64,000 bases of DNA, from NCBI GenBank assembly GCA_027061855.1, contig JAMOVT010000116.1, forward strand, positions 1 through 64,000, in the 5' to 3' direction. The DNA is from Flavobacteriales bacterium. GTDB lineage: Bacteria > Bacteroidota > Bacteroidia > Flavobacteriales > Flavobacteriaceae. Of the stretch, positions 1 to 64,000 are shown one piece after another. Position 1 is the first letter of the stretch; every line of letters begins with the position of its first letter. Below the pieces are notes generated by a model that saw only the letters and a list, made by a program, of their open reading frames with translations, was not told the DNA's origin and ran no database searches. The position numbers were made by a program, and so were the translations under genes.

Positions 1-658
1 TCATCGCTACTTTTCCGGCTTTAAAATAGTAACGGGGAGCAGTAAATTCATTATCAGAATATTTGGCAGCTTTTTCATAGTAAGATAAAGCATCTTCGGG
101 TTGGTTCAACTCCAAGAAAGCATCACCAATCAATCCGTAAGCACTGGGTTGTAGCACATCATCATCGGCTTTAAATTTTGAGAGTTCATCCACCGCTTCT
201 TTAAAATTCGCATTTTTGTAGTTGATTACACCAATGTAATAATGGGCTAAATTGGCAGCTTTGGTTCCGGAAAATTTGTCTTCTATCTGAATGAATCCAT
301 ATTTTCCATCGGCACCGTTGAGAGCTTTATCAAAAGCCTCTTTCATGGTTTTGTCATCTGCAGCATTGATTCCTTGATCAAAATATTGTTGGGCGGTAAG
401 CATTTCATTAATAGCTCTTTCTTCTCTTGGTTCAATCACATTACTGCTATACCACATATAACCTGCAACCAGAACAATAATAGCCAGAATGCCCGAAAAA
501 ATCCATTTTTGATTTTTTTCAAGGAATTTTTCCACCTTGTTTGCTCCTTCATCCAGATTGGAAAATACTTCTACGGTTGTACTTTCTTCCTTTAAATAGG
601 ATAAATCATCCGTTTTTCTTTTTTCTTTTTTATATCCTTTCTTTTTATATGTGGCCAT
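1..658 (-). CDS. TPR-containing membrane protein (3' end outside window)
   Basis: The reading frame opens with ATG at 658 (MATYKKKGYK) and runs open to base 1, so the C-terminus is missing. A charged Lys-rich N-terminus is followed by one membrane segment at about residues 52-70 and then an extracytoplasmic region with tetratricopeptide-like helix pairs (about residues 130-215, for example YYIGVINYKNANFKEAVDEL). This single-anchor plus TPR layout resembles the YfgM-type periplasmic chaperone-associated proteins. A gene of this kind commonly precedes ribH in flavobacteria, but that neighbour would lie outside the window. A TATCTTTG -7 motif lies just upstream. Function is inferred only: a scaffold for envelope protein contacts. 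Confidence 0.8.
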   Translation of the reverse strand, partial: MATYKKKGYKKEKRKTDDLSYLKEESTTVEVFSNLDEGANKVEKFLEKNQKWIFSGILAIIVLVAGYMWYSSNVIEPREERAINEMLTAQQYFDQGINAADDKTMKEAFDKALNGADGKYGFIQIEDKFSGTKAANLAHYYIGVINYKNANFKEAVDELSKFKADDDVLQPSAYGLIGDAFLELNQPEDALSYYEKAAKYSDNEFTAPRYYFKAGKVAM

Positions 659-683
659 ATTACAAATTCTTTTTCAATGAATG

Positions 684-691
684 CAAAGATA
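684..691 (-). promoter_or_regulatory. -7 element for the TPR protein gene
   Basis: Read on the minus strand this is TATCTTTG, an exact match to the Bacteroidota -7 consensus TAnnTTTG, about 26 bases before the ATG at 658. No TTG lies 17-22 bases upstream, so the -33 element is not evident. Confidence 0.45.
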
Positions 692-726
692 AACTTTTCT
701 TTTAAAATAATAAAATAAATATCTCC

Positions 727-1503
727 TTACTTTTTAAAGGGAATAAAATCCGGTAAAAGAGATAAACCTTCTAATGTTAATTGATTGTTGACAAAATTTA
801 ATTCGGGAATATAGTGGGCCAAAACATCTGCCAAACCTCCTGTGGCGACCACTTTAAAATCAATCCCGGTTTCTTTTTTTATGGTTTGAATCATATAGGA
901 TACTAAACCAATATAACCGCGTAATACTCCGTTTTGTATTGCGGTTTCGGTATTGTGTCCAATTGGATTATCGGGTATTCTGAGAGGTACCGGATCCAGT
1001 TGCGAAGTTTTTTCTGCCAAGACATTTATAGCTGTTTTGATTCCGGGAGCAATATTTACTCCCAATATTTTCCCATTTTCATCAACTATGGTAAAAGTAA
1101 GAGCCGTACCAAAATCCACAATAATAATATTTTCTTTATATAAATTATAAGCGGCAAGTGAATTAGCTACCAAATCAGTTCCTATTTCATTGGGTTGAGG
1201 AATTTGAATATTGAGATAGGGAAATATTTCATTATTGAGTTCAATTAATTTATTTGGATTTAAACGATTCAGCAAGGTGCGGAACTTTGTATTTAATTCC
1301 GGCACCACACTACTGAGTATTTTTGTGTCAATATCTTTTACATCGATGCCTGCTTCAAATAGTAAATTGCTTATTTTCAATGCATAATGAAATTTAGGAG
1401 CCTTTTTGAGAGTCGGCAACCGCCAAATGTTTTTCCATTGTTCCTTTTCTTTTAATCCGATTACTATATTGGAATTGCCTATATCAATAATTAATTTACT
1501 CAT
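727..1503 (-). CDS. coaX: Type III pantothenate kinase
   Basis: Catalyses the first step of coenzyme A synthesis, ATP-dependent phosphorylation of pantothenate, in the cytoplasm. The 258-residue length is normal for CoaX. It shows the ASKHA-fold signatures: DIGNSNIVIG at residues 6-15 (phosphate 1), the GTDLVAN segment with its conserved Asp near 108, IIVDFGTALTFTIV near 127-140 and a C-terminal VVATGGLADVL adenosine motif. Type III enzymes need a monovalent cation and are not feedback-inhibited by CoA (family knowledge). The ATG overlaps the 3' end of the histidine kinase gene by 8 bases, so the two are probably translationally coupled; it is the last gene of the prfA-to-coaX operon. Confidence 0.95.
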   Translation of the reverse strand: MSKLIIDIGNSNIVIGLKEKEQWKNIWRLPTLKKAPKFHYALKISNLLFEAGIDVKDIDTKILSSVVPELNTKFRTLLNRLNPNKLIELNNEIFPYLNIQIPQPNEIGTDLVANSLAAYNLYKENIIIVDFGTALTFTIVDENGKILGVNIAPGIKTAINVLAEKTSQLDPVPLRIPDNPIGHNTETAIQNGVLRGYIGLVSYMIQTIKKETGIDFKVVATGGLADVLAHYIPELNFVNNQLTLEGLSLLPDFIPFKK

Positions 1504-3433
1504 TGGTCTTGTGTTTTAAAGGGAGTTCAATGATTACGATAGTTCCCGCAGGTTGATTATTTTCAAATTTATCTATAAAGCGAATAGTATATTTATTGGC
1601 TTCCGATTTAGTGAAAAGTTTCAAGCGTTCATTGGATAGGTTTACGCCTACCGATTTTTTATTGAAAATACGTGATTTTTTTATTATTTGTGCCTTTTCC
1701 CTTCCGATTCCATTGTCCTCAATCTGGATAACCAGGGTATCGTTATTTTTTTTGTAAATGCGAATATCCAATTTTCTTTCTCCTTCTTTCTTTTGCGAAA
1801 GCCCGTGCCATAAAGCATTTTCAATAAAAGGTTGAGTGAGAAAGGATGGGATAATAATTTGATCGAGATTTAGTTGCGGATCTATTTCAAGCGAAAAATC
1901 AATACTGTCATTCAAACGTGTATTTTCAATTGAAACATATAATTTTATCATTTCGATTTCTTCAGCCAAACTTGTTTCTTTTTCTTGAGTCGAATGCAAT
2001 ATGGCACGTATCAATTTTGCAAATTTGCTTAAAAATGATATGGCATCTTTGGAGCGGTTATGAATAATGAAAAGCTTAATCGAATTAAGGGAATTGAAAA
2101 TAAAATGAGGATTCATTTGTGCACGAAGTAAACTTTGTTGCATATTCACCATCTTTTGATGATGGTTTAATTTATATTGTTTATAAAGAATATATGCAAG
2201 TATTATAAGAAGAATAAAAAGGGCAATTAAAAAATTGATTGAGTCTCGACTTTTTTTTAACTCCTGTGAAATTTCATTTTTTTCCTGGTGAAGTTCATTG
2301 AGTTTAAAATCGTTTTCTTTTTGAATTTGTTTTAAGACAAGATCGGTTATTAGTTGTCTGTTTTTTTCATTAAAAATCTTTTTTTGTTCTTCACTATAAA
2401 GTTTTGAATAGCCCAAGGCTTCATTATATTTCTTTTGTTTTTCTTTGATGAGAGAAAGTTCTTTGTACACATCGGAACTTATGGAAGGAATATTTTTTTC
2501 TTTAGAAATTTGCAGGGCTTTTATTAAGTAATCATTTGCTTTCTCCAAACTATCTATTGCAGACAAAATCTTTCCGTAATTATAATACACATTGGCAATA
2601 TAATATTTATCTCCTTGTTGCTCAGCTATTTCTATATTGGGGTAAATTAATTTTAAAGCTTCTTGCGGCTTATTTTGTATATAAAAAAGATTGGCCAAAC
2701 TTGTATTACAGATGATTTTTCCCAGACGAGAGTGTATGCTGTCATTATATTTTAAAGATAGAGTATAGAATTTGTATGCTTTTTTCCAGTCTTTTTTCTT
2801 TTCATAAACACCGCCGATATTTTGATAATTAATAGCTAATCCTAATAAATTATTATTATGTTTTTCTATATCCAATGATTTATTGAAATGGTTTAAAGCC
2901 CAATCATATTTTTCCAGTAATAGATAAATGTTTCCGATACTGTTATTGGCAATTGCGATATTATCGCGTATAATTCTACTGGTGTCCGGATAGCTAAGAG
3001 CCTTTTCCAAAGCGAGATTATGATGTTCCAAAGCGGATTTTACAGCATCCATTCTCCGGTAAATAACTCCCAGCATATTCAATGTATACACTTCGAGTGG
3101 AATATTCTGAATTTCTCTGGATTTATGCAAGGCAAGTTCATATTTTTCAATGGCTTCATCATATTTAGAGTGTATACGATAGATATTACCCAGCATATTC
3201 AAAGCGTAAATTTCTCCTTCGATAAAACCTTCTTTTTTACTTTTTTCAAGTAATCTTTTCATTGCAGTGGAGTCATAACTCTCTTTTAAAAAAAGATTAT
3301 TGATTTCTCTGTAATTGGTAGGTTTTTGATGAAGAAAGGAGTCTATTTTTATGAGAAAATCCTGCTGAGCAAATAAGCCATTTAAAAAAAAGGCAGTGAA
3401 AAGAAATATAATATGCTTAAAACGGATTTGCAT
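1496..3433 (-). CDS. TPR / LytS-type sensor histidine kinase
   Basis: Orphan membrane sensor kinase of 645 residues. In order: a signal peptide (residues 1-22, ending LFAQQ), six or more tetratricopeptide repeats (about 50-370), a coiled-coil stretch, one membrane segment (about 393-417), then a His_kinase domain of the LytS/YehU family with QMNPHFIFNSL (phosphoacceptor His at about 443), N-box FIENALWHG (about 535-543) and G1 box EDNGIG (about 572-577). Kinases of this type normally signal to LytTR response regulators, but none is encoded nearby. I chose the ATG at 3433 rather than one 33 bases upstream because it gives an intact signal peptide and starts 8 bases after mazG. The ligand is unknown; the periplasmic TPR suggests a protein or peptide partner. 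Confidence 0.88.
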   Translation of the reverse strand: MQIRFKHIIFLFTAFFLNGLFAQQDFLIKIDSFLHQKPTNYREINNLFLKESYDSTAMKRLLEKSKKEGFIEGEIYALNMLGNIYRIHSKYDEAIEKYELALHKSREIQNIPLEVYTLNMLGVIYRRMDAVKSALEHHNLALEKALSYPDTSRIIRDNIAIANNSIGNIYLLLEKYDWALNHFNKSLDIEKHNNNLLGLAINYQNIGGVYEKKKDWKKAYKFYTLSLKYNDSIHSRLGKIICNTSLANLFYIQNKPQEALKLIYPNIEIAEQQGDKYYIANVYYNYGKILSAIDSLEKANDYLIKALQISKEKNIPSISSDVYKELSLIKEKQKKYNEALGYSKLYSEEQKKIFNEKNRQLITDLVLKQIQKENDFKLNELHQEKNEISQELKKSRDSINFLIALFILLIILAYILYKQYKLNHHQKMVNMQQSLLRAQMNPHFIFNSLNSIKLFIIHNRSKDAISFLSKFAKLIRAILHSTQEKETSLAEEIEMIKLYVSIENTRLNDSIDFSLEIDPQLNLDQIIIPSFLTQPFIENALWHGLSQKKEGERKLDIRIYKKNNDTLVIQIEDNGIGREKAQIIKKSRIFNKKSVGVNLSNERLKLFTKSEANKYTIRFIDKFENNQPAGTIVIIELPLKHKTNE

Positions 3434-3441
3434 CAAATAAA

Positions 3442-4215
3442 TTAACTTTTTTTGGACTGTTGCCAATATTTTTCCATTTCATCTAACTCCATATCTTTTA
3501 AATCCTTTCCTTCTTTTCGGGTTTTTTCTTCCAACCATTGGAAACGTTTAATGAATTTTTTATTTGTTTTTTCCAAAGCAGATTCAGGATTTATATTCAA
3601 AAATCGAGCATAATTGATTAAAGAAAACAACAGGTCTCCGAATTCTTCTTCCATTTTTTCCTTATTCCCTTTTTCAGCTTCTTCTCTGAACTCTTCCATC
3701 TCTTCTTGTACTTTTTCCCATACTTGTTCTTTATTGTCCCAGTCAAATCCTACTCCTTTTGCTTTCTCTTGAAGCCGTATGGCTTTTACTAAAGCCGGAA
3801 GGGATTTCGGAACACCTTCAAGTACGGATTTTTTCCCCTCTTTGAGTTTTAGTTTTTCCCAATTTTCTTTTACTTCTTTTTCATCTTTTACTTTTACATT
3901 TCCATAGATATGCGGATGTCTGTATATTAATTTCTCACTAATGGCGGTAGCTACATCGGCAATATCAAATTGATTCTTTTCTTCGCCCAATTTTGAATAA
4001 AAAACGATATGTAAAAGCAGGTCGCCCAATTCTTTTTTTATTTCTTCGGGATCATTCTCGAGAATGGCATCAGCCAGTTCATATACTTCTTCAATGGTAA
4101 GATGGCGCAAACTTTCATTTGTTTGTTTTCTGTCCCAAGGACAACCGGTGCGCAAATCATCCATAATATCCAAAAGTCGTGAAAAAGCGGCTAGTTTTTC
4201 TTCTTTACTATGCAT
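3442..4215 (-). CDS. mazG: Nucleoside triphosphate pyrophosphohydrolase MazG
   Basis: Hydrolyses (d)NTPs to the monophosphate and pyrophosphate, a house-cleaning activity that also tempers stringent responses in other bacteria. At 257 residues it is the full-length two-domain form. The N-terminal domain has GCPWDRKQT (24-32), EEVYE (42-46) and ELGD (62-65); the C-terminal domain repeats the Mg-binding helices with EEMEEF and EEFGDLLFSLINYARF. The start overlaps the upstream BtuF-like gene by 8 bases and the stop is 8 bases before the histidine kinase, which points to one transcript. Confidence 0.93.
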   Translation of the reverse strand: MHSKEEKLAAFSRLLDIMDDLRTGCPWDRKQTNESLRHLTIEEVYELADAILENDPEEIKKELGDLLLHIVFYSKLGEEKNQFDIADVATAISEKLIYRHPHIYGNVKVKDEKEVKENWEKLKLKEGKKSVLEGVPKSLPALVKAIRLQEKAKGVGFDWDNKEQVWEKVQEEMEEFREEAEKGNKEKMEEEFGDLLFSLINYARFLNINPESALEKTNKKFIKRFQWLEEKTRKEGKDLKDMELDEMEKYWQQSKKS

Positions 4216-4993
4216 AAAATAATTCTTTTTTTAGTTTTTGGAAATAACGATAGGATTCCTCTTGATATGTGCCAAACCAAGTAAAAGCTTCTCCTTGTAC
4301 CAATACGATTTTACTCTCGGGAAAAATATTTTCGAGTTCCTTTTTGTGATTTTCTTTAAAAGGATAGGGCTCCGATGAAAGAAAAATATATTCGGGCGGA
4401 TTTCCCTTTAATTTTTCCAAATTTACTACCGGATACCGTTTTTTTGAAAAAAAAATATTTTTCAAGCCAAATTCTTCTAGCATGGAATGGATGTAGGTAT
4501 CACTCCCTATACTCATCCATGGATCCTTCCAAATAAAGTAGGCAACAGTCCCTTGAATTTGATTCCCCAATTTATTTTTCTCCAAAATTATTTTATCAAT
4601 CAACTCTTTTGCCTGCTCTTCTTTGTTTAAGAGTATGCTCGTTTGTCTGATAAATTGAATATTTGTTTCTGCATTCTTTACATCGGATACAAAGACATTA
4701 AAATGCCGGGATAATTCGTCAATTTCTTCTTTTGTATTTTCTTCTTTATTGGCAAAAATGAGATCGGGAGCTATTTCTTTGATTCGGTCGATTTTAAGAT
4801 TTTTAGTTCCGCCGATAATTTTTTTTTCTTTTTTCCAATGTTCAGGATATTTACAGAAACGGGTAATTCCTTTTACTTCCTTATCGAGGCCAAATGAGGA
4901 AAGCGTATAAGTAATGGAAGGAACTAATGAGATAATATTCCTTGGTTTTTTTTGTAATTCTATAATACGTCCTATCTGGTCCTTTATTTTCAT
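4208..4993 (-). CDS. BtuF-like helical-backbone metal receptor, no signal peptide
   Basis: A 261-residue protein of the periplasmic binding-protein family used by cobalamin and iron-siderophore ABC transporters. The N-lobe has NIISLVPSITYTLSSFGL and GGTKNLKIDRIKEIAPDLI, the C-lobe ends with GEAFTWFGTYQEESYRYF; both are typical of BtuF-like proteins. Unlike those, it starts MKIKDQIGRIIELQKKPRN with no hydrophobic leader or lipobox, and no ABC permease or ATPase is adjacent. Either it is cytoplasmic and has another role, or export uses an unrecognised route. It overlaps mazG by 8 bases and follows prfA by 3 bases, so it is an internal operon gene. Family assignment is firm; the substrate is not known. 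Confidence 0.8.
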   Translation of the reverse strand: MKIKDQIGRIIELQKKPRNIISLVPSITYTLSSFGLDKEVKGITRFCKYPEHWKKEKKIIGGTKNLKIDRIKEIAPDLIFANKEENTKEEIDELSRHFNVFVSDVKNAETNIQFIRQTSILLNKEEQAKELIDKIILEKNKLGNQIQGTVAYFIWKDPWMSIGSDTYIHSMLEEFGLKNIFFSKKRYPVVNLEKLKGNPPEYIFLSSEPYPFKENHKKELENIFPESKIVLVQGEAFTWFGTYQEESYRYFQKLKKELFYA

Positions 4994-4996
4994 TTT

Positions 4997-6073
4997 TTAC
5001 AGTTCTTCTCCTGCCGCTTTCAGTTTTTCTGCATTATCTGCCAATCGTAAAGCCTCTATTATTTTTTCAATATCTCCGTTCGTAATATTATTTAGATCGT
5101 ATAAGGTTAAATTTATACGGTGATCCGTTACGCGACCTTGCGGATAATTATAAGTTCGTATTTTGGCAGAGCGATCTCCACTGGATACCATAGATTTACG
5201 AAATGCAGCATCCGCTTCCTGTCTTTTTTTGAGTTCTATTTCATATAAACGCGATCGCAAAACGGACAAGGCTTTTTCATAATTCTTATGCTGTGATTTT
5301 TGATCTTGACATTGAGCGACTATTCCCGTAGGTATATGTGTTAAACGTACGGCTGAATAAGTGGTATTTACAGATTGCCCTCCGGGTCCTGAGGACATAA
5401 ATAAATCTTTTCTTATATCATTAGGATTAATTTCCACATCAAACTCTTCCGCTTCAGGTAAAACCATAACCGTAGCGGCAGAGGTATGAACCCTTCCTTG
5501 GGTTTCTGTTTGAGGTACACGTTGTACACGATGGACACCCGCCTCATATTTCATTGTTCCGTAAACATCATCGCCGGTAATTTTAAAAATCATTTCTTTA
5601 AATCCTCCGGATGTTCCTTCATTATAATCCACTATTTCTGTTTTCCATCCTTTTTTATCGGCATATTTTGTATACATACGATACAAATCACCTGCAAATA
5701 AACTGGCTTCATCTCCTCCTGTTCCGGCTCTAATTTCGACAATCACGTTTTTAGCATCTTCGGGGTTTTTAGGAATCATCATCATTTTTATTTCCTCCTC
5801 CAATTTCGGCAACTTTTTTTCAGCTTCATCCAGCTCTTCCTTAGCCATTTCAATCATTTCGGGATCCGATTCTTCCTGAATTATTTCCTTTGCTTCAATG
5901 ATACTGTTTTCCGTTTTTTCGTATTCATTGATTTTGTCAATCATTTTTTTCAGGTCCTTATATTCTTTATTCAGTTCGACATATTTTTTTCTGTCGTTTA
6001 TAATATCTGGTTGAATGATTAAATCGGAAACCTCGTCGAATCTATTTTTTATAATTTGGAATTTATCTTTCAT
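4997..6073 (-). CDS. prfA: Peptide chain release factor 1
   Basis: Class I release factor that recognises UAA and UAG in the ribosomal A site and triggers peptidyl-tRNA hydrolysis. The 358-residue length is standard. It contains the catalytic GGQ at residues 231-233 ([10 protein letters not shown]) and a PxT codon-recognition tripeptide, PQT at 187-189, which identifies RF1 rather than RF2 (SPF). It heads a five-gene overlapping cluster ending in coaX and has its own promoter-like sequence (TTG-N19-TATTTTTG), preceded by the gldN terminator. Confidence 0.97.
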
Positions 6074-6089
6074 CTGTATTCATTTTTTA

Positions 6090-6119
6090 CAAAAATAAGT
6101 TATTTATTTATCCAAACAA
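6090..6119 (-). promoter_or_regulatory. Promoter of the prfA operon
   Basis: On the minus strand: TTG (6117-6119), 19-base spacer, TATTTTTG (6090-6097), ending 16 bases before the prfA ATG. Both elements fit the Bacteroidota -33/-7 consensus. The -33 triplet lies in the A/T tract flanking the gldN terminator hairpin, so the terminator and promoter are back to back. Confidence 0.6.
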
Positions 6120-6148
6120 AAAAGCATCCCTAATGGGATGCTTTTTTA
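6117..6148 (-). terminator. Rho-independent terminator after gldN
   Basis: Near-perfect inverted repeat: AAAGCATCCC, loop TAAT, GGGATGCTTT, with A/T tracts on both sides. It begins 26 bases after the gldN stop and closes the gldKLMN operon; the symmetric tracts mean it could work in both directions. Confidence 0.85.
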
Positions 6149-6173
6149 TGATTTTATTTAAAACTTTTTTGAA

Positions 6174-7061
6174 TTAGTAATTCCACATATCTTCTTCGTA
6201 ACTCCTAATTTCTTCTTTAATTCTTTGTGATTCTAATAGTTGTCTTAAGGCATTATCGTGAATATATTCTTTAATTTCCCGGTCTCCGTAAACGTTATCC
6301 TCTTTATAAATAACTCCACTAAAACGGCGAGCATTCATCAGATGATCATAATCCATGGGTTTCACTGTATTTCTCGGGTTAAATGCATAATATTCATGCA
6401 ATGTTAAACGTGCATCAGGATAAAATACCCAAAAAACTTCCACTAAATCAGGTGTCATACCGGCCGCCATTCCCTTCGGGTCAAATGCTACGGGAGCCAA
6501 TCCGAGTACACGATATTTTAGTTCGCCGTAACGTGCATCAAAGTACCAAATACCTCTTACATGAAATTCTTCGATAGTTTCTGAATTTACATGATAAATA
6601 TTAATAAATTGCTCGTCTACATGCCCTTCATCATTGAATTGATCCTTTCCGGCATCTGTTGTGTCAATAGCTGTCATTCTTTCTTTTAAATCATCCATAT
6701 TTAGCTTTTCAGTAAAATAACTATCGGCATATACTTTGGTTATTTTACCGGATTTGATACCGCTCATCAGTGCATCAAATAAAGATCTGACATTGGGCAT
6801 GGCTGATAAGGTATCGGTTGGGTAATATAAGGGAAGATTAAATCTCTCATCAAGATCTATTCTTTCCCAAACTTGTTTTCCCCAAAGAATATCTCTGTCA
6901 TCCGTATAGGGATAGGGGAGAGGCAAGCTGTGATCCATTTTCACCTGCTCTGGACTTTTCCTTCCGATTTCACTGGGATCTTTTGCATTAAGAATGTTAA
7001 ATTGAGCATTGACTTGATTTCCAAGCATCAGCAATGCAATTATTAATATTACTTTTTTCAT
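6174..7061 (-). CDS. gldN: Gliding motility / T9SS protein GldN
   Basis: Periplasmic/outer-membrane-associated component of the type IX secretion system that forms a large ring with GldK. It has a cleavable signal peptide (residues 1-19, ending VNAQF) and the GldN/PorN family sequence: a PEQV segment and LPYPYTDDRDILWGKQVWE near residues 48-66, and VFWVFYPDARLTLHEYYAFNPRN near 208-230. Length 295 is in the family's range. It lies 12 bases after gldM and is the last gene of gldKLMN, followed by a strong terminator. Confidence 0.96.
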   Translation of the reverse strand: MKKVILIIALLMLGNQVNAQFNILNAKDPSEIGRKSPEQVKMDHSLPLPYPYTDDRDILWGKQVWERIDLDERFNLPLYYPTDTLSAMPNVRSLFDALMSGIKSGKITKVYADSYFTEKLNMDDLKERMTAIDTTDAGKDQFNDEGHVDEQFINIYHVNSETIEEFHVRGIWYFDARYGELKYRVLGLAPVAFDPKGMAAGMTPDLVEVFWVFYPDARLTLHEYYAFNPRNTVKPMDYDHLMNARRFSGVIYKEDNVYGDREIKEYIHDNALRQLLESQRIKEEIRSYEEDMWNY

Positions 7062-7073
7062 TTGAACAATGTA

Positions 7074-8633
7074 TTAATTTACTATTTCTATAATTACCGG
7101 AGCCACTTTTTTAATTTTGTAGCCAGAATTACCTTTTAAATATGCGTTGATATTAAATATTTGAACGGTTTGGCCTCTTTTTACACGTCGTAACAAGCTT
7201 TTCGCTTTATCGTTTAGGCGCGTGCCGTTTACACGTAGGGTAGGCTGTCCGGGGACTTTAAAATCAAAACTCCTTACCCCGAGTTTAATGTCAAAGTCAA
7301 AGTCGGGCAATGAGGCTCCGATTGTAGAAACTTCCAAGTTTCTTTTGGGCATTTTGACCAATCCGCTTTCTCCACGTACTGTTCCCATTGGTGCAGGTAT
7401 ATTTTTTACACGGAAGGTTTTGCTATCGGACACCGGTTTTCCATTGGCTACTCCACTTACTTTAATATCTACTGTTTTTCCACGGTATTTTGTTACATCC
7501 ATGATGTATTTACCGGGTTTAATTTTTACTAATCCGGGAGCTGTTACTTTTACTTTATTATCTGGAACTCCGGGAATAGAGATTGTCATTGGATTTTTTA
7601 CCCCCCTGTAAACTACATTCATTTTATCAGCGGAAATCACTGCGTGATTGGGTACCGGAATTACTGCATAGGTCACGGTAAATGGAAGTTTTACGGGCTT
7701 GCCGTCTTCTTCAAAGACGATTTCTCCCTTAATATCCTTTTCTCCTACATTTCCGGCTGGTAAATCCAACTCAACATAGCCTTTGGTCAAAAGATTTTTA
7801 GGAACTTTACGTCCACCTATGATTACTTCTTTGAAGCTCATGGTGCTATCTACACGCCCCAAAGCTACTTTTCCTTTCACTTTTTCGCCGGGGAAATAAG
7901 CTGATTTCTCTAATACTACAACGGGTTCATAATTTGTAACCGATACATCTTGTTTAAGCTGACCACTAATTAACCCGGTATATATTTCATTTTCCGTTTC
8001 ACGGGCTTTATTGACATAGTTATCTAATTTAAATAAAGTAGCAACTGTAGGAAATCCTTCAAAATTTGCCATTAACCAAGGTTCCTTTCTTTTTTTTCCA
8101 TGTTGTACGTCATCTGTATTAAAACGTTTTTCGATGTTTTCTTTCAATTCGGGACTATCGGCTTTACTTAAAAGAAATTCACGGTATTCTTCCACTTTTT
8201 GTTTAAACTCTTTTCCTTTGGGAGTAATTTTTCCATTAAGAAAGAACATATTATCTACTGTGGAGCTTTTGTCTAGTTTTTCAAAGTCCACTTCACCAGT
8301 TTCTTTGTCAATGGCTTTTGTTTCCTTCGACATTATTGTATCTCTCAAAGCATTCATATAACGAACAAACTCATCCGTTTTCGCTTTTATTTCTTGAGCT
8401 TTCTTATATTTATCGGCATATTTGCCCGGTTGTTCTTGGGCACTTTTGGCCAATTGGCCTAATAGATTTGCATTAGACTTTTCTTTGATTTTTGCAGCCG
8501 TTGCTATTTCTTTCCCGGATTCTCCAAAAGCGGATAAAACTTTTTTCGACATCTGAAGAGCTAGCATGGCAATAAAAACCAAATACATCAAATTGATCAT
8601 TTTCTGCCTTGCGGATAATTTACCTCCTGCCAT
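7074..8633 (-). CDS. gldM: T9SS/gliding motor subunit GldM
   Basis: Inner-membrane motor rod: a dimer whose single membrane helix sits inside the GldL pentamer and whose four periplasmic domains reach towards the GldKN ring. The 519-residue protein starts MAGGKLSARQKMINLMYLVF; Arg9, the residue shown in F. johnsoniae to face the GldL glutamate, is present, and the membrane helix follows at about 13-33. The rest is periplasmic, first mostly helical and Lys/Glu-rich (40-220), then beta-rich with repeated immunoglobulin-like strands (220-519). Spacing to gldL (35 bases) and gldN (12 bases) indicates one operon. Confidence 0.97.
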   Translation of the reverse strand: MAGGKLSARQKMINLMYLVFIAMLALQMSKKVLSAFGESGKEIATAAKIKEKSNANLLGQLAKSAQEQPGKYADKYKKAQEIKAKTDEFVRYMNALRDTIMSKETKAIDKETGEVDFEKLDKSSTVDNMFFLNGKITPKGKEFKQKVEEYREFLLSKADSPELKENIEKRFNTDDVQHGKKRKEPWLMANFEGFPTVATLFKLDNYVNKARETENEIYTGLISGQLKQDVSVTNYEPVVVLEKSAYFPGEKVKGKVALGRVDSTMSFKEVIIGGRKVPKNLLTKGYVELDLPAGNVGEKDIKGEIVFEEDGKPVKLPFTVTYAVIPVPNHAVISADKMNVVYRGVKNPMTISIPGVPDNKVKVTAPGLVKIKPGKYIMDVTKYRGKTVDIKVSGVANGKPVSDSKTFRVKNIPAPMGTVRGESGLVKMPKRNLEVSTIGASLPDFDFDIKLGVRSFDFKVPGQPTLRVNGTRLNDKAKSLLRRVKRGQTVQIFNINAYLKGNSGYKIKKVAPVIIEIVN

Positions 8634-8668
8634 AATTGAATTTTTTTAAATTAATTTTGGTTAATTGA

Positions 8669-9322
8669 TTATTTTTCAACTTTCATTGCAGAAAGCATCC
8701 CTCCATAAACTTGATTTAAGTTTGCAAGGTTGTCTTTTAGTTTTGACATATTTTCTTTCAACTCTTCGGCATATTTAGTAGCTTCTGTATTTACTTCGGC
8801 ATTTCGAGAAACACTTTCGAGTTGAACTTGGTACAGGTTGTTGAGGTTTTCTAAATGAGTTGATGCCATAGCCAATTCTTCTGCATATTTTCTTGTATGA
8901 TCTGCAGCCTCTGTTGCTACATCCATACTTTTTGCAGCATCTGAAAGTTTATTAATGCTTTCACCCAATCTTTTCATCAACTCGGAATCCAATTGAGCTT
9001 CTTGAAGCATTTTATCTAATTTTTCAGAAAGTTTGGCCTCTATTTCTTTTTCGGTTTTATCTTTCCTTTTTCGTGGTGCGCCTCCTGCTAATTCCGGATA
9101 AACCAAAGACCAATCGATGTCTTCTTCTTGAGGTTCAAAAGCCGATAAAGCAAACACAAATGCTTCAACACCCAATCCAATCATTAATAATACGTCACCA
9201 GGTATTCCAAAGATGGGCATATGTAAGATTTTTCCTAAAGCTCCTAAGATTACTACTGCTGCTCCCAAACTATATACTACGTGGAAGAACTGTTTTATAA
9301 ATTTCCCTTTTTTCTTTGCCAT
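8669..9322 (-). CDS. gldL: T9SS/gliding motor subunit GldL
   Basis: Inner-membrane proton-channel subunit that powers gliding and type IX secretion. Two membrane helices (about 16-34 and 42-62) precede a long cytoplasmic helical tail (about 80-217). The residues reported as functionally important in F. johnsoniae GldL (Tyr13, Lys27, His30, Glu49, Glu59) appear here with a uniform shift of four as Tyr17, Lys31, His34, Glu53 and Glu63, so the motor should be active. It lies 49 bases after gldK. Confidence 0.97.
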   Translation of the reverse strand: MAKKKGKFIKQFFHVVYSLGAAVVILGALGKILHMPIFGIPGDVLLMIGLGVEAFVFALSAFEPQEEDIDWSLVYPELAGGAPRKRKDKTEKEIEAKLSEKLDKMLQEAQLDSELMKRLGESINKLSDAAKSMDVATEAADHTRKYAEELAMASTHLENLNNLYQVQLESVSRNAEVNTEATKYAEELKENMSKLKDNLANLNQVYGGMLSAMKVEK

Positions 9323-9371
9323 AATTACTAATTTTTAAAGTTAAGTTTTGGTTTAATTTTTTGTGATATTT

Positions 9372-10748
9372 TTATAATTGTCCTTTTCTCAAAACTTTTC
9401 GAGCATTGATTCCCATATAATCTTGTACACATCTGAAACCGATATAGCTTCGGGCGGTATCGGCATATTCATAAGCTCTGGAATGTACTTGAATATAATA
9501 TTTTACATCTTTCCAAGATCCTCCACGAATAATTTTTCTTTTATTATTATATTGATGAGTGTCCGGGTTAAATGTAGCTCCAAAATAATAGGAATCCGGA
9601 TAAAATGCACTTGAAGTCCATTCCGAAACATTTCCGGCCATATTATAAAGATTATATCCGTTTGGATTATAGGATTTTGCTTTGGCGGTAAAAACCGCTT
9701 GATCAGATCCGTAATCTCCTCTTAAAGGTTTAAAGTTTGCGAGGAAGCAGCCTTTTTCATTCATGGTATAAGGGCCACCCCATGGGTAATCATTCCCTTC
9801 CATTCCTCCGCGAGCGGCATATTCCCACTCGGCTTCGGTTGGCAAACGAAAGCGGTGAAGCGGTTGCCGTTTTTTGGTTCTTAAATACCAAGTCATTTTT
9901 TTTGTTCTGTAATCGGCAAAAGCATTGGCTTGGTACCAATTAACTCCTACTACGGGATAATCACTATAAGCATCATGCCAGAAGTAATCATCATGCATGG
10001 GTTCGTTATAAGCATAAGCAAAATCTTTCACCCATACGGTAGTATCGGGATAAACTCTAATAATTGTATCTTTTACATGCATCGATCTTTTCTCTCCTTT
10101 ACGGGCAGCTTCTCCGGCATCAATCCAGCGTAATTTGTAAACAAATTTATTTACGTCAAACATTCTTTCACCTCCTTGTGTTTCTTCAATAGGAAGCATC
10201 ATTGAATCAATGACCTCCGCATAAAATTCATCCGGGAATTTACTGGTGTCAAAAATCAAGGGTACTTTCCAGTTGATAATTTTACCGGCATTTTCATCAT
10301 CAGGATCTTTTAAGCTCCCGTAGGTATTCATCATATATTTATAATAAGCGTTTTTGGCCGTATCTAAAGACTTAAATCGATATTTACCAATTCCTTTTTT
10401 GGGGTCAGCCTCCATTTCTTCTGCCAATGAGGCTAAACGGTACCGGATAATTGAGTCACGCACATAATTTACGAACTCTCGATATTCAGAATTGGTAATT
10501 TCTGTTTCATCCATATAAAAAGAACGAACGGTTACCGTTTTGGTAGGTGCATTATAACTATAAGCCTTGTCTTCATTTTGTTTTCCCATAATAAAGGCAC
10601 CTCCGGGAATTAAACTCATTCCATATGGTTTGTAAGGATGCCAATCATGTCCGCGTACTCCTACAACCTCTCCTCTTTGATAGTTATTTCCACAACTCAT
10701 TAATGTTAAAACCAACATTAATGTGGTTATTGCCATAATTTTTTTCAT
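9372..10748 (-). CDS. gldK: T9SS/gliding lipoprotein GldK
   Basis: Outer-membrane lipoprotein that builds the periplasmic ring of the type IX secretion system with GldN. A lipoprotein signal peptide ends at LMSC (lipidated Cys19). The remainder is a formylglycine-generating-enzyme/sulfatase-modifying (FGE) fold without catalytic role: SLIPGGAFIMGKQ near 45-57, FYMDETEITNSEYREFV near 77-93, PVVGVNWYQANAF, RLPTEAEWEYAARGG, NMAGNVSEW, IIRGGSWKD and IGFRCV towards the C-terminus. Length 458 matches the family. It is the first gene of gldKLMN, preceded by a 186-base gap that holds a good promoter. Confidence 0.97.
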   Translation of the reverse strand: MKKIMAITTLMLVLTLMSCGNNYQRGEVVGVRGHDWHPYKPYGMSLIPGGAFIMGKQNEDKAYSYNAPTKTVTVRSFYMDETEITNSEYREFVNYVRDSIIRYRLASLAEEMEADPKKGIGKYRFKSLDTAKNAYYKYMMNTYGSLKDPDDENAGKIINWKVPLIFDTSKFPDEFYAEVIDSMMLPIEETQGGERMFDVNKFVYKLRWIDAGEAARKGEKRSMHVKDTIIRVYPDTTVWVKDFAYAYNEPMHDDYFWHDAYSDYPVVGVNWYQANAFADYRTKKMTWYLRTKKRQPLHRFRLPTEAEWEYAARGGMEGNDYPWGGPYTMNEKGCFLANFKPLRGDYGSDQAVFTAKAKSYNPNGYNLYNMAGNVSEWTSSAFYPDSYYFGATFNPDTHQYNNKRKIIRGGSWKDVKYYIQVHSRAYEYADTARSYIGFRCVQDYMGINARKVLRKGQL

Positions 10749-10794
10749 AAATACCTATGTTTAATCTATAACTTCTAAAATATTTTTCAGCTCA

Positions 10795-10826
10795 CAAATA
10801 TATAAATAATTATTATTTATTTACAA
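10795..10826 (-). promoter_or_regulatory. Promoter of gldKLMN
   Basis: Minus strand: TTG (10824-10826), 21-base spacer, TATATTTG (10795-10802), ending 46 bases before the gldK ATG. The -33 triplet is itself the end of a second TATATTTG copy (10824-10831), and a TAACTTTG lies further upstream at 10848-10855. The same nested layout is seen before gldJ. Confidence 0.6.
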
Positions 10827-10934
10827 ATATAATTAATTATTTGAATGCAAAGTTAAAAATGTTAAGTCTATTCTATGTTTATTAACTCAAAAAAAATGTT
10901 AATATTGTCCTTCAATTTAATTTTTTATTAGCTT

Positions 10935-12080
10935 TTAAGCTTTATTTTTTTCTATAATTTTCTTGATACGTTCACTAATTTTATTACTCACAGCTTGTTT
11001 ATAATCAGCATATGAACATGGAAAAATTTTGTCTTCAATTTGTAAATCATTGATCTCCACCCACCAAAGTTCAGACTCAGGTTGTTTAAAAAATTTCAAA
11101 TTAATCAAATTATTTGGTACATGAAAGGTAATCATTTCTTCTTTATTTTCCAGAGATTTTAACAGAAAACTTTCGTTTTTTCCCTCCAAATAATACCAAA
11201 TAATTTGTGATAGGAGATTTTCTCCTTCTCCATGAGTGAAATTTTCAGGTATAAAACCGAATATCCCCAGGACTTTATTTTCTGTTCCAAGACCGCTTAA
11301 ACGACTTAGGCGGCAAGCTTCAACACCATTTAATCCATTGGGTACCGGTTGAGCTTGTAAAGGCATAAAAGCATATTCGAGAGAGGAAATATCAAGACTC
11401 AGAAAATGAGAAGTTCGCAATTCGGGCTCTATTGCATTAATATTTCCTTTTATTTCACCCAATGAAAAACAATCAATATACATTTTTCTTAGGAAATCCA
11501 AATATGCCGGAGGTTGATAATAAGCTTGACAACCAATGAGATGCAAATTGTTGAGCAAGATTTCTTCATCCCAAAGCATATTGGAAATGAAATTGGTATT
11601 CAAAATTTTTTCTGTATTTTTTTCTCCTTCGGGTTTTAAATCTATTTTTGAATCCACAATACTGCAATTCACAATTTTTTCGGATTTTGAAATCCCTTTG
11701 GCAATAGAATAAGTAAGAGCATGATCTTTTCCCAGTATAATGAGGTGTTTGCCATGTAAAAGGAAGTGAGAAATAATCTCTTGTATCAATTTCAGATTTT
11801 TTTGTGTATCACTTTCCAATACTAAAGTACCTAAATCAGCAATTTTCAAATTCCATTTTCCGGGAAAAAGTTGATAAAATGATTTGCGGATTTTACTGAT
11901 TGTATTATTCTCTTTGGGAATATGCTCATTTTCCAATGGGGAAATATCGAATATCAAAATCTCGGATTCTTCCCAGTCCGGAATATGATGTTCTCTATGA
12001 ATATCTATGTATTCATATAAATTGTGATTATGTTGTATATCTTCCGAATGAATATTAACAGGAGTGAAAAACTCAATCAT
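10935..12080 (-). CDS. Arginase/formimidoylglutamase-family protein with degraded metal site
   Basis: A 381-residue ureohydrolase-fold protein. The family landmarks can be located: LGKDHALTY (the GGDHS region, His120), SIVDSKIDLK (the DAHxD region, Asp143 / Lys145 / Asp147) and LSLDISSLEYAFMPLQAQPVPNG (the SxDxD region, Asp230 / Ser232). In active arginases and formimidoylglutamases the positions of Lys145 and Ser232 are His and Asp metal ligands, so a normal binuclear Mn centre is unlikely. Its ATG shares one base with the topA stop, and gldK follows on the same strand. A gene of this family next to gldK and topA is a recurring arrangement in flavobacteria as I recall it. Catalysis is doubtful; a structural or regulatory role is inference. 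Confidence 0.75.
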   Translation of the reverse strand: MIEFFTPVNIHSEDIQHNHNLYEYIDIHREHHIPDWEESEILIFDISPLENEHIPKENNTISKIRKSFYQLFPGKWNLKIADLGTLVLESDTQKNLKLIQEIISHFLLHGKHLIILGKDHALTYSIAKGISKSEKIVNCSIVDSKIDLKPEGEKNTEKILNTNFISNMLWDEEILLNNLHLIGCQAYYQPPAYLDFLRKMYIDCFSLGEIKGNINAIEPELRTSHFLSLDISSLEYAFMPLQAQPVPNGLNGVEACRLSRLSGLGTENKVLGIFGFIPENFTHGEGENLLSQIIWYYLEGKNESFLLKSLENKEEMITFHVPNNLINLKFFKQPESELWWVEINDLQIEDKIFPCSYADYKQAVSNKISERIKKIIEKNKA

Positions 12081-14518
12081 TATTTAATCTTCAAATTTTG
12101 TTTGGCTATTTCAAGAGTAATGCTTTCAGGATCTGTTCCTTTTGGAAGCATTACCTTTTTTTTGTTTTTTACAATATATAATCTTCCCCATTTTCCTTTT
12201 TGTATGCTTATACCTTCCTTATCCCATACTTTAACCATTTTATCTTTTTCTTTTTGTATTTTGTTTTTTATAAGGAAGTCAATATCTTCTTTACTTAGAT
12301 TCTCAAAATCAAATTTTTTAGGAACATTAATAAATAAATCATTCCATTTAATAAAAGGACCGAATCGTCCTTTTCCTTTATATACCGGTTTGCCGTCATA
12401 GGTTGCAATGGGTGCATCGGCAGCAAGTTTTTGTTCGATTAAGCGAGTGGCATCTTCCAAGCTTAATGAGAGCGGATCGGTATTTTTTGGAATAGAAATA
12501 AATTTTCCGTCATAGATTATGTAAGGTCCGTATCTTCCTGTAGCGATTACTACTTCTTTGTCCTTATATGTACCTATATTTTTGGGAAATTGAAACATTT
12601 CCAAGGCTTGCTCCAAAGTAATATCGGTTAAACTTACCCCTTTGGGAGCACTGGCAAATAAAGGCTTTTCTTCTTCATTGGATTCACCGATTTGCACCAA
12701 GGGCCCATATTGTCCTATTTTTACATATACATTTTTTCCGGTTTTCGGATCTTTTCCCAATAATCTTTCTCCTCGTGCTCTTTCTGCATTTTTTTCCACA
12801 TCCTCTACAATGGGATGGAATTTTTTATAAAATTCTTGCAGAGTTTCTTTCCAGGGCTTTAAGCCTTCGGCAATTTTATCTAATTCTTCTTCAATACCTG
12901 CAGTAAAATTATAATCAATAATGTGATCAAAATATTTGGTCAAAAAATCATTCACTACAATACCGATATCAGTAGGGACAAGTTTGTTTTTCTCGTATCC
13001 GTAATTTTCTTTTTCTTTTTTCTTGGAAATTACTCCGTTTTCCAAAATCCATTTGGTAGCAGTTCTCACTTGCGGCTCCAAAGTTTTTTTCTCAACATAG
13101 CCTCTTTTTTGAATGGTAGAGATGGTAGGGGCATAAGTAGAAGGGCGGCCGATTCCGAGTTCTTCCATTTTTTTTACCAATGCCGCTTCATTATAACGAG
13201 CCGGAGGTTTGGAAAATTTTTGGAGAATTTCAATATAATTGGCTTCAACTTTTTCATCTTTTTTCAATGGAGGAAGTTGGCCTTTAAATTCGGGTTCTTC
13301 ATTATCTTTGCTTTCTTGATAAAGGCGTATAAAACCGTCAAAAACAATTACTTCTCCCTTTGCAGTAAAAATATGTTTGTTTTTGTCATTGTTGATTTTT
13401 ACTACCGTCCGGTCTATTTTTGCATCTGCCATTTGAGAGGCTACGGAACGCTTCCATATTAAATCATATAGCTTTTTGGAATCAAAATCCATGTTAATTT
13501 CACGCACATCCGCTTTGGTAGGGCGGATAGCCTCATGGGCCTCTTGCGCTCCTTTGGATTTTGTTTTATAATTGCGCGGTTTACTATATTTTTCGCCAAA
13601 GTTTTTTTTGATAGTTTCCGCTATTTGTTTTTTGGCTTCTTTGGACAAATTTACGCTGTCCGTTCTCATATAAGTAATAAAACCGTTCTCGTAAAGTTTT
13701 TGAGCAATCATCATTGTCTTGGAAACACTGAATCCTAATTTACGCGCGGCGTCTTGTTGTAAAGTAGAAGTGGTAAAAGGAGGCGGAGGAGTTTTTTTTC
13801 CGGCCTTTTTTTGAACTTCCATCACTTTGAAAACAGCCTCTTTTATTTCTTCGAGAAATTGCTCGGCTTCTTCTTCCTTGGTAAATGATTTATCAAGTCC
13901 GGCATTAAAAGATTGTCCGGCATGGTTCTTAAAATTCCCGTTTACTTTATAACTTATTTCGGACCGGTGATTTCGTATTTCGTTTTCCCTGTCAACAATC
14001 AGGCGAACAGCAACCGACTGTACACGTCCGGCCGATAATCCTTTTTTAATTTTTTTCCACAGAATAGGAGAGAGTTCGTAACCTACCAAGCGGTCTAATA
14101 TTCTTCTTGCCTGCTGTGCATTGACAAGATCATAGTTTAAATCACGAGGATTTTCTATGGCATTTTTTATGGCTGATTCGGTAATTTCATGAAAAACAAT
14201 TCGCTTGGTCTTACTGTCGTCTAATTTCAGTTGGTTTTTTAAATGCCAAGCAATGGCTTCTCCCTCGCGATCCTCATCACTAGCCAGTAATACTTCATCA
14301 GATTTTTTACTAAGGCTTTTTAATTTTTTTATGATAGATTTTTTATCATCGGATACAATATATTTAGGAGTAAAATCTTCTAAATTTATTCCTATTTCTT
14401 TGGAAGGAAGGTCAGCAATATGTCCGTAACTGGATTCTACTTCATAGTCTTTTCCCAAAAATTTTTTTATTGTTTTTGCTTTGGCCGGAGATTCTACAAT
14501 CACTAATTTTTTTCCCAT
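12080..14518 (-). CDS. topA: DNA topoisomerase I
   Basis: Type IA topoisomerase that relaxes negative supercoils. The 812 residues contain an N-terminal Toprim domain (KLVIVESPAKAKTIKKFLG at 4-22, acidic DEDREGEAIAWHL at about 78-90), the catalytic body with active-site Tyr283 in FITYMRTDSVNLS, GRPSTYAPTISTIQKRGYV, and a C-terminal tail of glycine-rich topoisomerase repeats (GRYGPYI, GRFGPFI, GKWGRLYIV) in place of zinc fingers, as in other Bacteroidota. It is transcribed together with the arginase-family gene. Confidence 0.97.
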   Translation of the reverse strand: MGKKLVIVESPAKAKTIKKFLGKDYEVESSYGHIADLPSKEIGINLEDFTPKYIVSDDKKSIIKKLKSLSKKSDEVLLASDEDREGEAIAWHLKNQLKLDDSKTKRIVFHEITESAIKNAIENPRDLNYDLVNAQQARRILDRLVGYELSPILWKKIKKGLSAGRVQSVAVRLIVDRENEIRNHRSEISYKVNGNFKNHAGQSFNAGLDKSFTKEEEAEQFLEEIKEAVFKVMEVQKKAGKKTPPPPFTTSTLQQDAARKLGFSVSKTMMIAQKLYENGFITYMRTDSVNLSKEAKKQIAETIKKNFGEKYSKPRNYKTKSKGAQEAHEAIRPTKADVREINMDFDSKKLYDLIWKRSVASQMADAKIDRTVVKINNDKNKHIFTAKGEVIVFDGFIRLYQESKDNEEPEFKGQLPPLKKDEKVEANYIEILQKFSKPPARYNEAALVKKMEELGIGRPSTYAPTISTIQKRGYVEKKTLEPQVRTATKWILENGVISKKKEKENYGYEKNKLVPTDIGIVVNDFLTKYFDHIIDYNFTAGIEEELDKIAEGLKPWKETLQEFYKKFHPIVEDVEKNAERARGERLLGKDPKTGKNVYVKIGQYGPLVQIGESNEEEKPLFASAPKGVSLTDITLEQALEMFQFPKNIGTYKDKEVVIATGRYGPYIIYDGKFISIPKNTDPLSLSLEDATRLIEQKLAADAPIATYDGKPVYKGKGRFGPFIKWNDLFINVPKKFDFENLSKEDIDFLIKNKIQKEKDKMVKVWDKEGISIQKGKWGRLYIVKNKKKVMLPKGTDPESITLEIAKQNLKIK

Positions 14519-14532
14519 AAATAAATTTTTTG

Positions 14533-14565
14533 CAAAGTTAAGCTAATTTTTGAATTCGTTTTCAA
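14533..14565 (-). promoter_or_regulatory. Promoter of topA
   Basis: Minus strand: TTG (14563-14565), 22-base spacer, TAACTTTG (14533-14540), ending 14 bases before the topA ATG. The -33 element abuts the gldJ terminator. Confidence 0.6.
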
Positions 14566-14600
14566 AAAAAAGCCGGATAAAATGTCCGGCTTTTTTTTTA
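14563..14600 (-). terminator. Rho-independent terminator after gldJ
   Basis: Inverted repeat AAGCCGGA / TCCGGCTT with loop TAAAATG and runs of A and T on either side, starting 16 bases past the gldJ stop. Symmetric tracts could stop transcription from both sides. Confidence 0.85.
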
Positions 14601-14615
14601 TTGTTTTTTTTCCTT

Positions 14616-16268
14616 TTAATTGGTTGGTCGTCTATAACTTTTTTTGATTGTTTTGTTTCCGACTCTTGACATGGCACAACGGAAGCCTATATCATTTCTA
14701 GATAAATATTGGGGGTAAAAACGTCTTTGTGACGGATCTAACCAGTATGCTCTGTCTTTCCATGATCCTCCTTTAATTACTCTCACTTGATCATTAATCA
14801 ATGAAGTGCGTTGATTAGACTTATCAAACTCCTTCACTAATTCCGTGGAATCTTTATAGATTTGATGCATAGGAGCATTGTACATTCTCAGATTAGGGTC
14901 GGCATCAATATCTTCTTGTTCTTTCATATATTGTCTGGAGGATTCCAAATCACCGTCTCTATAACTTCTATTGTCAGCACGGTCAAAGTTTTGTCTCAAA
15001 TAGAGTTCGTTTTCATCAATGAGTTTGTTGGCAGGTGCTCCCGGCATTTGTTTCATAATAATCTTTCCGTTTGGTAAGGTGTCCATTGGGATAGAGTCCG
15101 GTGTAATTACTATTAATTTTCCGTTTTTATCAAAGGCTTGTTTGGTATATACATTTCCTCTATAGTAATTAAAGTCGTTGGCTTCGTCATCAATAATTTG
15201 ACGATATACATCAGCTACCCATTCATTTACGTTTCCGGCCATATCATATAAGCCAAAATCATTAGGGGGATAGCTTTTTACCGGCGCGGTAATATCTGCT
15301 CCGTCATCAGACCATCCGGCCAAACCATCATAGTTGCCGTCATCTATTTTAAAGTTAGCTAACTCTTTACCTTCGTTTCTTCCTGGTTTAAATGTACGGG
15401 TATAGTATCCTTTCCAAGGGTATATTTTTCTTCCCATCAATGAATTGTATTCGCGAAGACCGTTATTAGACTTGGCGGCATATTCCCACTCTACTTCTGT
15501 TGGGAGACGATAGGCAGGCATAATCAAACCTGATGTGCGATTTACCACATTTAAAGAAGTGTCTTTTTTAGATCTTTTGTTTTTTCTGTAATATAAATCT
15601 GTGTTTCCACCTAATGCTTGGTCGGGAGCGTCTAAATAGGTTTGAGTATTGAAAATGGTTTCTATACTAGGGTTTTGGATTACTTCAGCATTAAGTTTAC
15701 CTGATTTATATAAAATATATTCATTTACACGATCGGTTCTCCAATTACAATATTGTACAGCCTGTATCCAATTTACACCCACAACAGGGTACAGTGCATA
15801 GGCAGGATGACGCAAATAATTATTTACAAGATCTTCATTAAATCCGAGAGGAGTTCTCCAAACAAGAGTATCGGGTAATGCCCCTTTATAGATTTGTCCA
15901 TATTTTTCATCATTGGGAAAAACTTTTTTTAACCAATCCAAATATTCCAAATACATTAAATTGGTCACCTCCGTTTCGTCCATATAAAATGATCTGACGT
16001 GCTGTTGATTAGGAGTGTTATTCCATTCAGCCATAACATCATCTTGAACTTCCCCGAAAGTAAAAGTTCCTCCTTCTATAAAAACCAAACCGGGACCGGT
16101 TACTTGATTTTTAAATTCGGGATTAAATTTAAAACTTTCTTTGCCGTTTAAAACTTTTCCTGTTCCGCGAGATCGTTTAAAATCAGAGCTTTTTGAACTG
16201 CAACTAGACAAACCTGCCATAAGGATTGCTAAGGAAAAAAAGCTTACTAAAAATTTTTGTTTCATCAT
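14616..16268 (-). CDS. gldJ: Gliding motility lipoprotein GldJ
   Basis: Outer-membrane lipoprotein required for gliding and T9SS stability; in F. johnsoniae loss of GldJ lowers GldK. It is a GldK paralogue of 550 residues: lipoprotein signal peptide ending LSSC (Cys23), then an FGE-like domain with VFIEGGTFTFGE, FYMDETEVTNLMYLEYLDWL, YPVVGVNWIQAVQYCNWRTDRVN, YRLPTEVEWEYAAKS, YDMAGNVNEWVADVYR, VIKGGSWKDRAYW and IGFRCAMSR. It differs from GldK by its greater length and the inserted segment around 385-480. The next Met (residue 2) is an equally possible start. It lies between a promoter and a terminator, so it is probably monocistronic. Confidence 0.95.
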   Translation of the reverse strand: MMKQKFLVSFFSLAILMAGLSSCSSKSSDFKRSRGTGKVLNGKESFKFNPEFKNQVTGPGLVFIEGGTFTFGEVQDDVMAEWNNTPNQQHVRSFYMDETEVTNLMYLEYLDWLKKVFPNDEKYGQIYKGALPDTLVWRTPLGFNEDLVNNYLRHPAYALYPVVGVNWIQAVQYCNWRTDRVNEYILYKSGKLNAEVIQNPSIETIFNTQTYLDAPDQALGGNTDLYYRKNKRSKKDTSLNVVNRTSGLIMPAYRLPTEVEWEYAAKSNNGLREYNSLMGRKIYPWKGYYTRTFKPGRNEGKELANFKIDDGNYDGLAGWSDDGADITAPVKSYPPNDFGLYDMAGNVNEWVADVYRQIIDDEANDFNYYRGNVYTKQAFDKNGKLIVITPDSIPMDTLPNGKIIMKQMPGAPANKLIDENELYLRQNFDRADNRSYRDGDLESSRQYMKEQEDIDADPNLRMYNAPMHQIYKDSTELVKEFDKSNQRTSLINDQVRVIKGGSWKDRAYWLDPSQRRFYPQYLSRNDIGFRCAMSRVGNKTIKKSYRRPTN

Positions 16269-16311
16269 TTTGTACTCTTAGTTTTCTATCAATTAATGAA
16301 AATTACAACTG

Positions 16312-16341
16312 CAAATATACTATATATTTTATTTGTTGCAA
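16312..16341 (-). promoter_or_regulatory. Promoter of gldJ
   Basis: Minus strand: TTG (16339-16341), 19-base spacer, TATATTTG (16312-16319), ending 43 bases before the gldJ ATG. A second TATATTTG overlaps the -33 position (16339-16346), as upstream of gldK. Confidence 0.6.
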
Positions 16342-16381
16342 ATATAATAACTTTTTTTTTCTTATTTTATTATAATAATTT

Positions 16382-17065
16382 TTATGAATTTTCTATTATT
16401 TTATTCTCCGATGTGTTTTTTTCTATAAAGTTTCCAAAATCATCAAAACACAGCATAAAATCATCTTCCGGAGGGATATTAACTTCTTTCTTCTCAATAA
16501 GATAGTTTGCATTGATCTGAGGGAGATAGAGATAGGTAAAAAAAATTCCTGTCAAAAAACCGGATAAATGGGCTTCCCAAGAGATATTTTCGATTACCGG
16601 AAACAAAAGCCAAATCAATCCCCCGTATAAAAAAATCAAAATAAAAGAAATCGCTGTTAACCGGATATCTTTACTGAAAAATCCGGTAAATAATAGAAAG
16701 GAAAATAGAACATAATTTAACCCGCTCATCCCAATATGCATTGCCGGACGGCCAATAAGCCAGGTAAGTGCACCGCTGAGAAAACTTCCATAAATTATTA
16801 TTTTCCACGCTTTATTGGGATGTATATAATACAGCAAACTGCTCATAATCAGAAAGCTCATAATGTTGTTAAACCAGTGTAACACATTTTGATGGATAAA
16901 TAAACCCGTAAGGATTCCTTTGATGCCCTTTATTTGTCTGGGATAAATTCCGAAGTTTTGAAAGCCTGGCCATATAGTTTTCTCCAACACAAAAAACATA
17001 GTTATAAGGCTTGCTAAAAGCAATGGAAATAAAAAATAGAAAGGTAACTTTTTAGAAAAAGGCAT
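16382..17065 (-). CDS. Rhomboid-family intramembrane serine protease
   Basis: A 227-residue polytopic membrane protein with six predicted membrane segments. The catalytic dyad can be identified: nucleophile Ser114 in GMSGLNYV and His166 in SWEAHLSGFLTG; the His-Asn preceding motif is represented by HWFNNIMSF near 63-71. Rhomboids cleave helices of single-pass membrane proteins; the substrate is unknown. The C-terminal 35 residues are a charged cytoplasmic tail. It starts 62 bases from the divergent rarA and lies upstream of gldJ on the same strand, with 113 bases between. Confidence 0.88.
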   Translation of the reverse strand: MPFSKKLPFYFLFPLLLASLITMFFVLEKTIWPGFQNFGIYPRQIKGIKGILTGLFIHQNVLHWFNNIMSFLIMSSLLYYIHPNKAWKIIIYGSFLSGALTWLIGRPAMHIGMSGLNYVLFSFLLFTGFFSKDIRLTAISFILIFLYGGLIWLLFPVIENISWEAHLSGFLTGIFFTYLYLPQINANYLIEKKEVNIPPEDDFMLCFDDFGNFIEKNTSENKIIENS

Positions 17066-17102
17066 TTAAATAGATTTAATATGTAAATATAATAAAAATA
17101 TC

Positions 17103-17110
17103 TATTTTTG
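17103..17110 (+). promoter_or_regulatory. -7 element for rarA
   Basis: TATTTTTG, 17 bases before the rarA ATG in the 62-base divergent gap. No TTG sits 17-22 bases upstream. Confidence 0.35.
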
Positions 17111-17127
17111 TTTTTTATACTTTTCCT

Positions 17128-18426
17128 ATGCAACAAACCAGCCCTTTGGCAGAGCGATTAAGACCTTCCCGTTTGGATGAATTTGTCGGTCAAAAACACA
17201 TACTCGGCCCGCAAGGTCCTGTGCGTAAACAAATTGAGTCCGGAAGATTGGCTTCTTTGATTTTATGGGGGCCTCCGGGTATCGGAAAAACAACTTTGGC
17301 TCAATTGATTGCCCATGAAACAAAACGCCCTTTCTATAAATTAAGTGCGATTAATTCCGGCGTAAAGGAAATACGTGCCATTTTGGATAAAGTAAAAAAT
17401 AACGGCGGTTTGTTTTCTGCGGCTACTCCCATACTTTTTATTGATGAAATACATCGTTTCAACAAATCTCAACAGGATTCATTATTGGAAGCCGTAGAAA
17501 AAGGACAAGTGGTTTTAATAGGTGCCACAACAGAAAATCCCAGCTTTGAAATCAATAACGCCTTGCTTTCCAGATGTCAGGTTTATACACTTCAACCGCT
17601 GAATGCCGATGAGTTATTGGTGATTTTGAAAAGAGCATTGGAAAAAGATGAAATCCTTAAAAAGAAAAGTATCCGTTTGAAAGAATGGGAAGCATTGATT
17701 CATTTTTCTGACGGTGACGCCAGAAAATTACTCAATATTCTTGAACAAACCGTTTTATTAAATGATTCAGACTCATTTATTTTAACCGATAAAATGGTAG
17801 AAGAAACCGTAGAGAATATAGCTTTTCTTTATGATAAAAAAGGCGAAATGCATTATGATATCATTTCGGCTTTTATCAAGTCCATTCGCGGAAGTGATCC
17901 CAATGCTGCTGTCTACTGGTTGGCACGTATGATTGAAGGAGGTGAAGACCCTTTGTTTATCGCACGCCGGTTGATTATCTCGGCTTCTGAGGATATCGGA
18001 TTGGCAAACCCCAATGCATTGTTGATTGCAAATGCCGCTTTTGAGGCGGTACAAAAAATAGGCTGGCCCGAAGCCCGGATAACTTTATCACAAGCAGCTA
18101 TTTATTTAGCTACTTCTCCAAAAAGTAATTCTGCTTATCAAGCCATTAATAAAGCACAACAATTTGTAAAAAAAACGGGTAATTTGCCTGTTCCCTTGAC
18201 GATTCGTAAGGCTCCTACCAATTTGATGAAAGAAATGGGTTATGGCAAAGGCTATAAGAACGCTCACCGGTTTGAAAACCATTTTGTCTATATGGATTTT
18301 TTACCCGAAAAGGCAAAAAACGCTTCTTTTTATATTCCCGATGACAATAAAAAAGAGAATTTAATCCGAAAGGATTTGGAAGAAAAATGGGGAGATAAAT
18401 ATATTTTTAGGAAGCCTGAAAAATAA
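17128..18426 (+). CDS. rarA: Replication-associated recombination ATPase RarA (MgsA)
   Basis: AAA+ ATPase of the clamp-loader group that acts at stalled replication forks. The 432 residues show LAERLRPSRLDEFVGQKHIL at 7-26, Walker A GPPGIGKTT (Lys54), Walker B ILFIDEIHRFN near 106-116, sensor 1 GATTENPSFE, and the C-terminal tetramerisation part with RGSDPNAAVYWLARMIEGGEDP. Its last 20 bases overlap the 3' end of the convergent methyltransferase gene. Confidence 0.96.
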   Translation: MQQTSPLAERLRPSRLDEFVGQKHILGPQGPVRKQIESGRLASLILWGPPGIGKTTLAQLIAHETKRPFYKLSAINSGVKEIRAILDKVKNNGGLFSAATPILFIDEIHRFNKSQQDSLLEAVEKGQVVLIGATTENPSFEINNALLSRCQVYTLQPLNADELLVILKRALEKDEILKKKSIRLKEWEALIHFSDGDARKLLNILEQTVLLNDSDSFILTDKMVEETVENIAFLYDKKGEMHYDIISAFIKSIRGSDPNAAVYWLARMIEGGEDPLFIARRLIISASEDIGLANPNALLIANAAFEAVQKIGWPEARITLSQAAIYLATSPKSNSAYQAINKAQQFVKKTGNLPVPLTIRKAPTNLMKEMGYGKGYKNAHRFENHFVYMDFLPEKAKNASFYIPDDNKKENLIRKDLEEKWGDKYIFRKPEK

Positions 18427-19117
18427 ATACTGCCGGCCTTTTATGCAGGTCTATTTTTTTCTTTTTCCATTCACGTATAGTAAGAGTATGTATTTCTTCA
18501 GTGGGAAGACTAAGGTCTATTCCGATACTTAAAAAAGTATCCGGTTTCAAACTTTTTAACAGTGTTTCAAATAATTTCGGGTTACGATAGGGAGTTTCGA
18601 TAAATAGTTGGGTACGGTTGTGTTTGGCAGATTCGTTTTCCAGAAGTCTCAGTTTTCTTTTGAGCTCACCGCTTTCTTTGGGAAGATATCCGTGAAAGGC
18701 AAACTCTTGCCCGTTCAAGCCCGATGCCATCAAAGCCAGTAATAACGAAGATGGCCCGACCAAGGGTTTTACGGTTATTCCGTTTTTATGTGCTTCTTTT
18801 ACTACAAGTGAACCGGGATCCGCAATGGCAGGCAGGCCTGCTTCGGATAAAAGCCCCATATTTTTGCCGTTTATTAGAGGTTTGATAAAATCGGATATTC
18901 CTTTTTGCTTGTCGTGTTTGTCTAATTGCTCAATATGCAGTTCGGACTGTTTTTTTTCGGGAGCAATGAGTTTGATAAATTTTCTTGCGGATTTTTCATT
19001 TTCCACTATATAATCATCCGTTTGCTCAATTACCTTTTTTATCAAAGGAGGGAAAATGTCTTGAATATTATTGCCTCCAAGTGTGGTGGGAATCAAATAG
19101 AGAGTGCCTTTTTTCAT
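18407..19117 (-). CDS. SAM-dependent methyltransferase, RsmI-like tetrapyrrole methylase fold
   Basis: A 236-residue protein with the TP-methylase fold: LYLIPTTLG at 6-14, GLLSEAGLPAIADPGSLVV near 93-111 (matching SDAGTPLISDPG of RsmI), VGPSSLLLALMASGLNGQEFAFHGYLP and FIETPYRN. The N-terminal third diverges from RsmI, and Bacteroidota often carry a second, separate RsmI-like paralogue of this size, so 2'-O methylation of C1402 in 16S rRNA is not certain. It overlaps the upstream phosphatase gene by 4 bases (ATGA type) and is last in the dnaA operon. Confidence 0.85.
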   Translation of the reverse strand: MKKGTLYLIPTTLGGNNIQDIFPPLIKKVIEQTDDYIVENEKSARKFIKLIAPEKKQSELHIEQLDKHDKQKGISDFIKPLINGKNMGLLSEAGLPAIADPGSLVVKEAHKNGITVKPLVGPSSLLLALMASGLNGQEFAFHGYLPKESGELKRKLRLLENESAKHNRTQLFIETPYRNPKLFETLLKSLKPDTFLSIGIDLSLPTEEIHTLTIREWKKKKIDLHKRPAVFIFQAS

Positions 19118-19581
19118 CGGATGTATTTTTCGGCAATTTTATCAGTGGCTTGATCGAGCATTTTATATACCAGGTCAGCTGCTCCGCTTCCTTTTTGATA
19201 GGAATCGGGAACATCCAGATTTTCCCCCGGAAAAAGCTCGTTCATGATGAAATCTACTTTTTCCATATCTTTTTTTGACCGTGCTTGTTCTTGTATCAAA
19301 TCAAAATTGAGATGATCCATGATATATATTTTGTCAAACCGGTCAAAATCTTCGGTTTGAAATTTACGCGCTCTTAAATGATCTATATTCAGTCCGTTTT
19401 TTTTTGCCACTTTTCGGGAAGATTCACATGGAGGTTCTCCCACATGCCATCCGTCCAAGCCGGCAGAATCCACTATTACTTTTTTTTCAGACACTTTACT
19501 TCTCAATAAAGCTTCGGCTAGTGGAGAACGGCAAATGTTTCCCAAGCAAACCATAAGAATTTTTGTGGGTGAAGAGCTCAT
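19114..19581 (-). CDS. Low-molecular-weight protein tyrosine phosphatase
   Basis: A 155-residue cytoplasmic phosphatase. The P-loop VCLGNICRSP holds nucleophile Cys12 and Arg18, and VPDSYQ near residue 125 supplies the general-acid Asp, so the active site is complete. I use the ATG at 19581, which gives the usual short N-terminus (MSSSPTKILMVCLGN) and starts 4 bases past the dnaA stop; an ATG 27 bases upstream would overlap dnaA. Members act on tyrosine kinases of polysaccharide export or on phosphoarginine; no kinase is nearby, so the target is unknown. Confidence 0.92.
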   Translation of the reverse strand: MSSSPTKILMVCLGNICRSPLAEALLRSKVSEKKVIVDSAGLDGWHVGEPPCESSRKVAKKNGLNIDHLRARKFQTEDFDRFDKIYIMDHLNFDLIQEQARSKKDMEKVDFIMNELFPGENLDVPDSYQKGSGAADLVYKMLDQATDKIAEKYIR

Positions 19582-19585
19582 TTTA

Positions 19586-21007
19586 TTATAAAGAAAATTG
19601 AAGTTCAAGGTCTTTGTAGAATCGCATAAAATCCTTGTCGATGGATTTTAAACCGTCAATAGTCTTACACGCATGCAAAACCGTGGCATGGTTCCTATTG
19701 CCGATATTTTTTCCTATTTCCGCATAGGGTTTATTGGTTATTTTTTTGGCAAAATACATAGCAAATTGACGTGCTTGTACAATTTCTCTTTTTCTGGACT
19801 TGGATTGAATGTCACTAATATCTACATTGAAATATTTTGAAACCACCTCTTGAATCATATCAATCGAATATATTTTTTGCGTATTCTTGACATAATTCTG
19901 TAAAATTTCTTTGGAGAGTTCCAAATTGATTTCTTTATGATCGAAAGAGGCATGGGCAATTAATGAAATAATTACGCCTTCTAATTCACGAATGTTTGTT
20001 TTAATATTTTTGGCGATAAATTCGATTACTTCTTCGGGTAATTTTACTCCGTCTTGATAAAGTTTGTTAAGGATAATTTTTTTACGTGTTTCGTAATCGG
20101 GTTTTTGCAATTCCGCCGATAATCCCCATTTAAAACGGGATAACAAACGTTGTTCCACATCTTGCATATCCACGGGAGTACGATCTGCCGAAAGGATGAT
20201 TTGTTTTTTGTTTTGATGAAGATGATTGAAAATTTGGAAAAACACTTCTTGTGATCCCGGTTTTCCTGAAAGAAATTGGATGTCATCTACAATCAAAACA
20301 TCTATCATTTGATAAAAGTGGATAAAGTCATTTCTATTGTTTCTATGAACCGAGGTAGTGAATTGCTGAACAAATTTTTCCGTAGAAACATATAATACCG
20401 TTTTTTCGGGAAACCTTCTTTTGACTTCCACACCGATTGCATTGATCAAATGCGTTTTTCCTAGTCCGACATCTCCATATATAAAAAGCGGATTAAAAGA
20501 AGTTCCTCCGGGTTTGTTTGAAACCGCCATGGCAGCGTTTTTAGCCAACCTGTTGGAATTTCCTTCTATAAAATTATCAAATGTATAATTGGGATTGAGC
20601 TGTGAATCGATATGATTTTTTCTCAGACCCGGCAAAGCAAACGGATTTTTTATTTCCGGAATATATTTGTCTGTGGTTTTTTTGTTTTTTGTATCAATTC
20701 GAGGTTTGTTGATACTCGGAACATCAACCGTCGGATCTTTTTTGTTGTTCTTTTTTTGACTTAATTTGATACTGTAAATTAAACGTGCCTCTTTTCCCAA
20801 ATATTTTACTAAAGCCATTTTTAAAAGAGGTAAATAATGTTCTTCAATCCATTCATAATAAAATTTACTGGGTACTTGAATTTTAAGTGTATTACCTTGA
20901 AGAGCAATGGGTTTAAGTGGCTTGAACCAAGTGTTGAAAGCCTCCTCATCAATATTATCTTTGATAAAGAGTAAGCATTCATCCCATAATGCAACTACTT
21001 GATTCAT
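19586..21007 (-). CDS. dnaA: Chromosomal replication initiator DnaA
   Basis: AAA+ initiator that binds DnaA boxes and opens oriC. The 473 residues contain domain I (1-85, with CLLFIKDNIDEEAFNTWFKPL), a Lys-rich linker (90-130), the ATPase with NYTFDNFIEGNSNRLA, Walker A GDVGLGKTHL near 171-180 and Walker B LIVDDIQFL, and DNA-binding domain IV with the signature RNHATVLHACKTI at the C-terminus. It heads a three-gene operon with the phosphatase and methyltransferase. The 289-base AT-rich gap upstream shows no convincing DnaA-box cluster. Confidence 0.97.
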   Translation of the reverse strand: MNQVVALWDECLLFIKDNIDEEAFNTWFKPLKPIALQGNTLKIQVPSKFYYEWIEEHYLPLLKMALVKYLGKEARLIYSIKLSQKKNNKKDPTVDVPSINKPRIDTKNKKTTDKYIPEIKNPFALPGLRKNHIDSQLNPNYTFDNFIEGNSNRLAKNAAMAVSNKPGGTSFNPLFIYGDVGLGKTHLINAIGVEVKRRFPEKTVLYVSTEKFVQQFTTSVHRNNRNDFIHFYQMIDVLIVDDIQFLSGKPGSQEVFFQIFNHLHQNKKQIILSADRTPVDMQDVEQRLLSRFKWGLSAELQKPDYETRKKIILNKLYQDGVKLPEEVIEFIAKNIKTNIRELEGVIISLIAHASFDHKEINLELSKEILQNYVKNTQKIYSIDMIQEVVSKYFNVDISDIQSKSRKREIVQARQFAMYFAKKITNKPYAEIGKNIGNRNHATVLHACKTIDGLKSIDKDFMRFYKDLELQFSL

Positions 21008-21241
21008 AGGCTTTTAGATTGTTATTTTGGTTAGTTGGTCAAAAGTCCTGCGACTTATATACATGCAAATTTCAAACAAAATTTTCAATAAAAAAAATAT
21101 TTTTCACTCATTTTTTTCTCTTTTTTTGTCAAGCCTTTTAAACTATAAGGAAAGAAAATGTTTCTTTTTTTTTCTTATTGAAAAATGGATTTTTATAAAA
21201 AAAAATTATGGCTGTTTTATTCGTAAAATTTGAAATTTTTC
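21008..21241. other. AT-rich gap upstream of dnaA
   Basis: Very A/T-rich spacer between divergent dnaA and the thioesterase gene, with long T tracts and a short inverted repeat AAAGAAA-ATG-TTTCTTT near 21152-21169. One degenerate DnaA-box-like word (TTATATACA near 21055) is present but no cluster, no clear -7 motif for dnaA and no credible gene. Confidence 0.4.
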
Positions 21242-21274
21242 TTGTAAAAAATGCAAAAAAATAGCTTAAATTTG
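21242..21274 (+). promoter_or_regulatory. Promoter of the thioesterase-pdxJ operon
   Basis: TTG (21242-21244), 22-base spacer, TAAATTTG (21267-21274), ending 22 bases before the ATG at 21297. The short leader favours that ATG over the GTG at 21288. Confidence 0.55.
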
Positions 21275-21296
21275 TAAAAATCATAAAGTGAAAGAA

Positions 21297-21701
21297 ATGG
21301 CCCCTTTTTATGAAATACAATTTAAAACCAGATATGCGGAAACGGATCAAATGGGATATATTCATCACAGTATTTATGCCCAATATTTTGAAATGGGACG
21401 TATTGAGTTTATGAATTCCATTGGTATATCTTATAAACAAATGGAAAAAGAAGGGGTGATATTACCCGTTTACAATCTTTCAACTAAATATCATATTCCA
21501 TTGACTTTTGATGAACGTATTCGACTCAAAACTTATATTAAATATATAAAGGGAGTTCGACTGGCTTTCGGGTATGAAATTTTTAATGAAAAAGACGAAA
21601 AAACAACCGAGGGGGAAGTAGTTTTGGTTTTTGCCGGAAGTGACGGAAAACCCATTCGTCCTCCCAAAAAATATCTTGATATTTTAAAACAATACGTATG
21701 A
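21297..21701 (+). CDS. Acyl-CoA thioesterase, YbgC/FadM-like hotdog protein
   Basis: A 134-residue single hotdog-fold protein of the 4-hydroxybenzoyl-CoA thioesterase group. The N-terminal signature RYAETDQMGYIHHSIYAQYF carries the catalytic Asp and the long helix of the fold. It probably hydrolyses acyl-CoA or acyl-ACP in the cytoplasm; chain-length preference cannot be read from sequence. A GTG at 21288 would add three residues. The stop overlaps the pdxJ start by 4 bases, which indicates translational coupling. Confidence 0.88.
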   Translation: MAPFYEIQFKTRYAETDQMGYIHHSIYAQYFEMGRIEFMNSIGISYKQMEKEGVILPVYNLSTKYHIPLTFDERIRLKTYIKYIKGVRLAFGYEIFNEKDEKTTEGEVVLVFAGSDGKPIRPPKKYLDILKQYV

Positions 21702-22414
21702 AAACAAAATTGAGTGTCAATATTAATAAAATAGCTACTTTACGGAATGCCCGCGGAGGGAATTTTCCTAATGTTTTGAAATTTGCCGAATTAGTACAGG
21801 AATATGGAGCTGACGGTGTTACCATACATCCGCGTCCCGATGAAAGACATATCCGCTATCAAGATGCCAGAGACTTGAAAGAGGTAGTTTATACCGAATT
21901 AAATATTGAAGGTAATCCCATACCTAAATTTATCGACTTGGTATTGGAAGTAAAACCCGATCAAGTGACACTTGTTCCGGATGATCCTCATCAAATTACT
22001 TCTGATCATGGTTGGGATACTATTAAATATAAAACTAAACTGGCAGATATTATCCGTGAGTTTAAAAAAGCGGGAATTCGTACTTCTATTTTTGTAGATC
22101 CTGTACCGGAAATGGTAAAAGGTGCCGTAGAAACGGGAACCGACCGCATTGAACTTTATACGGAGTCATATGCCAAAACTTTTCCTTTGCAGCCGGAGAA
22201 AGCGGTAGCTCCTTTTCGAGAGGCGGCTGTTTTGGCACATGACTTAGGCTTGGGTATCAATGCCGGTCATGATTTAAATTTAGAAAATATTGCATTTTTC
22301 AAACAAAATGTTCCCTATCTCGATGAAGTTTCCATTGGCCACGCTCTTATAGTGGAATCATTGCTTTACGGCATGGAAAATGTCATTCGAATGTATCAGG
22401 AAAAATTGAAATAA
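21698..22414 (+). CDS. pdxJ: Pyridoxine 5'-phosphate synthase
   Basis: Condenses 1-deoxyxylulose 5-phosphate with 3-amino-2-oxopropyl phosphate to pyridoxine 5'-phosphate, the last ring-closing step of vitamin B6 synthesis by the DXP-dependent route. The 238-residue TIM barrel shows KLSVNINKIATLRNARGG (3-20), GADGVTIHPRPDERHI (35-50), VTLVPD, TGTDRIELYTE and the C-terminal VSIGHALIVESLLYGME phosphate-binding segment. All family motifs are intact. Confidence 0.97.
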   Translation: MKTKLSVNINKIATLRNARGGNFPNVLKFAELVQEYGADGVTIHPRPDERHIRYQDARDLKEVVYTELNIEGNPIPKFIDLVLEVKPDQVTLVPDDPHQITSDHGWDTIKYKTKLADIIREFKKAGIRTSIFVDPVPEMVKGAVETGTDRIELYTESYAKTFPLQPEKAVAPFREAAVLAHDLGLGINAGHDLNLENIAFFKQNVPYLDEVSIGHALIVESLLYGMENVIRMYQEKLK

Positions 22415-22416
22415 GC

Positions 22417-23187
22417 ATGGCTTTATTGCATTCGAAAATAATCGGCAAAGGAGAGCCTTTGATTATTTTGCACGGACTTTTGGGAATGGGAGACAATTGG
22501 ATTTCTCATGCACGTGCCTTGGCGGAAGAGGGTTTTGAGGTTCACCTTATCGATCAACGAAATCATGGCAAAAGTTTTCATTCCGATGAAATGGATTATG
22601 AAGTAATGGTAGAAGATTTATTTACTTATCTTAAAGAAAAAAAGTTAAATAAAATTCATCTTCTGGGACATTCGATGGGAGGAAAAACCGCTATGTTTTT
22701 TGCGATGCAATATCCTGATATGATTAAGAAGTTGGTAGTTGTAGATATTTCTCCGAGAGCCTATTCCCCTCATCATGATTTTATTTTTGAGGCGATTGAA
22801 TCTTTATCTTTAGAACAAAATTCACGGAAAGAATTGGAAAAGAAATTAGCTGAAAAATTACCCAATAAATCCATCGCTCTTTTTATACTAAAAAATATAA
22901 AAAGAAATAAAACCGGACAATTTGAATGGAAACCGAATATTGAAGTATTAAAAGATTCTTTGGAAAGCTTGGGAGAAGCATTGCCTCCCGTTAGTGTATT
23001 TGACAAACCGGTTTTATTCATTCGCGGAGAAAAATCTCCTTATATTCAAAAAGAAGATATATCCTTGATCAAAGCCCATTTTCCAAACGTCCATATTATT
23101 ACCATCCCCCGGTCGGGACACTGGGTACATGCAGAGCAGCCGCTTTTGTTCCGTTCCTATCTGCTTGATTTTCTCAAAAAGAGTTAA
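22417..23187 (+). CDS. Alpha/beta-fold hydrolase (YbfF-like esterase)
   Basis: A 256-residue cytoplasmic alpha/beta hydrolase. It has the oxyanion HGLLGMGDNW (19-28), LIDQRNHGKS (a hallmark of the YbfF/ABHD11 branch), nucleophile Ser in LLGHSMGGKTA (about 86-96), and a C-terminal catalytic His in RSGHWVHAEQP. Family members hydrolyse short-chain esters and thioesters. It starts 2 bases after pdxJ, in an operon with a thioesterase. Confidence 0.9.
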   Translation: MALLHSKIIGKGEPLIILHGLLGMGDNWISHARALAEEGFEVHLIDQRNHGKSFHSDEMDYEVMVEDLFTYLKEKKLNKIHLLGHSMGGKTAMFFAMQYPDMIKKLVVVDISPRAYSPHHDFIFEAIESLSLEQNSRKELEKKLAEKLPNKSIALFILKNIKRNKTGQFEWKPNIEVLKDSLESLGEALPPVSVFDKPVLFIRGEKSPYIQKEDISLIKAHFPNVHIITIPRSGHWVHAEQPLLFRSYLLDFLKKS

Positions 23188-23281
23188 AACCTTATTCCTG
23201 AAAGGATACTGACAATTATTTCCCGCTGTTTTAATTTTTTTTTATATCTTTAAGAGAACTTTAAATTTAAAAAAATTAACT

Positions 23282-24529
23282 ATGAAAAAAGTACTATTAC
23301 TAGCCTTGTTTATGCTGGCTTATACCTCTATTTATGCCGGAGGTTATCGCGTAGCATTACAAGGACAAAGAATGTTGGGAATGGCACATGCCGGTTTGTC
23401 GGTGTTTGATAATCCGGAAACAGCCTTTTTTAATCCTGCGGGAATGTCTTTTTTAAAGGACAAATTTGCCGTTTCATTTGGAGTGAGCGGAATTATATCC
23501 AAAGTGAAATTTCAAAATGAATTATACAATTGGCAAGCTGAAACACAAAACCCCGTAGGTACTCCTTTCTATCTTTATATGACCTATCAAACGGATGAGC
23601 ACATGTCCTTCGGTTTGGCAATTTATACTCCTTTCGGAAGTTCTGCCGTATGGGACGACGGATGGACCGGCTCTCAAATCGTTCGGGAAATTTCTATGAA
23701 AGTATTTTATATTCAGCCTTCCTTGGCATACAAATTTTCTGATATGTTAAGTTTGTCCGCCTCTTTGATCATGGCCTACGGAAATATAGAATATGACAAA
23801 GATATCAACAGAAATTTAACCGATGAAGAAGGTAACAAAACCTATGCTTCTTTGCAATCGGGAACTGTAAGTCAAGCGGGATATGCTTTAAGTATGGCAT
23901 TAAGACCGAGTGATAAAGTATCCATTGGAGTGAATTACCGTTCTGAGATTATCTTGGATGCTAAATATGGTACGGCAGAATTTTATAATGTTCCTGATTT
24001 GTTGTCTCAAACTTTAAAAAAGACGGCTTTTTCTGCCAAACTCCCTATGCCTGCCGAACTCGGTATGGGAATATCGGTTCGACCAACTGAGAAACTTTTA
24101 TTGGCTTTTGATTATAATAGAACTTATTGGAGTGTATATGAAAAGTTGATTATCAATTTTGCCAGTGACGATTTAGATCCGAGCATAGCCGATAAATATT
24201 ATCAAAACACAAACACATATCGTTTTGGTGCTGCTTATCAGGTCAATGATAAACTCGCAGTAAGAGCAGGATATTATTATGATGAGTCTCCGCTTACGGA
24301 AGGCCATTTCTCTCCTGAAACCCCCAGTTTGGATTCCAATAATTATACTTTTGGTATAGGATATCAAATGGACCGTTTGGCAGTTGACTTTTCACTTTTA
24401 TACGTAGATGGAAAAGAAAGAACGGATTATACAATCGTAAGAGGAGAAGGGACTCCCTATAAATTCGGAGGAACCTATGTGAGCAATGCTATCATCCCCG
24501 GCATAGGAATTACTTATAAAATTAAATAA
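23282..24529 (+). CDS. FadL/OmpP1-family outer-membrane transporter
   Basis: A 415-residue outer-membrane beta barrel for uptake of long-chain fatty acids or other hydrophobic compounds. A signal peptide (1-19, SIYAGG) is followed by the FadL hatch signature GYRVALQGQRMLGMAHAGLSV-like segment, NPAGMSFL and then alternating aromatic strands that end FGGTYVSNAIIPGIGITYKIK, with a terminal strand as in barrel proteins. A TATCTTTA element (23245-23252) lies 29 bases before the ATG. The next gene, 15 bases downstream, is a lipoprotein hydrolase; such pairs recur in Bacteroidota and suggest that the esterase releases the transported lipid. Confidence 0.92.
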   Translation: MKKVLLLALFMLAYTSIYAGGYRVALQGQRMLGMAHAGLSVFDNPETAFFNPAGMSFLKDKFAVSFGVSGIISKVKFQNELYNWQAETQNPVGTPFYLYMTYQTDEHMSFGLAIYTPFGSSAVWDDGWTGSQIVREISMKVFYIQPSLAYKFSDMLSLSASLIMAYGNIEYDKDINRNLTDEEGNKTYASLQSGTVSQAGYALSMALRPSDKVSIGVNYRSEIILDAKYGTAEFYNVPDLLSQTLKKTAFSAKLPMPAELGMGISVRPTEKLLLAFDYNRTYWSVYEKLIINFASDDLDPSIADKYYQNTNTYRFGAAYQVNDKLAVRAGYYYDESPLTEGHFSPETPSLDSNNYTFGIGYQMDRLAVDFSLLYVDGKERTDYTIVRGEGTPYKFGGTYVSNAIIPGIGITYKIK

Positions 24530-24544
24530 TAAAAAATTAGAATT

Positions 24545-26050
24545 ATGAAAAAATTATTATATATACTTGGTTTATTGGCTGTGAGTTTCGGCTTTGTTTC
24601 TTGTGAGCCGGAATTTGACAATCCGCTATCCGAAGATGTATATCATTCCGGAGATGCCGATTTCAGCACTTATGTATCTGTTGGAAACTCATTAACAGCA
24701 GGATATACTAACGGAACTTTATATAAATCGGCTCAGTCGATGTCCTTTCCGAAAATTTTGGCCGGGCAAATGGCTCTTGCAGGAGGAGGTGAATTTACAC
24801 AACCCTTTTTAGATGATGATATTAATGATGTAGGAGGTCTATTATTATTTGGAAACATAATTGCCGCTCCAAAATTGGTGGTCGATGCCTCTCAAGGAAC
24901 TGTCGAGCCTATCAATGCGATGCCTACCATCGAAGTTTCTAATTTACATCCCGGTCCTTATAACAATATGGGAGTTCCCGGGGCAAAAAGTTTCCATTTG
25001 TTGGCTCCGGGGTATGGAAAATTAGCCAATATTCCCTTAGGGAAAGCGAATCCCTATTATGTGAGAATGGCTAGTAATGAAAATGCTTTGGTTATTCAAG
25101 ATGCTATTGCACAACAACCTACTTTTTTCACCCTTTGGATTGGAAATAATGACGTGCTTTCTTATGCTACATCAGGTGGAATAGGAGAAGATCAAACGGG
25201 TAATCAGGATTTGACTACCTATGGCCCCAATGATATTACTGATCCGGGTGTATTTGCTTATGTGTATCAACAATTATTGGATGCGCTTACTGCTACCGGA
25301 GCAAAAGGAGTGGTAGCGACAATTCCCGATGTAAGTTCCATTCCGTTTTTTACAACAATTCCCTATAATCCTATTCCGCTTACAGATCAAGCACAGGTAG
25401 ATGCTTTAAATAATGCTTATGCACAATATAATGCGGGTTTATTACAAGTTGTTGCTTTAGGGCTTTTATCTCCTGAAGAAGCAGCTCTTCGAACGATTCA
25501 TTTTCAATTAGGAGCTAATGCAATAGTAATAGAAGATGAATCTTTGACTGATCTCACTAGTTTAAATTTACCTTCTATCCGTCAAGCAAATGCATATGAT
25601 TTAGTTTTATTGACAGCAAAATCTGTAATAGGACAAGCAGATCCAAACAATCCTCAATTAATTTACGGACTTACTGTTCCTTTGGAAGATAAATGGATTT
25701 TAATCCCTCAAGAAATTACAAGTATCCGAGCAGCAACCATGGCATATAATGTAGCCATTGAACAGTTAGCTGCTGCAAAATCAATAGCTGTAGCGGATAT
25801 GGCAAGTATAATGCTTCAATTACATGATAAACTGGCAACGGAAGACGGGTCTATTTATACAGCGGATTATTTTAATGGTTCAAATTTGAATGAATTGGCC
25901 TTTGGATTGGATGGCGTTCATCCCAATCCCAGAGGTTATGCAATTATTGCCAATGAATTTACCAAAGTGATTAATCGTATGTATAATGCAAATATGCCAT
26001 TGGTGAATCCGAGTTATTATCCCACTATTCCAATAGTTCCTTCTAATTAA
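24545..26050 (+). CDS. SGNH/GDSL-family lipoprotein hydrolase
   Basis: A 501-residue lipoprotein (signal peptide ending FVSC, Cys20). SGNH blocks are visible: block I VSVGNSLTAGY with nucleophile Ser49, the NMGVPGAKS region, block III LWIGNNDVLSY (Asn near 202), and block V GLDGVHPNPRGYAI with catalytic Asp456 and His459. It probably cleaves lipid or acyl esters on the cell envelope. The large insertion between blocks III and V (about 210-450) is longer than in minimal GDSL enzymes. It is co-transcribed with the FadL-like porin. Confidence 0.9.
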   Translation: MKKLLYILGLLAVSFGFVSCEPEFDNPLSEDVYHSGDADFSTYVSVGNSLTAGYTNGTLYKSAQSMSFPKILAGQMALAGGGEFTQPFLDDDINDVGGLLLFGNIIAAPKLVVDASQGTVEPINAMPTIEVSNLHPGPYNNMGVPGAKSFHLLAPGYGKLANIPLGKANPYYVRMASNENALVIQDAIAQQPTFFTLWIGNNDVLSYATSGGIGEDQTGNQDLTTYGPNDITDPGVFAYVYQQLLDALTATGAKGVVATIPDVSSIPFFTTIPYNPIPLTDQAQVDALNNAYAQYNAGLLQVVALGLLSPEEAALRTIHFQLGANAIVIEDESLTDLTSLNLPSIRQANAYDLVLLTAKSVIGQADPNNPQLIYGLTVPLEDKWILIPQEITSIRAATMAYNVAIEQLAAAKSIAVADMASIMLQLHDKLATEDGSIYTADYFNGSNLNELAFGLDGVHPNPRGYAIIANEFTKVINRMYNANMPLVNPSYYPTIPIVPSN

Positions 26051-26074
26051 TTTGTTTTACTTTTTTCAAGCTAT

Positions 26075-26111
26075 AAATAAGGTGACTCGATTAGAGGCAC
26101 CTTATTTTTTT
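26075..26111. terminator. Terminator between convergent genes
   Basis: Inverted repeat AAATAAGGTG ... CACCTTATTT, with an inner CTC-GATTA-GAG stem and a T run on the plus strand. It lies 24 bases after the SGNH hydrolase stop; the TAA stop of the AddB-like gene (26102-26104) is inside the right arm. Confidence 0.8.
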
Positions 26112-28831
26112 ATAAAATCGATTTCGGGATTCAAAATTTCTTCTAAAAGAGAAATTAAGACTTTTTCAAAATTTTTTAAAATTTCTTCATCAAGTAAGTT
26201 TTGTTTGTTGATGAAAAGAGAATGTATCCCCGAATGATATTTTCGGGATGATATTATTCCAGCGGTTAAAGGAATGAAGTCTTCATTTTGGTTATTATAA
26301 AGCCAGGAATAAAGTAATAGTTGAAATACTTTATTTAACTCCGGTTTTTCTAAAAGCACTGTAAAATCTTTTTCATCTTTTATTTTATTTAATCGCAGGT
26401 TTTCAGGCTTTATGTTACCGGTTTTATAATCTATAATTCTTAGCTGCCCATTCACTTTATCTATCCGGTCAAGCTTACCCAAAATCTGTACAGAAATGTT
26501 CCTTATATCAAGGGTAGAGGTAAATTTACTCTCTAAAGCAAGTAGTTCAATTGTTTTCTTTTCTCGAATTAATTTTTCATCAATTGAAATAATATCGTTT
26601 ATATTTTTTAAAATAACTTGGAAAGCAATATGTTTTTTTCCATCCAAATCTTTTAGAAGAGAAATTTTCTTATCCAGATGTTTCTTTGCTATTTTTTTAT
26701 ATTTTTCCCTGATGGTTTTTATATTCTCTTCGGTTAAAAAACTTTGTAAATAAGGGGTATACAATTCTTCAAGAGTGTCATGAATAATCGTGCCTATATC
26801 TTTTGCTGAAATTCCTTCCATTATTTCCTCTTCCTCTTCTAGTTTCAAAATGTCTTTTTTGAGAAAATCAACCGGATCATTGATATAGCGGCTCAATGTG
26901 GTAGGGCTGAATCCATGGTTTTTTGCTTTGGAATGAAGTTTTTTGAGTATATAATCGTTTTTTTCTATTATTTTATTTTCTTCAAGTGTTCCTGCTTCCG
27001 GGCTATATGAAAGTTTACTGATTTTAGTCTCGGAATTATATTGGGGCAGTTCATTTATTAATTGAAGGGCAAAACGAGACAATTCGCCGGAGCTCAGTCC
27101 TTTTTCCTTTCCGTTATATAATAAGCTTATGTTTTTAGCCCGTTGTATACTTCTGTAAAAATAATAAGCCATAATGGCGTTTTGATCTCTATGAGTAGGA
27201 AGTCCCAAGTCTATTTTTATATCAAAAGGTATAATGCTTTGCTCGTTTTTCCCTTTCGGAAGAATACCTTCATTGACTCCAAGCATAATGATATGTTCAA
27301 AATCCAACAGGCGGGTTTCTAAAAGCCCCATCACTTGCAAGCCTTCCAATGGTTCTCCTTCAAAATAGATTTGTTCTTTGGCTAGTAATTTTTTAAAAAT
27401 GAGTTCCAAAGTTTTAAAACTTTGTATAACCTTAGACGAATCTTGAAATTCAATAATACTATCTATTACGGTATCCAGCTTTTGCAAGGCAATTTTGTCC
27501 GTTGGGTTGAGATTTCGTTCCAGAAATTCCTCCAATACTTCTTTATATAATTTTAATACTTTATTTGGTTGTGAATTTCTTTTGAAGATTTTACATGAGA
27601 ATCCACCATATTCGGAGCAAAGGTCATTAATAATTCCGGGCGCAATAAATTTGGTGTTGAGGTTGATAATTTTCCTTACAATTCTATCTATTTGTTCGGG
27701 GTTGTTTTTTTCAATTTGTTCCGCTATCAGGGGGGATTGAAACCACTCAATCAAATGCTCGGTTTTGTATTTATTATAAACTTCTCTATCGAGGAGTAGG
27801 CGATTAAGCAAGTGAAAAATTTGAATTAAAGGGGTATCGGAAACAGGTATTCCAAGAGTGATATTAAAAGAATCTATCTTATTCGGGAGATTGTTCAATA
27901 AGGGAAATAAAAGTGAATTTTCATTTAAAATAACAGCGGTTTTATCCGGATTGATAACTTGGGTTTCCATTATATGCCCCAATACATTTATTTGGGCATT
28001 GGGTCCGTTGGTTTCAATGATTTGTATGTTTTTTTTGTGGGTATAGTCTTCAAAAATCCATTGAAATTCTTTTCTTTTTCTTTTTTGTTTTCGCAGGAAT
28101 TTTCCGGCTTCAAAGCCTTCCTGCAAATAATAAGTATCTGCATCCCAGAAAATTTGTGCTTTATTAGCATCGACCAGTGTGTGGATAATCTTTTCTTCGG
28201 CTTTTGTCAAAGCATTGAACCCGGCAAAAAAGATTTGATTTTCTTTGTATTTTGAAATATAGTTTTCAATATTTTCAGCTAAATATCTGTCACTAAGCCC
28301 GCCATATACTTGCTTTCGATTATATAAACGTTCTTTTAATTTCTCATATAAGCTTCCTAAGGAGATATAATATTCTTTGTATTCTTTGATAAAACGTGAA
28401 TCAGAATTTTCAAGATTCCATTTTTCAAGGACTTTTGCATCGGCAATATATTTAAAAACACTTTCGGGGCTGAGTAAAAAACGGTCGAGTTCTTCAAAAT
28501 CTTTTAAAACCACCGGTGCCCATTTGATAAACTCATCAAAAGTTTTGATTTCGCCGTTATGTTTATTATTTTTAAAATAATCCGTATAGGCTTGATAAAA
28601 TTCAAAAACTAAGTCTAACCATTCGATTTTTTGCCATGGAGAATGTTTGTAGATAAAATCTTGGATGGTAATAATTTCCGGACTGAGAACCGGTTTTCCC
28701 GCTTCTTCAACTAATGCTTTACTGAGAAAAATTCCCGCCCTTTTATTAGGAAGTACAATTATTTTTTCTTCCAAAGGAATGGAAGTTTCCCGAAAAATTT
28801 CCCGGGCGGCAAGGGAGAGGAAGCTTTCCAT
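26102..28831 (-). CDS. AddB/RecB-family PD-(D/E)XK nuclease with helicase-like N-terminus
   Basis: A 909-residue protein laid out like the AddB subunit of a helicase-nuclease that processes double-strand breaks. The N-terminal half is UvrD/AddB-like but has no Walker A (IIVLPNKRAGIFLSKAL stands in its place), so it should not hydrolyse ATP. The C-terminal quarter holds the full RecB nuclease set: GTIIH (about 680), GKLDRID, IDYKTG (about 800) and QLLLYSWLY (about 837). The Cys residues that bind Fe-S in B. subtilis AddB are absent near the nuclease domain. No AddA-type helicase is adjacent. The start lies 2 bases after a small lipoprotein gene and belongs to a transcript headed by the HerA-like ATPase. 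Confidence 0.82.
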   Translation of the reverse strand: MESFLSLAAREIFRETSIPLEEKIIVLPNKRAGIFLSKALVEEAGKPVLSPEIITIQDFIYKHSPWQKIEWLDLVFEFYQAYTDYFKNNKHNGEIKTFDEFIKWAPVVLKDFEELDRFLLSPESVFKYIADAKVLEKWNLENSDSRFIKEYKEYYISLGSLYEKLKERLYNRKQVYGGLSDRYLAENIENYISKYKENQIFFAGFNALTKAEEKIIHTLVDANKAQIFWDADTYYLQEGFEAGKFLRKQKRKRKEFQWIFEDYTHKKNIQIIETNGPNAQINVLGHIMETQVINPDKTAVILNENSLLFPLLNNLPNKIDSFNITLGIPVSDTPLIQIFHLLNRLLLDREVYNKYKTEHLIEWFQSPLIAEQIEKNNPEQIDRIVRKIINLNTKFIAPGIINDLCSEYGGFSCKIFKRNSQPNKVLKLYKEVLEEFLERNLNPTDKIALQKLDTVIDSIIEFQDSSKVIQSFKTLELIFKKLLAKEQIYFEGEPLEGLQVMGLLETRLLDFEHIIMLGVNEGILPKGKNEQSIIPFDIKIDLGLPTHRDQNAIMAYYFYRSIQRAKNISLLYNGKEKGLSSGELSRFALQLINELPQYNSETKISKLSYSPEAGTLEENKIIEKNDYILKKLHSKAKNHGFSPTTLSRYINDPVDFLKKDILKLEEEEEIMEGISAKDIGTIIHDTLEELYTPYLQSFLTEENIKTIREKYKKIAKKHLDKKISLLKDLDGKKHIAFQVILKNINDIISIDEKLIREKKTIELLALESKFTSTLDIRNISVQILGKLDRIDKVNGQLRIIDYKTGNIKPENLRLNKIKDEKDFTVLLEKPELNKVFQLLLYSWLYNNQNEDFIPLTAGIISSRKYHSGIHSLFINKQNLLDEEILKNFEKVLISLLEEILNPEIDFIKK

Positions 28832-28833
28832 TT

Positions 28834-29391
28834 TTATTCGTTGATAAATACGATAAAATGCTTGATTTTGGCTTTATCAGGAATCATGGTTTTATCGATT
28901 TTCAGACCGGGATTATTTTGTAAACGCAAAGGCAATTCACTTTTTTTAATATCCACTATGGCATTGAGGTCATCGATGTATACTACGATATAATTCAAAC
29001 TGGTTTCAATTTTCTTAATTTTATGTGCTTTATTTATTTCGCCGTAACTTGAATTAATATTGATTCCTTTTTGAGTTTTATATCGTGGATCCAAAATTTC
29101 TACTTGTTTTATTAAGGATTCGGGATTGTTTGTTTCTTCGGGAATAATCAATAGCAAAGGTTCATTAGAGTTTTTGTCAAAAACAACAAATTCGTCATAG
29201 CTTTCAAAAGCTGACACTCCCTCGGTATTTTTCACAATGGAGTCATTAGAGAAAATTTGTTCCAATTGGCTTACTTTTGTGGAGTCATTTATTTTACCTA
29301 CTTGTTTATTTTTAATAATATATTGATTTTCTTTTTGAGTACAAGCGCCTATTAAAAGGAAGCTGAACAGTAAAATGCCTATTTTTTTCAT
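28834..29391 (-). CDS. Small lipoprotein of unknown function
   Basis: A 185-residue protein with a lipoprotein signal peptide (MKKIGILLFSFLLIGAC, Cys17). The rest alternates short strands and charged stretches (for example SAFESYDEFVVFDKNSNEPLLLI near 62-84 and LNYIVVYIDDLNAIVDIKKSEL near 132-153) and shows no domain I recognise. It is squeezed between the HerA-like ATPase (15 bases) and the AddB-like nuclease (2 bases), which is odd because its partners are cytoplasmic. Confidence 0.8.
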   Translation of the reverse strand: MKKIGILLFSFLLIGACTQKENQYIIKNKQVGKINDSTKVSQLEQIFSNDSIVKNTEGVSAFESYDEFVVFDKNSNEPLLLIIPEETNNPESLIKQVEILDPRYKTQKGININSSYGEINKAHKIKKIETSLNYIVVYIDDLNAIVDIKKSELPLRLQNNPGLKIDKTMIPDKAKIKHFIVFINE

Positions 29392-29406
29392 TTTTTCATT
29401 TGTTTT

Positions 29407-30936
29407 TTATCTTCTTCGTCTATATGTTCGTTTTAATCCTAATACACCCAAAAGGGAGCGGGTCACTTCGCGGATAATCATTTTCCCGATAGAGCTATTT
29501 AAGGCTTTCTCAACCACACCGGGTTCTTCTTTCTCTTTCTTCCTTTTCTTTTTTTCTATTTCCACTTCTTTTTCTTCTTCGGCTTTGGCCATTTTTTCCT
29601 TTAAGATTTCATAAGCGGAGTCTCGGTCGATTTCTTTATTGTATTTGGGTATAAGTTTGGATTTTTTTAATACTTCTTTTAGTTCTTTATCCGTCAAAAT
29701 ATCCATCCGGCTCATAGGAGCACGCATCAAAGTAGCAGCCAATGGAGTAGGGCGTCCTTTATTGCCCAGCACCGTAACAAGTGCTTCTCCGATTCCAAGA
29801 GAGGTTAATACTTCTTCGGTATCATAAAATTCGGAAATGGGAAAATTTTGTGCAGCCAGTTTAATGGCTTTCCTGTCTTTTGCAGTGAAAGCACGCAAGG
29901 CATGCTGAATTTTCATCCCCAGTTGAGCCAATACTTCATCAGGAATATCTCGCGGATTTTGAGTGACAAAATAAATACCTACACCTTTGGATCTAATCAG
30001 TTTTATGATAGACTCTATTTGTTCCAAAAGCGCTTTTGAAGCATTTTTAAAAATCAAATGTGCCTCATCGATAAAAAAGACCAGTTCGGGACGGTCAGAA
30101 TCTCCTTGTTCGGGCATTTTGGCATAAATTTCTGCCAATAATTGCAACATAAAGGTTGAGAAAAGTTTGGGTTTATCCTGAATATCCGTTAATCGAATGA
30201 TATTGATAATTCCGTGCCCTTTTTCATCAATTCGCATAAGGTCTTCTATATCAAAAGAAGGTTCTCCAAAAAATGTGGCGGCTCCCTGTTGTTCCAATTC
30301 CACTATTTTTCGTAAGATAGAACCGGTAGAGGCTGTGGAAAGGCGACCATATTCAGCTTGAAATTCCTTTTTTCCTTCTCCGGTGGCCCATTTGATCAAT
30401 TCTTTGAAATCTTTAAGGTCGATTAAAGGAAGTTTATTATCATCGGCATATTTAAATAGTACGGCTACAATCCCGGATTGTGTATCATTCAAATCCAAGA
30501 TGCGCGATAATAAAATAGGGCCGAATTCGGAAACGGTGGCACGTAATTGCGCTCCTTCTTTTCCTGTTAACGAAAGCATTTCCACAGGAAAGCCTTTTGG
30601 CGTAAAAGGCAGTCCGATGGCTTCCATACGTTCATCGATTTTAGGATGCCCGGGACTTGGCATGGCAAGACCACTTAAGTCCCCTTTTAAATCCATAAGG
30701 AGGACAGGAATTCCTTGTTCCGAGAGTTGTTCGGCCATTACTTGTAATGACTTGGTTTTTCCCGTTCCCGTAGCTCCGGCAATCAATCCGTGGCGATTTA
30801 ATGTTTTTAAAGGTACTTTAATATATGTATCTTTAATGGGTTGCCCGTCAAGCATTGCCCCGCCAATCACAAAAGAGTCTCCTTTGAATTGGTAACCCTC
30901 CTTGATTTCTTTAATGAAACGTTCTTTTTTGTCCAT
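29407..30936 (-). CDS. HerA-like DUF853 ATPase/helicase
   Basis: A 509-residue HerA/FtsK-clade P-loop ATPase. It has FVIGGAMLDGQPIKD, Walker A GATGTGKT (54-61), MDLKGDLSGLAMPSPGHP, Walker B LVFFIDEAHLIF near 285-296 and YFVTQNPRDIPDEVLAQLG, all characteristic of the DUF853 (YjgR-like) family. A Lys/Glu-rich hinge (about 440-480) precedes a short C-terminal tail ending RRRR. Archaeal HerA works with the NurA nuclease in end resection; the role of bacterial DUF853 proteins is not established. The RecB-type nuclease two genes downstream makes a DNA role plausible. Confidence 0.9.
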   Translation of the reverse strand: MDKKERFIKEIKEGYQFKGDSFVIGGAMLDGQPIKDTYIKVPLKTLNRHGLIAGATGTGKTKSLQVMAEQLSEQGIPVLLMDLKGDLSGLAMPSPGHPKIDERMEAIGLPFTPKGFPVEMLSLTGKEGAQLRATVSEFGPILLSRILDLNDTQSGIVAVLFKYADDNKLPLIDLKDFKELIKWATGEGKKEFQAEYGRLSTASTGSILRKIVELEQQGAATFFGEPSFDIEDLMRIDEKGHGIINIIRLTDIQDKPKLFSTFMLQLLAEIYAKMPEQGDSDRPELVFFIDEAHLIFKNASKALLEQIESIIKLIRSKGVGIYFVTQNPRDIPDEVLAQLGMKIQHALRAFTAKDRKAIKLAAQNFPISEFYDTEEVLTSLGIGEALVTVLGNKGRPTPLAATLMRAPMSRMDILTDKELKEVLKKSKLIPKYNKEIDRDSAYEILKEKMAKAEEEKEVEIEKKKRKKEKEEPGVVEKALNSSIGKMIIREVTRSLLGVLGLKRTYRRRR

Positions 30937-30955
30937 ATTATTTCAGTAATAAGTA

Positions 30956-30986
30956 TAAAGATAAATATTCTTTTTTCTTTATTCAA
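30956..30986 (-). promoter_or_regulatory. Probable promoter of the herA-like operon
   Basis: Minus strand: TTG (30984-30986), 20-base spacer, TATCTTTA (30956-30963), one mismatch from TAnnTTTG, ending 19 bases before the ATG. Confidence 0.45.
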
Positions 30987-30992
30987 TTTTTT

Positions 30993-31547
30993 TTAAAATT
31001 TATTAACATTCCTAATGATAACTTTTTCCAATTCCTGAATGTTTTCAGGACTATCATTCATTATATCTTGTCTTATTTTAACGGAAAGTTTGGCCAATTG
31101 CAATGATAATTCATCCGATTCCTGATGACTGATTTTATGATCTCCCGCCACTTTTTTCAATACATCGATAAAAAAGGAATATTCTTTAAGTACTTCGGGT
31201 GAAGCTATTATCGATATCTTATGCGTTAAAAATTCAATTTGCACCATATCTTGATCTGTAATTTCTTCTTTGGCAACAATTTTTTCGATAAAATGAATCA
31301 AATCGAGGTATAAAGACGATTTAAGCTCAAACAATTTTATGTTGTGCTCTTTTTCCAATTCCAATTCACTTTGTTTATTGATAAGAGCAGCTGTTATCAG
31401 AATGGTAGCAATAGTTCCTAAAACAATTAAAATAATTTCCTGAGCATAGGGATTTTCAGAAGATGAAAAATATGCGGTATGTAAAAAAATAAATCCTACT
31501 ATAAAAGTAATTAATGTAAGGATAATATATAGCGGATTGTTTCTCAT
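30993..31547 (-). CDS. Two-helix membrane protein of unknown function
   Basis: A 184-residue protein with two hydrophobic helices (about 7-27 and 36-56) and a long helical, charged cytoplasmic tail (60-184) such as ELELEKEHNIKLFELKSSLYLDLIHFIEKIV. The layout is like small phage-shock or DUF-type membrane proteins but I do not recognise a family. It lies 56 bases before the HerA-like gene on the same strand and is isolated from degP by a gap carrying a terminator. Confidence 0.75.
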   Translation of the reverse strand: MRNNPLYIILTLITFIVGFIFLHTAYFSSSENPYAQEIILIVLGTIATILITAALINKQSELELEKEHNIKLFELKSSLYLDLIHFIEKIVAKEEITDQDMVQIEFLTHKISIIASPEVLKEYSFFIDVLKKVAGDHKISHQESDELSLQLAKLSVKIRQDIMNDSPENIQELEKVIIRNVNKF

Positions 31548-31581
31548 AATAATTTTAAAAGCAAAAATACATATTTTAAAA

Positions 31582-31616
31582 CAAAAAAACCTTATCGGTT
31601 AAAATAAGGCTTTTTA
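31582..31616 (-). terminator. Candidate terminator upstream of degP
   Basis: Inverted repeat CCTTAT / ATAAGG with an 8-base loop, flanked by A and T runs, in the 93 bases between degP and the membrane-protein gene. Both lie on the minus strand and degP ends at 31641, so the hairpin follows degP by about 25 bases. Confidence 0.65.
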
Positions 31617-31640
31617 GCATATAAAAGTATCAGATTAAAT

Positions 31641-33053
31641 TTATCTAAAAATATATTTTTCAATTCTACCGTTCGGACTTACCACTTCCATGGTATATTG
31701 AGTGTTATTGAGTGTAGTAAGAATATCTGTCAAGTCATCTACATTATGAATGTCCACATCATTTATTCGCGTAATTAAATACCCCGGACGAATGCCGTTT
31801 TCATATAACATAGGGTTTTTGACACCATCGATAAATACTCCGTGATTCACTCCATATCTGTTTAAGGTTTTACGGTCGATATTTTTTACCGAAATACCCA
31901 TGCTTTTGAGATAAGCCGCATTGTTTTGACTCAATTCAATATCCAAGACCTTTTCTTTTCCATCGCGTAATACGGTAATTTCAATTTTATCTCCGGGACG
32001 TTTTGTTTTGAGGAAACCTAATAAATCGGCCATAGTTTTAATATCGACATTGTTTATTTTGATAATTATATCTCCTGTTTTGATTCCCGATTTTGCGGCT
32101 CCCGTATGGGGTTCTATTTCATAAATATAAATCCCTTTGGTTTCATCTATATGTAAACGGTCGGCCATTTCGTTATTTAACTCCACGCCTTTTATGCCCA
32201 GAACTCCTTTTTTTATGCTTCCGAATTCCAAAATATCATCTACTATTTTTCGAGCGATATTAGAAGGAATGGCAAAGGAATATCCAATGTATGAACCGTT
32301 CATGGAAAAAATCATGGTGTTGATTCCAATCAATTCTCCTTTTTCATTGACTAAGGCTCCTCCGCTATTACCGGGGTTGACAACCGCATCGGTCTGAATA
32401 AAGTTCTCTATTTTGCTATTTCCTTTCAAATCTCTCCCTTTTGCACTGATAATACCCGCGGTCACAGTAGTTCCCAAATTATAAGGATTTCCGATGGCAA
32501 GTGCCCATTCCCCCAATTCTACTTTATCGGAATCACCAAAAATGATATAGGGGAGATGCTCCGCTTCAATTTTAAGGAGAGCAATATCCGTATTCACATC
32601 CGTACCGATTAATTTTGCTCTGTAAGTTTTGTTATTGTCCAAAGTGACTTCGATTTCACTGGCATCTTTGATTACATGGTTATTGGTCACAATATAACCG
32701 TCGGGAGAAATAATTACACCGGAACCGGTTCCTTCTTGTTTATATACGGGACCTTGACGATAGCCGTAAGAATAGGGGGAATATTTTTGTACATAACGGG
32801 TATTGCGAACATGTACAACAGAATTCTTTGTCTTTTTTACAATATCTTTAAAATCTGGCAAAGAACCGTAATACTTGTTTTGTGGATTATTGTAATGTAC
32901 CGGAATTGCGACCGGCATGCTGTCAGTTTTCGGAACATTTGTCAGGTTGACAACTTGGTCCTTGGAATTGTTTTTGTTTAAATAATGATATGTCCCTAAA
33001 CTGATAAGGCTGCTGAAAAGGGCAATAGATATATATGTAATAAGCTTTTTCAT
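31641..33053 (-). CDS. degP: Periplasmic serine protease DegP/HtrA
   Basis: Envelope quality-control protease of 470 residues. An N-terminal signal/anchor segment (about 4-24) precedes a trypsin-like domain with the complete triad: His126 (TNNHVI), Asp156 (TDIALL) and Ser230 (NPGNSGGAL). Two PDZ domains follow (about 275-365 and 375-465); the first includes PHTGAAKSGIKTGDIIIKINN. The Q-linker at 85-107 is rich in Tyr and Gly. It is divergent from the acetyltransferase gene and ends at a hairpin. Confidence 0.95.
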   Translation of the reverse strand: MKKLITYISIALFSSLISLGTYHYLNKNNSKDQVVNLTNVPKTDSMPVAIPVHYNNPQNKYYGSLPDFKDIVKKTKNSVVHVRNTRYVQKYSPYSYGYRQGPVYKQEGTGSGVIISPDGYIVTNNHVIKDASEIEVTLDNNKTYRAKLIGTDVNTDIALLKIEAEHLPYIIFGDSDKVELGEWALAIGNPYNLGTTVTAGIISAKGRDLKGNSKIENFIQTDAVVNPGNSGGALVNEKGELIGINTMIFSMNGSYIGYSFAIPSNIARKIVDDILEFGSIKKGVLGIKGVELNNEMADRLHIDETKGIYIYEIEPHTGAAKSGIKTGDIIIKINNVDIKTMADLLGFLKTKRPGDKIEITVLRDGKEKVLDIELSQNNAAYLKSMGISVKNIDRKTLNRYGVNHGVFIDGVKNPMLYENGIRPGYLITRINDVDIHNVDDLTDILTTLNNTQYTMEVVSPNGRIEKYIFR

Positions 33054-33060
33054 GATATTT

Positions 33061-33088
33061 TTGTTTGAATTTATAATTAGTATCTTTG
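33061..33088 (+). promoter_or_regulatory. Promoter upstream of the GNAT gene
   Basis: TTG (33061-33063), 17-base spacer, TATCTTTG (33081-33088). The leader to the ATG at 33188 would be about 90 bases, unusually long for this window; no structured element was recognised in it. Confidence 0.5.
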
Positions 33089-33187
33089 AAAAGAAATTTT
33101 CAAATGGAAATCATATTTGAATGCTTCCAAAATTATTCCAAAATTGAATAAAATAGAAATTTTTAACCAAAATTTAACGGCATTCCC

Positions 33188-33706
33188 ATGGAAAAAAGGA
33201 TAAAATTAAGACCTCTTGAAGAAACAGATCTTCATTTTTTATATGAAGTGGAAAACGAAGAAGATTTATGGCATTTGAGTGACCGTCAACAAGGTTTCTC
33301 TAAAAAAATATTGCTGGAATATATACAAAATGCCGACCGCTCTATTTATGAAGCCGGACAATTGCGTTTGGGAATTGAACTTATTTCTACCCATGAACTA
33401 TTGGGTTTTGTCGATTTATATGATTTTGATCCCCGTAATCGAAAAGCAGGGGTGGGAATTATCATTTATAATAAACTTGATCGAAATAAAGGTTATGGAA
33501 AGGAAGTTTTGGAACGGATTATTTCCTATGCTTTCAAAAAATTATTTCTTCATCAATTATTTGCAGAAATCGCAATAGATAATTTCCCAAGCATCCGGTT
33601 ATTTGAAAAAGCAGGGTTTATACAAACGGGAATTAAAAAAGATTGGATATTTAACGGCGATGCATTTACTGATGTATTCTTTTATCAATTGATAAATGAA
33701 TCCTGA
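33188..33706 (+). CDS. GNAT-family N-acetyltransferase (RimJ/RimL-like)
   Basis: A 172-residue acetyl-CoA-dependent acetyltransferase. The fold signatures are IKLRPLEETDLHFLYEVENEE at the N-terminus, GFVDLYDFDPRNRKAGVGIII (beta-4 with the acceptor site), the acetyl-CoA-binding RNKGYGKEVLERI near 99-111 and LFEKAGFIQTGIKKDW near the end. This matches the SpeG/RimJ-type branch; substrate could be a protein N-terminus, an antibiotic or a polyamine. mltG follows after 46 bases. Confidence 0.9.
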   Translation: MEKRIKLRPLEETDLHFLYEVENEEDLWHLSDRQQGFSKKILLEYIQNADRSIYEAGQLRLGIELISTHELLGFVDLYDFDPRNRKAGVGIIIYNKLDRNKGYGKEVLERIISYAFKKLFLHQLFAEIAIDNFPSIRLFEKAGFIQTGIKKDWIFNGDAFTDVFFYQLINES

Positions 33707-33752
33707 ATTTTGGCCCTGGAATATTTTTTTTATTTTTACGTTTTAGTTTTTT

Positions 33753-34787
33753 ATGAAAAAGAAATTAGTGGTTATTCTTATCGTTTTTGGTTTTGGAATA
33801 TTCAGTGGATTATTCTTATTAAATTCCTTGCTTTATACCCCAAATGTATTTATAAAAGATAAACCGGTATATATTTTATTGGATAAAAGAATGCCGGTAG
33901 ATAGCTTATTGCAAAAACTTTCTCCGTATTTAAAAAATAAAAACACTTTCCTTTTGGCAGCAAAAATCAAACGTTTTTCGGGGGCAAAACCCGGTAAATA
34001 TGAATTGAAAGACCGGATGAATAACAACAATCTGATCAATATGTTGCGAATAGGAAAACAAGTGGAAGTGGATGTGACTTTTAATAATCGAAATACGATC
34101 GAAGATCTTGCGGGGGCGATAAGTCATTATTTGGCTCCGGATTCAATCGCTTTTTTAAAAATAATGAAAGATCCTGATTTTTATAAAAAAAAGGGATTTA
34201 CACAGGAAACAGCCTTACTGATGTATCTACCGAATACTTACCGGTTTTATTATCATACTTCTCCCGAAAAATTCAGGGAAAAAATGTGGAAAGAATACCA
34301 AAATTTCTGGAATGAGGAGAGAAGAGATAAAGCAAAGAAATTGGGTTTAAGTCCGATTGAAGTGGGAATTTTGGCTTCTATTGTTCAGCAAGAAAGTACA
34401 AAAAAAGAAGAATGGCCCAAAATTGCAGGTGTTTACATTAATCGTTTGAAAAAAAACTGGCTTTTACAAGCAGATCCAACGGTTAAATATGCTTATCAAC
34501 AAAAATACGGAAAAGATTTGGTGATAAAGCGTGTGTTGAATAAGCATAAAGAAGTGGACTCTCCCTATAATACATATATGTATAAAGGATTGCCTCCGGG
34601 ACCGATTTGTATGCCTGATATTTCCACTATAGAGGCGGTTCTTCATCCTGACAAGCATAATTATTTTTATTTTGTTGCCGATATGAAAAGACCGGGATAT
34701 CACCTCTTTTCCACTAATCTCAGAGATCATATTAATAAAGCAAATTCCTATCATACTTCTTTGAATAAAATGGGAATTTATAAATAA
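33753..34787 (+). CDS. mltG: Endolytic peptidoglycan transglycosylase MltG
   Basis: Inner-membrane lytic transglycosylase that cuts nascent glycan strands and sets their length. The 344-residue protein has an N-terminal anchor (about 5-26), a LysM-like subdomain (30-140) and the YceG catalytic domain with IVQQESTKKEEWPKIAGVYINRL, including catalytic Glu214, then DPTVKYAY and the C-terminal PYNTYMYKGLPPGPICMP signature. All expected family motifs are present. Confidence 0.95.
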   Translation: MKKKLVVILIVFGFGIFSGLFLLNSLLYTPNVFIKDKPVYILLDKRMPVDSLLQKLSPYLKNKNTFLLAAKIKRFSGAKPGKYELKDRMNNNNLINMLRIGKQVEVDVTFNNRNTIEDLAGAISHYLAPDSIAFLKIMKDPDFYKKKGFTQETALLMYLPNTYRFYYHTSPEKFREKMWKEYQNFWNEERRDKAKKLGLSPIEVGILASIVQQESTKKEEWPKIAGVYINRLKKNWLLQADPTVKYAYQQKYGKDLVIKRVLNKHKEVDSPYNTYMYKGLPPGPICMPDISTIEAVLHPDKHNYFYFVADMKRPGYHLFSTNLRDHINKANSYHTSLNKMGIYK

Positions 34788-34986
34788 ATGCTAAAGTAAA
34801 AGCTTCATTTACGCGTTTTTTTACGAAAAAACTCCCTTGAAGTAACATTTGTAGCAATATAAAAAAAATGCTAGAACCTTAATTTTTTATTAATTTTTTA
34901 ATTTGAGCCTTTTAAATGGCCGTGGATTAAAAAATTATTAAAATTTCAGATTCAAATTAAATTTTTCGTAAAAATAACTCTGCATG

Positions 34987-35016
34987 TTGTATTTATTTAA
35001 TTGATTTCTATCTTTG
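34987..35016 (+). promoter_or_regulatory. Promoter of the M4 metalloprotease gene
   Basis: TTG (34987-34989), 19-base spacer, TATCTTTG (35009-35016), ending 26 bases before the ATG. It lies in a 255-base gap in which I see no other gene or RNA. Confidence 0.65.
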
Positions 35017-35042
35017 AAGACACTATAAAAATTAAATGAAAT

Positions 35043-38000
35043 ATGATGAAAAAACATTACTCGCAATTATTGTTTTTTGTGTTTTTACTTTTGACAAATT
35101 ATAGTTTGTCGGCACAAAAAATACTTCCGAAAATGATTAAGACGGAAGGTCAGAACATCAGCATCAATCAAATTGAGGATATGCTGAAACAAAATTTCAA
35201 ACTTCAAGAAGAAGTCGGATTTAAACAAAGCAAAAAAATTATTGATGAATTAGGATTTGAACATTACAAATTACAAGAATATTATAATAATATTCCTGTT
35301 GAATTCGGTACTTTGATTGCTCATGCCAAAGGCAACAAAGTAAAATCCATCAATGGCGATTATTTTGATGTGGAAGGCGTTAATACAAAGCCTGCTTTAA
35401 CTGAAAAGGCTGCTTTGCAATCTGCTTTAAATCAAATTGGAGCAGAAGTATATATGTGGCAAAATCCCGCTGAAGCAAAATTAATGGGTTATGAATTCCC
35501 CAAAGGGCAATTAGTGATATTGCCTGATTTTCAACACAAAGGATCAAAAGCGCAAAGCCCTGCCCGTTTAGTTTATAAATTTGATATTTATGCTAAAAAA
35601 CCTGTAAGTCGTGATTATGTATATGTGGATGCACAAACGGGGCAAATCATATATAAAGATCCTATTATCAAACATGCAGTGGCTGATGGAACAGCTGATA
35701 CTCGTTATAGTGGTACCAAAAACATTAAAACAGATAGTTATAACGGTAGTTACCGGTTGAGAGATTATTCTCGTGGAAATGGAATAGAAACCTATGACAT
35801 GAATGAGGGTACAAATTATAGTAATGCCGTGGATTTTGTAGATAATGACAATAACTGGACATCTGCCGAATATGATAATGCTGCAAAAGATAATGCAGCA
35901 TTGGATGCTCATTACGGAGCACAAATGACTTACGATTATTGGAAAACAAAACATAATCGTAATTCTTATGATGGAAATGGTGCTGCCATAAAAAGTTATG
36001 TGCATTACGATAAAGATTATGATAATGCTTATTGGAACGGTAGTGTCATGACTTATGGTGACGGTAGTGATACTTATTTTGATGCCTTAACTTCTTTAGA
36101 CGTTGCTGCACACGAAATAGGTCATGCAGTATGTTCTAATACAGCCGATTTAACTTATTCTAATGAATCGGGAGCTTTAAATGAAGCTTTATCAGACATT
36201 TGGGGTGCTTCTGTGGAATATTTTGCTGAGCCCAATAAACAAACTTGGTTAATCGGTGAAGATATTGAAAAAAGAAGCGGACATGATGCATTGCGTTCTA
36301 TGAAAGATCCTAAGTCCGAAGGTCAGCCCGACACTTATGGGGGAACCAATTGGTATAGTGGAACTGCTGATAATGGCGGAGTGCATACCAATAGTGGGGT
36401 GGCCAATTACTGGTATTATTTAATTTCAGTAGGTGGAAGCGGAACAAATGATAACGGAGATGCTTATAATGTTACCGGAATCGGTATTGATAAAGCAGGA
36501 AAAATAGTATATAGAGCAGAGAGTGTTTATATGACTTCCACTACTAATTATGCAGATGCACGTGATTATACTATTCAAGCTGCAAAAGATTTATATGGGG
36601 CCGGTTCAGATGAAGAGAAAACAGTTACTAATGCATGGTACGCCGTCGGTGTTGGCTCTCCTTACGGAGTACTTGATTATTGTGTATCCAAAGGGAAAAG
36701 TGTAAGTGACGAATATATCCAACGTGTGCAATTAAATACAATTGATAAAACATCTGATGGAGGAAATGGATATTCTAACTTTACTTCTATTTCAACAGAT
36801 TTGACAGTTGGACAATCCTATACTATAACAATCACTCCCAAATGGACTGGAACTACATATGATGAAGGTTATGCCGTATTTATTGATTATAATCATGATG
36901 GTGATTTCGAAGATTCTGGCGAGTTAGTATGGAGTAAAGCAGCCTCTAAAACTACTCCTGTGAGTGGGACTTTTACAGTACCTTCATCTGCTACACAAAC
37001 AGCTACAAGAATTAGAATTTCCATGAAATATAATGGCATTCCGACTGCTTGTGAAACTTTTGATTATGGTGAAGTGGAAGATTATACAGTAAATTTAGTT
37101 GCAGCAGCAGCTGATACGGAAGCTCCTACTGCACCTTCTAATTTAAAGGCTAGTAACATTACCAAAACAACAGTAGATTTAAGTTGGACTGCCTCAACAG
37201 ATAATGTGGGAGTAACTCAATATGATGTCTATAAAGATGGATCTTATTTAGGCAAAGTAACAAGTACTTCTGCACAAGTAACAGGCTTGTCCGAAGGTAC
37301 TGAATACAGTTTTTATGTAAAGGCAAAGGATGCAGCAGGAAATGTGTCTACAGCAAGCAATACTGTTAAAGTAACCACTTTAAGTGATACCAGCAGTGGT
37401 AATTGTGCAAATACTGTTTCTAGCTTCCCTTATTTCCAAGGTTTTGAAAATACAATAGGAAATTGGGTACAATCCAAAGATGATGATTTCGATTGGACAG
37501 TTAAATCCGGAAGTACTCCTTCAAGCAATACAGGACCATCCTCAGCAGCAGAAGGCTCTTATTATGTATATATGGAATCTTCAAGCCCTAATTATTCTAA
37601 TAAGAAAGCTATTTTAGAAAGTCCTTGCTTTGATTTCAGCTCAGTATCCAAGCCTATGGTTAACTTTAAATATCATATGTATGGAGATGCTTCAAAAATG
37701 GGATATTTGAAACTGGAAGTTTCAGCCGATAATGGTAGTACATGGACATCAGTGTGGTCAAAATCAGGTAATCAAGGAAATGCATGGTATAGTGCTTCAA
37801 TTGATCTTTCTTCATACTCAGGTAAAACTGTAAAAATGAGATTTTTCGGAGAAACCGGTACTACTTGGCAAGGTGATATGGCGGTAGATGCATTTGAAGT
37901 GAAAAATAATACTGATGTTGCTACAACATTAACTATCACTTTCGATAATTACCCTGAAGAAACCAGTTGGGAAATCACTGATAATGATGGAAATGTAGTA

Positions 38001-38495
38001 TTTGCCGGTGGAACTTATAAAGATGAACCCGATGGTTCAACGAAAACTATACATATGGCAATAGCACCCGGTTGCTATACTTTCACAATGAAAGATTCCT
38101 ATGGAGATGGTATGTGCTGTTCTTATGGAAATGGATCTTATAGTTTTAAGAAAGATAGTGACGGTACCGTTTTGGCATCAGGGGCTTCTTATAAAAAGAG
38201 TGAATCAACAGATTTCTGTTTGAATGCAAACGGATTTGCTTCCAGTGAGAATGGAATCCATGAAAATATGATTGATTTGGATATTTATCCTAACCCTGTA
38301 AATGAATTTATGATGTTAAAAGTAAAAGATGAAAACATGGATAAATTTATAATCATGAACATGGCAGGTCAAAAAGTTTTAAGTGGTGATATCAATGATG
38401 ATACTATCAATGTATCTAAACTAAAAGCAGGAGTATACTTTATTAAAGTAATGAGTGATAAGAAAAACATCACCCAAAGATTTATCAAAAAATAA
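35043..38495 (+). CDS. Secreted thermolysin-like M4 metalloprotease with T9SS sorting domain
   Basis: An 1150-residue exported zinc endopeptidase. In order: signal peptide (1-24), FTP/PepSY-type propeptide (about 30-200), M4 catalytic domain with HEIGH at 357-361, third zinc ligand Glu381 in NEALSD and transition-state His448 in GGVHTNSGVANY, a GEVED domain (about 544-687), one fibronectin type III domain (about 692-780), a MAM-like beta-sandwich (about 787-955), a Cys-rich module with DSYGDGMCC (about 962-1060) and a T9SS type A sorting domain from YPNPV near 1080 to the last Lys-Lys. The last three modules also occur in the next gene. It should be secreted or surface-displayed through the GldKLMN machine and digest protein. 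Confidence 0.95.
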   Translation: MMKKHYSQLLFFVFLLLTNYSLSAQKILPKMIKTEGQNISINQIEDMLKQNFKLQEEVGFKQSKKIIDELGFEHYKLQEYYNNIPVEFGTLIAHAKGNKVKSINGDYFDVEGVNTKPALTEKAALQSALNQIGAEVYMWQNPAEAKLMGYEFPKGQLVILPDFQHKGSKAQSPARLVYKFDIYAKKPVSRDYVYVDAQTGQIIYKDPIIKHAVADGTADTRYSGTKNIKTDSYNGSYRLRDYSRGNGIETYDMNEGTNYSNAVDFVDNDNNWTSAEYDNAAKDNAALDAHYGAQMTYDYWKTKHNRNSYDGNGAAIKSYVHYDKDYDNAYWNGSVMTYGDGSDTYFDALTSLDVAAHEIGHAVCSNTADLTYSNESGALNEALSDIWGASVEYFAEPNKQTWLIGEDIEKRSGHDALRSMKDPKSEGQPDTYGGTNWYSGTADNGGVHTNSGVANYWYYLISVGGSGTNDNGDAYNVTGIGIDKAGKIVYRAESVYMTSTTNYADARDYTIQAAKDLYGAGSDEEKTVTNAWYAVGVGSPYGVLDYCVSKGKSVSDEYIQRVQLNTIDKTSDGGNGYSNFTSISTDLTVGQSYTITITPKWTGTTYDEGYAVFIDYNHDGDFEDSGELVWSKAASKTTPVSGTFTVPSSATQTATRIRISMKYNGIPTACETFDYGEVEDYTVNLVAAAADTEAPTAPSNLKASNITKTTVDLSWTASTDNVGVTQYDVYKDGSYLGKVTSTSAQVTGLSEGTEYSFYVKAKDAAGNVSTASNTVKVTTLSDTSSGNCANTVSSFPYFQGFENTIGNWVQSKDDDFDWTVKSGSTPSSNTGPSSAAEGSYYVYMESSSPNYSNKKAILESPCFDFSSVSKPMVNFKYHMYGDASKMGYLKLEVSADNGSTWTSVWSKSGNQGNAWYSASIDLSSYSGKTVKMRFFGETGTTWQGDMAVDAFEVKNNTDVATTLTITFDNYPEETSWEITDNDGNVVFAGGTYKDEPDGSTKTIHMAIAPGCYTFTMKDSYGDGMCCSYGNGSYSFKKDSDGTVLASGASYKKSESTDFCLNANGFASSENGIHENMIDLDIYPNPVNEFMMLKVKDENMDKFIIMNMAGQKVLSGDINDDTINVSKLKAGVYFIKVMSDKKNITQRFIKK

Positions 38496-38518
38496 TCAAT
38501 TTATTTGATAGAATATTT

Positions 38519-38547
38519 AAAGCCGGCTTCAATAGCCGGCTTTTTTT
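38519..38547 (+). terminator. Rho-independent terminator after the M4 protease gene
   Basis: AAAGCCGGCT, loop TCAAT, AGCCGGCTTT followed by a T run, 24 bases past the stop. Confidence 0.88.
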
Positions 38548-38613
38548 ATAATAGGTTTATAAGTTTGTTGATAATTATCCCGTAATGTGGTAGATAATTT
38601 TATTTAGAAAACA

Positions 38614-38621
38614 TATTTTTG
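38614..38621 (+). promoter_or_regulatory. -7 element for the endonuclease gene
   Basis: TATTTTTG, 30 bases before the ATG at 38652. It overlaps an in-frame TTG that would otherwise be read as a start, which argues for the ATG. No TTG lies at the -33 distance. Confidence 0.45.
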
Positions 38622-38651
38622 CAACACTTAACAACTCAAAATAATTCAAAT

Positions 38652-41156
38652 ATGAAATCTACAAAATTATTATTTATGGCACTATTTTTATATAGTGCTT
38701 TTTTATTTGGTCAAATTCCTTCTGGTTATTATGACAATGCCCAAGGGAAGACAGGTTATAGCCTAAAAACCGCTTTAAGTACAATTATTTCTTCGGGCTA
38801 TGTTACTTACTCATATAGTGATTTATATACTATTTATGTGGATAGTGATGCTGATAATTATTATGAAAAGAATGGGAGTGTGCTGGATATTTATTCAGAA
38901 AATCCCTCAGGTGGCGACCCCTATGAATATACACAAATTGATGATAAATGTACCACTTATACTTCCGAAGGAAATTGTTATAACAGAGAACATATTGTTC
39001 CCCAGAGTGTTTTCAATTCGGAAAGTCCCATGGTATCCGATGCTCATTTTGTGGTTCCTGTGGATGGATATGTAAACGGGCGAAGAAGCAATTATCCTTT
39101 TGGCGAGGTAAGCAATCCCACTTGGACTTCCATGAACGGAGGAAAATTGGGCCCCAATACTACTGCCGGATATTCGGGGACGGTTTTTGAGCCGATAGAT
39201 GAATTCAAAGGAGATATTGCCCGCATGTTGTTTTATTTTGCTACGCGATATGAAAGTCAAGTGGCTTCATGGTCACATGATATGTTAAACGGAACAAGTG
39301 ATCAAGTATTTTCAGACTGGTTTTTAGCCGTTTTATTAAGCTGGAATCAACAGGATCCCGTAAGTCAAAGAGAAATTGACCGGAATAATGCCATTTACAA
39401 CTATCAAAAAAATCGTAATCCTTTTATTGATCATCCGGAATGGGTGGAAGCTATCTGGGGACAAAATTCAGATGGAGGCGGAACCGGTGAAAATGCAAAT
39501 GCGCAATTAATAAAAATAATGGATTTTGACGGAAGCCAACCTCAATGGAATTTCAATACTGATATTGCTTTCTTTGATAATGGCTCCGATGGCTTTTTTG
39601 GAATACATAATGCAAATGAAAATGATGCCGACGGTTTACCTATTGATACCGGAGTGGCTAGTGCAAGTGACGTCTCTTTGATTGATTATACCGCAATTTC
39701 AGGGGACTTTTTATTTATAAACGATTTGGATGATGAAGGAGATAATGGGACCACGGGAGAAGCTGTCCTGTCTTTTGATGTTATAGATATTTCTCAATAT
39801 ACACAAGTACAAATTAGTTTTGATTTTGATATTGTCGGTTTTGATTCTGCCGATTATATAAAATATGAAATCATAGAAGATGGAAACTCCGGGGGCTTAA
39901 AACTTTTGGATAAAAATGGAGAAGGACATATAATTGAGAATATTACAGAAGGAACATCCCAAGTTTTTATTCGTTTTCATATTAAACAAAACGGAGCATC
40001 AGATCAAGCAGCTATTGACAATATTAAAATTGCCGGTGTATCTACTGCAAATAATTTAAATTGTGCTTATATCGTTCAAACTTATCCTTATAATCAAAGT
40101 TTTGAGAATACTCTGGGAAATTGGAACCAAGCACAAGAAGATGATTTTGATTGGACTCTAAAATCCGGTTCTACACCCTCATCCGGAACAGGTCCCTCAC
40201 AGGCAAGTGAAGGAAATTATTATATTTATATGGAATCTTCCAGCCCTAATTATTCCAGTAAAACGGCAATCCTGGAAAGTCCTTGTTTTGAATTGAATAT
40301 GCCTCTTACGGTTCAGTTTCAGTATCATATGTATGGAGCGGATAATATGGGAAGTCTTGCTTTTGAAATCTCTGAGGATGATGGGGCAACATGGACTTCT
40401 CTTTGGAATAAATCGGGAAATCAAGGTGATTTATGGAAAACAGCAACAGTTGATTTGAACTCTTATGAAGGTCAGACAATAAAATTCAGATTTAAAGGAA
40501 TTACCGGTTCTACCTGGCAAGGTGATATGGCAATAGATAATTTTAAAGTTTTGGATTCCAATAATGCTATTCAAGAAATTAATTTGAAACTATTCATACA
40601 ATTTGACCAATATCCGGAGGAGACCTCATGGGAGTTAAATGATGCGAATGGGACGGTCATATCTCAAGGAGGACCTTATACAAATCAAGCCAAAGAATCA
40701 AGCATTGGTATTGATTTGATAGTACCGGAGGCTTGTTATACATTAATTATGAAAGATAGTTATGGAGATGGAATGTGTTGTAATTATGGAAATGGATATT
40801 ATTCGCTTTCCTATGCCGATTCCGGAAATGAAATTCTTTCGGGTGGAAGTTTCCAAACGGAAGAAAGTCAGGATTTTTGTTTGGACGGAACCCAAATGAA
40901 GACTAAATCAATCAAAGACAATAAAGTTATTGAATTATTTGATGTTTATCCTAATCCTGTAAGGGATAATCTGTCTATAAGACTGATGGATGAAAAAATG
41001 AAGCGCTATGCTATTTTGGATATTACCGGAAAAGTAATTATAAAGGGAGATTTAACAGGAACAATGATTAATGTAAGTGATTTGAATTCCGGAATATATA
41101 TATTTAAAGTATATGAAGAAAAGAAATCTTTATATAAAAAATTCATCAAGCTTTAA
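38652..41156 (+). CDS. Secreted endonuclease I with MAM-like, Cys-rich and T9SS domains
   Basis: An 834-residue exported nuclease. Signal peptide (1-20, FLFGQ), endonuclease I domain (about 22-265) with the His-Asn-type motif NREHIVPQS (catalytic His114), a jelly-roll-like spacer (about 275-465, IMDFDGSQPQWNF), a MAM-like domain (about 469-632), a Cys-rich DSYGDGMCC module (about 645-744) and a T9SS type A sorting domain starting YPNPV near 765. It likely degrades extracellular DNA or RNA for nutrients or biofilm escape. I start at ATG 38652, which yields a clean signal peptide. Its last three modules are colinear with those of the upstream protease. Confidence 0.95.
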   Translation: MKSTKLLFMALFLYSAFLFGQIPSGYYDNAQGKTGYSLKTALSTIISSGYVTYSYSDLYTIYVDSDADNYYEKNGSVLDIYSENPSGGDPYEYTQIDDKCTTYTSEGNCYNREHIVPQSVFNSESPMVSDAHFVVPVDGYVNGRRSNYPFGEVSNPTWTSMNGGKLGPNTTAGYSGTVFEPIDEFKGDIARMLFYFATRYESQVASWSHDMLNGTSDQVFSDWFLAVLLSWNQQDPVSQREIDRNNAIYNYQKNRNPFIDHPEWVEAIWGQNSDGGGTGENANAQLIKIMDFDGSQPQWNFNTDIAFFDNGSDGFFGIHNANENDADGLPIDTGVASASDVSLIDYTAISGDFLFINDLDDEGDNGTTGEAVLSFDVIDISQYTQVQISFDFDIVGFDSADYIKYEIIEDGNSGGLKLLDKNGEGHIIENITEGTSQVFIRFHIKQNGASDQAAIDNIKIAGVSTANNLNCAYIVQTYPYNQSFENTLGNWNQAQEDDFDWTLKSGSTPSSGTGPSQASEGNYYIYMESSSPNYSSKTAILESPCFELNMPLTVQFQYHMYGADNMGSLAFEISEDDGATWTSLWNKSGNQGDLWKTATVDLNSYEGQTIKFRFKGITGSTWQGDMAIDNFKVLDSNNAIQEINLKLFIQFDQYPEETSWELNDANGTVISQGGPYTNQAKESSIGIDLIVPEACYTLIMKDSYGDGMCCNYGNGYYSLSYADSGNEILSGGSFQTEESQDFCLDGTQMKTKSIKDNKVIELFDVYPNPVRDNLSIRLMDEKMKRYAILDITGKVIIKGDLTGTMINVSDLNSGIYIFKVYEEKKSLYKKFIKL

Positions 41157-41170
41157 AAGCTTTTTTAAAA

Positions 41171-41204
41171 CACAATGGCTGCCGGATTCCGGCAGCCATT
41201 GTTG
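41171..41204. terminator. Bidirectional terminator between endonuclease and ybaB
   Basis: A long hairpin: ACAATGGCTGCCGG and its complement CCGGCAGCCATTGT with a 2-3 base loop, between convergent genes (endonuclease stop 41156, ybaB stop 41220). Confidence 0.85.
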
Positions 41205-41219
41205 TTTATACATCTAATT

Positions 41220-41543
41220 TTATAATAATCCGTCTAAGCCCGGAATATTAGGCAGAGCATCGGTGGCCGCTTTTTTTAATTCCGCTTCTTGGATTTTTCC
41301 GGCTTCTTCCAGCGCTTTGTTTAATGCTATCATCAGGTAATCTTCCAGCATTTCTTTGTCTTCCATGGCTTTATCGTCAATCGATAAGGATTTGAGTTGA
41401 CGATTGCCGGTTACAGTTACTTTAATTAAGCCGTTTCCTGCTTCGGCATCAATAAGTACATGATCAAGTCTTTTACGAGCTTCTTCCACATTTTTTTTCG
41501 CATCTTCCAGTTTGCCCATTATATCAAACATTTTTCCAAACAT
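41220..41543 (-). CDS. YbaB/EbfC-family nucleoid-associated protein
   Basis: A 107-residue dimeric DNA-binding protein. It opens MFGKMFDIMGKLEDAKKNVEEARKRLDH, the coiled helical part, followed by the YbaB beta-sheet core GLIKVTVTGNRQLKSLSID and a helical C-terminus (EDYLMIALNKALEEAGKIQE). YbaB proteins coat the nucleoid without strong sequence preference. The ATG at 41543 is used because upstream codons lack homology to the family. It is monocistronic, ending at the shared hairpin. Confidence 0.93.
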   Translation of the reverse strand: MFGKMFDIMGKLEDAKKNVEEARKRLDHVLIDAEAGNGLIKVTVTGNRQLKSLSIDDKAMEDKEMLEDYLMIALNKALEEAGKIQEAELKKAATDALPNIPGLDGLL

Positions 41544-41583
41544 AATTCTTTTTTTATTTAGTTTCTGATACAAATCTACAAAA

Positions 41584-41612
41584 AACCTGCCAAGTTTTTG
41601 TTGGCAGGTAAT
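41584..41612 (-). terminator. Terminator of the giant secreted-protein gene
   Basis: ACCTGCCAA / TTGGCAGGT with loop GTTTTTG; on the minus strand it is followed by a T run and lies about 28 bases past the stop of the 1831-residue gene. Confidence 0.75.
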
Positions 41613-41639
41613 GGATTTGTTTATTTATGTCAAGTTGTC

Positions 41640-44600
41640 TTACTTTACTATATATTTGATATTTTGTATGTATTTATTATCAAGTAAAATGGAAAAAATA
41701 ACAAGATTTCCTTTTGACAAATTATTGATAATCAATTTTTTGTTTTTGGTTGAAAGATTTGTTTCATTCAAAATTTCTTGACCGTTAATCAGTATTATTT
41801 TAACCTGGTTGATTTCTTTATTTCCCAAAGATTGAATTTCGTATTGGTTAGCATTTTGGTCTATTATAATCTCGTTGGTATTTAAAAGAACAGGTTCATT
41901 ATATAATGCGGTTTGCCTCAAAATAATTTCGAATCTATCGTTTATTTCTCCACTGTTCATAATAATTTCAAAATCTTCATCATTCAATAAATGCATTGTT
42001 TCTGTTTTTTTATCATGTAAATAGATATACATGGATTGAAGACTTCCTTCGGTTTTATTCAAATGAATTTTTATTTGGTTTGTGTTTTCCTGTTTTAATC
42101 CGATTGGAATAATATATTCTTCTTTTTTTCCAAAATTAGGCAAACCTTGTATCGCCCATTTTTCATTTTGATTAAGGGAATAAAATTCTTGGCCGTTTCC
42201 GCTATCTAGGTAGTGGGCATCAAAAAGCCTGTCGTATTTATTGGTGGCATTTGGAGAAAATGCCAAAAGAATCTGGTTGTATGCTCCATCCGAATTAGTT
42301 AAATCCAACCAAAACCGATCCATTTGTACAGGACGGTTAATAAAGTTGTTATTCAACAAGCTTCGATGCGTATTTTTAAACTGAATTTGTCCGTTTCCAA
42401 TGGCTTCAACCATAAATCCTTGAGCAGTAGCTATATGACGGCTTGCTTCCAAACCCGTTCCACTACAAGCTTTGGTGCTTCCGGACCCAACCGAATAAAT
42501 GGTATACCCTTGTTCTTGATGATGCAAATTGGCATCCAAACCGGCGCAATTGGTCCAAGCATAATAGGCTCCTTCAATATTTGCATTATCCTGAGCAAAT
42601 TTGTCAAAATCCAAAGCAGACGGGTAAGGATTTCCAATTAGATTGTAGTCGTTATCCCCGTCAGGATCATTATCGGCACTAAGACGGAGTGTATAAGATA
42701 TTGTCCCCGAATTAAAAGGATTATCATCCTTTGTAAAGCTTGGTGTCAAAACAATATTACCCGAAGTACCATTGGGAGCAGAAATAGCATAACCTAAACC
42801 TGTTTGGAAAAGGTCTGTTGGATTTTTTGAAATCCAGCCGGGATAAGCCGGATATGAAGTGTCAGCGGGATCATACTCATAGTATCCCCATGCATTGCTG
42901 ACGATATCTTCCATTTTAAGATTTCCTTCTTGTATGGGAGAAGACCAATATACGTACTCATAATAATGATTGAGTGGCTGACTGGTTTTGTTTAAAATAT
43001 AACTTGCAGGAGCATTATCAATGATATTGGCGCCTTCGTCTGTTTGAATAAAATTAGCTTCATTTTCGACAGAAATGTTTATACCGTTATTTATTAAACC
43101 TTTTCCTGCGAGAATATAATGTCCATTACCTATGTTTAAATCAGGGCTTTGCAATAATGTCAGGAAACCTTCTGCATGGATATTGCCGCTTGAAAAGTTC
43201 AGGCCGTTAGGGTTATCAATTTTTAAATTAAAAAATTTCTCAATATTATCAGTTCCATTATTTTGAGTAATTGTTTGTGGGCTAGATCCCATAAATATAA
43301 CGGTGCTATTCCCTTGGTCAAAACCATTTTCCCCATAATTATTTATCCAATTGCCATAGATATAAATCTGTCCGTCTTCAAAACTCGAATGGTCGTTATC
43401 ATTAGCATCTAGTATTCCATTATTTGATATAATTAAATCGCCGTGTATTTCCAAAATATCGTTACTGGTTTTAACTTCCAACCAAATATTTTCTTGAATA
43501 TATAAATCTTTGGTTTTTGCAATATTATTATATAAATCTGAATGTGTGGCTGAGGCATCAATAATAACTTCATTGGAAGCATTATTGTCTATTGATACAT
43601 CTGTATTTTCATCAGGAACATTCAGATTATCCCAATTATTGCAGTCGAACCAATTGGTATTTTTAGTTCCGGTCCATTTGCCTGCCGTATGTGTACTGTT
43701 GGAAATGCTTATTTGTGGACAATTTGAATCGTCTTTATAGTTAAATCCTCCAGAATTATATGAAGAGTTATCCGAATAACCAGTCCAATTTTCAGAAGTA
43801 TTAATCAGAGCAATCCAGTCTAACTGATCATTGGTATTAGTAGAAAAATCAGGGTCATTAGGATCGTCAAATTTAACCTTTCCGTCTCCTGAGGGAGCTG
43901 AGGTAGTAAAGCAATTTGAATTTTCAAATAAATTACTGAATGCTGTTCCCCTATCACTTCCGTTAGGTGGTAAATTATCCCAACCACTTTCTGTCCATCC
44001 GTAAAGAACTCTTCCGTTGTAAGTAGAATGGTGATTAGTATCATTGTTCCAAGTACCTCCCTGCATAATCCATACATCATCGTTATTATTAAGGTTAAAA
44101 CCTCCGATGCCTTGACCTGACAATCCTTCTTTATTCCAATCGTTATCCACACTACCACATGTAAAAATATTATAATCCTCTCCATCATATACGTTTCCGG
44201 TATTTGACTCATATACAATGATAGTTCCTTTTGGTAAAGTGGTATTGATACGGGTAATTTTAATTAGTCCTTCCGTGCCACCCCATTCATTGGCATATTG
44301 TCTTTCATAACCGTTATCGGTCAAAAAGATTTGTGTTCCGGGAATAATATCTTTAAAACAAACAAAAGCTATTTGGTCTTCGCCGTTAGCTCCAATATTA
44401 GTGTTTACGGCTAGAATTGCCAAATCTCCGGGTTTAAGGATTGTTTGTTGTAAAACATCAAAAGGATTACTTGTGACAGAAACCAAGCCGTTTGTAGTAG
44501 CTGTAAGCATAATTCCGGTACCGGCAACTGTATGAACAATATTATCAAAAATTGAAATACCGTCAATAGCAAGAATACTTATTGGGTCGTTAGTCATTGT

Positions 44601-47135
44601 GCCTGTTGAGCTGATACTAATATCATTAGAAAAATCCAAATCTATATTGCCATTGGTGTCTGTGGCAGCTACTTCCGGATAAGGGAACATTACAGAGCCT
44701 TGACCAATATCGGAAGGTTGTTGTATAAAGGCCAATTCGGTAGCAATCACTTCAAATACATTTTGCCCGTTAGTTGATTTTTGGACACTGAAATTTGTGA
44801 ATTGTGAACCGGTACTATTGGCTATAACGTTGCCTTGTGAAATTTGAAATACAAAATCATCACCGTCATTATTGGATCCAGAGTCATTTGGAGAAGTTTG
44901 GAGAGAAATACGTAGGGAAAGTGTTTTTTGAGAATTATCGGGTGCCGAAATATTTAAACCGGAAAATTGAATTTGATTTGAACTAATGGAAGGTGTATTA
45001 CTAATTAAAGTATTTCCGTCAAATAAAGCAACAGATTGCAGTGCATCATTCCAATCGTTCATAGCATTTCCAGGAGCTTGTGTAAGAATTAAATCGGTCA
45101 GTATGGTAGGTTGGTTATCCGCATCAATTAGATCAGCTCCTCCGTCTCGTATTGTAAATTGCCATACTTCAACACCTTCCGAAATAGAATTTATAGTTGG
45201 GTCATTTATTAGTGAAGAGATGTTTACCGCTTCATTACCATTTGTTATAATATCGCTTTCTTCACTATAAAAACCTGTTCCTTGTATAGTAAATGTATAA
45301 GGATTTTCATCGTTGTCATCATTTGCTATACTTATTGTGGCTGTAACTGTTTCTGAGGTTGTGGGGGCAAAGCGAATAGTAAAAGTTTCACTGTTAGCTG
45401 CGGATATTGTAGAATTGGCCGGTTGTGTTTGGATACTAAAAGCTGTATCACCTGAAATAGAGACAATGGGAGAACCTGAAAGGTATAAATTTGTATTTCC
45501 CAAATTATTTATAGTAAAAGTATGATTTACACCTGTTCCAGTTTCTGTCAAGCCAAATTCGGTATCATCAGAGATATCAGGGCTAGTATCGCCATTGGTT
45601 ATTTCATTTCCATTGCCTGTAATAGAAATTTCGGGAGCTAGTATTTGCAATTGTCCGGATTTATTATTTCCTCCGGATGAATAAATATTTTGCCAAAATC
45701 CACCATTATAACCACCATATGCGTAAGGACCGTTATTTATTTGAAATCTGCTTGCATAAAAATAGGTGCCAAAATTGTTTATCGATGTACCTAAATTAGC
45801 CATATATTCATCATTATTTCCATTATCGGTATTATATGTGGCAGGTATCCATGTCCAGTCAGGAGCATTAGCAGAATCAGTCGGGTCATTATCAACAGAA
45901 CTATATCCAATCCAAGCTTGAATAGAAGTGCCTTGTCCAGCTTGATCTGTTATACCTTCTTCATATATCTGGAAATAAACTTCAAAATTTTCTCCTGATA
46001 AAATATTGCCGTTTTCAGGAGATTGTAAATTGCACCAATCGACTTCATCTACACTTAATTGTCCGGAATGATAACCTATGCCATCTTCATTATAGATATT
46101 GTCCCAAAAACCACCTTCGGAAGTAGGAGGGTTATTTCCATCATCACTATATCCCCCATAAACATATGGCCCGTTGTTAAAGCGAAATCGACTTACATAA
46201 TAGTATTTTCCGGTTTGGGATATATGGGAACTGATGTCCGCCATATATTCGTCATTATTTCCGTAATCCATATTGTAATTGGCAGGTATCCAAGTCCAAT
46301 CGGTAGAATTGTTTGTATCTGTTGGGTCATTATTTTCTTTACTGATACCAATCCAAGCTTCTATTCCATTTCCTTGTCCGTTATTATCCGTTATTCCCGG
46401 CTCATAAACTCGGGCATATACTGTAAAAGAATCACCCGATCTGATATTTCCAGTTTCCGGCCATTGAAGATTACACCAATCCGGTTGGTCTGTTGAGCTG
46501 GGGGTTCCCCAAATTTCAATATGATCGATAGCAATATCTTCATCACCACTATCAAGATTACCAAAAGTTACTTTAATATCTAATAAAGAACCTGAACCGG
46601 AAATGTTTTGGGTAAATTGTGTAAAGGTATCAGTAATTTCAGTTCCATCCCCAATTCCATCGTAATCGGTATCTATAAAAGGAGAAGAATTATATGTACT
46701 TCCATCATTTTCCACCCATATTCCATTAGAAAAAGTTCCTGAATTGTCTATGTCATAATCAATATGCAAGTAATCCTCTTTATCCCAATCTGTTTTTCCA
46801 TCTGAAGCATCATCTTCTGCAATATATATTCTCAGTTCCAAATTGATGAATCCTGATATATCAATATCGTCAATGGTCAGCGTAGCAGGGGTAGTCATAC
46901 CGTCTTTATTCAAATCTTGTGCAGCAAAAAAATAGGAACCTTGTGGTGAATAATAAGTTGCAGATATATCCGAGCCGTCTGTTCTGATAAAATAATCTTC
47001 ATTACCATCTGTTTGTTCAGGCATAGAAGTTGTATATCCTCCGGGACTTTCAAAATCCAATATATATATTTGTGTTTGTCCCCAACCCAAAAGAGCACTT
47101 AAAAGTAAAATAACTGAAAACAATAATCGATACAT
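41640..47135 (-). CDS. Giant secreted multidomain protein, probable T9SS cargo
   Basis: An 1831-residue Asn/Asp/Ser-rich exported protein. Signal peptide (1-19, GWGQT), a jelly-roll-like domain related to the spacer of the endonuclease (about 25-215), two copies of a module starting DWCNLQ (about 217-360 and 364-497), a choice-of-anchor D / ASPM-SPD-2-Hydin domain (about 500-620), further beta-rich regions, a stretch opening KPGDLAILAVNTN (about 900), and a beta-helix-like part after TNWFDCNNWDN (about 1150). The last 80 residues have the strand pattern of a T9SS type A domain (QVKIILINGQEIL, NLSKGNLVIFSILL) but lack YPNP. A surface adhesin or structural role is inference; there is no recognised catalytic domain. 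Confidence 0.88.
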   Translation of the reverse strand: MYRLLFSVILLLSALLGWGQTQIYILDFESPGGYTTSMPEQTDGNEDYFIRTDGSDISATYYSPQGSYFFAAQDLNKDGMTTPATLTIDDIDISGFINLELRIYIAEDDASDGKTDWDKEDYLHIDYDIDNSGTFSNGIWVENDGSTYNSSPFIDTDYDGIGDGTEITDTFTQFTQNISGSGSLLDIKVTFGNLDSGDEDIAIDHIEIWGTPSSTDQPDWCNLQWPETGNIRSGDSFTVYARVYEPGITDNNGQGNGIEAWIGISKENNDPTDTNNSTDWTWIPANYNMDYGNNDEYMADISSHISQTGKYYYVSRFRFNNGPYVYGGYSDDGNNPPTSEGGFWDNIYNEDGIGYHSGQLSVDEVDWCNLQSPENGNILSGENFEVYFQIYEEGITDQAGQGTSIQAWIGYSSVDNDPTDSANAPDWTWIPATYNTDNGNNDEYMANLGTSINNFGTYFYASRFQINNGPYAYGGYNGGFWQNIYSSGGNNKSGQLQILAPEISITGNGNEITNGDTSPDISDDTEFGLTETGTGVNHTFTINNLGNTNLYLSGSPIVSISGDTAFSIQTQPANSTISAANSETFTIRFAPTTSETVTATISIANDDNDENPYTFTIQGTGFYSEESDIITNGNEAVNISSLINDPTINSISEGVEVWQFTIRDGGADLIDADNQPTILTDLILTQAPGNAMNDWNDALQSVALFDGNTLISNTPSISSNQIQFSGLNISAPDNSQKTLSLRISLQTSPNDSGSNNDGDDFVFQISQGNVIANSTGSQFTNFSVQKSTNGQNVFEVIATELAFIQQPSDIGQGSVMFPYPEVAATDTNGNIDLDFSNDISISSTGTMTNDPISILAIDGISIFDNIVHTVAGTGIMLTATTNGLVSVTSNPFDVLQQTILKPGDLAILAVNTNIGANGEDQIAFVCFKDIIPGTQIFLTDNGYERQYANEWGGTEGLIKITRINTTLPKGTIIVYESNTGNVYDGEDYNIFTCGSVDNDWNKEGLSGQGIGGFNLNNNDDVWIMQGGTWNNDTNHHSTYNGRVLYGWTESGWDNLPPNGSDRGTAFSNLFENSNCFTTSAPSGDGKVKFDDPNDPDFSTNTNDQLDWIALINTSENWTGYSDNSSYNSGGFNYKDDSNCPQISISNSTHTAGKWTGTKNTNWFDCNNWDNLNVPDENTDVSIDNNASNEVIIDASATHSDLYNNIAKTKDLYIQENIWLEVKTSNDILEIHGDLIISNNGILDANDNDHSSFEDGQIYIYGNWINNYGENGFDQGNSTVIFMGSSPQTITQNNGTDNIEKFFNLKIDNPNGLNFSSGNIHAEGFLTLLQSPDLNIGNGHYILAGKGLINNGINISVENEANFIQTDEGANIIDNAPASYILNKTSQPLNHYYEYVYWSSPIQEGNLKMEDIVSNAWGYYEYDPADTSYPAYPGWISKNPTDLFQTGLGYAISAPNGTSGNIVLTPSFTKDDNPFNSGTISYTLRLSADNDPDGDNDYNLIGNPYPSALDFDKFAQDNANIEGAYYAWTNCAGLDANLHHQEQGYTIYSVGSGSTKACSGTGLEASRHIATAQGFMVEAIGNGQIQFKNTHRSLLNNNFINRPVQMDRFWLDLTNSDGAYNQILLAFSPNATNKYDRLFDAHYLDSGNGQEFYSLNQNEKWAIQGLPNFGKKEEYIIPIGLKQENTNQIKIHLNKTEGSLQSMYIYLHDKKTETMHLLNDEDFEIIMNSGEINDRFEIILRQTALYNEPVLLNTNEIIIDQNANQYEIQSLGNKEINQVKIILINGQEILNETNLSTKNKKLIINNLSKGNLVIFSILLDNKYIQNIKYIVK
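45645..46484 (-). repeat. Two-copy internal module in the giant protein
   Basis: Copy 1 (about 46057-46484) and copy 2 (about 45645-46045) encode about 135-142 residues each. Shared landmarks in order: DWCNLQ, G-I-T-D, Q-A/EAWIG, NDPTD, DWTWIPA-YN, GNNDEYMA, YFY/YYVSRF, NGPY-YGGY, GGFW-NIY and SGQL. The copies have clearly diverged, so the duplication is not recent. Confidence 0.85.
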
Positions 47136-47155
47136 AATAAATAATTATTGAATCT

Positions 47156-47163
47156 CAAAGATA
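47156..47163 (-). promoter_or_regulatory. -7 element for the giant gene
   Basis: Minus strand TATCTTTG, 20 bases before the ATG at 47135. No TTG at the matching -33 distance. Confidence 0.45.
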
Positions 47164-47330
47164 GAAAAAAACATTATTCTCTATAAAACTCTATCTTCTA
47201 ATTGTCAATAAGTTATCAAAATGATCGATGTAATTAATAAGAAGTTTATAAAAAAAATTTTCTAAAATTTATTATTTGATAAGATTAGTTGTAAAATCAT
47301 ATCAATTGAAGTCAAAGCATCAAGAATATG

Positions 47331-47355
47331 AAAAAAAAACAATATGCGAATTGTT
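47331..47355 (-). terminator. Weak terminator after the cysteine synthase-family gene
   Basis: On the minus strand: AACAAT, loop of six bases, ATTGTT, then a run of nine T. The stem is AT-only, so its strength is doubtful. Confidence 0.4.
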
Positions 47356-47364
47356 AATAACTTT

Positions 47365-48402
47365 TTATTTAATAAATTCTACATTTCTCTCTTCTTCATT
47401 ATCTATAAACTTGGTAAATCCTTGTTCTATCATCCATTTATCGCTATACATTTTTCCCATATAACGGGAGCCGCTATCCGGGAAAATAAGTACCACCTGA
47501 CTGTCTTTATCAAAGAAACCGGCTTTGTCATATAAATGAGCTGCTTCAAGAGCGGCTCCACTGGTGTATCCGGCAAAAATCCCTTCTTTCAATGCCAATT
47601 CTCTTGCTTTGTAAGCAGCATTCTCATCGGTAACCTTCATAAAATAGTCAATTTTTTCAAAATCGGTGGCGCCGGGAATCAAGTTTTTTCCCAGTCCTTC
47701 TATACGGTATGAGTAGATTTCATTGGGATCAAATTCGCCTGTCTCATGGTATTTTTTAAGTACGGAACCATAGGCATCCACCCCTAATATTTGTATTTCG
47801 GGATTTTTTTCTTTAAGGTAACGTGCAATTCCGGAAATTGTCCCCCCTGTTGCGGCACAAGCAATTACATGGGTAACTTTTCCGTCTGTTTGTTCCCAAA
47901 TTTCTTTTCCGGATGAAAAATAATGGGCTTTGATATTATTTTGATTAAAATATTGATTGACATAGAGAGAGCCGGGATTCTCCTCGTGGAGTCTTTTGGC
48001 TACTGAATAATAGGAGCGGGGATCATCGGCAGCCACATCAGAAGGGCAAACATATACTTTGGCACCTAGGGCTTTTAGCATATTGATTTTGTCTTCGGTA
48101 GCCTTGTCTTTGACAGCTAGAATTACTTTATAGCCTCGAACAGCTCCCAGCATGGCTAAACTGAATCCCGTATTTCCGGAGGTGGTTTCGATAATGGTTC
48201 CTCCCGGTTTCAAAATTCCCTCTTCTTCTGCTTTATCGATTATGTACTTTGCAATCCGGTCTTTTACGGAGTCGCCGGGATTGAAAGATTCGAGTTTTCC
48301 ATAAAAATTTCCTGTTAAGTTTTCAGTTACTTTATGAAGACGTACCAAAGGAGTATTTCCCACAAGATCAAGTACGTTATCTACTATTTTATTATCCTTC
48401 AT
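47365..48402 (-). CDS. PLP-dependent cysteine synthase / cystathionine beta-synthase family enzyme
   Basis: A 345-residue fold-type II PLP enzyme. Cofactor lysine Lys47 lies in [15 protein letters not shown]; the substrate loop [11 protein letters not shown] (about 75-85) and phosphate-binding [13 protein letters not shown] follow. It forms cysteine from acetylserine and sulfide or condenses serine with homocysteine. The NPGDSVKDR segment and overall length are closer to the CBS-like branch without regulatory CBS domains, so cystathionine formation is plausible but unproven. A second Met 21 bases upstream (48423) is an alternative start. A TACTTTTG element lies at 48449-48456. Confidence 0.9.
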
Positions 48403-48490
48403 TTTCAAACTTTGTTTCAGCATATATAAAGTGCTATTTTATATGCTGCAAAAGTAAGAATAATTTATAAATTGAAAAGTGAGAATTGTT

Positions 48491-49420
48491 TTATTTGGTT
48501 TTCCCCTGTTTTTGCAGCATTGTTTTCCCTGTAATTATAAGGCTCACACCAATAATAGAAAGAATACCACCTATTATTTGTAGTTCGGTAGGAAATTTAC
48601 CAAAATATAAGTAGCTGCCTAGCAACACAAATAAGCCTTTGGTAGAGGAGAGTATGGATTTTCTGCTAACTTCGATATATTTCAAAGCATACAGACCTAC
48701 TAAAGCGGTAAGAAAGGGTCCTAAAAAAGAACCCAAAGCAATATTTTTTGCTGCTGAAACGGGAATTTTGAAAGAGAGTCCTTGATAAAGAATAATAATC
48801 ATAGCAAAAACAAAAAGAAAGAAAGTCCTGTTTAAGGCTAAAATACTAGGAGAAAAATGGACAACATTGATTTTCATTAATATGGACATAACGGCAAATA
48901 AAGAAGTAAAAATCAAAACAAGACCACTTCCTTTGATAAACATTTCATTGAGATGAATCCATTTTGGATTGTAGCTCAACAAAAAGGCAGCCGTTAAGGT
49001 GATAAAAATACCCACTAATTCCAGCCAATTAAATCTTTCTTTAAGTATAATAAATCCCAATATTAAAACAAAAACAGGCCCTAAATTCGACATAAATGCG
49101 ACTATACCCGGATTGGGCATTGTGCGAATGGCCATAAAAAACACAGTGGTGCTGATGATTTCCAAAATACCGAAAAGCAAAAGAAGGAAATAATCTCTTG
49201 TGGTAAAATTTTTAAGAATACGGAAAGCATTTAAGCGAATGGCCAGAATTAAATTCAGAAGGAATCCCATCAAAAACCAATAAAATCCAAATTGAGGGAG
49301 CTTTACTTCTTGAAGGGCGGCTTTACTGAATATAAAAACATTTGACATCGCAAGTATGCCGATAAAGGTCAATAAATATCCTTTTGTTTTGTCCGGCAAA
49401 GCTTCCCAAAATTTCTTCAT
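48491..49420 (-). CDS. EamA-family (DMT) transporter
   Basis: A 309-residue inner-membrane protein with about ten membrane helices in two EamA repeats (about 14-140 and 160-300). Typical DMT features include MSNLGPVFVLILGFIILKERF at the end of repeat 1 and VGLYALKYIEVSRKSILSSTKGLFVLLGSYLYFGKFP in repeat 2. Members export amino acids, metabolites or drugs; the substrate is not deducible. It is divergent from the SRPBCC gene and follows a gap from the cysteine synthase-family gene. Confidence 0.9.
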   Translation of the reverse strand: MKKFWEALPDKTKGYLLTFIGILAMSNVFIFSKAALQEVKLPQFGFYWFLMGFLLNLILAIRLNAFRILKNFTTRDYFLLLLFGILEIISTTVFFMAIRTMPNPGIVAFMSNLGPVFVLILGFIILKERFNWLELVGIFITLTAAFLLSYNPKWIHLNEMFIKGSGLVLIFTSLFAVMSILMKINVVHFSPSILALNRTFFLFVFAMIIILYQGLSFKIPVSAAKNIALGSFLGPFLTALVGLYALKYIEVSRKSILSSTKGLFVLLGSYLYFGKFPTELQIIGGILSIIGVSLIITGKTMLQKQGKTK

Positions 49421-49491
49421 ATATGGTATATAATAAACTAAAAAACAAATTTACAGCATTTTTTACTTAAAAAAATCATAAATATACCGTC

Positions 49492-49520
49492 TTGATTATC
49501 ATTGTATATTCCTATCTTTG
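49492..49520 (+). promoter_or_regulatory. Promoter of the SRPBCC-crcB operon
   Basis: TTG (49492-49494), 18-base spacer, TATCTTTG (49513-49520), 22 bases before the ATG at 49543. It is one of the best matches in the window and shows that translation does not begin further upstream. Confidence 0.7.
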
Positions 49521-49542
49521 CATTGATTTTAAATTTCACATA

Positions 49543-50595
49543 ATGAAAAAAATTAAATATATCTTTTTTCTTTTGGTATTGGCTTTTATAGGATTTGTAT
49601 TTTATGTTTTTACTTTGGACAGTACTTTCCGGGTGAAAAGAAGCAGGCAGATGAATGTTCCTCAAAACTTGGTTTATCAACAAATAGCCGATTTAAAGAA
49701 TTGGGAAAATTGGTCCCCATGGAAAGAAAAGGACACCTCTATGGTTTTCGACTTTTCTGAGAGCACAAATAAAGAAGGGGACTATTTCCGCTTTCAAGAT
49801 GAAAACGGTCAATACCCGAAACTTACGAATTTGACATTAAGCCCGGACTCATTAATCGTTCAGTCTTTAACCACTGCCGATCAAGTTCAGGAACTGAAAT
49901 GGCATATCACGCCAAAGGATAAAGGAGTTGAAGTGACTTGGGAAATCAGTGGTGAATTGCCTCTTTTACAACGCATATATGCCAAACAAATGGATGATAT
50001 GATTGGTCCGTTAATGACCAGAGGTTTGGAAAGAATAGAAGAAGCTGCATATAGAGATATGGAGAAAAGAGATACAAAAATTGATAAAGTTGTGGAATTG
50101 GGAAGTGATTATTATCTCTATGAAACAGCCAGTTGTAAAATGGATCAATTAGGTAAAACCATGGATAGTATTCTTCCCGAAGTTTTAATTTATGCTATAA
50201 AAAACCGGATCAAAATGAATGGGAAACCCTTTACCATATATGAAAAATATGATACTGAAAACAATTCGGTTATTTTTTCGAGCTGTATTCCTACAAAAGA
50301 AAAAATAGAAGTGGATAATCCGAAAATTTTAACGGGAAAAACACCGGGAGGAAAATATTTGCGCTCTATCTTTACGGGTGACTATAAATTTCTTAGAGAA
50401 GGATGGAACATTACTTATGACAGTTTAAGACAAATGCCGCAACTTCAAATTGACAGTACCCGTAATCCTTTTGAAATTTATACAAAAGGACATACTTTAT
50501 CTCCTAATCCGGCCGATTGGGAAACAGAAATATATATTCCTGTAAAGGAAGTTGAAATAAAAAAAGAGGAGTCAAAACCGGAAATGAATGAATAA
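49543..50595 (+). CDS. Membrane-anchored SRPBCC / GyrI-like effector-binding protein
   Basis: A 350-residue protein with an N-terminal membrane anchor (about 2-22), a START/SRPBCC polyketide-cyclase-like domain (about 30-170, VKRSRQMNVPQNLVYQQIADLKNWENWSPW-type opening) and a GyrI/AraC-effector-binding-like domain (about 185-335, with KMDQLGKTMDSILPEV and FEIYTKGHTLSPNPADWETEIYIPV). Both domains bind small hydrophobic ligands in other proteins. No DNA-binding domain is present. The ATG at 49543 follows the promoter; crcB overlaps its end by 8 bases. Confidence 0.82.
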   Translation: MKKIKYIFFLLVLAFIGFVFYVFTLDSTFRVKRSRQMNVPQNLVYQQIADLKNWENWSPWKEKDTSMVFDFSESTNKEGDYFRFQDENGQYPKLTNLTLSPDSLIVQSLTTADQVQELKWHITPKDKGVEVTWEISGELPLLQRIYAKQMDDMIGPLMTRGLERIEEAAYRDMEKRDTKIDKVVELGSDYYLYETASCKMDQLGKTMDSILPEVLIYAIKNRIKMNGKPFTIYEKYDTENNSVIFSSCIPTKEKIEVDNPKILTGKTPGGKYLRSIFTGDYKFLREGWNITYDSLRQMPQLQIDSTRNPFEIYTKGHTLSPNPADWETEIYIPVKEVEIKKEESKPEMNE

Positions 50596-50962
50596 GGTTT
50601 TATTGGTATTTTTGGGAGGAGGTTTAGGAAGTGCTTTGAGGTATTTAATTGGTCTGGCATTAAATCGAAGTGATTTTTTAACTCCATACGGCACTTTTCT
50701 GGTAAATGTCCTGGGTAGTTTTTTAATAGGACTTTTGGCAGGTTACAATTTACGTTATCTCAATCTCAGTCATGAATATCAAGCCTTATTAATTGCCGGT
50801 TTTTTAGGTGGTTTTACTACCTTTTCGGCCTTTGCTTTTGAAAATTTGGTGATGATTCAAAACGGGAAATATTTATTATTCATTGCCTATTTTTCCATTA
50901 CTTTGCTAATGGGATTAATAGCGGTGGCATTAGGATATTATCTATCTGGTTATTTAAAATAA
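50588..50962 (+). CDS. crcB: Fluoride ion channel CrcB (Fluc)
   Basis: A 124-residue, four-helix membrane protein that forms a dual-topology dimer and lets fluoride leave the cell. Signatures: GGGLGSALRYLIG (10-22), YGTFLVNVLGSFLIG (39-53) and GFLGGFTTFSAFAFE (72-86) with the Phe box. It is a single copy rather than a heterodimeric pair, and no fluoride riboswitch was recognised upstream, since the gene is coupled to the SRPBCC gene. Confidence 0.96.
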   Translation: MNKVLLVFLGGGLGSALRYLIGLALNRSDFLTPYGTFLVNVLGSFLIGLLAGYNLRYLNLSHEYQALLIAGFLGGFTTFSAFAFENLVMIQNGKYLLFIAYFSITLLMGLIAVALGYYLSGYLK

Positions 50963-50973
50963 ATTTTACAAAA

Positions 50974-51885
50974 ATGTTATACGAATTAAACAAAATTTCC
51001 GACTTAAAAAAATTGGCATTAAAGAATAAGCCCAAAAAATTAGTATTGGCAGCTGCCGGAGATGAACACTCCATAGATGCAGTGCTTAAAGCATATAAAA
51101 TGGGAGTAATCGAGCCTATATTGGTGGGTAGGAAAGAGGATATTTATAAAATGGCTTCGGATTGTAAGGATTTGGATCAAATAGAAATTTATGACCTGAA
51201 AGATGATCGCGAAATTGTAAAAAAAGCGGTGGAATTAGTGGTAAGTGAACAAGCAGATATTTTGATGAAAGGAAAAGTTACGACCGCCCAATTGCTTAAA
51301 GGTGTTTTGAATAAAGACTATGGAATTAAACATAAATCTTTTCTTTCGCATTTTGCTTTATTTGAAATTCCCAATTATCACAAGTTATTGGCAATAACAG
51401 ATGTAGCTTTAAATATTTTGCCCAATTTGGAACACAAAGTTCATATCCTCAATAATGCGGTGGAATTTATCCGGAAAATTGGAGTAGAAGAACCCAAAGT
51501 GGCTGCCCTGTCAGCCATAGAAATGGTAAATGAGAAGATGCCTTCCACTCTTGATGCAGCTTTACTCTCTATTATGCAAAGAAGAGGACAAATAAAAAAC
51601 TGTCAGGTCGATGGCCCATTGGCTTTTGATAATGCGATTAGTTTTGAAAGTAAAAAACAGAAAAATTTAGGAGGAGAGGTTGCCGGTAATGCAGATATTC
51701 TGCTTGTCCCTAATGTAGAGTCCGGAAATATTCTGTATAAATCATTGGTGGCCTTTGCCGATGCAAAAGTAGCCGGAATCGTTTTAGGAGCCGATTTCCC
51801 GATTGTATTAACTTCCCGGGCAGATTCCGAGGAAACAAAATTGAACAGTATTCTACTTGCAGCTGCTTCTGTAAATAATCAATAA
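50974..51885 (+). CDS. ptb: Phosphate butyryltransferase
   Basis: Exchanges the CoA of butyryl-CoA (or branched/other short acyl-CoAs) for phosphate. The 303-residue protein belongs to the phosphate acetyl/butyryltransferase family: KPKKLVLAAAGDEHSIDAVLKAYKMGVIEPILVG near 19-52, DILMKGKVTTAQLLKGVL, GEVAGNADILLVPNVESGNILYKSL and VAGIVLGADFPIVLTSRADS near the C-terminus. It is adjacent to and directly abuts buk, which supports butyryl- rather than acetyl- specificity. Confidence 0.92.
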   Translation: MLYELNKISDLKKLALKNKPKKLVLAAAGDEHSIDAVLKAYKMGVIEPILVGRKEDIYKMASDCKDLDQIEIYDLKDDREIVKKAVELVVSEQADILMKGKVTTAQLLKGVLNKDYGIKHKSFLSHFALFEIPNYHKLLAITDVALNILPNLEHKVHILNNAVEFIRKIGVEEPKVAALSAIEMVNEKMPSTLDAALLSIMQRRGQIKNCQVDGPLAFDNAISFESKKQKNLGGEVAGNADILLVPNVESGNILYKSLVAFADAKVAGIVLGADFPIVLTSRADSEETKLNSILLAAASVNNQ

Positions 51886-52944
51886 ATGAAAAACACTCCT
51901 AAAATATTAGCCATAAATACAGGTTCTACCAGTACCAAAATTTCTCTTTTTGAAGGGGAGAAGGAAGTATTTACTCATAATGCACATCATCAAAACGAAG
52001 AATTGGCCAAATTAACCACATTTGATAAAAAAGTGGAATTCAGAAAAAACAGAATTGAAGATTTTTTAACTTCAAAAAATATTGATTTAAAAGAAATAGA
52101 CCTTTTTATGTGTCGCGGAGGATTGATAAAACCTGTTCAATCAGGGGTCTATCGAGTAAATGATAAAATGCTGCATGATTTAAAACATGCAGCCAAACAA
52201 CATGCAAGTAATCTGGCTGCTGTATTGGGCTATGAACTTTCCCCGTCTAAAAATAATGTATATATCGCCGATCCTGTGGTGGTAGATGAAATGCAAGATA
52301 TCGCTCGTTATGCCGGGCATAAGGAATTTGAACGGATTTCGATTTTTCATGCTTTAAATCAAAAGGCCGTAGCTCGCCGTTATGCCGAAAATATTGGAAA
52401 AGAATATGATGAATTGAATTTAATTGTGGTACATATGGGCGGTGGTGTTTCCATAGGAGCACATAAAAAAGGAAAAGTAGTTGATGTGAATCAAGCCTTA
52501 GATGGAGAAGGACCCTTTTCTCCCGAGCGAAGTGGAACTCTCCCTGCCGGCGATTTAGTGGAAAAAGCCTTTTCGGGTAAATATACTTATTCCCAAATGA
52601 AGAAAATGCTTGTAGGTGAAGGAGGACTTGTTTCCTATTTAGGAACGAATAATCTTAAAGAAATTGAGAATAATCTTACACCGGAATCCCGAAAGGTTTT
52701 GGAAGCCATGGCCTATCAAATCGCCAAATACATTGGTGAAATGGCAGTGGTTTTGCAAGGAAAAGTGGATGCCATATTACTTACCGGAGGGGTAGCCTAT
52801 TCCTCTCTTATAACCGGCTTTATTCAAAATTATGTTGATTATATAGCTACCGTACAAATTTATCCGGGCGAAGATGAAATGAAAGCCTTGGCTTACAATG
52901 GAAACTTACTCTGGAACGGCAAGCTTATAGCAAAAAAATATTAA
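51886..52944 (+). CDS. buk: Butyrate kinase
   Basis: Transfers phosphate between butyryl phosphate and ADP, making ATP in the fermentative direction. The 352-residue ASKHA kinase shows ILAINTGSTSTKISLF (6-21), VVHMGGGVSIGAHKKGKVVDVNQALDGEGPFSPERSG (about 183-220) and LLTGGVAYS (about 304-312). It starts on the base after the ptb stop and ends at a strong terminator. Confidence 0.95.
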   Translation: MKNTPKILAINTGSTSTKISLFEGEKEVFTHNAHHQNEELAKLTTFDKKVEFRKNRIEDFLTSKNIDLKEIDLFMCRGGLIKPVQSGVYRVNDKMLHDLKHAAKQHASNLAAVLGYELSPSKNNVYIADPVVVDEMQDIARYAGHKEFERISIFHALNQKAVARRYAENIGKEYDELNLIVVHMGGGVSIGAHKKGKVVDVNQALDGEGPFSPERSGTLPAGDLVEKAFSGKYTYSQMKKMLVGEGGLVSYLGTNNLKEIENNLTPESRKVLEAMAYQIAKYIGEMAVVLQGKVDAILLTGGVAYSSLITGFIQNYVDYIATVQIYPGEDEMKALAYNGNLLWNGKLIAKKY

Positions 52945-52978
52945 TAAAAAAAACGGGGAATTTTCCCCGTTTTTTTGT
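52945..52978. terminator. Bidirectional terminator between buk and nhaD
   Basis: ACGGGGAA-TT-TTCCCCGT with poly-A and poly-T on the two sides, placed between convergent genes. Confidence 0.9.
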
Positions 52979-52999
52979 TAAATCGTTATTAAATTTTGC

Positions 53000-54394
53000 T
53001 TAATAAGCAATCATTTTTTCGAGCCAGAAAATAAGGAATCCCGAAAGGAAACCAATAAATGCCAGCCAAGATATTTTCTTTAAATACCAAATGAAATCGA
53101 TTTTTTCCATTCCCATTGCGGCTACTCCGGCAGCTGATCCAATGATTAAGATACTACCTCCGGTTCCTGCGGAATATGCCACCATATGCCAGATAATATG
53201 ATCGGTAGGGTAGTCAAACATTCCCATAGAAGCAGCAACCAAAGGAACATTGTCAACCACAGCAGAAAGTATACCCAATAAGACTACGACAATTTCCGTA
53301 TTTGGTAAAGTTTGCTGAAGCACTTCAGCTAAATACCGTAAAGTTCCCAAAGGTTGTCCATCAATCGAACCATATACCAATGATTCCAATGCGCCGACAG
53401 CAAGAAGAATTCCCAAGAAAAATAAAATACTGGCAATTTCAATCCTTGACAAGGCTTTGTGTGCGGAATATAAGTGTTTTCGTTCTTCGGTAAAATTTTC
53501 TTCCGGATGTATATATTCGGATACTAACCAAACGATACTTAAAGATAGCATCATACCTAAATAAGGTGGAAGATGGGTCAATGTTTTAAATACAGGAACA
53601 AATAATATCATTCCTAAACCTAGAAACAACATTGTCTTACTACTTAAAAGCTTTTCTACCCGTAATAAATCTTTATCTTCTTTTTCACTTTTAACTGTGC
53701 CGTTAAAGACAGGCATAAATGAGGCAATACCAAAAGGAATGGCAAAGTTTAATACAGAAGGCAGAAAAACATGTTCTATTAACCCGAAAGCGGTAACTTT
53801 CTTCGCTATCCAAAGCATAGTGGTAGTAACATCACCGATAGGAGACCAAGCACCTCCGGCATTGGCAGCTATGATAATCAAACCGACATACCACATTCTT
53901 ACTTTTTTATCGAGTATCAGCTTACGTAATAATGTAACCAAAACAATGGTAGCTGTTAAATTGTCAATTACCGCTGAAAGAAAAAAGGCTAAGATACCGA
54001 TTATCCAAAGCAATTTTCTCCTGCTGTTCGTACGAACATAATTCTTTAAAATTTCAAAACCACGATGTAAATCTATGATTTCCACAATTGTCATGGCACC
54101 TACAAGAAAGACCAAAATTTCGGAGGCTTTTCCCAAATGATGAAGCAAAGTTTTGTTAAAGCCTTCCTGTGCATGTTCTCCTCCGGTAAGAAAATTATAA
54201 ACATGCCCTTCATCATCAATAATTGAAATCCATCCTTTGTGAAACCCAATAGATAATAAAGCCCATAAAAGAGCAGCTGTTAACAAAGCCGGGACGGTTT
54301 TGTCCAATTTTAACGGATGTTCCGTAGCGATAGCTATATATCCTAATACAAAAATTAATATGATCAGGTTTACATATACAAATATATTCTCCAT
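53000..54394 (-). CDS. nhaD: Na+/H+ antiporter NhaD
   Basis: A 464-residue ion-transporter-superfamily antiporter with about eleven to thirteen membrane helices. Features of NhaD are present: VIDNLTATIVLVTLLR, GAWSPIGDVTTTMLW and the second half repeat VVDNVPLVAASMGMF with TGGSILIIGSAAGVAAMG. It pumps Na+ or Li+ out against protons and suits a saline-adapted or alkaline niche. A TAGTTTTG element lies at 54416-54423, 22 bases upstream. Confidence 0.95.
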   Translation of the reverse strand: MENIFVYVNLIILIFVLGYIAIATEHPLKLDKTVPALLTAALLWALLSIGFHKGWISIIDDEGHVYNFLTGGEHAQEGFNKTLLHHLGKASEILVFLVGAMTIVEIIDLHRGFEILKNYVRTNSRRKLLWIIGILAFFLSAVIDNLTATIVLVTLLRKLILDKKVRMWYVGLIIIAANAGGAWSPIGDVTTTMLWIAKKVTAFGLIEHVFLPSVLNFAIPFGIASFMPVFNGTVKSEKEDKDLLRVEKLLSSKTMLFLGLGMILFVPVFKTLTHLPPYLGMMLSLSIVWLVSEYIHPEENFTEERKHLYSAHKALSRIEIASILFFLGILLAVGALESLVYGSIDGQPLGTLRYLAEVLQQTLPNTEIVVVLLGILSAVVDNVPLVAASMGMFDYPTDHIIWHMVAYSAGTGGSILIIGSAAGVAAMGMEKIDFIWYLKKISWLAFIGFLSGFLIFWLEKMIAY

Positions 54395-54463
54395 AGTGTA
54401 GTATTTTTTGGTTTACAAAACTAATTGTTTATAAAAAATAAATAATGCTCTTTATCATAAAAA

Positions 54464-54586
54464 TTATTTATTCTTCTCTTTATTCTCTCTTTCTTTATCT
54501 ATTTGTCTGCGAAAAATCAGCACGATTAGTCCCATCACAACAATTCCCGTGGTTAGGCCCAATAAAGCTTGTTTAATCATTTCCAT
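54464..54586 (-). CDS. 40-residue single-pass membrane microprotein
   Basis: An open frame starting MEMIKQALLG, with one hydrophobic helix (about 6-24, LLGLTTGIVVMGLIVLIF), then a positively and negatively charged cytoplasmic tail (RRQIDKERENKEKNK). The ATG overlaps the end of truA by 14 bases (a second ATG by 8), typical of translational coupling; the frame fills the gap to nhaD. The helix-and-charged-tail composition is not that of random AT-rich sequence. Family unknown; it may assist a membrane complex. Confidence 0.6.
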   Translation of the reverse strand: MEMIKQALLGLTTGIVVMGLIVLIFRRQIDKERENKEKNK

Positions 54587-55328
54587 TTCTAAAAATATTT
54601 TGTGGATAAGTTATGTCTGTTAAATATAATCCATGTGCCGGTACCGAAAATCCTGCTTTACTACGGTCTTGTTTCTCGATAATTTGTTCCATATCCTCTT
54701 CACTCATTTTTCCTCTTCCGATTTCAATTAAAGTACCCACAATTGCTCTTACCATATTGCGTAAAAAACGATCGGCAGTAATATGAAAAATCAATTGCTC
54801 TTCTTTTTGTTCCCAATAAGCTTCACGAATATCACAGATATAGGTTTTTACATCCGTTTTTGATTTTGAAAAACTTTTAAAATCCGAATGTTTTAGTAAA
54901 ACAGAAGCTGCTCGATTCATTTTTTCAATATCCAAATTCTGTTTAAACTCCCATGAGAGATCATTCAAAAAAGGGTTTTTCTTTGTATGCAAATGGTACT
55001 CGTAGGAACGTGAGAAAGCATCAAAGCGGGCATGTGCTTCAGGAATAACTTCATGAATCTTATGTATGGCAATATCCCAGGGTAAAAATGAATTTAATTT
55101 ATGAACCAGGTTTACTGCATCTATCGTTCGTGAAAAATCAAAGTGAGCAAACATTTTTTTGGCATGTACGCCGGCATCGGTTCTTCCGGCACCTGTGATT
55201 TGAATGTCCTCTTTAAGAAGCAAGCTTAAGGCTTTTTCCAAAACTTCCTGAACGGAATTGGCATTGGGTTGTCTCTGCCAGCCATGGTAATTGGTACCTT
55301 TATAAGATAGTTCCAAAAAATATCTCAA
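54573..55328 (-). CDS. truA: tRNA pseudouridine synthase A
   Basis: Converts uridines 38-40 in the anticodon arm of many tRNAs to pseudouridine. The 251-residue protein shows YKGTNYHGWQRQPNANSVQEVLE near 9-31, the catalytic Asp51 in GAGRTDAGVHA and RFLRNMVRAIVGTLIEIGRGK near 187-207. Its 5' end is 36 bases from the divergent phosphoesterase gene, with a TAGCTTTG element at 55357-55364. Confidence 0.96.
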   Translation of the reverse strand: MRYFLELSYKGTNYHGWQRQPNANSVQEVLEKALSLLLKEDIQITGAGRTDAGVHAKKMFAHFDFSRTIDAVNLVHKLNSFLPWDIAIHKIHEVIPEAHARFDAFSRSYEYHLHTKKNPFLNDLSWEFKQNLDIEKMNRAASVLLKHSDFKSFSKSKTDVKTYICDIREAYWEQKEEQLIFHITADRFLRNMVRAIVGTLIEIGRGKMSEEDMEQIIEKQDRSKAGFSVPAHGLYLTDITYPQNIFRNGND

Positions 55329-55364
55329 TTAGTTGTATTTTTGATGCATTGAATTACAAAGCTA

Positions 55365-55859
55365 ATGAAAAAAATTTTATTGTTATCGGATACGCACGGC
55401 TATTTAGACGAAGAAATTCTACATTATGCCAAAGAAGCGGATGAAGTTTGGCATGCCGGAGATATCGGCAATATTGCTGTAACGGACAAATTAAAAGAAT
55501 TTGCAAAGGTCAGAGGAGTTTTCGGGAATATAGACGGTACTGAAATTCGTCTGGAATTTCCAGAATGGAATATTTTTGAAGTAGAAGGAGTAAAAGTGGC
55601 CATGAAACATATAGGAGGTTACCCCGGTAGATATGCAAAAGGCGTGAGGGAACGCTTAAAAGAAATAAAACCCGATTTGTTTATCTCAGGACATTCCCAT
55701 ATTCTGAAAGTGATGCCCGATAAAAAAATGAATCTTATTCATATGAATCCGGGAGCTGCGGGTAAATCCGGTTTTCATAAAAAAAGAACCATGTTAATGT
55801 TTGATGTGGATAAAGATGAATTGAAAAATCTGCGGGTGATTGAATGGGATAGAAAATAG
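55365..55859 (+). CDS. YfcE/MJ0936-like metallophosphoesterase
   Basis: A 164-residue calcineurin-like phosphodiesterase. The metal-binding motifs are complete: LLSDTHGYLD (Asp8, His10), HAGDIGN (30-36), GNIDG (54-58), and FISGHSHILK near the C-terminus. Such enzymes hydrolyse phosphodiesters in vitro; the physiological substrate is unknown. It is divergent from truA and preceded by TATTTTTG at 55336-55343. Confidence 0.93.
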   Translation: MKKILLLSDTHGYLDEEILHYAKEADEVWHAGDIGNIAVTDKLKEFAKVRGVFGNIDGTEIRLEFPEWNIFEVEGVKVAMKHIGGYPGRYAKGVRERLKEIKPDLFISGHSHILKVMPDKKMNLIHMNPGAAGKSGFHKKRTMLMFDVDKDELKNLRVIEWDRK

Positions 55860-56044
55860 ATAGATGACTCCCTTTTTACTTCCGTTAATAAAGTCGTTTC
55901 TGCTTTTTATAAACTCTTCGGGATTTTTTTGTTTGAGCTTTTGTATTTTTGATTGAAATTAAACAGGAAAAGCTTTGGGAAATTATTTTCCGGTCACATT
56001 AAACTTTGTGCTTGTTTTGTTAATTTCTAAATCCTAATCAAAGA

Positions 56045-56070
56045 AAACCGTCTTCCGGCGGTTTTTTTTA
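56045..56070 (+). terminator. Terminator upstream of the response regulator gene
   Basis: AAAACCGTC-TTCC-GGCGGTTTT with one G-T pair, followed by eight T. It is 185 bases past the phosphoesterase stop and directly abuts the promoter of the next gene. Confidence 0.75.
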
Positions 56071-56077
56071 TCTTTGC
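56070..56077 (+). promoter_or_regulatory. -7 element of the response regulator gene
   Basis: TATCTTTG beginning in the terminator T tract, 12 bases before the ATG. The -33 position would fall inside the hairpin and has no TTG. Confidence 0.45.
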
Positions 56078-56089
56078 AAAAACTCGATT

Positions 56090-56764
56090 ATGGAAAAAGG
56101 CATTTTGGCTCTGGGATTTTCAAAGAAAAATCAAAAATTTTTGCAACAACTTCTTCCACGTTATAACTTCTTTTTTGAGAAAACAAAAAAAGGAACCAAA
56201 AATATTTTAAAAAAAGAAGAAATACACTTGGTTCTGATAAGTTCAAAAGAAGAATGCTTCCAGGAGTGGATTGCTTATGCCAAAAAATACCGAGCCTCGC
56301 AATCGACCCGTATTTGGCTTTATACTTCCATAAAACCGGCTATACTGTTGCAAGCTTATAAGGCAGGAATAGATGATTTTATAGATGCCGATTGGGAAGA
56401 TATTGTTAAGAAATTAAAAATTGAGCATTTTTTAAAACATTCGTTTCTTCTCCCTGGTACTTTGGAAAAGAAAATTAAATTGGACTCTTTGGTAATTAAT
56501 TCAAAAAAGAATAAAGTTACAAAAAAAGGAAAAGAATTGGATTTGACAAAAATAGAATTCGAATTGCTTAAATTACTTGTTAGCGACCGTAGTAAAATTT
56601 TTACTCGAAAAGAAATTTACCATCAAGTGTGGGGAGATGATATAATCGTGGGAGACAGGACCCTGGATGTGCACATGAACAATTTGCGTAAAAAAATTGG
56701 AAAAAATTTTATCATTACAAAAAAAGGAATCGGGTTTGGAATTAATCCTTCTTTGGAAGGCTAA
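56090..56764 (+). CDS. Atypical OmpR/PhoB-like response regulator
   Basis: A 224-residue protein with a receiver-like N-terminal half (1-110) and a winged-helix DNA-binding C-terminal half (about 125-222: LDLTKIEFELLKLLVSDRSKIFTRKEI, WGDD, RTLDVHMNNLRKKIG). The receiver is degenerate: the acidic pair near residue 9 is replaced (ALGFSKK) and the phosphoacceptor position reads LVLISSKEE, with Ser in place of Asp. So it is probably not controlled by phosphorylation. No kinase gene is adjacent. Its 3' end overlaps the convergent DUF192 gene by 23 bases. Confidence 0.87.
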   Translation: MEKGILALGFSKKNQKFLQQLLPRYNFFFEKTKKGTKNILKKEEIHLVLISSKEECFQEWIAYAKKYRASQSTRIWLYTSIKPAILLQAYKAGIDDFIDADWEDIVKKLKIEHFLKHSFLLPGTLEKKIKLDSLVINSKKNKVTKKGKELDLTKIEFELLKLLVSDRSKIFTRKEIYHQVWGDDIIVGDRTLDVHMNNLRKKIGKNFIITKKGIGFGINPSLEG

Positions 56765-57236
56765 AATCAAGTTTCATCCCTTTTTTAATTCCTAATTGGT
56801 CAATCAAACCTCCTTTTATTTCCAAAACATATTGAGCCGGAAGATGGGAAGGTAAAGAAGTTTCATCCAGAGGTTTCGCATTTTCCACCCAACTTACAAT
56901 TTCTTTATTTCTATTTATATAAATAATATCAAGAGGAATGAAGGTGTTTTTCATATAAAAATATCTTGGTTCTTCATTTTTGAAAACAAAAAGCATGGCT
57001 TGATTGTTTTGCATTTTTTTTCGGTACATCAATCCGGTTTGCCTTTTGTATTCATCATCAGCCAGTTCTGTATTGAAATTTGCAATTTCTTTTCCGGTAC
57101 TATCTATGATTCTGACTTTTAAATCCTCTTTAAAAGAGATTTCCCGATTGATGTTTTTATGCGTTTGTTTTGCAGGTTTTGATTGACATGAAAATAGAAT
57201 AATTATTATCAATCCAAACAGATATATATTTTTCAT
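56742..57236 (-). CDS. DUF192-family lipoprotein
   Basis: A 164-residue protein with a lipoprotein signal peptide (Cys17 in ILFSCQSK) and a DUF192 domain: ELADDEYKRQTGLMYRKKMQNNQAMLFVF near 59-87, NTFIPLDIIYINRNKEIV near 97-114 and YVLEIKGGLIDQLGIKKG near the C-terminus. DUF192 is a small beta-barrel fold found in secreted or membrane-attached proteins; function is unknown. It follows the M23 peptidase gene by 7 bases, so the two are probably co-transcribed. Confidence 0.88.
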   Translation of the reverse strand: MKNIYLFGLIIIILFSCQSKPAKQTHKNINREISFKEDLKVRIIDSTGKEIANFNTELADDEYKRQTGLMYRKKMQNNQAMLFVFKNEEPRYFYMKNTFIPLDIIYINRNKEIVSWVENAKPLDETSLPSHLPAQYVLEIKGGLIDQLGIKKGMKLDFSLPKKD

Positions 57237-57243
57237 ATTTCTT

Positions 57244-58488
57244 TTATAAACTATCCAGTTCTTTTTTAATTGTTTGAATATCTTTCAAATATTTTGGAAG
57301 TAAAAGACTGTCTATGGGTTTTGCAGGGGGCATTTTCTCTTTCAAGGCATCCACTTGCCTTCCGTTTTTCCAAAAACGGTAACATACATGCGGCCCGGTA
57401 GTATATCCGGTCATTCCTACATATCCAATAACATCACCTTGTTTAACAACACTTCCCACATGGATTCCTTTTGCAAATTTACTCATATGCAAATATTGCG
57501 TACTATAAGTAGCATTATGTTTGATTTTTATATATCTGCCATTTCCTCGCGTGTATCCTTTTTTGACAACCACGCCATTTGCAGTGGACATAATCGGGGT
57601 TCCGACAGGCGCTGCAAAATCGGTTCCCAAATGAGGTTTAATTCTTCCGTAAAGTTTTATATAACGATGCATATTATATCGCGAACTTATCCTTCCGAAT
57701 TTCAAAGGAGCTTTGAGAAATTGTTTACGTAAGGTACGTCCTTCTTCATCAAAATAATCATAATCATATCCCAATGAATCCGTAGGATAACGAAAGGCGT
57801 AGAAGTTCTTTCCACCGTATTGAAACAAAGCGGCATGAATTTTTCCGATACCTGCATAAACAGTATCGTCAATATATATATCATCATAAATTACCTTAAA
57901 CTTGTCTCCTTTATTTAAATGAAAAAAATCAACTGTCCAAGCATAAATATTGCTTAATTCCATCGCCAACTTCGGACTTAATTGATGGTCGGTCAAATCC
58001 TGATATAAAGATTTTTCTATTACGACTTGGGCGGTTTTTCGAAGTTTTTTGACCGGTCTTTTTTTCTTTGATACCCTAATGCTATCAATATTGTTAAAAT
58101 CGATAATGGTATACTCTAATGGAGTATTCTCATATATGAAAACTTTGGGATGAGCCAAACTATCCAAAGAATCCTTTTTGCTCAGCAGAAGATAAGGCCT
58201 GCCGGTTTTTATTTTTTTTATGTTAAAAGTATCTTTAATTTTTTGGGCGATTTTATAAATATCGGGATAGTCAAGGTGATTTCTGTTTAGTATTTCGCCA
58301 AAAGTTTCATTCCTGCGGATTGTATCTTGAGTAATTTGAAATTCATCCTTAAAATAGCCATAAATTTTTTTCCTTTCGGGTTTGATTTCTTTTTTGGGTA
58401 ATTCTAGTTTGGCGGTAGTTTTAATCTCTCGATTACAAGATAATAACAAAAGAGTAAAGGATAATATTAATAAGTATATGCGGGTCAT
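57244..58488 (-). CDS. M23-family peptidoglycan metallopeptidase lipoprotein
   Basis: A 414-residue lipoprotein (MTRIYLL...LSC, Cys18). The long N-terminal region includes a LysM-like segment (about 65-140); a C-terminal LytM/M23 domain (about 275-400) contains HLGTD (ligands His286 and Asp290), YLHMS and GPHVCYRF. The canonical HxH is HVC here (His367, Cys369), so the third zinc ligand would be Cys rather than His. Similar HVC forms are common in Bacteroidota in my recollection, so the enzyme may still be active. Expected to cut stem-peptide crosslinks during growth or division. ATG 58488 is chosen because it gives the lipobox. Confidence 0.88.
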   Translation of the reverse strand: MTRIYLLILSFTLLLLSCNREIKTTAKLELPKKEIKPERKKIYGYFKDEFQITQDTIRRNETFGEILNRNHLDYPDIYKIAQKIKDTFNIKKIKTGRPYLLLSKKDSLDSLAHPKVFIYENTPLEYTIIDFNNIDSIRVSKKKRPVKKLRKTAQVVIEKSLYQDLTDHQLSPKLAMELSNIYAWTVDFFHLNKGDKFKVIYDDIYIDDTVYAGIGKIHAALFQYGGKNFYAFRYPTDSLGYDYDYFDEEGRTLRKQFLKAPLKFGRISSRYNMHRYIKLYGRIKPHLGTDFAAPVGTPIMSTANGVVVKKGYTRGNGRYIKIKHNATYSTQYLHMSKFAKGIHVGSVVKQGDVIGYVGMTGYTTGPHVCYRFWKNGRQVDALKEKMPPAKPIDSLLLPKYLKDIQTIKKELDSL

Positions 58489-58583
58489 ATATCCAAGATA
58501 TTTATTTGAGGAAACAATCCACCGCAAAGGTCTGTAAAAAAAAGCAGATTAAAAAATAATAAAGTATTAAATAATATTTATTA

Positions 58584-60035
58584 TCATAATTTGATGCTCT
58601 TCTTTTTTTTGAAATAACGAAAATATAAACTTTCTTTTACAAAATTACTTATGGTATTTATAAGTGAAAACTCATGGTCATTTGTAGATTTGTATGTTAA
58701 ATATAGACCTAAAGGGAGTAGTACCAGGGCTGCAATCCAAGCTCCTAACCATGCAGGTATCTTGGCTTCTTCGGCAGCATTTTTCCCGAACATATTAAAG
58801 ATATAATAAATCAAAAAAATGACAATGCCAAAAATTATTGGGGTTGAATAGCCCCCTTTACGTATGATTGCTCCAAGCGGTACTCCTACTAAAAACATTA
58901 TTAAAATAGAAAGCGGAAAAGCAAATTTCTCATTTAGTTGTAAAACAAACCGGTTTCTTTCTGATTGTTTTTTATTAAAATAATTTACTTTTCGTTTGGC
59001 AAACAAAGTTAGAGCATCGGCTTTGTTTACTGCCCGGGAATAGATATCATGTAAAGATTGGTTCCTTATTAAAGTTGAATCATTTAATATTACATTTAAG
59101 CTATTGTAATCTGATACTTTTGAACCCTTTTTTTTGCTTACAATTTGACTCCTCAAAAGGATTTCTTTGGAAAGATTTTTTTGGTTTTGCATGATTTGAC
59201 TATCAATCGTGTCGATGTATTTTTTTAAATCGATAAAATTCATTTTTCTGGCGCTTCCCGAAGAGGTAGTATTAAAGTCCACATTGTTTAAATCAGACAC
59301 ATCAATATTAATAATATGTTTCTTAAAACCGGTTTTCATTGCCGGAAATTTTTCTCGATCTTTTGCTTTTTTTTGTTCTCTTGTCAAATCATGATAAAAA
59401 TAACCATCATTCAAAATCAATTGTATCATTTGTTGGTGAGGTAAACTTTTTAAAAGACCTGTTTTGGATACAATCGTTTTATCGGGCACCCCATGAACTT
59501 TTTGATGTATAATGACTTCCTTTAATTGGTTTTTATCTTTTCCGTATTTCTCTCTAACATAAATATTAAATTCTTGAAGATTGGTAAAAACCCCTTGTTT
59601 TATGGCTACACTGGGTTTTTTAATACTAATTTTTTTACGTAATTGACTGAATTTATAATTCCCGTAAGGAACAACTGTATTGGCAAAAATAAAGGAAAGA
59701 AGAGCCAAAATTAAAATAAAACCAAATGTATATTTAAATGACCGCACCAATGAAATTCCCATCGATTTTATGGCGGTAAATTCCGATTGTTCAGACAAAT
59801 TCCCATAACTCATAATTCCAGCCAAAAGAATAGCCAGCGGAATTACATTCAGCAAAATCAAAGGCGAATAGTAAAGAAAAAATTTAAAAATAACACTTGC
59901 TCCCAGGCCTTTTCCGGCGAGTTCATCAAAATATAACCAAAAGGTTTGAATAATAAATATAAAGAAAATAATGATAAAGGCAGGAATGAATTTTTTTAGA
60001 AATCCGGTTAATATGTAACGGTCAATAACTTTCAA
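58584..60035 (-). CDS. LptF/LptG-family permease
   Basis: A 483-residue YjgP/YjgQ protein, inner-membrane part of the lipopolysaccharide exporter. Six membrane helices are placed three at each end (about 14-40, 55-80, 100-120; and about 370-390, 400-420, 430-450), with a large periplasmic beta-jellyroll between (125-360). The N-terminus DRYILTGFLKKFIPAF and SLVRSFKYTFGFILIL are characteristic. LptF and LptG cannot be separated by sequence here. It lies 3 bases after the LolA-like gene on the same transcript. Confidence 0.92.
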   Translation of the reverse strand: MKVIDRYILTGFLKKFIPAFIIIFFIFIIQTFWLYFDELAGKGLGASVIFKFFLYYSPLILLNVIPLAILLAGIMSYGNLSEQSEFTAIKSMGISLVRSFKYTFGFILILALLSFIFANTVVPYGNYKFSQLRKKISIKKPSVAIKQGVFTNLQEFNIYVREKYGKDKNQLKEVIIHQKVHGVPDKTIVSKTGLLKSLPHQQMIQLILNDGYFYHDLTREQKKAKDREKFPAMKTGFKKHIINIDVSDLNNVDFNTTSSGSARKMNFIDLKKYIDTIDSQIMQNQKNLSKEILLRSQIVSKKKGSKVSDYNSLNVILNDSTLIRNQSLHDIYSRAVNKADALTLFAKRKVNYFNKKQSERNRFVLQLNEKFAFPLSILIMFLVGVPLGAIIRKGGYSTPIIFGIVIFLIYYIFNMFGKNAAEEAKIPAWLGAWIAALVLLPLGLYLTYKSTNDHEFSLINTISNFVKESLYFRYFKKKKSIKL

Positions 60036-60038
60036 TGC

Positions 60039-60677
60039 CTAATCCAGTTCGTTGATATAATAATCTTTGTATTTGTTTTTGTTGAATTTAAATAAATTTT
60101 CAGGCAAGATTTCATTGGTAGAAAATTTAGTGAATTCAAATGTAATGGTAGAACCGTCTTTTTCTTTGATAATTACATTGTAAATATTTTTACTTCGCGA
60201 ATCAATTCCCAGTAAAATATATTTTTCGGGAGCGGATGAACTTTTCGGAATTAATTTTATGTATTGGATATTACGTCCTTTGACTTTTTGTTTGATATCC
60301 ATTTTTTTAATATATCCTTTTTTGTAAAAAGTAAAAATTTTGTCCGGAGTAAATTCATCATCATCTTGATGATTGGAAATATTTATTTCTTCATTTTCAT
60401 GAATGATTTGGTATCTTTTCTTTCCGTCAAATATGTCATCGATTCCCATATAATTGGCATGAAATTTATTGCCTTTGATAAAAACTTTTCCCTTGGTCTC
60501 CGATTTCACACCGGCCTTTTGATTAATAAGGGCATATTTAAATTCGGCTTTAATATTTTTGTAAGAGGTGAGTTTGTTATTTAACTCATCCAAAAGTTTT
60601 TCGGCCCGTGGACTGTTTTGAGCTTCTGTATGGAAGATACTGAGTGAAATGAATAAAATAAATAGAAGTTTTTTCAT
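60039..60677 (-). CDS. LolA-like outer-membrane lipoprotein carrier
   Basis: A 212-residue periplasmic protein with a signal peptide (1-20, HTEAQ) and the LolA half-barrel: ELNNKLTSYKNIKAEFKYAL near 30-50, KGKVFIKGNKFHANYMG, and GKRYQIIHENEEINISN. It probably carries lipoproteins from the inner to the outer membrane. ATG 60677 is chosen because it gives the signal peptide and lies 10 bases after ftsK; longer frames upstream overlap ftsK. Confidence 0.88.
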   Translation of the reverse strand: MKKLLFILFISLSIFHTEAQNSPRAEKLLDELNNKLTSYKNIKAEFKYALINQKAGVKSETKGKVFIKGNKFHANYMGIDDIFDGKKRYQIIHENEEINISNHQDDDEFTPDKIFTFYKKGYIKKMDIKQKVKGRNIQYIKLIPKSSSAPEKYILLGIDSRSKNIYNVIIKEKDGSTITFEFTKFSTNEILPENLFKFNKNKYKDYYINELD

Positions 60678-60687
60678 TATGCTTTGT

Positions 60688-63045
60688 TTATGATTCATTA
60701 TTAAAAAACTCATCCAATGCATAAACATCGGGAATGAGAACTTTTCTTGCTTTGCTGCCTTCAAACGGACCAACAATTCCGGCTGCTTCCAGTTGATCTA
60801 TTAATCTTCCGGCTCTGTTATAACCCAATTTTAATTTGCGTTGCAACAAAGAGGCGGAACCCTGTTGATGTGTCACAACCAAATAGGCAGCTTCTTTGAA
60901 TTTGTCGTCACGTTCTTCAATATCATTAGCAAATCCTGTGCCATTGCTATCATCTTCGACCTCGGGAAGAGGAAAAGCTGTAGGGTAGGCACGTTGTGAC
61001 CCGATAAAGGTGGTTAGATTTTCTACTTCGGGAGTATCGATAAAGGCACATTGCAGTCGTACCAAATCATTTCCGGTGGAAATTAACATATCTCCTTTTC
61101 CGATTAATTGTTCGGCGCCACTGGCATCTAATATGGTTCGGGAATCGATTTTTGAGGATACCATAAAAGCAATTCGTGCGGGGAAATTGGCTTTAATCAT
61201 TCCGGTGATTACATTCACCGACGGACGTTGGGTGGCAACAATCAAATGGATTCCTACAGCACGTGCCAATTGGGCAATTCGGGCGATGGGTACTTCTATT
61301 TCTTTACCCGCAGTAATCATCAAGTCGGCAAATTCATCGATAACCAAGACTATATAAGGCAAATAGCGGTGTCCTTCCTCCGGATTGAGCAAGCGCTTTT
61401 TAAATTTTTCATTATATTCCTTAATGTTCCTTACCATCGCTTTTTTCAGTAAATCATACCGCATATCCATCTCTTTGGTAAGAGAATTCAATGTTTTTAC
61501 TACTTTACTGGTATCGGTAATGATCGCTTCTTCTTCATCGGGGAGTTTTGCCAGAAAGTGTCTTTCTATTTTATTGTATAAAGTCAATTCGACTTTTTTA
61601 GGATCTACTAAAACAAATTTGAGTTCGGCAGGATGTTTTTTGTATAATAATGAAGTGATAATTGCATTGATTCCGACAGATTTACCTTGGCCCGTTGCTC
61701 CTGCTACCAATAAGTGAGGCATTTTGGCAAGATCAAAAACATAAGTCTGATTGGAAATATTTTTTCCAATGGCTATCGGTAATTCCATTTCCGCTTCTTG
61801 AAATCGTTTGGACTGTAAAACAGAGCGCATCGGAACGATTTTTCTTACCTTGTTCGGAACTTCAATACCAATGGTTCCTTTTCCCGGCATCGGAGCAATA
61901 ATGCGTATTCCTAAGGCAGACAGAGACATGGCAATATCATCTTCAAGATTTTTAATTTTTGAAATTCGTATCCCCGCTTCCGGAATAATTTCATACAGGG
62001 TAACCGAAGGCCCGACTACCACATCTATTTTTGAAATTTTAATTTTAAAATCGAGTAAAGTTTTAACAATCTTATCCTTGTTTCTTTTCAGTTCTTTTTC
62101 ATTATAAGTGATATCCAATGCTCCATAATCTTTCAGAAGGTCAAAAGTAGGATATTGGTATTGTGACAAATCGAGTTTCGGATCAAAAGAACCAAATTGA
62201 TTAACAAGATTTTCTGCTTTTTGGACAATTTCTTCTTCTTCGGCGATTTCCACATGCATATTATCAATACTTGTGGTGTTTGTATTCGTGAGGAATTCTT
62301 CGGAAGCTTCTTCTTCCGCTTCTTGAATTAAACTTTCTTCGCCTTTTATTTCCAGTGGAATTTCATCGTTTTCCATTATCCCTACTTCTTTTACCGGAAT
62401 CAAGGCTTCTTCTTCAACGTAATTCGCATTTGTTCCCTCCTTTGCAGAAGTATTCTTTTTTTTCGGTTTGATTGCCTTAAACCAGGATTTCATCTTTTCA
62501 TAATCAATCCCGAATTTAAAAATCAATGCAGTGAATATCAAAAGCAAAAGCAGCAGCCAAGAACCGGTGGTACCCATTAAGCGTTTTGAATAAAAAGATA
62601 TTTGTCTACCATATAAACCACTGTATAAATAATTGGAAGGGAATACCATGGCAGCAAAAAAACTGCCAATATACATGGCAATTAAACCCCATAGCCAAAT
62701 TTTAATGGTTTTGAACCATCCTTTTTTAAGGATATAATAAACACCGGTATAAAAAAGAATAACCGGGATGATTAAAGAAGCAAATCCAAAACCTTTATAT
62801 ACGAGCAAATGGCCAATATTAGCCCCGATTTTTCCGATAAGATTGCGGGCGGGTTTTCCGGTTAATTCCAAATTTAAGTTACTTTGATCAAAACGCCAGT
62901 GAAAAAAATAGGAGATTATTGATAAGAGAGTAATCAAAGCGGCAAATAGAAAAACACTGCCAATGATTAAACGGGTGTTATCACTGACTTTTAAGTTCCT
63001 TTTTTTGGAAGTGGTTTTGTTGCTTTTTCTTTTCGTTTTGGCCAT
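60688..63045 (-). CDS. ftsK: DNA translocase FtsK
   Basis: A 785-residue septal DNA pump that clears and orients chromosome termini. Four N-terminal membrane helices (about 28-48, 80-100, 112-132, 155-175), an acidic linker (about 195-275), the RecA-like motor with Walker A GATGQGKS (about 446-453) and Walker B YIVLVIDEFADLM, and a C-terminal winged-helix gamma domain with SLLQRKLKLGYNRAGRLIDQLE near 735-757 that would bind KOPS sequences. It is shorter than the E. coli enzyme because the linker is short, as usual for this phylum. Confidence 0.96.
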   Translation of the reverse strand: MAKTKRKSNKTTSKKRNLKVSDNTRLIIGSVFLFAALITLLSIISYFFHWRFDQSNLNLELTGKPARNLIGKIGANIGHLLVYKGFGFASLIIPVILFYTGVYYILKKGWFKTIKIWLWGLIAMYIGSFFAAMVFPSNYLYSGLYGRQISFYSKRLMGTTGSWLLLLLLIFTALIFKFGIDYEKMKSWFKAIKPKKKNTSAKEGTNANYVEEEALIPVKEVGIMENDEIPLEIKGEESLIQEAEEEASEEFLTNTNTTSIDNMHVEIAEEEEIVQKAENLVNQFGSFDPKLDLSQYQYPTFDLLKDYGALDITYNEKELKRNKDKIVKTLLDFKIKISKIDVVVGPSVTLYEIIPEAGIRISKIKNLEDDIAMSLSALGIRIIAPMPGKGTIGIEVPNKVRKIVPMRSVLQSKRFQEAEMELPIAIGKNISNQTYVFDLAKMPHLLVAGATGQGKSVGINAIITSLLYKKHPAELKFVLVDPKKVELTLYNKIERHFLAKLPDEEEAIITDTSKVVKTLNSLTKEMDMRYDLLKKAMVRNIKEYNEKFKKRLLNPEEGHRYLPYIVLVIDEFADLMITAGKEIEVPIARIAQLARAVGIHLIVATQRPSVNVITGMIKANFPARIAFMVSSKIDSRTILDASGAEQLIGKGDMLISTGNDLVRLQCAFIDTPEVENLTTFIGSQRAYPTAFPLPEVEDDSNGTGFANDIEERDDKFKEAAYLVVTHQQGSASLLQRKLKLGYNRAGRLIDQLEAAGIVGPFEGSKARKVLIPDVYALDEFFNNES

Positions 63046-63103
63046 TCGTGTTTGTTAACTTACAAAAATCGTAAATTTAAGTGAATATATAAAAAATATC
63101 ATA

Positions 63104-63137
63104 AAAAAACTGTCCGGGAAATTCCCGAACAGTTTTA
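63104..63137 (-). terminator. Terminator after sucD
   Basis: AAAACTGTCCGGGA, loop AAT, TCCCGAACAGTTTT: a hairpin with one mismatch, about 16 bases past the sucD stop, with a T tract on the minus strand. Confidence 0.8.
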
Positions 63138-63153
63138 AAAATGTTATAAGGAA

Positions 63154-64000
63154 TTATTTTTTTAGTACTTCGGCTACTTTTTTTCCTATTTCAGCAGGCG
63201 ATTTTACCACATGGATTCCATGTTTTTCCAGAATTTCCATCTTTGCTTGTGCAGTATCGTTTTTACCACCTACAATCGCTCCGGCATGTCCCATGGTTCT
63301 TCCTTTTGGAGCGGTTTGTCCGGCTATAAATGCTATTACGGGTTTTTTGTTGCCGGTTTCTTTGATGTATTTTGCGGCTTCGGCTTCGAGATTTCCTCCG
63401 ATTTCACCAATCATAACTATGGCTTCCGTTTCGGGATCATTCATAAACATTTCCACGGCATCTTTGGTGGTAGTTCCGATAATAGGATCTCCTCCGATAC
63501 CGATGGCAGTGGTAATTCCCAAGCCTTGTTTGGCAATTTGATCTGCGGCTTCATAAGTAAGAGTTCCCGATTTTGAAACCAATCCCACTTTTCCTTTTTT
63601 AAATACAAAACCGGGCATAATACCCACTTTTGCCTCTCCGGGAGTGATAACACCGGGACAGTTTGGACCTATCAATCTGGTATCTTTGTCTTGGATGTAA
63701 TCCATTACTTTTACCATGTCCGCCACAGGGATTCCTTCTGTAATGGCAATGATTGTTTTAATACCGGCTTCTGCGGCTTCTTTAATGGCATCGGCAGCAA
63801 ATGCAGGCGGAACGAAAATTATACTTGTGTCTGCGCCTGTTTCTTCTACGGCTTCTTTTACAGTATTAAATACAGGTTTTCCCAAATGTTCTTGACCTCC
63901 TTTGCCGGGAGTAACTCCTCCTACAACATTTGTGCCGTAATCAATCATTTGTTGGGCGTGGAAAGTTCCTTCTCCACCTGTAAATCCTTGTACAATTATT
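63154..64000 (-). CDS. sucD: Succinyl-CoA synthetase alpha subunit (5' end outside window)
   Basis: TCA-cycle enzyme that makes ATP or GTP from succinyl-CoA together with SucB/SucC. The frame runs past the ATG at 63948 to the window edge: upstream codons encode [17 protein letters not shown], the family CoA-binding N-terminus, so only about ten residues are missing. Visible features: [65 protein letters not shown] and the catalytic phosphohistidine region [11 protein letters not shown]. Followed by a terminator, then ftsK. Confidence 0.96.

Follow-up and report, generated by a model that had tools for sequence, protein, structure and literature searches.

The gene that lies between topA and gldK in the window (the whole 64,000-nucleotide stretch of Flavobacteriales DNA analysed here) probably belongs to an ancient orthologous family of the Bacteroidia, a class name deduced from the named relatives, that is of ureohydrolase descent, lost its two-metal centre before its members diverged, acquired a C-terminal domain, and works by binding. 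The break in the metal-ligand set is common to the family across the class, marking an old repurposed protein and not a local accident, and the family is best described as non-hydrolytic and probably protein-binding. We refer to the gene as the pseudo-ureohydrolase gene; its locus is arranged as follows.

10935..12080, minus strand: pseudo-ureohydrolase gene, 381 aa (open reading frame; Pfam Arginase; alignment; AlphaFold model)
12080..14518, minus strand: topA, the upstream neighbour (family search)
14616..16268, minus strand: gldJ, directly upstream of topA in the window genome
9372..10748, minus strand: gldK/porK, the downstream neighbour (family search)
6174-9322: gldL, gldM and gldN, next after gldK

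The sequence-only reading had placed the gene between topA and gldK, and this is confirmed, with all three genes on the minus strand. The topA stop codon and the pseudo-ureohydrolase ATG have one base in common, and 186 AT-rich bases separate the end of the gene from the start of gldK. Pfam Arginase matches residues 77-260 of the window protein with 54.2 bits (cut-off 22); the NCBIfam models hutG (30.5 bits, cut-off 229.15) and agmatinase (46.2 bits, cut-off 174.3) match it below threshold. In the window genome (G000, 95% complete) the single PF00491 match is the pseudo-ureohydrolase gene itself, and that search found no second arginase-family protein there; the gene had been called a paralogue, a term that is wrong in the within-genome sense. 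Since the translation, read by eye, has no obvious hydrophobic stretch at the N-terminus, we take the protein to be presumably cytosolic. A viral_contigs scan with the window protein gave one weak local match.

For the ligand survey, the alignment combined the window protein with 204 further family rows and with 17 rows of enzymes or divergent proteins. A row counted as family if it was the window copy or scored 85 bits or more, except that L232 was excluded as an intact enzyme, giving 205 family rows; L231, whose 48-bit match covers the C-terminal part of the profile, lies outside the count, although it may itself be a member that has diverged. Three sets of rows were removed before counting: loci of the window genome or of gldK/gldJ regions together with the viral match (L001, L002, L032-L037); nine class loci whose genomes the order set already represented (L118-L124, L129, L132); and nine rows whose protein was identical to that of another row. 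The rows are not independent (their effective number is 124.6 at 70% identity for 202 rows), and the named loci, the best 80 of 577, are mostly Flavobacteriaceae. The sites discussed below are located in the window as follows.

11721..11723, minus strand: His120, first metal-ligand position, kept (Q in 162/205 family rows)
11640..11654, minus strand: DSKID (D143-D147) replacing DAHxD, with Lys145 for His (alignment)
11385..11393, minus strand: D230-I-S232 replacing DxD, with Ser232 for Asp (alignment)
11415..11429, minus strand: E218-P219-x-x-R222, nearly invariant in the family, unconserved in enzyme rows (alignment)
10938..11165, minus strand: C-terminal extension, residues 306-381, with F330, W339, W340, C355, D359 and Y360 (alignment, model)

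Positions 120, 143, 145, 147, 230 and 232 of the window protein align as H, D, K, D, D and S, and alignment and structural superposition agree with the earlier claim that Lys145 and Ser232 are replacements while His120, Asp143, Asp147 and Asp230 are kept; relative to the six-ligand set H - DxHxD - DxD of the enzymes, the window copy is deficient at K145 and S232. It is unlikely that aligning the sequences differently would bring the missing ligands back: no such alignment was seen, either by sequence or by structural superposition. Ligand loss, whose scoring across homologues and enzymes had been named at the outset as a check, proves to be family-wide and not confined to the window gene: none of the 205 family rows has six ligands, none has five, and every row has lost at least two, with four ligands remaining in 18 rows, three in 159 and fewer in 28. 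A window-specific loss, which we also considered, is ruled out by this count; the window copy is itself among the 18 rows with the fewest ligands lost.

The replacements follow a pattern. Position 145 is K or R in 125 of the 205 family rows, and position 232 is chiefly S, G, T or N. D143, D147 and D230 are kept jointly in 174 of 205 rows, and 16 rows, the window among them, keep H120 as well (H-D-D-D); at least one of the three Asps is lost in 31 rows, which still keep the family residues. In rat arginase I, Mn-A is bound by H101, D124, D128 and D232, and Mn-B by H126, D124, D232 and D234. By that assignment, the two ligands missing from the window copy are those that bind Mn-B alone; both are gone in 194 of the 205 rows. 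The window copy and 15 other rows retain every one of the four protein ligands of Mn-A. Family f4 stands apart as a side case: its copies L217-L221 read N/Q-S-x-S-N-D at the six positions, with both bridging Asps lost and the final Asp present, and their pocket appears to have changed in a different way.

Comparison with active-type enzymes was made on a set of 27, consisting of 15 enzyme-grade rows from class genomes and 12 more (8 outside the class, 4 inside). The DAHxD His and the final Asp are present in 27/27 of these rows, and the exact H-D-H-D-D-D set in 18/27; the nine others have Cys at 230 (six rows), Asn at 120 (two) or Asn at 147 (one). Because nine of 27 enzyme rows deviate from the textbook set, single ligand changes alone do not mean inactivity. 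The family departs from the enzymes at other positions too. Within the enzyme loop SG(T/S)PF (161-165), position 162 is G in 25/27 enzymes vs 4/73 family rows and position 165 is F in 23/27 vs 0/73; Glu at 275 occurs in 27/27 enzymes vs 35/73 family rows. With N161-T-N-F-I165 at the loop and G275, the window copy lacks both of these enzyme features. The earlier proposal of a non-catalytic protein is well supported at the sequence level: no row has six ligands, the enzyme loop is gone, and Glu275 is kept in fewer than half of the family rows examined.

Conservation has instead moved from the metal pocket to other residues, which defines positions to mutate. W295 is present in all 205 family rows, and E218, R222, F330, W339 and C355 in 204 each. 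Residues that are conserved in the family and unconserved in the enzymes include R206, E218, P219, R222, W295 and six in the extension (F330, W339, W340, C355, D359 and Y360); such a shift is to be expected if the protein retains a function distinct from two-metal hydrolysis. A FastTree LG tree (which omitted L245) places the family in a single clade (73/73 rows, local support 0.962, stem length 1.0) and sets it apart from 27 Bacteroidota ureohydrolases. Since the family is one clade and the loss is family-wide, the ligands were most likely lost in a single event that preceded the divergence of the family, and in some lineages the set then eroded further. The window protein falls within this clade, has the C-terminal extension and carries E218, R222, W295, F330, W339 and C355.

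The AlphaFold model of the window protein, built from 44 sequences, has a mean pLDDT of 87.8 and a pTM of 0.90. Structure searches show that it resembles formiminoglutamases, agmatinases and metformin hydrolase over approximately residues 11-311; against T. cruzi formiminoglutamase (4mxr), residues 17-305 superpose with a Z of 31.5 (269 aligned, 2.3 A). In the model superposition, the ligand motifs sit at the ends of, or just past, strands 112-117, 137-142 and 226-230, and the predicted fold is the arginase alpha/beta/alpha fold of the ureohydrolase superfamily. The likeness to formimidoylglutamase/formiminoglutamase (HutG; 3m1r, 4mxr) is twofold, 4mxr being the best structural match and the hutG model matching all 44 of the 44 aligned family members (best E 4.7e-30); the window protein differs in falling under the hutG cut-off, in having lost the ligands and the enzyme loop, and in its extra C-terminal domain. 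That extension, of about 75 residues, is a separately folding part: modelled alone (76 aa) it reaches a pLDDT of 82.3 and a pTM of 0.71, with four strands and two longer helices. The 27 enzyme rows each have at most 8 residues aligned at positions 318-381. Searches of the PDB gave no convincing relative of the extension (Foldseek best E 0.57; VIA best Z 3.5, 50 aligned, 3.0 A), a missing match that does not in itself prove a new fold.

We propose that an ancestral ureohydrolase of the arginase/agmatinase/formimidoylglutamase superfamily would have lost its two-metal hydrolase centre before the present members diverged, and that a C-terminal domain would have been added to the ureohydrolase fold. 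The resulting protein would not hydrolyse guanidino substrates; its role would lie in binding, with a scaffold or a regulatory partner in the cytosol the most likely form. Its likely contact surface consists of the C-terminal domain, the 206-222 helices and W295, and the frequent Lys/Arg145 may replace the second metal, holding the pocket together. That the gene so often follows topA and precedes porP/gldKLMN is a hint, though no proof, that the partner is encoded in the same region. Counting against this explanation, besides the deviating enzyme rows above and the fast divergence of the window copy described below, is the survival of the ligands: because three Asps are kept in 174 of 205 rows, with H120 also in 16, one metal could still be bound by the family protein.

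The window copy itself is an unusual member. Its median identity to the named relatives (best 80 of 577) is 29.8% vs 53.8% for the Gramella copy L048, a ratio of 0.56, and the same ratio for its window neighbours is 0.81 for TopA, 0.83 for GldK, 0.79 for GldL, 0.90 for GldM and 0.86 for GldN; the window copy therefore evolves faster than the neighbouring genes. It has lost the family-typical residues R206, P369, W372, R338, R304, Y261 and Y127, and has kept E218, P219, R222, W295, F330, W339, W340, C355, D359 and Y360. Given this fast divergence and the lost family residues, its function may be relaxed or altered in its own lineage.

The association with topA and gldK extends well beyond the window. 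Among the named loci (the best 80 of 577), an automatic rule finds topA and gldK flanking the gene in 71 of 80; the other nine comprise four at contig ends, one (L086) missed through overlapping ORFs and four real exceptions (L044, L070, L074 and L111, the last with topA and no gldK). Across 83 loci from 62 class families, contig ends included, topA and gldK are both found in 28 families, topA only in 4, gldK only in 3, gldJ in 2, an epimerase in 11 and none of these in 14; topA is directly upstream in 32 of the 62, gldK downstream in 31, and all of topA, gldK and gldJ are absent from the visible stretch in 25 (contig ends included). Many lineages, though not all, bear out the earlier description of the gene as retained beside the gldK operon. 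A PorP-cluster gene, with one member typed as PorP, lies between the pseudo-ureohydrolase gene and gldK in many class loci, and in the gldJ-side loci (f62, f74) murF adjoins the pseudo-ureohydrolase gene. In the eleven epimerase families the gene is divergent from an NAD-dependent (HpnA-like) epimerase and not behind topA (for example L156 4903-5955 and L265 7388-8371); both members that were scanned match Pfam Epimerase. An RmuC-family gene comes next after the pseudo-ureohydrolase gene in two f52 loci (L265, L266). No clear pathway emerged from epimerase and RmuC as recurrent neighbours.

The window protein has matches in 148 of the 196 genomes of the order sample; without the intact enzyme L235 of G012 the figure is 147. 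Of the 296 genomes of the class sample, 283 match the profile, 278 of them at family grade by E-value; G283 and G460 (E 1.8e-21 and 2.0e-34) are counted as family grade by E-value alone, and the count treats G252 and G285 as without a family-grade copy, though each may hold a divergent one. The phylum sample (n=148) includes 111 genomes outside the class, 48 of which match the profile; among these 111, no match extends past profile position 320 of 390, none is above 146.4 bits, and none has GldM over the cut-off (three f95 genomes have weak matches only).

Within the class sample, the gene and GldM are both present in 275/296 genomes and both absent from 6. A family-grade copy is lacking in 12 of the 296 that are GldM-positive, namely G252 and G285 together with G212, G291, G345, G368, G388, G401, G436, G458, G469 and G474; GldM-positive genomes of the order sample without a family-grade copy include, among those listed, G008, G009, G011, G012, G021, G030 and G039. 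SprA is present in 16 of the 17 GldM-positive, gene-lacking genomes that remain when G252 and G285 are set aside, G009 being the exception. In genome G413, which is 99% complete, the gene is intact (448 bits, with each of the twelve family residues checked in place), there is no GldM or SprA match, and the GldJ (8.9e-11) and GldK (4.5e-27) matches are both sub-cut-off; G250 has a copy and GldJ with no GldM, SprA or strong GldK match. The listed joint absences of the gene and GldM in the order sample are one family, f15 (0.3-0.6 Mb genomes), plus G050 and G074; those in the class sample are G313 (which has SprA), G218 (0.5 Mb), G427 (1.2 Mb) and G225, G262 and G320, which are normal-sized f45 members whose T9SS-positive f45 relatives G345 and G368 also lack the gene. 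Since SprA is carried by G050, G074, G313 and G452, the missing GldM in these four is probably a gap in the data. The phylogenetic profile first looked like strong support for a T9SS link; given SprA in these four genomes and the retention of the gene in G413, we do not take it as proof. GldJ, tried as a better correlate, gave no clean rule, the weak-GldJ genomes including both gene-positive and gene-negative ones.

Several other accounts of the protein's biochemistry have to be weighed against a non-hydrolytic binding protein. An active one-metal enzyme with a different substrate, in which the Mn-A ligands stay and the Mn-B ligands become Lys/Arg and Ser, would fit the 174 rows with D143/D147/D230 and the 16, including the window, with full H-D-D-D, and changes at the first ligand may be tolerated: the enzyme-grade L250 and L252 have Asn at 120, and the entry title of 4myn names an N114H variant of T. 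cruzi formiminoglutamase, N114 being, we presume, the first ligand position. We nevertheless consider such an enzyme improbable, as whole lineages (31 of 205 rows, e.g. in f4) have lost at least one Asp yet keep the family residues, and the loop and E275 of the enzymes are unconserved in the family. Decay of the gene in the window lineage, to which the identity ratio of 0.56 vs 0.79-0.90 for the neighbours (best 80 of 577) and the loss of R206, P369, W372 and other family residues could point, is very unlikely for an open frame of normal length with a confident model and ten family residues kept. Non-catalytic relatives of arginase are known elsewhere. Chains 4rhi-4rhq, which we take to be those of the Trypanosoma brucei arginase-like protein, match the family profile weakly (E 0.13-0.85). 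The T. brucei protein is a known precedent, as described in PMC10820115, and differs in being eukaryotic. The Foldseek list is headed by metformin hydrolase chains, and in that system, according to PMC11271267, MetCb (MfmB) carries mutations at five of the six ligand positions and MetCa depends on it for activity; MetCb shares with our family the ureohydrolase fold, the loss of metal ligands and a non-catalytic role. A similar subunit of an active ureohydrolase is nonetheless extremely improbable here: MetCb is paired with active MetCa, whereas the window genome (95% complete) has no other arginase-family protein that could be an active partner, and the window family is class-wide. In a set of 56 genomes, 29 show a single family-profile match (those of G012 and G469 being enzymes; the profile could miss distant enzymes). 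The partner model is disfavoured by the single PF00491 protein in G000.

Two further readings concern what the protein is for, and both are compatible with the binding protein that we prefer. As a T9SS or gliding accessory, it would either partner GldL/GldM in the cytosol or help to assemble the products of the GldK-N operon, a role that we hold as a tentative, minority reading. The topA-gene-(porP)-gldKLMN order in 71/80 named loci (best 80 of 577) and gldK downstream in 31/62 families argue for it, as do the two other families that place the gene by murF-gldJ, another gliding locus, the 275 of 296 class genomes with both gene and GldM against 6 with neither, and the 0 of 111 genomes outside the class with an extension-reaching match or GldM over the cut-off. 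The T9SS core operon (porPKLMN/gldKLMN) is a direct neighbour in many lineages, and co-occurrence is imperfect: G413 keeps an intact copy with sub-cut-off GldJ and GldK only; 17 listed GldM-positive genomes (10 class, 7 order), 16 of them with SprA, have no family-grade copy; the joint-absence genome G313 carries SprA, so that absences may be gaps; and the listed order joint absences reduce to one family of 0.3-0.6 Mb genomes and two SprA-bearing genomes. In the window, moreover, the gene start overlaps topA while gldK is 186 bases away. The gene is found neither only with nor always with the T9SS (G413; 12/296 GldM-positive genomes), so the synteny is suggestive and the co-occurrence not decisive; an obligate T9SS role is not supported. 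The evidence does not establish the suggested T9SS or motility regulator, and a chaperone, a sensor or a regulator would each be conjectural.

A housekeeping role tied to topA or to general metabolism, with the position before gldK an inherited gene order, is in our view unlikely, if still worth considering. In the window the start codon overlaps the stop codon of topA; topA is directly upstream in 32/62 families, 4 of which show no gldK in the visible stretch (in two of these loci the sequence stops shortly past the gene); f4 keeps topA in 3/6 loci, with gldM located elsewhere in the genome for two of the three; eleven families have the divergent NAD-dependent epimerase instead; and G413 retains the gene without a detectable T9SS. 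Three families have gldK but no topA (one is contig-cut upstream), however, and the epimerase neighbour has no evident link to topoisomerase, with no shared pathway emerging. More speculative, and rather doubtful, is the idea that this class-wide pseudo-ureohydrolase, with a Lys/Arg salt bridge in place of the metal centre and with its added C-terminal domain, serves the secretion and gliding machinery as a cytosolic partner that has been overlooked (on the GldL/GldM side or in assembly) and that was secondarily kept for another task in a few T9SS-losing lineages.

The family-grade protein occurs in 278 of 296 class genomes, yet no NCBIfam model of its own was among the matches, and the window protein and two checked relatives fall below the cut-offs of the NCBIfam enzyme models that they match. 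Formimidoylglutamase and agmatinase are the nearest names and very probably wrong; copied labels would mislead pathway models. Literature searches returned no paper on the pseudo-ureohydrolase gene among the matches listed, and the word 'arginase' is absent from the main text of the T9SS papers PMC12635249, PMC8986121 and PMC5445135 (the last a review). The locus beside the T9SS motor operon makes a deletion test worthwhile.

Some smaller observations concern gene order and T9SS content. Genus g100 (family f52) includes G232, with GldM and GldK over the cut-off and no SprA, and G413, with none of the three over the cut-off, and may show stepwise T9SS loss. In the window genome, gldJ, topA, the pseudo-ureohydrolase gene and gldKLMN form one cluster; gldJ lies hundreds of kilobases from the corresponding locus in two other genomes of the family Flavobacteriaceae (G017 and G026). 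Near the cluster, window positions 19586-21007 hold a putative dnaA-like gene, recognised by eye from its translation only.
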